Shown: positions 1 through 19,152 of the stretch, piece after piece
How the letters are laid out: each line of letters begins with the position of its first letter
How positions within the stretch are numbered: position 1 is the stretch's first letter
Source of the DNA: Pseudonocardiaceae bacterium
GTDB lineage: Bacteria; Actinomycetota; Actinomycetes; Mycobacteriales; Pseudonocardiaceae
Length of the DNA: 19,152 nucleotides
Reading direction: 5' to 3'
NCBI GenBank assembly: GCA_025937115.1
Contig: JAICSB010000015.1
Span: forward strand, 1-19,152
Translations under genes and position numbers: made by a program
Notes under the pieces: generated by a model
Database searches by the model: none
Told to the model about the DNA's origin: nothing
The model's input: the letters and a program-made list of their open reading frames with translations, nothing else

Positions 1-56
1 ACTTACCGTCCTGGAGATTTCGTTATCGGATCAAAGCAGATCGGGCAGCCGACCTC

Positions 57-1007
57 TTAGGACTGCGACACGCCGTTGTTGGCGGCCATAGGTTCCGCCG
101 GCGACGGCTCGGCTTCCTGTTCGCCAACGTTGGTCGAGGCAAGGGTGATAGAGGCAGGCGTGATAGAAACAGGGCTGCCGGCGACAGGGCTGCCAGCGAC
201 AGGGCTGCCGGGCACGAGGGCACTCGAGACCATCAGCTCCTGCTCCCATTCCGCCAGCGGCTCGTGAACAGTGGCCCCGACCTCGGGCTTGTCCGAGCCA
301 TCGGCTCCGGCAGACCGTCCGCCCCGCGACATCAAGCCGTCGGCGGTGGCGTCGGCCACCACCCGAGTGAGCAGCGCCGCGGAGCGGATCGCATCGTCGT
401 TGCCCGGGATGGGGTAGTCGACCTCGTCAGGATCGCAGTTGGTATCCAGGATGGCCACCACCGGAATGCCCAGCTTGCGGGCCTCGCCGACAGCGATCTG
501 CTCCTTTTTGGTGTCGACGATCCACACCGCGCTGGGCACCCGCTGCATGTCCCGGATCCCACCCAGCGTCTTCTCCAGCTTGTCCTTCTCCCGGGTGCGC
601 ATCAGGATCTCTTTCTTGGTCAGCCCGGAGAAACCACCGGTCTGTTCCATGGATTCGAGTTCCTTGAGGCGCTGTAGGCGCTTGTGCACGGTGGAGAAGT
701 TCGTGAGCATGCCACCCAACCAGCGGTGGTTCACGAAGGGCATGCCTACTCGCTGCGCGTGATGCGAGATCGCTTCCTGGGCCTGCTTCTTGGTGCCGAT
801 GAACAGGATTGAACCGCCGTGAGCCACGGTCTGCTTGATGAACTCGTAGGCTCGGTCGATGTAGGTCAACGTCTGCTGCAGGTCGATGATGTAGATGCCG
901 TTGCGCTCGGTGAAGATGTAGCGTTTCATCTTCGGGTTCCAGCGGCGGGTCTGGTGCCCAAAATGCACGCCGGAGTCGAGCAGCTGCTTCATGGTGACGA
1001 CGGCCAT
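57..1007 (-). CDS. rpsB: 30S ribosomal protein S2
   Basis: S2 binds the 30S subunit late in assembly and supports S1 and mRNA binding. The 316-residue product starts [19 protein letters not shown] and carries the family signatures [39 protein letters not shown] and the late [15 protein letters not shown] chose the ATG at 1005-1007 because the family begins exactly there; the same frame stays open up to 1265 but the extra residues do not look like S2. A GAGGTG about 10 nt upstream is a plausible ribosome site. The C-terminal tail (about the last 70 residues) is long and low in complexity, with five-residue repeats. tsf, the usual partner, would lie just left of the window. Confidence 0.97.
145..213 (-). 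repeat. 15-bp tandem repeat in rpsB 3' end
   Basis: Three near-identical 15-bp units start at 169, 184 and 199 (ACAGGGCTGCC plus four variable bases). Two more diverged 15-bp units starting GTGATAGA lie at 145 and 160. The period is five codons, so copy changes keep the frame and only alter the length of the S2 tail ([16 protein letters not shown] region). Confidence 0.85.
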
Positions 1008-1220
1008 AGCCGGTGCACACCTCAATGTGTCAGGCGCGTTGGCTTGCGCCAGCGCGCTCATGCGGTTGTCACGGCGGGCCGGGTTGGACCGCCGTCCTGG
1101 CGCCAGGCCAGCGGCCGGACCCCGTGCGATCAAGACCGCGACGAGGACCGCCGGACGCTGAGGCCCCGGTAGGGCGCAGCGCTGGCGCGCGAAGTCGACC
1201 CGCATGCGAGTCGCGTGTTC

Positions 1221-1226
1221 AGTGTA
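1221..1226 (-). promoter_or_regulatory. Candidate -10 box of the rpsB promoter
   Basis: On the minus strand this reads TACACT, which fits the actinobacterial TANNNT -10 pattern. No convincing -35 is seen 16-19 bp further upstream (TGCGGT is the best at 17 bp). Transcription from here would give an rpsB leader of about 205 nt. It is a weak call by eye. Confidence 0.3.
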
Positions 1227-1264
1227 CGACCTGCCGAGGTCGGACCGCAGTCCAGGTGGTCGCA

Positions 1265-1283
1265 TAGTCCACAGTTGTCCACA
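1265..1283 (+). promoter_or_regulatory. Two tandem DnaA-box-like sequences
   Basis: TAGTCCACA (1265-1273) and TTGTCCACA (1275-1283) are spaced by exactly 10 bp. TTGTCCACA is the form of the DnaA box used by high-GC actinobacteria; the first copy has one mismatch to it. They sit upstream of the proposed rpsB promoter, so DnaA could link ribosomal protein expression to replication. Binding is inferred from the sequence only. Confidence 0.5.
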
Positions 1284-1353
1284 GTGCCCGCTTCATCCCC
1301 AACCACCGGCCTGGTAGCTGGGCAGCCGGCCGCAACGCGATGACGCTGTCAGT

Positions 1354-1968
1354 GTGTCTCGCAACCTTGTCGCCACCGTGCTCATCGCGGTTACCTGCGG
1401 TGCGCCGGTGGGGCTGTCCCCCCTAGCCAGGTGGCCTGATCATGCAGTCCCGACCACGTCCCTGACCGCTGTGGTGCACCGCGCTGATGACATCAATGAC
1501 GAACCCGGGCACCGGTTTGGCTGGCCACTTTCCGGTTCTCCGACTGTGGTCCGGGCTTTCCACCCGCCGGCGGTGCGGTACGGGCCGGGACATCGAGGCG
1601 TTGACCTCGCGTCTGCGGCGGGAGCTGCGGTGCTCGCCGCTGGCGCCGGCACGGTGGTATTCGCCGGCATCGTGGCCGGCCGCGGTGTGGTGTCGGTGGA
1701 CCATCCAGGGGGACTGCGCACGACATATGAGCCGGTGTCCCCCACCGTCACCGCTGGCGATCGGGTAGGCAGGGGTCAGCGGATCGGCACTGTGCAGCCC
1801 GGCCACTTGGGCTGCCCCGTCATCGCCTGCCTGCACTGGGGCGCCCTGCGCCGCCTGCCGGAAGGCGCAGCGCCGGAACAAGACACGCAGTATCTGGACC
1901 CACTGCGACTGCTCGCCGGCACCCGGGTGCGCCTGCTGCCCATCGATGACCAGGGGGATCAGCGATGA
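1354..1968 (+). CDS. Secreted M23-family (LytM-like) peptidase homologue
   Basis: The 204-residue product has a hydrophobic N-terminal segment (about residues 4-22) that looks like a signal peptide or anchor, then an M23 fold at about 75-185. M23 enzymes are zinc endopeptidases that cut peptidoglycan cross-bridges outside the membrane. The first zinc motif is present as H80-x3-D84 in GHRGVD. The usual HxH is read as C159-L-H161 in ACLHWG, so one His ligand is kept but the first His, normally catalytic, is Cys. The enzyme may therefore be altered or inactive. The GTG at 1354 is taken as the start; no clear ribosome site precedes it, so the start is uncertain. It converges with whiG, leaving 19 nt between them. 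Confidence 0.85.
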   Translation: MSRNLVATVLIAVTCGAPVGLSPLARWPDHAVPTTSLTAVVHRADDINDEPGHRFGWPLSGSPTVVRAFHPPAVRYGPGHRGVDLASAAGAAVLAAGAGTVVFAGIVAGRGVVSVDHPGGLRTTYEPVSPTVTAGDRVGRGQRIGTVQPGHLGCPVIACLHWGALRRLPEGAAPEQDTQYLDPLRLLAGTRVRLLPIDDQGDQR

Positions 1969-1987
1969 TGTCGGGTGCGCAGCTGCC

Positions 1988-2863
1988 TCAACCAGCGGAC
2001 GCTTCCAGTAACTTGCTCCGGAGCCGGAGTACCGCCCTGGTGTGCAGCTGGCATACCCGTGATTCCGTGACGCCGAGCACCCGGCCGATTTCGGCGAGGG
2101 TGAGGTTCTCGAAGTAATAGAGCGAGACCACTACTCGATCCCGGTCGGTGAGCTGCGAGACCGCCTCAGCAAGCAGGCGCCTGCTCTCCACGGAATCGAG
2201 CACAGCGCCCGGCTCCTGCGCGGTGTCGTCAGGCAGCGTCTCGGCGATCGACGTGCCGCCGCGACCCACCGCCATCAGCTCGTCCAGCGCGATCACGCTG
2301 GTGAGCTGTAGCTGGGCATAGAGCTCGCGCAGATCGGCGACGCTGATACCGAGCTCCACCGCCACTTCCGCGTCGGTAGCCGAACGCTGCAACCGGCTCT
2401 CCAAGCGTTCCAGCGCGCGCTCCACCTCACGGGCCCGGCTGCGCACCGAGCGGGGCACCCAATCCTGGGCGCGCAGCTCGTCGAGGATCGCGCCCCGGAT
2501 CCGCTGCATCGCGTAGGTCTCGAATTTCAATCCGCGCTCGGGCTCGAACCGGCTGATGGCGTCCCAGAGACCGAATACGCCCGACTGCACCAGGTCCGCG
2601 ATGTCGACATGGGCGGGTAGTCCGGTTCCAACCCGGCCAGCCACGTACTTGACCAATGGCGCATAGTGCAGGAGCAGGCGGTCACGCAGAGTCGCGTCGC
2701 GATGCTGCCCGTAGGCCTGCCACAACGCCACGATGCCGGCGTCTACGTCCCCGATCCTGCCGCCCGCAGTCCCGCTACCGGCCGTGAAGCCGGCAGTGGA
2801 TACCGCGGTCAGGACGCGGTCACGACCCCCTGGGGACTCAGGAACGGGGGTGGCTCCGGTCAT
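1988..2863 (-). CDS. whiG: RNA polymerase sigma factor, WhiG/FliA type
   Basis: A sigma-70 family protein of the sigma-28 group (291 residues). Region 2 is at about 65-135 ([14 protein letters not shown], then [19 protein letters not shown] and [18 protein letters not shown]). Region 3 follows at about 138-215, and region 4 at about 235-287 with the helix-turn-helix [20 protein letters not shown]. In Streptomyces WhiG commits aerial hyphae to sporulation; in motile actinomycetes homologues drive flagellar genes. The start codon lies 26 nt inside the 3' end of the recombinase gene, so translation is probably coupled. It is the last gene of the comM-dprA-recombinase-whiG operon. Confidence 0.93.
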
Positions 2864-3779
2864 GGATCGCCTTCAGCCTCTCGACAGTCACATGCGTGTA
2901 GAGCTGCGTGGTGGCGAGCGTAGCGTGACCGAGTAACTCCTGAACGGCGCGCAGATCTGCGCCGCCCTCCAGCAGATGGGTCGCGGCGCTGTGCCGCAGG
3001 CCGTGCGGACCCATATCCGGCGCATGCCGCACCGCAGCGACTATGTCGTGCACGACGGTGCGGATAATCCGCTGATCGACTCGACCCCCGCGCGCTCCAA
3101 GGAACAGCGCCGCTGCTGAATGCGGTTGCGCAAGTGCCGGGCGCCCTCGCTTGAGCCAGCGCAGCACCGCGCGTTGCGCGGGCAGCCCATAGGGCACTGC
3201 GCGTTCCTTGGCACCTTTGCCGAGTACCCGGACCAGACGCCGCTGCGTGTCGATATCGCCAAGGTCAAGGCCGCACAGCTCAGCGACGCGAATCCCGGTC
3301 GCGTACAACAGCTCCGTCACAGCATGGTCTCGCAAGGCGATCGGATCCTCCTCGGCGGCGCCGCGTTGCGCCGCGTCCAGTGCGGCGGCAGCCTGCTGCG
3401 GATGTAGCACCGCGGGCAAGGCTCGCTGCGGGCGCGGCGCGACCAGCCGCCACCCCGGGTCGTTGTCCAGCACACCGGCGCGAGTAGCCCAGGCAGTGAA
3501 CGCCCGGACCGCTGCCACCCGCCGGGCCAGCGTGCTGCGCCGATGACCTTTGCGGTGCTGTGTGCCCAACCAGCCGCGTAGCAACGCAAGGTCCAACGCC
3601 GCGAGATCATCGCAACCCGAATCGACCAGATACTGCAGCAACGCGGTGACATCACCGCGGTAGGCGCGCACCGTATGCGGCGACATCCCGCGCACTGAGC
3701 GCAGATGGGCCGCGAAGCACTCCCGATGCGCGGTCAACGCGTCCGGTAGCGAGTCCGACGCTGGAAGGTCCTCGCTCAT
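2838..3779 (-). CDS. xerC: XerC-like tyrosine recombinase
   Basis: A 313-residue site-specific recombinase. The N-terminal SAM-like DNA-binding domain is at about 15-105 ([20 protein letters not shown]) and the catalytic domain at about 122-310. All six catalytic residues are visible: R164 (ATGIRVAEL), K188 (LGKGAKER), H259 and R262 ([10 protein letters not shown]), H285 (GHATLATTQ) and nucleophile Y294 (QLYTH). XerC-type enzymes resolve chromosome dimers at dif. I chose the ATG at 3777-3779 because homologues begin shortly before the SAM-like domain; an upstream ATG at 3831-3833, right after the dprA stop, would add 18 residues. As it sits in the conserved host operon beside dprA, it is a host gene and not the integrase of the neighbouring element. 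Confidence 0.92.
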
Positions 3780-3833
3780 CCGCCGGACGCTGCGCTGCCG
3801 CCGGCGCCACGTCAAGCACCGCCACGCCCGCAT

Positions 3834-4985
3834 TCATGGAGCACCGTCGGGCACCACCCGGTGCCAGCCACTCGTTCCGCATCCCACGAGACCCTGCAGC
3901 TCCAGCAACGGCAGCGCGGAGCGCACCCGGTGCAGCGGCACCCCGGAATCGCGTACCAGCTGCTCAGGATGCCTGGGGGCCCGCGCTGGCAACGCCTCGT
4001 ACACCGCCAGCAGTTCCGGGTTCAGCCCGTCGGTGCGCCGGCGCGGGACGCTCAATAGCGGTGCGAGGTCCGCACCGATCCGCCCTACCGCTTCCACCAC
4101 CTCTGCCGCCCGAGTGACCAACACCGCCTGCTCCTCACGTACCAGCAGGTGGCAGCCGACCGACAACGCCGACGTGACCGGACCCGGCACCGCCATCACA
4201 ACCCGGCCGAGCGCGGCAGCGGCGGCTGCGGTGCGCCGAGCGCCGCTGCGCACACCGGCCTCCACCACCACGGTGCCGGCCGCGAACGCGGCGATCAGAC
4301 GGTTACGGACCAGGAAGCGGTGTCGCGCGGGCCAACCGCCCGGTGGATACTCGCTGATCACCGCACCGCTGCCAGCGATCCGGTCGAGCAGTCTCTGGTG
4401 ACCTGCCGGGTAGGCCCGGTCCAGGCCACAGGCCTGCACCGCAACAGTGCTGCCCTCAGCGGCCAGCGCGCCCCGGTGCGCGGCTCCGTCAATGCCGAAC
4501 GCCGCGCCGGAGATTACCGCGAAACCGCCTTCGGCGAGTTCGTAGCCGAACTCGGCCGCGACGTGCTCCCCGTATCCGGTCGCGGCCCTGGCCCCTACCA
4601 CCGCCACCGCCCGCTCGGCGAGCTCGTCGAGACGGCCGGCTCCCCGCACCCAGAGCGCCACCGGGGCCCGCCAGCGATCGTCAGCCTGCGCGCCGGGTGT
4701 GGTGAAGCAGGTGAACGCCTCGGCGGGCCACTCGGCGTCCTCGGGAATGACCAACCTTCCGCCCAGCGTGGCGACGGCGGAGAGGTCGGTTTCGGCCCGA
4801 TCGTCTGCTCGGCGGGCTGCCGCCTCCGCGGCCACCCGGGCGGATACCTGTCCCGCGGTCACCAACTGGGCCGCCCGCACCGGACCTGCATCGCTGATCA
4901 GCTCGCAAAGCGCGGGCGCCGGCGGCTCGGCGACCCGGCTGAGGTAGGCACGCGCCCGCCGCAGCTCCCGCTGGCCCGGTGTCAT
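3834..4985 (-). CDS. dprA: DNA processing protein DprA
   Basis: DprA loads RecA onto incoming single-stranded DNA during transformation and is widely conserved in bacteria not known to be competent. The 383-residue protein has the Rossmann-like core at about 123-290, with VAVVGARAATGYGE, SGAAFGIDGAAHRGAL (159-174), the ISEYPPGGWP loop (210-219) and FLVRNRLIAAFA. A winged-helix domain occupies about 322-378. Its ATG overlaps the comM stop by 4 nt (ATGA), so the two are translationally coupled. The gene looks intact, unlike comM just upstream. Confidence 0.95.
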   Translation of the reverse strand: MTPGQRELRRARAYLSRVAEPPAPALCELISDAGPVRAAQLVTAGQVSARVAAEAAARRADDRAETDLSAVATLGGRLVIPEDAEWPAEAFTCFTTPGAQADDRWRAPVALWVRGAGRLDELAERAVAVVGARAATGYGEHVAAEFGYELAEGGFAVISGAAFGIDGAAHRGALAAEGSTVAVQACGLDRAYPAGHQRLLDRIAGSGAVISEYPPGGWPARHRFLVRNRLIAAFAAGTVVVEAGVRSGARRTAAAAAALGRVVMAVPGPVTSALSVGCHLLVREEQAVLVTRAAEVVEAVGRIGADLAPLLSVPRRRTDGLNPELLAVYEALPARAPRHPEQLVRDSGVPLHRVRSALPLLELQGLVGCGTSGWHRVVPDGAP

Positions 4986-6250
4986 GCCGCCCGCCGATCT
5001 CGCAGCCCCATCGCGGCGCTCACGTCCTCGAGCAACGGACGGTCCCGCCCGGCCAGGTCAGCCACCGTCCACGCCAACCGCAGAGTGCGGTCCGCTCCTC
5101 TCGCTGTGGCCATTCCGCGCTGCAGCGCTGCCGCGATCGGTTCGGTCACCGTCCGCGGCAGCCGGAACCGCCGCCGCAGCACCGGACCGGGCACCTCGGC
5201 ATTGGTGCTCCAGCCGGTACCCGCCCACCGCGCCCGAGCTGCTTCACGGGCCCTGAGCACCCGTGCGCGCACGATCGCGGTGCTCTCCGGCTCGGCGTCG
5301 GACTCACCCATGTCCTTGACCGGACGCATCGCCACCCGCAGGTCCACCCGATCGAGTAGCGGCCCGGACAGTCGACCCAGGTACCGCCTGCGCGCCGACG
5401 GGGCGCACGTGCAGTCTCGCTCGTCGGGCGGAGCGCACGGGCACGGATTAGCCGCCAGCACAAGCAGACACCGCGCCGGGTATCGCACCGCCCCGTCCCG
5501 GCGGGCCAACCGGATCTCGCCATCCTCCAGCGGCGTGCGCAGCGCCTCCAGCGATCGCGGTCCGAACTCCGCGACCTCGTCGAGGAACAGCACCCCACGG
5601 TGCGCGCGGCTCACCGCGCCCGGCTTGGCCAACCCGGAGCCACCCCCGACCAACGCGGCCACCGAGCTGGTGTGGTGTGGCGCAACGAAAGGGGGAAGCG
5701 TGATCAGCGGCGTCTCCGGTGACAGCAGGCCGGCCACCGAGTGCACTGCGGTCACCTCGAGCGCCTCCTGATCGGTCAGCGCCGGCAGCAGTCCCACCAT
5801 CCGCTGCGCCAACATGGTCTTGCCCGTGCCCGGCGGCCCGGTGAGAAACAGATGGTGACCCCCTGCAGCGGCGACCTCCACCGCCCAGCGAGCGTCTCCT
5901 TGTGCCAGCACGTCGCGGAGATCGGGGACCGCCGCCGACCGTGCCGGGCGCGGCGGGCCCGGGCAGGTCAGCCCGACTGTGGGGTTGCGCAACCAGCTGA
6001 GCACCTCCTTGAGGCACGTCGCGCCGCGCACCCCGATCCCGTCCACCAGAGATGCCTCGGCGAGCGAGGCGGTCGGTACCACCACCTGACCGATGCCGAC
6101 CTGACGCGCCGCAAGCACTGCGGGCAGCACCCCGCGTACCGGGCGCAGCCGGCCGTCGAGGGCCAGCTCCCCGATCAACACCAACCCGCACAGCCGCTCG
6201 CCGGGGATCCGACGGTCAGCGGCCAGCAAAGCGCACGCCAGTGCGACATC
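4982..6250 (-). pseudogene. comM: comM (YifB) Mg-chelatase-like ATPase, 5' truncated by the prophage
   Basis: ComM is an AAA+ hexameric helicase that promotes branch migration during transformation. The surviving part contains the LonC-like stretch (IPGERLCGLVLIGELALDG), Walker A (TGPPGTGKTMLAQR), Walker B (GVLFLDEVAEF), the Cys-rich CPCAPPDERDCTC loop and the C-terminal lid. Read backwards from the stop, the frame matches the family as far as DVALACALLAADRR and loses it at 6250; upstream it reads a few unrelated codons and meets TAA at 6272-6274. Around 90 N-terminal residues are missing compared with full-length ComM (about 500). A TTG at 6227-6229 could in principle start a shortened protein, but the first part of the N-terminal domain would be absent. 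The missing 5' end should lie past the right end of the element. Confidence 0.9.
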
Positions 6251-6262
6251 GCAGATTATGGT
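6245..6262. other. Left host/element junction (attL), approximate
   Basis: ComM coding similarity ends between 6250 and 6253, at GATGTCGCA read on the minus strand. A more AT-rich patch (about 6252-6275) follows that belongs to no gene. The core sequence cannot be fixed without the right junction or an empty site. There is no tRNA gene at the boundary, so the element targets a protein-coding gene. Confidence 0.7.
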
Positions 6263-6274
6263 TAGACATGTTTA
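6263..6274. repeat. Imperfect dyad at the element end
   Basis: TAGACATGTTTA is a 12-bp sequence that is symmetrical except for one base pair per half (centre ACATGT). It lies about 12 bp inside the junction and could be an arm or core-proximal site for an integrase or excisionase. The role is inferred from position only. Confidence 0.4.
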
Positions 6275-6278
6275 GGGC

Positions 6279-6304
6279 GGCCGCATAGGACGGCCGCATA
6301 GGAC
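6279..6304 (+). repeat. 13-bp direct tandem repeat at the element end
   Basis: GGCCGCATAGGAC occurs twice without a gap, at 6279-6291 and 6292-6304, followed by a partial third copy beginning GGCC at 6305. It lies between the junction and the first gene. Confidence 0.85.
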
Positions 6305-6339
6305 GGCCCCGCACGCCGTGTCACCGGCGGTACGGGGCC
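6305..6339 (+). terminator. Strong nested hairpin between attL and the first element gene
   Basis: GGCCCCG (6305-6311) pairs with CGGGGCC (6333-6339), and inside it CGCCG (6314-6318) pairs with CGGCG (6325-6329) around a 6-nt loop. No U-tract follows. It could be a terminator insulating the element from host transcription, an attenuator for the operon that starts 26 nt downstream, or an integrase accessory site. Confidence 0.5.
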
Positions 6340-6364
6340 TGGACCGGACACTGGAGGTCCGATC

Positions 6365-6574
6365 GTGGGTACTGATTATGCAGGCACATTCACCGTGTCC
6401 CCTGTTCAGACCGCACTAGATGATCTGACTCATTACCACGAGCGGGCGCAGAGAGCCGCGAAGGACCGGCTGAATGCTCTCGGTGCCGCGTTGGCCGAAG
6501 GTGCCACCCAGGAGCAGGTGCAGACCGCGATGGACGGTCTAGGAATCGCCGACGCGCTCCTGCGGAGCTTCTAG
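6365..6574 (+). CDS. Small protein, paralogue 1
   Basis: A 69-residue product of unknown function. A GGAGG seven nt before the GTG supports the start. It is helical and charged, with a C-terminal part DRLNALGAALAEGATQEQVQ followed by TAMDGLGIADALLRSF. That part aligns well with the C-terminal half of the next gene's product, so the two are likely a tandem duplication. The stop overlaps the next start (TAGTG). It is the first gene of the rightward operon of the element. Confidence 0.8.
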   Translation: MGTDYAGTFTVSPVQTALDDLTHYHERAQRAAKDRLNALGAALAEGATQEQVQTAMDGLGIADALLRSF

Positions 6575-6786
6575 TGGACGCCCCCGCCGTCGCGTCGTCC
6601 CGGGCCACCTACGCCCTGATCGACGTGTCTTACGCCGAAGCCGCCTACCGCCGGGCCTCCCTGGACCGCATGGACGCCGCCCGTGACGCCCTGAACGCTG
6701 GGGCGACCCTCGACCAGGTCAGTGACGCGCTGGGTGGCTTTGAGGTCGCCGATGTGCTCGCGCTGTTCCCGGAGAACCCGCTGTGA
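6574..6786 (+). CDS. Small protein, paralogue 2
   Basis: A 70-residue product of unknown function, starting at a GTG that shares its first base with the preceding stop. Its half DRMDAARDALNAGATLDQVS, then DALGGFEVADVLALF, mirrors the preceding protein: a helix, a GAT(L/Q)(D/E)QV turn and a second helix ending AD(A/V)L. The shared pattern could be a small protein-protein or DNA-binding helical unit. It overlaps the next gene by 4 nt (GTGA). Confidence 0.8.
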   Translation: MDAPAVASSRATYALIDVSYAEAAYRRASLDRMDAARDALNAGATLDQVSDALGGFEVADVLALFPENPL

Positions 6787-7796
6787 ACACAGCCCTGGAG
6801 CGCACCAGCCGCCGGATCGTCATCGGCACGTGGGGCTGCGCCGCCATCGTCATGGTCGCCAGCGCCGCGAACGCCGCGCTGACCTATGGCGCGCTGGGTG
6901 ACAACAGGGCGCTGGGCCTGGCCACAGGGGTGGCGGTCGACATCGCCTTGTGCGTCGCGCTGATCGGTGACCGGCAGCTGTATGTGCACGGGCTGTCCTC
7001 GAACTGGGGCCGGGTCCTGCGGATCACCGCCGCCGTGATGTCGCTGGTCCTCAACGCTGGCGTGGCGTGGCGGGATGGTCGCTACTTCGCGGCTTTCTTG
7101 CACGCTTTCCTGCCGGTGCTGTTGGTCTGTCTCACCGAGTACGCGCAAGACGTGCTGCTCAAGTTCGCCGCGCTGGCGCGAGAGGCCGAGCGCGCCCCCT
7201 CGATCTCCGACCCCGGACCGTCCGAGCCGGGTTCCGGCGGCTTAGGCCGGGCGGGGTCGGATCTGACGTTGTACGCCCCGCTGGACTATTCCGGTGGCCC
7301 AGCGGGGCGTGCCGTCACCGTACTACCGAGCCCGGACGGCCTGGACACTGTCGCGCCGCCGTCCGGTCTCGGTCCCATCGACTCGCCCGCCCGACCCCCT
7401 TCCCCGGGGCCGGACGGGCTGCCAGTGGGCCGCTTGGTGACCGGCCCGCTCCCCGCCCCGGTCCGGCCGGAAGTTCCGGTCCGGCCGCCCGGGGCGGGTC
7501 GGCCTGTCGCGACAAACGGCGCGACAACGCAGGCCCGGCGTCGCGACAAACCGCGCGACGAAACCACGACAAACGGCGCGACAAAACCCGCGACACGGGC
7601 ACGACAGACCAAGCCCGCGACAGCGGAGCAGAGGCGCGCGTGGGTGCGACAGCAGCGCGACAACGGGCGCACCCCTACAGGTGCTGACGTGCACAAACAG
7701 TTCCCCGCTGCACCGAAAGACGGTGCACGGATCGTGCGACAGGTCGACGCGGAACTCGAAGTCGAGTTGCGCGCTGTCGCGGCAGGAGAGAGGTAG
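6783..7796 (+). CDS. DUF2637-like membrane protein with Pro-rich linker and HTH-like tail
   Basis: Residues about 8-130 form a domain with probably four transmembrane helices (VIGTWGCAAIVMVASAANAA, GLATGVAVDIALCVALIG, a third near 75-95, AFLPVLLVCLTEYAQDVLL). This matches the DUF2637 family found on actinomycete plasmids, AICEs and some phages, usually next to an FtsK/TraB-type translocase, as here. Residues about 140-275 are a Pro/Gly/Thr-rich linker. The last 70 residues (EQRRAWVRQQRDNGRTPTG and following) look like a helix-turn-helix. The linker DNA carries five direct copies of CGCGACAA. A role in anchoring the translocase or DNA at the membrane is inference. Confidence 0.75.
   Translation: MNTALERTSRRIVIGTWGCAAIVMVASAANAALTYGALGDNRALGLATGVAVDIALCVALIGDRQLYVHGLSSNWGRVLRITAAVMSLVLNAGVAWRDGRYFAAFLHAFLPVLLVCLTEYAQDVLLKFAALAREAERAPSISDPGPSEPGSGGLGRAGSDLTLYAPLDYSGGPAGRAVTVLPSPDGLDTVAPPSGLGPIDSPARPPSPGPDGLPVGRLVTGPLPAPVRPEVPVRPPGAGRPVATNGATTQARRRDKPRDETTTNGATKPATRARQTKPATAEQRRAWVRQQRDNGRTPTGADVHKQFPAAPKDGARIVRQVDAELEVELRAVAAGER
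7508..7663 (+). repeat. Five direct copies of CGCGACAA within a gene
   Basis: Exact copies start at 7508, 7520, 7542, 7577 and 7656, all on the same strand. An 18-bp version (7510-7527) recurs at 7567-7584, and the 12-mer GTCGCGACAAAC occurs at 7506 and 7540. The copies fall in two different reading frames of the host gene, so protein repetition alone does not explain them. Confidence 0.7.
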
Positions 7797-7802
7797 GTCG
7801 AG

Positions 7803-8030
7803 GTGACTGTGTTCGCAGTGGTGATCGTGACGCTGATCGCCGGGCTTTACGTGGGCTGGGCGGTGCACCGGGAAGGCGACCGCGCGTACATCGAGCGCCG
7901 GGCGCAGTGGATCGCACGGAACGAGCTGCCACCGCAGCTCTCCCAGCCCGTCTGCCACGACGACGTGATCGAGGCGGAGCTGGTGTACGCGCCGTCTGCC
8001 CGACTGGACCGGCCGGAGGTGACTAGGTGA
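7803..8030 (+). CDS. Small single-pass membrane protein
   Basis: A 75-residue product with one hydrophobic helix at the N terminus (about residues 2-20, VFAVVIVTLIAGLYVGWAV) followed by a charged soluble part. No family was recognised. It starts at GTG 7803, downstream of a purine-rich stretch. It ends in a GTGA overlap with the next gene, inside the translocase operon, so an accessory role in the membrane complex is possible. Confidence 0.7.
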   Translation: MTVFAVVIVTLIAGLYVGWAVHREGDRAYIERRAQWIARNELPPQLSQPVCHDDVIEAELVYAPSARLDRPEVTR

Positions 8031-8359
8031 GCGCCAAACGGACGCCCATCCCGAAGCGCAAGCGCACGCTGGAGAAGGCCCGGCGGCTGGCTGCTGGTCT
8101 GTGGCGGGACGTGACCGGCGAGCCGAAGGCGCGCGGGAAGGGCGGCTCGAAGGTCAACCCGTGGTCGCGTTGCGAGGCGTGCCACCGGCGTCAGCCGCCT
8201 TACGCGTTCGGGTGCGGGAAGCCGACCCACGGTGGCATGTGCATGGCCTGCTGCGGTGCGCCTCATGACGACGAGGACGACGAGGAAACCCCGGATCAGG
8301 CCTCGGTTCGGGATAAAGGCGACGAAGACAAAGAGGACGACAATGACCACCATCACTGA
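8027..8359 (+). CDS. Cys-rich, probably zinc-binding small protein
   Basis: A 110-residue product with three parts: a very basic N terminus (residues 1-45, KRTPIPKRKRTLEKARR), a Cys-rich centre, and a very acidic tail (80-110) ending DNDHHH. The centre has C49xxC52, C63 and C72xxC75C76, enough for a zinc ribbon. No family was recognised. It starts at a GTG overlapping the previous stop and overlaps the translocase start by 17 nt. The basic head suggests nucleic-acid binding (inference). Confidence 0.72.
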   Translation: MSAKRTPIPKRKRTLEKARRLAAGLWRDVTGEPKARGKGGSKVNPWSRCEACHRRQPPYAFGCGKPTHGGMCMACCGAPHDDEDDEETPDQASVRDKGDEDKEDDNDHHH

Positions 8360-10415
8360 CCAGCCGACCGCCGTGCCGCCGCCCGCTGAGTCCGCACCGG
8401 GGGGCAAGCGGGAGCTGCGGCCCATCCTCGCGTCGTGGCTGAAGGACTCCGGCGAGTTCACTGAGAAGGTCACCAACACCGGCAAGCGGGCCGCGCACAG
8501 CACCGCGTGGCACGTGCTGCATTCCCCCCTGCACCTGGCCCGTGCCGCGAAGTACGCCCCGCGTGGGGCCGGGCGGGTCGTCCGCAAGGCCTGGGGTTGG
8601 ACGATGCACTCGGAAGTCCGGCCGATGCAGCGGACGCACGCGCTGGCGAACAACTCCCCCGAATGGCACAAGCTGGAGAAGGAGCGCAAGGAAGCGGTCC
8701 ACCGCCGCTGGATAGGGGTGTTCTGGCTGTCCGTGCTGATGGTGATCGGTGTGGTGCTGTGGTGGTGGCTGGTGCCCCGGTGGCAGATCATGTCGTGGCC
8801 GGTCGTGTGGGTACTGACGCCCTACTGGACGCTGGCGCTGCTCGGCTTCGCCGCCGTGTGGCCGCTGGGCTACATCGGTCGCCCGATCGACGCTCCCCTG
8901 CTCAAGCGCGCCACCGACACGAGCGGGAACCCGCCACTGCGGTCGGAGACTGTGGTCAACGCGCTGGTCAGCCTGCGAATCCCCGGCATGCTGAAGCCCG
9001 AGGACATCCGTCTGCTGCACGACATCTCCGGACCCTCCTCGGGCTACCTGTTCGAGCTGGAGCTGCCCCCGGGCATCACTGCCGAGGCGGTAATGGAGAA
9101 GCGGTCCGCGCTTTCCGCCGCGCTGCGTCACCCACTGGGGTGCGTGTGGCCCTCGGTCGGCAAGCGCCACCAGGGGCACCTCGTGCTGTTCGTTTCCCAC
9201 GAGGACATGAACACTGCGAGGCAGAAGCCGTGGCCGCTGCTCAAGACCGGCGCGGTGGACGTGTTCAGCCCGGTGCCGCTGTTCACTGACCAGCGCAACC
9301 GCTGGGTGAAGCTCACGCTGGCCTATACGTCCGGCGTGATCGGTGCGGTGCCCCGCATGGGCAAGACGTTCATCCTGCGGGAGTTGCTGCTGGTCGGCGC
9401 GCTGGATCCACGGGTGAAGGTCTACGCCTTTGACCTCAAGGGCACCGGCGACCTGTCTCCGCTGCGACTGGTGGCGCACCGGTACGCGTGCACCTCCCGG
9501 CCGGAGAAGATCGCCGAACTCCTGCCGGTGTTCGAGGAACTCCAAGCGGAGCTGTATCGCCGGGCGGAAGTCATCGAGGGGCTGTCTTACGAGGAGTGCC
9601 CGGAGAACAAGGTCACTCCCGAGTTGGCGTCGCGACGGGCGTTGAAGTTGGAGCCGATTCTGATCGGCGTCGATGAGTGCCACGAGTTGTTCGAGCACGA
9701 GGAACCGGCGACGAGGGCCAGGTTCACCAAGATCTGCACCGACCTGGTCAAGCGTGGCCCGGCGTTGGGGATCATGCTTTACCTCGCCACGCAGAAGCCC
9801 AGCGCGGCGTCGATCCCGACTGCTATTGCGGACAACGCCGTTATCCGGGTGTGCCTGAAGGTGCACAACCAGATCTCGAATGACCAGGTGCTCGGTACGG
9901 GGTCCAGCAAGATGGGCCTCAAGGCGCAACTGTTCGCTGTTGCCGACAAGGGCATCGCGTACCTGAAGGGCGAGGGCGCCGATGCGCAGATCGTGCGGTC
10001 GGTGTTCGGCCTGGACGCACCGGCTTCCGAGAAGGTTGCCACTCGTGCCCGCGCCGCACGTGAGCTGGACGGGCGGCTGACCGGTGAGGCCGCTGGTGCG
10101 GCGATGGACCGCGAGGAGGAGCAGGTCGTGCTCCTGGACGACATCACTCGGGTGTTCGGCGCCACCCCCGGGATGCACCTGGCCGACATCGTGACCGGCC
10201 TGGCCGGGCTGCGCCCGGCGGCGTGGGGCTCGCTGGACGTCAATGCCCTGGGCAAGCACCTGCGCAACATGGAGGTGCGGGTGGACAAGATCCACGTGCG
10301 CGGCAAGGGCACGAACGCCGGGGTGAAGCGGGAGTGGTTGGACGTCTCGACCACTCGCCTGGCGGGCGATGAGGAGCCCGGCGACAACGTCATTTCTCTT
10401 ACCGAGCGCCACTGA
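8343..10415 (+). CDS. FtsK/SpoIIIE/TraB-type DNA translocase
   Basis: A 690-residue membrane-anchored ATPase predicted to pump double-stranded DNA. Two transmembrane helices lie at about 122-142 and 154-178. The motor follows, with a variant Walker A AVPRMGKT (about 334-341; the first Gly is Ala), a conserved YAFDLKGTGDLSPL segment and Walker B ILIGVDE (about 439-445). The last ~80 residues look like a winged helix, as in FtsK gamma and TraB, where this domain reads octamer repeats. The ATG at 8343 has AGAGGA 7 nt upstream; the frame extends to 8232 but without such support. Neighbours (DUF2637-like, one-TM protein) match plasmid/AICE transfer operons. An octamer array starts inside its 3' end. 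Confidence 0.9.
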   Translation: MTTITDQPTAVPPPAESAPGGKRELRPILASWLKDSGEFTEKVTNTGKRAAHSTAWHVLHSPLHLARAAKYAPRGAGRVVRKAWGWTMHSEVRPMQRTHALANNSPEWHKLEKERKEAVHRRWIGVFWLSVLMVIGVVLWWWLVPRWQIMSWPVVWVLTPYWTLALLGFAAVWPLGYIGRPIDAPLLKRATDTSGNPPLRSETVVNALVSLRIPGMLKPEDIRLLHDISGPSSGYLFELELPPGITAEAVMEKRSALSAALRHPLGCVWPSVGKRHQGHLVLFVSHEDMNTARQKPWPLLKTGAVDVFSPVPLFTDQRNRWVKLTLAYTSGVIGAVPRMGKTFILRELLLVGALDPRVKVYAFDLKGTGDLSPLRLVAHRYACTSRPEKIAELLPVFEELQAELYRRAEVIEGLSYEECPENKVTPELASRRALKLEPILIGVDECHELFEHEEPATRARFTKICTDLVKRGPALGIMLYLATQKPSAASIPTAIADNAVIRVCLKVHNQISNDQVLGTGSSKMGLKAQLFAVADKGIAYLKGEGADAQIVRSVFGLDAPASEKVATRARAARELDGRLTGEAAGAAMDREEEQVVLLDDITRVFGATPGMHLADIVTGLAGLRPAAWGSLDVNALGKHLRNMEVRVDKIHVRGKGTNAGVKREWLDVSTTRLAGDEEPGDNVISLTERH

Positions 10416-10416
10416 G

Positions 10417-10436
10417 GTCTTACCGGCCGGTAAGAC
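10417..10436. promoter_or_regulatory. Perfect 20-bp palindrome
   Basis: GTCTTACCGGCCGGTAAGAC is self-complementary over 20 bp and consists of two octamers facing each other. It begins two bases after the translocase stop. It would suit a dimeric DNA-binding protein. Confidence 0.85.
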
Positions 10437-10449
10437 GCTCGGTAAGACG

Positions 10450-10487
10450 CCCTGACCTGCACGTTCGCCCGGAACGGCAGGTCAGGG
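10450..10487 (+). terminator. Long hairpin downstream of the translocase gene
   Basis: CCCTGACCTGC (10450-10460) pairs with GCAGGTCAGGG (10477-10487). Within it CGTTC (10462-10466) pairs with GAACG (10472-10476) around a GCCCG loop, with one bulged base. No T-run follows. The 11-mer recurs directly at 10527-10537, which suggests a recognition role besides, or instead of, termination. Confidence 0.6.
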
Positions 10488-10657
10488 CAGGACCCTCGGT
10501 AAGACTCGGTAAGACGCTCGGTAAGGCCCTGACCTGCGGTCTTACCGAGATTGTGCCCTCCGGGGCGTTCGGGGCCTGAAAAGCCTAAAAGCCCAGGTCG
10601 CACCTCGGCGAGGGCACCTGACGGACTCGGTAAGAAAGCCAACTACAGGAGACAGCC

Positions 10658-10852
10658 ATGATCAGTACGACCAGCCGTGAGGCCTTGGAGGAGTACGCCA
10701 CCGCGCTCACAGCGACCATCGAGGAACTGACCGCGACCATCGAGGGGATGCGGGCCGACCTCACTGACGTGAACGACGCCCTGGACGCGACCAACGTCGA
10801 TGCGCACACCTGGGGTGGTCGGCGCGGCGCTCCCGTACCCCGCCGGGGCTGA
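10658..10852 (+). CDS. Small coiled-coil protein
   Basis: A 64-residue product with a good ribosome site (AGGAG, 6 nt before the ATG). The first 45 residues are a helix with an internal near-repeat, TATIEELTATIEGM, and heptad-like spacing; the tail is short and basic. The function is unknown. It directly follows the octamer array, and the last octamer (10628) lies 23 nt before its start, so that repeat may control it. Confidence 0.7.
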   Translation: MISTTSREALEEYATALTATIEELTATIEGMRADLTDVNDALDATNVDAHTWGGRRGAPVPRRG

Positions 10853-10891
10853 GGTGCAAGATTCAACGGTGGATGAAATACGGGGGCGCGC

Positions 10892-11869
10892 GTGAAGGTG
10901 TTCTGGTGGGCTGCGGACGAGTCAGGCTGCCGCTACTACCGGTGCGATCTGGCGGCCAACGAACTGGCCAGGCGCGGGCACGAGACGCTGGTGTCCACGC
11001 GGATGCCCGACGAGTGGCTGCACACCGCCGATGTGATCGTTGGCCAGCGCGTGTGCCAGCCCGGCGCGACGCTCCGCTGGCAGGAGCTGGCCCGCGAAGG
11101 CCGGGCGAAGCTGGTGCTAGAGATCGATGACGACCTCTTGGACATCGACCCCAGCAATGGCCCGGCGTGGTCGTTTTTCTCAAGACCGGAGATCCGCGCC
11201 AACGTGATCCGCAATATCGAGGTCGCCGACCTCGTGACGGTGAGCACGGACCCGTTGGCCGAAGTGGTGAGCGAGTACAACCGCAATGTGGCGGTGCTGC
11301 CCAACTGTGTGCCCGCGTCACTATTGGACGCCCCGCCCGCTCCGGGATGGAAAGGGCTCACCCTCGGGTGGTCGGGGGGAATGTCGCACAAGCTGGATCT
11401 CGCCGAAGCACGCGACCCGGTGCGCCAGTTCCTGCGCCGGTACCCCGATGCGGGGCTGCACATCATGGGCCACGTCGACCCCGACTTCTGCAAGGCGATG
11501 CCCACTGAGCGGATCCACTTCACGAAGTGGGTTGACGCGGTGCCCGCCTTCCACGCCGCGATCGACTTCGACGTGACCCTGGCCCCGCTGCGGCCGTCGC
11601 CGTTCAACCGCTCGAAGTCGGCCATTCGGTGCCTGGAAGCTGCCGCGCTCGGTATCCCCGTGATCGCCTCAGACTTCGGCCCGTACGCCGACTTCGTGCA
11701 GCACGGGGTGACGGGGCTCCTGGTGCGCCGCCCCCATGAGTGGGGCAAGCGCCTGCGGACCCTGCTCGATCCGTTCACCCGGCGGGAGATGGGCCGCAAG
11801 GCCCGGGAACTGGCCACTGGGCACACCATCGAGGCCAATATCGAGCTGTGGGAGAAGGCGCTCACATGA
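10892..11869 (+). CDS. GT4-like (GT-B fold) glycosyltransferase
   Basis: A 325-residue protein with the two Rossmann-like halves of GT-B enzymes. The N-terminal half begins MKVFWWAADESGCRYYR and includes EIDDDLLDIDP (about 75-86). The C-terminal half has LGWSGGMSHKLDL and the nucleotide-sugar site segment CLEAAALGIPVIASDFGPY with HGVTGLLV. In the usual EX7E motif the second Glu appears to be Asp. It transfers a sugar from a nucleotide donor; the acceptor is unknown. The GTG start has a G-rich stretch upstream. Its stop overlaps the next ATG (ATGA). It heads a four-gene cassette, which suggests it acts with the enzymes downstream. Confidence 0.85.
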   Translation: MKVFWWAADESGCRYYRCDLAANELARRGHETLVSTRMPDEWLHTADVIVGQRVCQPGATLRWQELAREGRAKLVLEIDDDLLDIDPSNGPAWSFFSRPEIRANVIRNIEVADLVTVSTDPLAEVVSEYNRNVAVLPNCVPASLLDAPPAPGWKGLTLGWSGGMSHKLDLAEARDPVRQFLRRYPDAGLHIMGHVDPDFCKAMPTERIHFTKWVDAVPAFHAAIDFDVTLAPLRPSPFNRSKSAIRCLEAAALGIPVIASDFGPYADFVQHGVTGLLVRRPHEWGKRLRTLLDPFTRREMGRKARELATGHTIEANIELWEKALT

Positions 11870-12297
11870 TCGTCTACGTCGGGGGCACTTTCGACCTGTT
11901 CCACGCGGGGCACGCCTACCTGCTCGGTCAGTGCCGCAAGCTCGCCGGGTCGGACGGCAAGGTCGTGGTCGCGCTGAACACGTGCGCGTTCGTGGCCGCC
12001 TACAAGGGCCACTCCCCGGTCAACCTCTACGACGAACGCCAGGCCGTGCTGCTGGCCTGCCGTCATGTCGATGAGGTCGTGCGCAACGCCTTCGGGCAGG
12101 ACTCCAAACCCACCATCGAGGCCGTGCGGCCCGACGTGATCGCCATCGGTATCGACTGGGCACAGAAGGACTACTACGCGCAGATGCAGTTCACGCAGCA
12201 GTGGCTCGATGACCGGGGCATCTCGCTGGTCTACCTGCCGCACCCCCGGCCGCTGTCCACCCACGCGATCAAGAACCGGATCCTGGAGACCACGTGA
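11866..12297 (+). CDS. TagD-like cytidylyltransferase
   Basis: A 143-residue nucleotidyltransferase of the HxGH group. The signature GGTFDLFHAGHAYLL places HAGH at residues 13-16, and the C-terminal LSTHAIKNRI corresponds to the second (ISTT-like) motif. The length fits glycerol-3-phosphate cytidylyltransferase (about 130). Such enzymes make CDP-glycerol or a related CDP-polyol from CTP; the true substrate cannot be told here. The ATG overlaps the previous stop and the gene ends in a GTGA overlap, so it is coupled to glycosyltransferases on both sides and may supply an activated donor. Confidence 0.85.
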   Translation: MIVYVGGTFDLFHAGHAYLLGQCRKLAGSDGKVVVALNTCAFVAAYKGHSPVNLYDERQAVLLACRHVDEVVRNAFGQDSKPTIEAVRPDVIAIGIDWAQKDYYAQMQFTQQWLDDRGISLVYLPHPRPLSTHAIKNRILETT

Positions 12298-12953
12298 ACA
12301 CCTGGGTACTAGTCCCCTGCCACCGGCCCCGGCTGACGGAACTGCGGGCCTCCCTGGTGAACCTGGGCCTGCCCGGTGAGCGCACGGTGGTGGTGACCAC
12401 GGAGCCGGAACCGATCGGGCCAACGCAGGTCAAGGCGGCGGCGGTGCTGTGCTCGCCGGAGCCGGGGATCAACATCTCCCGCTGGTGGAACCTCGGCCTG
12501 GATTGGATAGCCGCGCAGCACGAGCACGGCGAGCGGTACGAGGTGCTGTGCATGGAATCCGACGTGCGCATCGACTTCGACACCTTGGTCTGGCTGCGCC
12601 TGGCGCTGCGCGCGCACAAGCTCGCGATGGTCGGGGCGGACTGGTACGGGGTGGCTCATGAGCCGGTGGAGGTCCGCCGCGACCTGGTACCCGAGACGAT
12701 CCAGCACCGCATCCCCGGTGTGTGCATGCTCGTCGCTGGTGAGCTGGGCTTGCGGTTCGATGAGCAGTTCCGCTGGTGGTACGCCGACGATGACTTCGAG
12801 TGGCAGCACCGCAAGGCCGGTGGGACTGGGTTGGTGAAGGGCCTGACGGTTGAACACGGTCCAGGTCGATCTTTGGCCGATGAGCGCGTGGCGTACGCCC
12901 TGATCGACTACCAGCGGTTCGTGGCCAAGTGGGGAGCACCGAACATCCGATGA
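12294..12953 (+). CDS. GT-A-like glycosyltransferase, unassigned family
   Basis: A 219-residue protein whose fold looks like GT-A: an N-terminal strand WVLVPCHRPR, an acidic metal-site candidate ESD at 88-90 in VLCMESDVRIDFD, and YADDDFEWQHR (163-173), typical of the late acidic motif in glycosyltransferases. The NISRWWNLGLDWI segment may contact the donor. The family was not recognised with certainty. It is coupled to the cytidylyltransferase gene upstream (GTGA) and to the GT2 gene downstream (ATGA). Confidence 0.7.
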   Translation: MNTWVLVPCHRPRLTELRASLVNLGLPGERTVVVTTEPEPIGPTQVKAAAVLCSPEPGINISRWWNLGLDWIAAQHEHGERYEVLCMESDVRIDFDTLVWLRLALRAHKLAMVGADWYGVAHEPVEVRRDLVPETIQHRIPGVCMLVAGELGLRFDEQFRWWYADDDFEWQHRKAGGTGLVKGLTVEHGPGRSLADERVAYALIDYQRFVAKWGAPNIR

Positions 12954-13552
12954 GCAGCGACATCAGCGTAGTCATCGCCACTATCCCGATCAGGGCCAAG
13001 ATGCTGCGGCAAGCCCTCGCGTCGGTCGTTACTCAAACGTTCCAACCGGCCGCGATCGTGGTCGAGTACGACCACGAACACACGGGCGCTGCAGCGACGA
13101 AGAATCGAGGCCTCGCCCGCGTCACCTCGGAATGGGTCGCGTTCCTCGACGACGACGACCAATTCCTGCCTGAGCACCTGGAGAAGCTCCGCGAAGCGCA
13201 GCTCGACTCGGGCGCGGACGTCGTCTACTCCATGCCCTACATCCCGCAGCTAGCCGCGCTGGGCGGCATCGACCCATCCGGGATGCGGGGTGCACCGTTC
13301 GACCCGGATGAGCTGCGGCGCCGATCCTACATCCAGACCACGGCGCTGGTGCGCACGAAGCTGGCGCAGTCAGTGGGTGGGTTCCAACTCCCGCCAGGCA
13401 GCGACTACGACGATCACGGGCTCTGGCTGGCCATCCTTAATGCTGGCGGGACCTTCCATCACTTGCCGGAGCAGACCTTCCTGTGGAACCACTGGGGATA
13501 CGGACAGCCCGGCGTTCCGGGTAACACGAGCGGGAGGGCGGACCGGTGGTGA
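12950..13552 (+). CDS. GT2-family glycosyltransferase
   Basis: A 200-residue GT-A enzyme. The N terminus DISVVIATIPIRAKMLRQAL is the GT2 first strand and helix, EWVAFLDDDDQFLP (61-74) holds the metal-binding DxD, and the late GSDYDDHGLWLAI supplies the catalytic acidic region (usually ED). At 200 residues it is a minimal GT2 enzyme. The ATG at 12950 overlaps the previous stop; an in-frame ATG at 12929 lies inside the upstream gene and is less likely. It is the last gene of the coupled cassette. Confidence 0.88.
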   Translation: MSSDISVVIATIPIRAKMLRQALASVVTQTFQPAAIVVEYDHEHTGAAATKNRGLARVTSEWVAFLDDDDQFLPEHLEKLREAQLDSGADVVYSMPYIPQLAALGGIDPSGMRGAPFDPDELRRRSYIQTTALVRTKLAQSVGGFQLPPGSDYDDHGLWLAILNAGGTFHHLPEQTFLWNHWGYGQPGVPGNTSGRADRW

Positions 13553-13607
13553 CCTCTCCGGTACATCTACGGGTATATCTTGTGGTACAGTCCTGGGTAT
13601 GACCAGA
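13548..13607 (+). repeat. Five-unit 12-bp direct repeat over a start codon
   Basis: GGTR begins at 13548, 13560, 13572, 13584 and 13596, exactly 12 bp apart each time. The best units are GGTACATCTACG, GGTATATCTTGT and GGTACAGTCCTG; the outer two are diverged (GGTGACCTCTCC, GGTATGACCAGA). The last unit contains the ATG of the next gene. The phasing suggests a head-to-tail operator. Confidence 0.6.
13586..13591 (+). promoter_or_regulatory. Candidate -10 box for a leaderless transcript
   Basis: TACAGT lies 7 nt before the ATG at 13599, so transcription would begin at or next to the start codon. No ribosome site precedes that ATG, in keeping with a leaderless mRNA, which is common in actinobacteria. 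No good -35 is visible. TATATC at 13574-13579 is an alternative. Confidence 0.4.
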
Positions 13608-13877
13608 CACCCCGACAAGATCGCAGAGAACAAGCTGCGGCGCATCGCCGAACGCCGGGGACTCACCCTGCGCAAGTCCCCCCGCAGAGATCCCAAAGCG
13701 CTCGACTACGGCACCTACCGGCTGACCATCGACACCGAAGACGCCGAAGGCGAACACGAGCACGAGTGGCGCGCCGGGCTGCGCTTCGACCAGATCGAGG
13801 CGGCGCTGGACGCGTACTCGGCACAGGAAGACGCCGCCGCCCCCGACGATCCACGCACTGCTGAGGAGAGCAACTGA
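13599..13877 (+). CDS. Conserved small actinobacterial protein
   Basis: A 92-residue product. The N terminus (IAENKLRRIAERRGLTLRKS, then RRDPKALDYGTYRL) matches a type of small hypothetical protein common in actinobacterial chromosomes and mobile elements, in which a basic helix is followed by a DYG(T/G)Y strand. The C-terminal third is acidic. The function is not known to me; the basic helix suggests nucleic-acid binding. The start is set by this family-like beginning; the longer open frame from 13290 overlaps the GT2 gene and is not credible. Its stop overlaps the next ATG (TGATG). Confidence 0.78.
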   Translation: MTRHPDKIAENKLRRIAERRGLTLRKSPRRDPKALDYGTYRLTIDTEDAEGEHEHEWRAGLRFDQIEAALDAYSAQEDAAAPDDPRTAEESN

Positions 13878-14347
13878 TGAAGGTCCAGGGCTACAACGGC
13901 ACGGTCCGCTTCGACGGTGCCACCGTCACCATCGAGCGCACGGGGTTCGCCGCCCGCGTGATGGTCGGCTCCGGCTCCAAGAGCATCCCCGTACAGCGGA
14001 TCTCCGCTGTACAGTTCGTCCCCGCGAAGCTCGGCTTCCGAGGGTTCATCGAGTTCACCGTCGGCGGTGGCATCGAGCGTCGGGCCACGATCGGGCACCG
14101 CACGAAGACCGCCGGGCACGACGAAAACTCGGTTCTGTTCGGCCGGGGTCAGGCGGCGGAGTTCGAGGCACTGCGGGACGCGGTGCAGGCCGCGATGAGC
14201 GCCGGGCCTCAGCCGGTGGTGGTGACCGCCGACCTCACCGAGCAGTTGGACCGGCTCGGTGCGCTCTACAACGCCGGGACGATCACCGGTGAGGAGTTCA
14301 GGGTGGCGAAGGGCCGGTTGCTGCTACTGGAGCACACCGCGTCTTGA
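13877..14347 (+). CDS. DUF4429-like and SHOCT-domain protein
   Basis: A 156-residue protein. Residues about 3-100 form a beta-rich, PH-like domain (GYNGTVRFDGATVTIERTGF, PVQRISAVQFVPA) of the kind annotated DUF4429. Residues about 123-153 (LTEQLDRLGALYNAGTITG, then EEFRVAKGRLL) are a SHOCT motif, a short oligomerisation module found at protein ends. Such proteins occur widely in actinobacterial chromosomes and prophages, and their role is unknown. It is coupled to the upstream gene and ends the rightward block. Confidence 0.82.
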   Translation: MKVQGYNGTVRFDGATVTIERTGFAARVMVGSGSKSIPVQRISAVQFVPAKLGFRGFIEFTVGGGIERRATIGHRTKTAGHDENSVLFGRGQAAEFEALRDAVQAAMSAGPQPVVVTADLTEQLDRLGALYNAGTITGEEFRVAKGRLLLLEHTAS

Positions 14348-14365
14348 TGCCCGCAGAATCGCTCT

Positions 14366-14411
14366 CAGCGCGCCCTGTACGCCCGTCTCCGGGCCGCAAC
14401 GGGGCGCGCTG
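14366..14411. terminator. Nested hairpin between convergent operons
   Basis: CAGCGCGCCC (14366-14375) pairs perfectly with GGGCGCGCTG (14402-14411). Inside the loop GCCCG (14381-14385) pairs with CGGGC (14390-14394) around TCTC. It lies between the stops of two convergent genes (14347 and 14422), so it can serve as a bidirectional terminator, although no T-tract follows on either side. Confidence 0.75.
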
Positions 14412-14421
14412 GTGTATCGGG

Positions 14422-14703
14422 CTAGGGCTTGGCCTTGGCCTCGATCTTGTCGAGGCGCGTCTTGATCGCAGCAAGGTCGGCAACCGTGACCGGCAGCCGC
14501 TGCGGGCGCTTAGCGACCTCCGCCGCCTTGTGTGGACATCCGTCGACCTTCGAGGGGCACACCGTGCCGGGCGCCGAGTCCGCGTAGGCCGTCAGGAGCA
14601 CCTGCCCGTCATCAGGCGACACGTTGCCCTGCCACACGGCCACCAGGCAGGTGCGGCACACCACGGCCATGTCGATCGGCGTCTCAGGTGTTGGCAGGGT
14701 CAC
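14422..14703 (-). CDS. Small Cys-rich protein at the end of the tail operon
   Basis: A 93-residue product. The GTG at 14701-14703 has GAGGGAG about 6 nt upstream; the frame is open further, but that part lies inside the fibre gene. The pairs C16xxC19 and C49...C56xH58 could bind zinc. A C-terminal helix (VADLAAIKTRLDKIEAKAKP) may form a coiled coil. Small proteins of this kind occur after tail fibre genes in actinophages. No function was recognised. Confidence 0.72.
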   Translation of the reverse strand: MTLPTPETPIDMAVVCRTCLVAVWQGNVSPDDGQVLLTAYADSAPGTVCPSKVDGCPHKAAEVAKRPQRLPVTVADLAAIKTRLDKIEAKAKP

Positions 14704-14714
14704 GGGGGTCTCCC

Positions 14715-15425
14715 TCACGGTCTCAACCAGGTCAAGGCGATGTGGTTGGTCGCCCCGAACCCAGTGTGGGTGTTCAAGCTGACCCCGCTGTTCTGGAAAA
14801 CCCCCGCGAAAACCGAGGTGCTGGCGGTGACCCTGATGTCGGTCGAGACGCTCATTGACGGTTCGGAGGTGCCGTCGATCGACGCTATCTGCATCGCGAA
14901 CCGCGCGGTGAGCGTGGCGATGTTCGTCCCGGTCGACAGAAAGAGTGTGGTGTCGTCGGCACCGGTCGCAGCTAGGCGCTGGGAAGCCGAGATCCGCCAC
15001 AACCCGGCCCGGTTGAGGAGGAAGTCCTGATTGCCTGTGCCGGACGGTGTGACGTCGTCGCAAGTGGTGACCGCTGTGGGAAATCGGACCTTCGTGTCGG
15101 TGGCGTTCCCGATGGCCTGCACGGTAGTGCTCTCGTAGCGGGCTTCGTGCCGTTGTGTCGCCGAGGAGCCACCCATCGCGAGGACGCCGACCCACGCGGA
15201 TCCGTTGTACTCGTAGAGCATGTTGTCGGTGGCGTTAACGATGAGCTGCCCGGCGTAGGGCGTGGTCACTTCCGACGTCGCGAGGACCACGCGGGTGAGC
15301 CGGAGCGCGCCGAGTCGGGCGAGGAGGGTCGCTGCGGTGTCATCGAGGTCGCGGCGGGTGTCGCGGGCGTACCCGGCCAGCCCGGCGATCGGGTCAGCGT
15401 TGAAACGGCGAGGGTCGACGGCCAT
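14715..15425 (-). CDS. Tail fibre / receptor-binding protein with C1q-like head
   Basis: A 236-residue structural protein. The N terminus (RRFNADPIAGLAGYARDTRR) may attach to the tail and is followed by a helical part. Next comes the motif QLIVNATDNMLYEYNGSAWV, common in phage fibres. Residues about 105-235 look like a C1q/TNF-type beta jelly roll (LLNRAGLWRISASQRLAA, NHIALTWLRP at the end), a usual receptor-binding head that forms trimers. Its ATG shares a base with the stop of the hub gene (TGATG), so the two are coupled. Confidence 0.78.
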   Translation of the reverse strand: MAVDPRRFNADPIAGLAGYARDTRRDLDDTAATLLARLGALRLTRVVLATSEVTTPYAGQLIVNATDNMLYEYNGSAWVGVLAMGGSSATQRHEARYESTTVQAIGNATDTKVRFPTAVTTCDDVTPSGTGNQDFLLNRAGLWRISASQRLAATGADDTTLFLSTGTNIATLTARFAMQIASIDGTSEPSMSVSTDIRVTASTSVFAGVFQNSGVSLNTHTGFGATNHIALTWLRP

Positions 15426-16492
15426 CAGATGAACTCCGCCTGGAAGCGTTTCTTGCCGCTGGAGTCGACGTCGACGGTGAGCTTCGACAGGCGCAGCGCG
15501 GCGGTCTGGACACCAAGACCGGCGTCGTAGGAGTAGGTGACGGTGTCGCCAGCGCGGAACCCTCGAATATCCGCACCGATGCGGGGGATCACGGTTACCC
15601 CGGGTTGGAGGAGCTGCGTGGAGCGCGCCGCGAGATAGGCGTTGGCGTGCCCATCGAGGGTGGCCTGGACGCTGACCCCGTCGAAGTTCTTACTGGCCCA
15701 GGAGCGGCCGAAGGCGGAGCGCACGGCGGCTGTGTTCTGGGCGGAGTACAGGGTGGTGTTCACCGCGCCGGTGGTGGTGGAGGTGCCGGTCGCTGAGATG
15801 TCGGAGACGACGTCGTCGGGGGCGACGGACACAGCGATCGAGGCGGAGTCGATGTTGCGCTCATCGAAGAACACCGACGCGGACAGATCCGTGCCCGAGA
15901 CGGGGTAGGCGAGGACGAGTTTGCGGGTGATGGGGTCGACGCGGGTGTCGAACCCGCTGTCGACGGCCCCGAGTTCGGCGAGTCGCTGGCCGATGTTGTG
16001 TAGCTCGTCGCGGAGGTAGACCCGGTCGCGGGTGACCCCGGAGGTGCCGACTGTGCTGGTGTCGATGCCGTAGTTGCCGTAGCTGAGGGCTTGCCAGTGG
16101 TCGACCAGGCCCTTCGCGATGGTGAACTGGTCGACGCCGCTGTAGGTGAGGTCGGAGGTAACCCCCATTCGGTAGGTGTAGCCGAGCAGGCCCACGCAGT
16201 TGAGTTGCACGCTCTGGCCGTCGACGGAGAGTGCCTGCACCTCACCGGCCCAGTGCAGGACAGTGTCGGTGTAGATCCACACCTCGCAGGGGTTGGCGAC
16301 GAGATCCGCGAGGCGTTGCTTAACCGCGCTGGAGATCGACCGGATGGGGCACGACAGGGTCGCGGTGCCGGGGCGGTTTAGCTCCTCGGTGTAGGAGAGT
16401 CGGTCGACAACGAGTCGGTCGACAACGGTCAGCGTTGGTGAGGCCGCCGACTGAGGTAGTCGAGCGACGAGCACCGGATCGAACTCGGTCAC
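15425..16492 (-). CDS. Siphovirus tail hub / minor tail protein (Gp37-like)
   Basis: A 355-residue protein resembling the ReqiPepy6 Gp37-like/Tal group that forms the hub below the distal tail ring. It begins with repeated VVDRL strands and YTEELNRPGTATLSCPI. It then has a beta-rich region with HWAGEVQALSVDG and NCVGLLGYTYR, and a helical segment LVDHWQALSYGNYGID. It ends with DTVTYSYDAGLGVQTAALRL and KRFQAEFI. The GTG start shares its G with the upstream stop (TAGTG). No peptidase domain is visible, so it is a short hub without a cell-wall-cleaving tail. Confidence 0.8.
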   Translation of the reverse strand: MTEFDPVLVARLPQSAASPTLTVVDRLVVDRLSYTEELNRPGTATLSCPIRSISSAVKQRLADLVANPCEVWIYTDTVLHWAGEVQALSVDGQSVQLNCVGLLGYTYRMGVTSDLTYSGVDQFTIAKGLVDHWQALSYGNYGIDTSTVGTSGVTRDRVYLRDELHNIGQRLAELGAVDSGFDTRVDPITRKLVLAYPVSGTDLSASVFFDERNIDSASIAVSVAPDDVVSDISATGTSTTTGAVNTTLYSAQNTAAVRSAFGRSWASKNFDGVSVQATLDGHANAYLAARSTQLLQPGVTVIPRIGADIRGFRAGDTVTYSYDAGLGVQTAALRLSKLTVDVDSSGKKRFQAEFI

Positions 16493-16725
16493 TACGCACG
16501 CGACCCGTCGCGCTGGCCGCGACCGAGTGCCGCCTTGAGGTCATCCACCGGCACGTCGATCGCGTCGGCCAGCTTTGCAAGAATCGCCTCATGCGCTGCC
16601 TCCTCGTCTTCGCGGGCCTTGCGGAGGCGTTGCAGGGGCGCCCTGTCCAGCGCAATTTCGCTGTCAGTCACCGGCACCTCGCGGACGCGGCCAGTCCCGC
16701 AGTCGACCTCTACTCTGATGGGCAT
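16492..16725 (-). CDS. Small tail-operon protein
   Basis: A 77-residue product with a short beta start (MPIRVEVDCGTGRVREVPVT) and a long charged helix (RKAREDEEAAHEAILAKLAD). Small proteins of this type lie between the fibre and hub genes in many siphoviruses and may act as fibre chaperones or attachment proteins; that role is inferred from position. Its stop overlaps the next start by one base. Confidence 0.75.
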   Translation of the reverse strand: MPIRVEVDCGTGRVREVPVTDSEIALDRAPLQRLRKAREDEEAAHEAILAKLADAIDVPVDDLKAALGRGQRDGSRA

Positions 16726-16738
16726 GTTGGCGTCCCTT

Positions 16739-17950
16739 CTACTTCATGCCGTAAAGGCTGATGTGCGTACCGGCAGCGAAGTTGCCAGCGTTGGGCAGGA
16801 ACGTGAGCGAGGTGATGGCTGACGTGTTCGACCAGTTCCGGCTCGCGGCGTGCCAAAGCGTGGACGGACCGGCGGATTCGAGATAGCAGGTGTGACAGAT
16901 GACCGGGTGAGTTAAGCCGGACACGGAGTACTCAGGGATGGTGATCTCGTTAGCTGACGGGTTGCTGCCGCCGATGATTCCGACCTGCATAGCGTTTGCG
17001 CTCAGGACGCTTCCGGCAACGACGGAGCTGCCCGAGGCACTCAACCACTGAGTGTCGTAGTGGAACGCGGAGTCACCGTTGATGCGTGCGTAGATCTCCT
17101 GAAAGCCGGAGTCGCCCACGCCGCTAATGACGACCTTGAGATGCTTGTATGTCGCCGGGATACTGCTCATCGTCAGCGATCCCGCAGCTACCGCGAACGT
17201 GTTGCCGCCCAGCAGAACCCAGTCTGGGTCCGCCCAGTTCACACCGGCTGTTGCGCCGCTATTCGGGGTCAGCACCTGGCCAGCGGTGCCCACCCCGACC
17301 CGCACGGGAGTAGCACTTCCGCTCGCCGCGATCAGGTCGCCCTTGGTCGTCAACAGCGACTTCGCGATCATCGAGCCGGAGACGATGCCCGACGCGATGC
17401 TCGTCTGGGCACGCTGGTCAGAGATGTTCGCGTTGGTGATCGTGGTGACCGTCGCTGCCACCGTGACCCGGGCCAGCAGCGCGTACGCCGTCCACGCGGC
17501 GTCCGGGCCAGGGTTCGCGCCACCGAGGTCACCTTTGCGGTAGCCGATCCGGGGAAGGACCCGCGAACTGGAGTCGTACGCGTTGTCCTGCACCACCAGA
17601 TAGATCTCGTCGGTGCGAGTCTGGGAGGCGTCGGCTGCGGTGATTGTGACGTTCTGGGACGCCACGTCGAGCCGCACAACGTAGTTACCCTGACCAGCCG
17701 CCGTGCCTGAGAGCACGTAATAGTCGGCCTTCGTGGTCAGCGAGCCGACCCGCACCGTCATATTCGGCGAAGTCTGCGCGGTAACCTGGAAAGCGGCGGC
17801 TGGCGTGATGTAGCCGGACGTCAGCAATTGCGACAGAAGCCGGGCCTCTTCGGCGGTGGTGTCGGTGACCGCTGCCCCGGCGTTGTCGGTGCGCGCCCCG
17901 AGGATGCTCGCGGAGAATGTGGAGTCGACCAGAGTCGTCACGGGTGCCAT
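16739..17950 (-). CDS. Phage tail fibre protein
   Basis: A 403-residue structural protein. The N-terminal half (to about residue 185) has the beta-rich tail-attachment pattern seen in actinophage minor tail proteins (DEIYLVVQDNAYDSSS, ISDQRAQTSIASGIV). The middle contains the fibre motif LTTKGDLIAASGSATPVRVG, then VGTAGQVLTPNSGATAGVNWADP. The C-terminal ~150 residues look like a beta-sandwich receptor-binding head, ending FAAGTHISLYGMK, a frequent fibre terminus. GAGAGGAA lies a few bases before the start. As it follows the distal tail gene, it belongs to the baseplate or fibre set. Confidence 0.85.
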   Translation of the reverse strand: MAPVTTLVDSTFSASILGARTDNAGAAVTDTTAEEARLLSQLLTSGYITPAAAFQVTAQTSPNMTVRVGSLTTKADYYVLSGTAAGQGNYVVRLDVASQNVTITAADASQTRTDEIYLVVQDNAYDSSSRVLPRIGYRKGDLGGANPGPDAAWTAYALLARVTVAATVTTITNANISDQRAQTSIASGIVSGSMIAKSLLTTKGDLIAASGSATPVRVGVGTAGQVLTPNSGATAGVNWADPDWVLLGGNTFAVAAGSLTMSSIPATYKHLKVVISGVGDSGFQEIYARINGDSAFHYDTQWLSASGSSVVAGSVLSANAMQVGIIGGSNPSANEITIPEYSVSGLTHPVICHTCYLESAGPSTLWHAASRNWSNTSAITSLTFLPNAGNFAAGTHISLYGMK

Positions 17951-17960
17951 CAGGTTCCTC

Positions 17961-18854
17961 TCAGTCGATCCATGTGTCTCGCCACGTCACGTTGCAGATG
18001 CAGTCCGTGGAGGTGCCCGTGACCTGGAATTTCAGGGTGTTGTTGCCCGGCGACAGACTGAACGCGGTACGGGGCACCGTCCACGAGCCGTACCGGCTCG
18101 ACCCGCCGAGGTCGATGACGAGTGTGTTCGCACCGGTCACCGCCGCCGTCATGTCCGCTGTGAGAATTTGCCCGGAGGTGATCGTCGTAGCGATCGCGAG
18201 GACGGACCCGTTGGTCAAGTTCGTCAACGTCACGCCGGTGCAGGTGCCCACCGTTGGCCCGTAGAACCGGATCAGCGGGTACGCCTCAGCGGTGCCGCTG
18301 TTCGTTGCCGACAGGAAGTTCTGGAGCCCGCCAGTGAGGTCCACGGGCCAGTTCGCGACCGGCCAGTCCATGCCACCGCCGGTCGAGGCGAACACCGTGG
18401 CGTTCCCGGAGTACTGATCGGAGGAGTAGATCCGGGGGTCCACGGCGCGCAGCACCACCGGCGGGTGGCCGACCTGGTCAAACTGGAGGTACTCCTGAAC
18501 CCGAGTGAGCTGGATCGGGCGGCAGTTCACGTACCGCTCGGGCATTCCGGGCCGCTTGAAGGTCAGCGGCAGATCGACGCTGCGGGACGGCAAGAACGTA
18601 GACCTCAGCGTGGACCAGCGCGTCTCAAAGTCGGTGTCCGCTGTCTCGCCCAGGGCCAGCGTGAAGGCCACCGTTCGGGGCGCCACGTAGTCCAGGCCGC
18701 GAATGCCGCCGTCGTTTCGGGGCTGGTCGGAGTCCGAGGTGCGGACCTCGAACCCTTCGAGGCCTTCGTGGTGGTCGACGTAGTAGCCGGTGTCGTCCCC
18801 GAAGGTCAGGCCGTTGTAGTTGAAGGTGTAGTCAGCCAGCCCCAGTGCCGCCAT
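17961..18854 (-). CDS. Distal tail protein (siphovirus Dit-like)
   Basis: A 297-residue protein of the siphovirus tail-component family, which forms the ring linking the tail tube to the hub. It has the typical N-terminal strand FNYNGLTFGDDTGYYVDHHE, GIRGLDYVAPRTVAFTLALG, and PPVVLRAVDPRIYSSDQYS. The C-terminal half is a beta-sandwich with PLIRFYGPTVGTCTGVTLTN and VIDLGGSSRYGSW, close to galectin-like Dit extensions. It starts 3 nt after the stop of the tape-measure gene. Order and size fit a siphovirus module. Confidence 0.87.
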   Translation of the reverse strand: MAALGLADYTFNYNGLTFGDDTGYYVDHHEGLEGFEVRTSDSDQPRNDGGIRGLDYVAPRTVAFTLALGETADTDFETRWSTLRSTFLPSRSVDLPLTFKRPGMPERYVNCRPIQLTRVQEYLQFDQVGHPPVVLRAVDPRIYSSDQYSGNATVFASTGGGMDWPVANWPVDLTGGLQNFLSATNSGTAEAYPLIRFYGPTVGTCTGVTLTNLTNGSVLAIATTITSGQILTADMTAAVTGANTLVIDLGGSSRYGSWTVPRTAFSLSPGNNTLKFQVTGTSTDCICNVTWRDTWID

Positions 18855-18857
18855 CGC

Positions 18858-19152
18858 CTACCCCACCGTCCTGAGAGCTAACGCCACGAACCGGCCGGTC
18901 TCTGCGGGTGAGCCGCTGACCTGGGTGATGTTCACCGTCACACCGCCCAGGCCGCCCCGGCTGTCGAGGATGCGGTCGAGCTTCGCTGTCTGGGTGGCCG
19001 TGAGCACCCGTTCAGGCGCGCCCGTGGAGTTGCGGACCAGCGTGAGCCCGGTCGGGAGTAGGCCGCCGGAGTCGTACCCACGGGGGGATGCGTTGGGGTT
19101 GGCCTGCTGAACGTTGAAGATCGAGCCGTAGCGGGCCTTGATGTAGTTGATC
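18858..19152 (-). CDS. Tail tape measure protein, C-terminal end (partial)
   Basis: The last 97 residues of a gene running in from the right edge. RGYDSGGLLPTGLTLVRNST followed by GAPERVLTATQ is the recognisable C-terminal signature of actinophage tape-measure proteins, which set tail length and are ejected ahead of the DNA. The end ALALRTVG lies just before the distal tail gene. Its length and its transmembrane parts are outside the window. Confidence 0.85.
   Translation of the reverse strand, partial: INYIKARYGSIFNVQQANPNASPRGYDSGGLLPTGLTLVRNSTGAPERVLTATQTAKLDRILDSRGGLGGVTVNITQVSGSPAETGRFVALALRTVG

Follow-up and report, generated by a model that had tools for sequence, protein, structure and literature searches.

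The window, i.e., the whole 19152-bp stretch of DNA that was analysed, contains a traB gene encoding an FtsK-type translocase with an array of the octamer CGGTAAGA at its 3' end, flanked on the left by a truncated comM gene and on the right by phage cargo and tail genes (Table 1). The position of the membrane protein gene at 6783-7796 corresponds to that of the DUF2637 genes of three other loci collected for comparison (L001-L003), and neither PHROGs nor Pfam provided a family for this protein, for the small Cys-rich protein or for the ORF at 12294-12953. The cargo region has a 41% match to Streptomyces phage KimJongPhill and, located as it is between traB and the tail genes, possibly serves surface modification. 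The reading frame at 18858-19151 (-) is, judging from its motif, presumably the end of a tape-measure protein. The window thus comprises tail genes, the Tra gene and the truncated comM, while head genes, integrase and the right end of the element lie beyond its edge; among the part of the window ORFs that was scanned, neither Int nor Rep was found.

Table 1. Positions of the features of the window
Feature	Position	Strand	Basis
comM (yifB), C-terminal part without the N-terminal ~80 residues; left edge of the integrated element	4982..6229	-	Pfam ChlI from profile position 81 of 121
Membrane protein, putatively assigned by SpdB/DUF2637-type gene position	6783..7796	+	four hydrophobic segments
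Small Cys-rich protein with CxxC motifs, adjoining traB	8027..8359	+	ORF
traB, FtsK-type dsDNA translocase, 690 aa	8343..10415	+	phrog_1358 E 1.4e-26; pSVH1 TraB E 1e-26
C-terminal winged helix of TraB (residues 618-703 of 727-aa frame)	10083..10340	+	AlphaFold2, H-E-H-H-E-E
Predicted recognition helix (residues 670-679)	10239-10268	+	AlphaFold2
Exact CGGTAAGA copies	10397(-), 10418(-), 10428(+), 10440(+), 10497(+), 10507(+), 10540(-), 10628(+)	both	exact-match scan
Core of clt/TRS-like array (7 exact CGGTAAGA and 1 CGGTAAGG)	10397..10547	both	
Outlying ninth copy, exact CGGTAAGA	10628..10635	+	exact-match scan
12-mer GCCCTGACCTGC, three copies interleaved with the octamers	10449, 10477 (inverted), 10526; span 10449..10537		repeat search
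64-aa ORF after the array	10658..10852	+	ORF; no Pfam or PHROGs match
Phage-type cargo: glycosyltransferases and cytidylyltransferase-like gene	10892..13552	+	phrog_7162 E 1.7e-58; Pfam PF00535, PF01467
Phage tail region	14715..19151	-	phrog_1885, phrog_3398, phrog_5577, phrog_33
ORF with Pseudonocardia autotrophica homologue (33%)	14715-15425	-	no Pfam match
Minor tail protein	15425-16492	-	PHROGs
Virion structural protein	16739-17950	-	PHROGs
Dit	17961-18854	-	PHROGs; best phage match Streptomyces phage ZL12 (28%)

The traB frame is readable from position 8232 (8232-10415, a 727-aa frame), but the first residue of most of 31 aligned homologues falls on or beside the one that position 8343 encodes, so that the translocase probably starts there (MTTI...). 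Its nearest relatives are encoded on two JGI contigs (88% and 84%) and in a Pseudonocardiaceae MAG (82%), and the match among plasmids is to pSVH1 TraB (32% over about 317 residues). This match (E 1e-26), along with two hydrophobic segments and an FtsK-like motor in the AlphaFold2 model, bears out the earlier note's identification of the translocase as a TraB relative. The Pfam FtsK_SpoIIIE score (23.8 bits) falls just below the cut-off of 24; with Foldseek, the best PDB match of the model is the E. coli FtsK motor (9.1e-14), followed by TcpA of pCW3. The model of the C-terminal winged-helix domain reaches pLDDT 91-96 in its core blocks and finds mostly generic winged-helix proteins, at weak scores, FtsK gamma being absent among the fold matches listed. 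A TraB relative at another locus (L071, ~11948-12301) carries a second C-terminal stretch which we take to resemble the classical FtsK gamma domain. With TraB as query, a single-protein scan of viral contigs and a tblastn search of phage records gave no matches.

Rescanning recovered all eight exact octamers and the single-mismatch copy that had been reported in both orientations within 239 bp: the exact copies at 10397-10635 are distributed over the + (five) and - (three) strands, and the mismatched copy, CGGTAAGG, is located at 10519(+). No exact CGGTAAGA was found elsewhere in the 19152-bp window, so that all eight of its copies fall into the array, compared with 0.13 on average and at most 3 in 200 dinucleotide shuffles of the same sequence. 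Start-to-start spacings of the nine copies are 21, 10, 12, 57, 10, 12, 21 and 88; the clustering at 10-12 bp that had also been claimed hence holds for four of the eight intervals and fails for the other four (21, 57, 21 and 88). The array indeed overlaps the 3'-terminal part of the translocase gene: the start of its first copy lies 19 bases ahead of the last base of the stop codon (10415), two bases separate the stop codon from the second copy, and the core of the array extends to 132 bases after the stop codon. Two further observations concern the immediate surroundings of the octamers. First, at 10393-10412, the copy inside traB helps to set the C-terminal peptide ISLTERH, while at locus L005, where the octamer is CGGTCAGC, TraB ends with VVALTGRR; the octamer thus constrains the end of the protein. 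Second, the first two of the interleaved GCCCTGACCTGC units are able to form a hairpin, and each 12-mer contains GGTCAGG, which covers seven of the eight positions of the octamer found in sister elements and may be another word for the same reader, or what is left of an earlier one.

For a comparison across the family, TraB relatives were gathered from genomes, IMG/VR and plasmids (92 of the 115 listed places of one search being used), yielding 173 sequences, 171 of them with a traB stop, and, after removal of 51 C-terminal near-duplicates, 120 non-redundant loci among which distant FtsK-like loci were kept. The most repeated octamer on either strand of a 200-bp segment was scored by its Poisson surprise, with the tested segment excluded from its own background, and 6470 segments elsewhere in the same loci served as control. 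Between 0 and +200 bp from the traB stop, 47/120 loci exceed the 99th percentile of the control, whereas none (of 119 or 120) does so in any 200-bp bin from -2000 to 0, nor does any of 120 in the bin at +200; for the segment from -40 to +160 bp the count is 50/120. A p-value of 0.05 is reached by 80 of the 120 loci and missed by 40. The array of the window has the top score of all 120, and the scan, given no word beforehand, finds GACCCGGA of pSVH1 with five copies. Two other k-mer statistics were dropped: one, which gave 13/76 loci at p 0.05, had its controls swamped by GC-rich codon repeats, and the next, which gave 68/76, was biased to the tested region as the sole region left out of the background; the leave-self-out statistic gave 43/76 at p 0.05 before the set was enlarged. 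Of 54 well-scored loci, 45 have exact copies on both strands and nine on one strand only. Copy spacings across the arrays peak at 10, 12 and 22 bp, with a 10.5-bp Rayleigh test for helical phasing being weak. Paired CGGTAAGA words form a pattern so short that chance matches are to be expected in the viral contig collection.

Octamer arrays at the traB 3' end thus recur in the family, and the words differ from element to element. Among others, the octamer scan identified GGTCAGGT in P. autotrophica and the near-duplicate L091 (five copies) as well as in the P. broussonetiae plasmid and L047 (four copies each), GGTAGCAG in L073 (six copies), and, with four copies each, GGGTCTAG in L077, TGCTAGGC in L066 and GTGTCGCG in L072. 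All six occurrences of GGTCAGGT in 60 kb of P. autotrophica (one overlapping pair included) lie at 12487-12640, that is, at the traB end, as do five of the six in the 27-kb P. broussonetiae plasmid (again with one overlapping pair). For the copies near -20, 0-2 and 12, the window and P. autotrophica have place and orientation in common, but not the word: they read TCTTACCG, TCTTACCG and CGGTAAGA in the window, and ACCTGACC, ACCTGACC and GGTCAGGT in P. autotrophica. The distal copies (124/128) have opposite orientations in these two elements. At locus L005 the copies at -19 and 124 coincide with those of the window, the word there being GCTGACCG.

The earlier note had suggested looking for octamer arrays that co-vary with the C-terminal domain of the translocase, and in the 54 loci whose score exceeds the control 99th percentile or falls short of it by no more than 0.1 the octamers do track the winged helix: the similarity of two octamers (at the best shift and strand) is related to winged-helix identity with r 0.62 (Mantel p 0.0005, from permutations that take no account of phylogeny) and to motor identity with r 0.46. 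Controlling for the motor leaves the winged helix with a partial correlation of 0.48 (p 0.0005), whereas controlling for the winged helix leaves the motor with 0.08 (p 0.09). When restricted to 715 pairs with a whole identity <45% from 53 loci (L042, being masked, was dropped), residues 645-700 correlate with the octamer at 0.60, compared with 0.09 for helix 1 (618-642) and 0.05 for residues 600-640. Linkage alone would give a slope toward the 3' end, and not the high value for 645-700 next to the low one for 600-640. However, the relation is correlative and is not clean among the most diverged pairs: (i) N-terminal segments at 80-330 also correlate, at 0.24-0.46 compared with 0.56 for 645-700 (601 pairs, whole identity <45%), (ii) in a joint regression residues 260-330 (beta 0.36, p 0.013) are on a par with 645-700 (beta 0.35, p 0.001), and (iii) below 35% whole identity the value for 645-700 drops to 0.11, which is below that for 260-330 (0.16). 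The recognition pattern has two classes, with a CTAG word in 31/38 loci that have KP or ALKR near helix 3 and in 4/15 of the others (p 0.0003); if four LRP proteins are moved into the class post hoc, the counts become 35/42 and 0/11 (p 4e-7). TraB proteins of the type found in the window go with GGT[A/C]AG words or close variants. The window thus possesses an element-specific word which is tied to the TraB winged helix, in a correlative sense and with other TraB segments correlating more weakly, and it combines several features of the TraB-clt transfer module of actinomycete plasmids and AICEs: an FtsK/SpoIIIE-type motor that has membrane segments, a predicted C-terminal winged helix and an array of ~8-bp words at traB.

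FtsK is loaded by short words (KOPS) through a winged helix, and KOPS are polar and spread over the chromosome. The motor fold and loading by a short word via a winged helix are what TraB and its octamer would share with this system; yet CGGTAAGA, being clustered on both strands and, within the window, neither polar nor spread, is not a segregation word of the KOPS type. The plasmid pSVH1 resembles the window in having an FtsK-type TraB, a C-terminal winged helix and a repeated octamer just after the traB stop, with five GACCCGGA copies, four of them direct and the fifth inverted, at 15-106 (within ~115 bp after the stop); it differs in its distant TraB (32%) and its other octamer. For pSVH1 TraB, the available part of the literature gives GACCCGGA as recognition consensus (PMC5133688) and helix 3 of the winged helix as the segment that reads the octamer (PMC3583192). 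The clt of pWTY27, which consists of 16 bp within traA and 159 bp beyond, was delineated, according to the sections of PMC3583192 at hand, by transfer assays, gel shift and footprint; it is bound by TraA and contains the repeat TGACACC, and the plasmid has, in addition, separate 8-bp iterons at its origin. In position the array of the window equals this clt, since both overlap the end of the translocase gene and run on beyond it, so that the clt-like geometry put forward earlier is sustained; several short direct and inverted repeats and two membrane segments are likewise common to both. The repeat of pWTY27 is, however, 7 bp long, and its binding and transfer are proven, whereas for the window they are predicted; moreover, the available sections mention no phage genes on pWTY27 (PMC3583192), while the window has tail genes, and Phage_portal had no match on the 12.7-kb pSVH1. 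Sites named clt are found, in the portions of the literature consulted, for pIJ101, pJV1, pSVH1 and pWTY27, whereas none is described for pSAM2 in the accessible text of PMC9513070. Since clt of pIJ101 is located near korB (excerpt of PMC3583192), a position at traB is no law. Finally, AICEs such as pSAM2 share chromosomal integration and a TraB-type translocase with the element in the window; the survey definition, as worded in the parts at hand, requires Int, Rep and Tra (PMC3218068, PMC9513070), and the element in the window differs by its tail genes and by having no Int or Rep among the ORFs scanned.

The proposal that the carrier is a tailed prophage holds for P. autotrophica and gains support, for the window, from the truncation of comM and the presence of tail genes. 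The P. autotrophica element (L009), whose TraB is 43% identical to that of the window, has in the same order a truncated comM, traB with its array and the homologue of 14715-15425; its remainder comprises tape measure, neck, major tail, tail terminator, head protease and portal genes, and further ORFs match the annotated major capsid (57%) and terminase (65%) of P. broussonetiae. A serine-recombinase-type integrase gene (phrog_95 E 1.1e-92; phrog_125 DNA invertase 5.4e-27) lies directly beside the N-terminal half of comM, which is located at the opposite end of the prophage (L176:5300-7425), and the two comM halves bound an element of ~26.6 kb. This element is a tailed prophage with traB and an array of its own. 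comM is its integration target, and the same site appears to be used in the window (6229-6260). When 19 proteins of the window (traB excluded) were compared with the collected loci, only comM and 14715-15425 matched L009/L010, and the ORF at 13290-13877 matched one other locus; Dit and the other tail proteins found no match in P. autotrophica even at E 1e-3. With 14715-15425 as the sole match in the tail region, the two prophages are related mosaics and not close copies. The P. broussonetiae plasmid (NZ_CP053567, L173) is circular (27393 bp) and carries related head genes, traB, a DUF2637 gene, a tyrosine integrase and primase genes. It shares terminase, portal, protease and capsid genes at 54-65% with the comM prophage L176, and the two are of the same phage lineage, having exchanged integration modules (tyrosine versus serine type). 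Phage structural genes and traB are found on one element, as in the window, in the Pseudonocardia phage-plasmids NZ_CP053567 and CP052773 and in the P. autotrophica comM prophage; NZ_CP053567 and P. autotrophica also have the array in the same position as the window, with GGTCAGGT instead, and CP052773 (L002) has no significant array (p 0.62). A Pfam portal is present in 15 of 35 traB-bearing records (13/31 IMG/VR contigs and 2/4 plasmids), a share that is no prevalence figure because the IMG/VR contigs were selected as viral. Eleven phage structural queries matched 12/31 viral loci and, within 10-kb flanks, 3/41 genome loci; hence phage carriage is not apparent for the majority of chromosomal TraB relatives, and arrays of this kind are not peculiar to phages.

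Based on this evidence, we consider it highly probable that TraB is loaded at the CGGTAAGA array, as at a clt, through a new octamer, and that this site resides in a tailed prophage which has inserted into comM. The neighbouring TraB would read the octamer by means of its C-terminal winged helix, several copies in both orientations would recruit the protein, and TraB assembled on the array would then pump dsDNA of the element by its FtsK-type motor through a membrane pore, array and traB forming one module of the prophage. Binding of the octamer, loading of a hexamer and transfer, whether from cell to cell or within the mycelium, are predicted here by analogy with the work on pSVH1 and pWTY27.

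A loading site for TraB might also serve a purpose other than conjugation, namely movement of DNA within the mycelium (segregation or spreading) or a role in infection, which we regard as possible if doubtful. The host region holds a putative whiG-like gene (1988-2863), so that the host is perhaps hyphal. Spreading inside the mycelium by Spd and TraB is, moreover, part of the known system in the available parts of PMC4170104, PMC5365140 and PMC5133688; yet in the plasmids studied TraB/TraA and clt serve transfer between strains, as far as the consulted portions of PMC9513070, PMC3583192 and PMC5133688 tell, and no sign was found that this step has been lost.

That the octamers are instead operators or iterons, to which a repressor or a replication protein encoded by the element would bind, is unlikely. 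Short repeats on both strands at 10-12 and 21 bp are typical of these as well, the iterons of pWTY27 offer a precedent, and 22 bases separate the last copy of the array from the start codon (ATG, 10658) of the 64-aa ORF. However, a consensus scan detected no sigma-70-like site at 10300-10900, exact copies within the window are confined to the array, many elements have their arrays where traB ends (flanked by convergent genes in P. broussonetiae), and it is the TraB winged helix which the octamers track. An RNA element or transcription terminator, in which inverted copies fold in the transcript, is very improbable: the 151 nt of the array do have a predicted fold of -84.9 kcal/mol (z -6.8), but inverted copies fold by necessity, direct neighbours form no stem, exact copies are restricted to a single strand in 9/54 arrays, and no terminator-like site was found at 10300-10900. 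Recent duplication of a short repeat without function, to which the flanks CTCGGTAAGAC common to the copies might point, is hardly credible given that different octamers, the pSVH1 recognition sequence among them, occupy the same place across the family and do so in both orientations in 45/54 loci.

A TraB-clt kind of system is already known, and it is the octamer CGGTAAGA that is new; as whole words, neither CGGTAAGA nor GGTCAGGT is mentioned in the open-licence papers searched, and the titles and abstract openings listed likewise revealed no TraB-bearing tailed prophage. With the clt-type reading of the array, about 50 TraB elements acquire a candidate clt site and octamer from a single comparison, and the two-class recognition pattern can be tested by binding. 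That traB and octamer arrays occur together with tailed-phage genes, in one case on a circular 27-kb record that is complete, then raises the testable question whether some prophages also travel by conjugation. It is tempting to speculate, with a chance of being right that we see as slightly short of even, that an actinobacterial tailed-phage lineage carries a complete one-protein dsDNA conjugation module (TraB and clt) and hence is able to spread both as virions and by direct hyphal transfer, and that octamer and winged-helix reader switch together, constituting a readable recognition code with separate transfer-specificity groups. As a minor observation, a MAG labelled Gemmatimonadetes (L036) contains a TraB relative whose gene ends with three copies of GTAGCGGC (p 0.05), which reflects either transfer outside Actinomycetota or a binning error.
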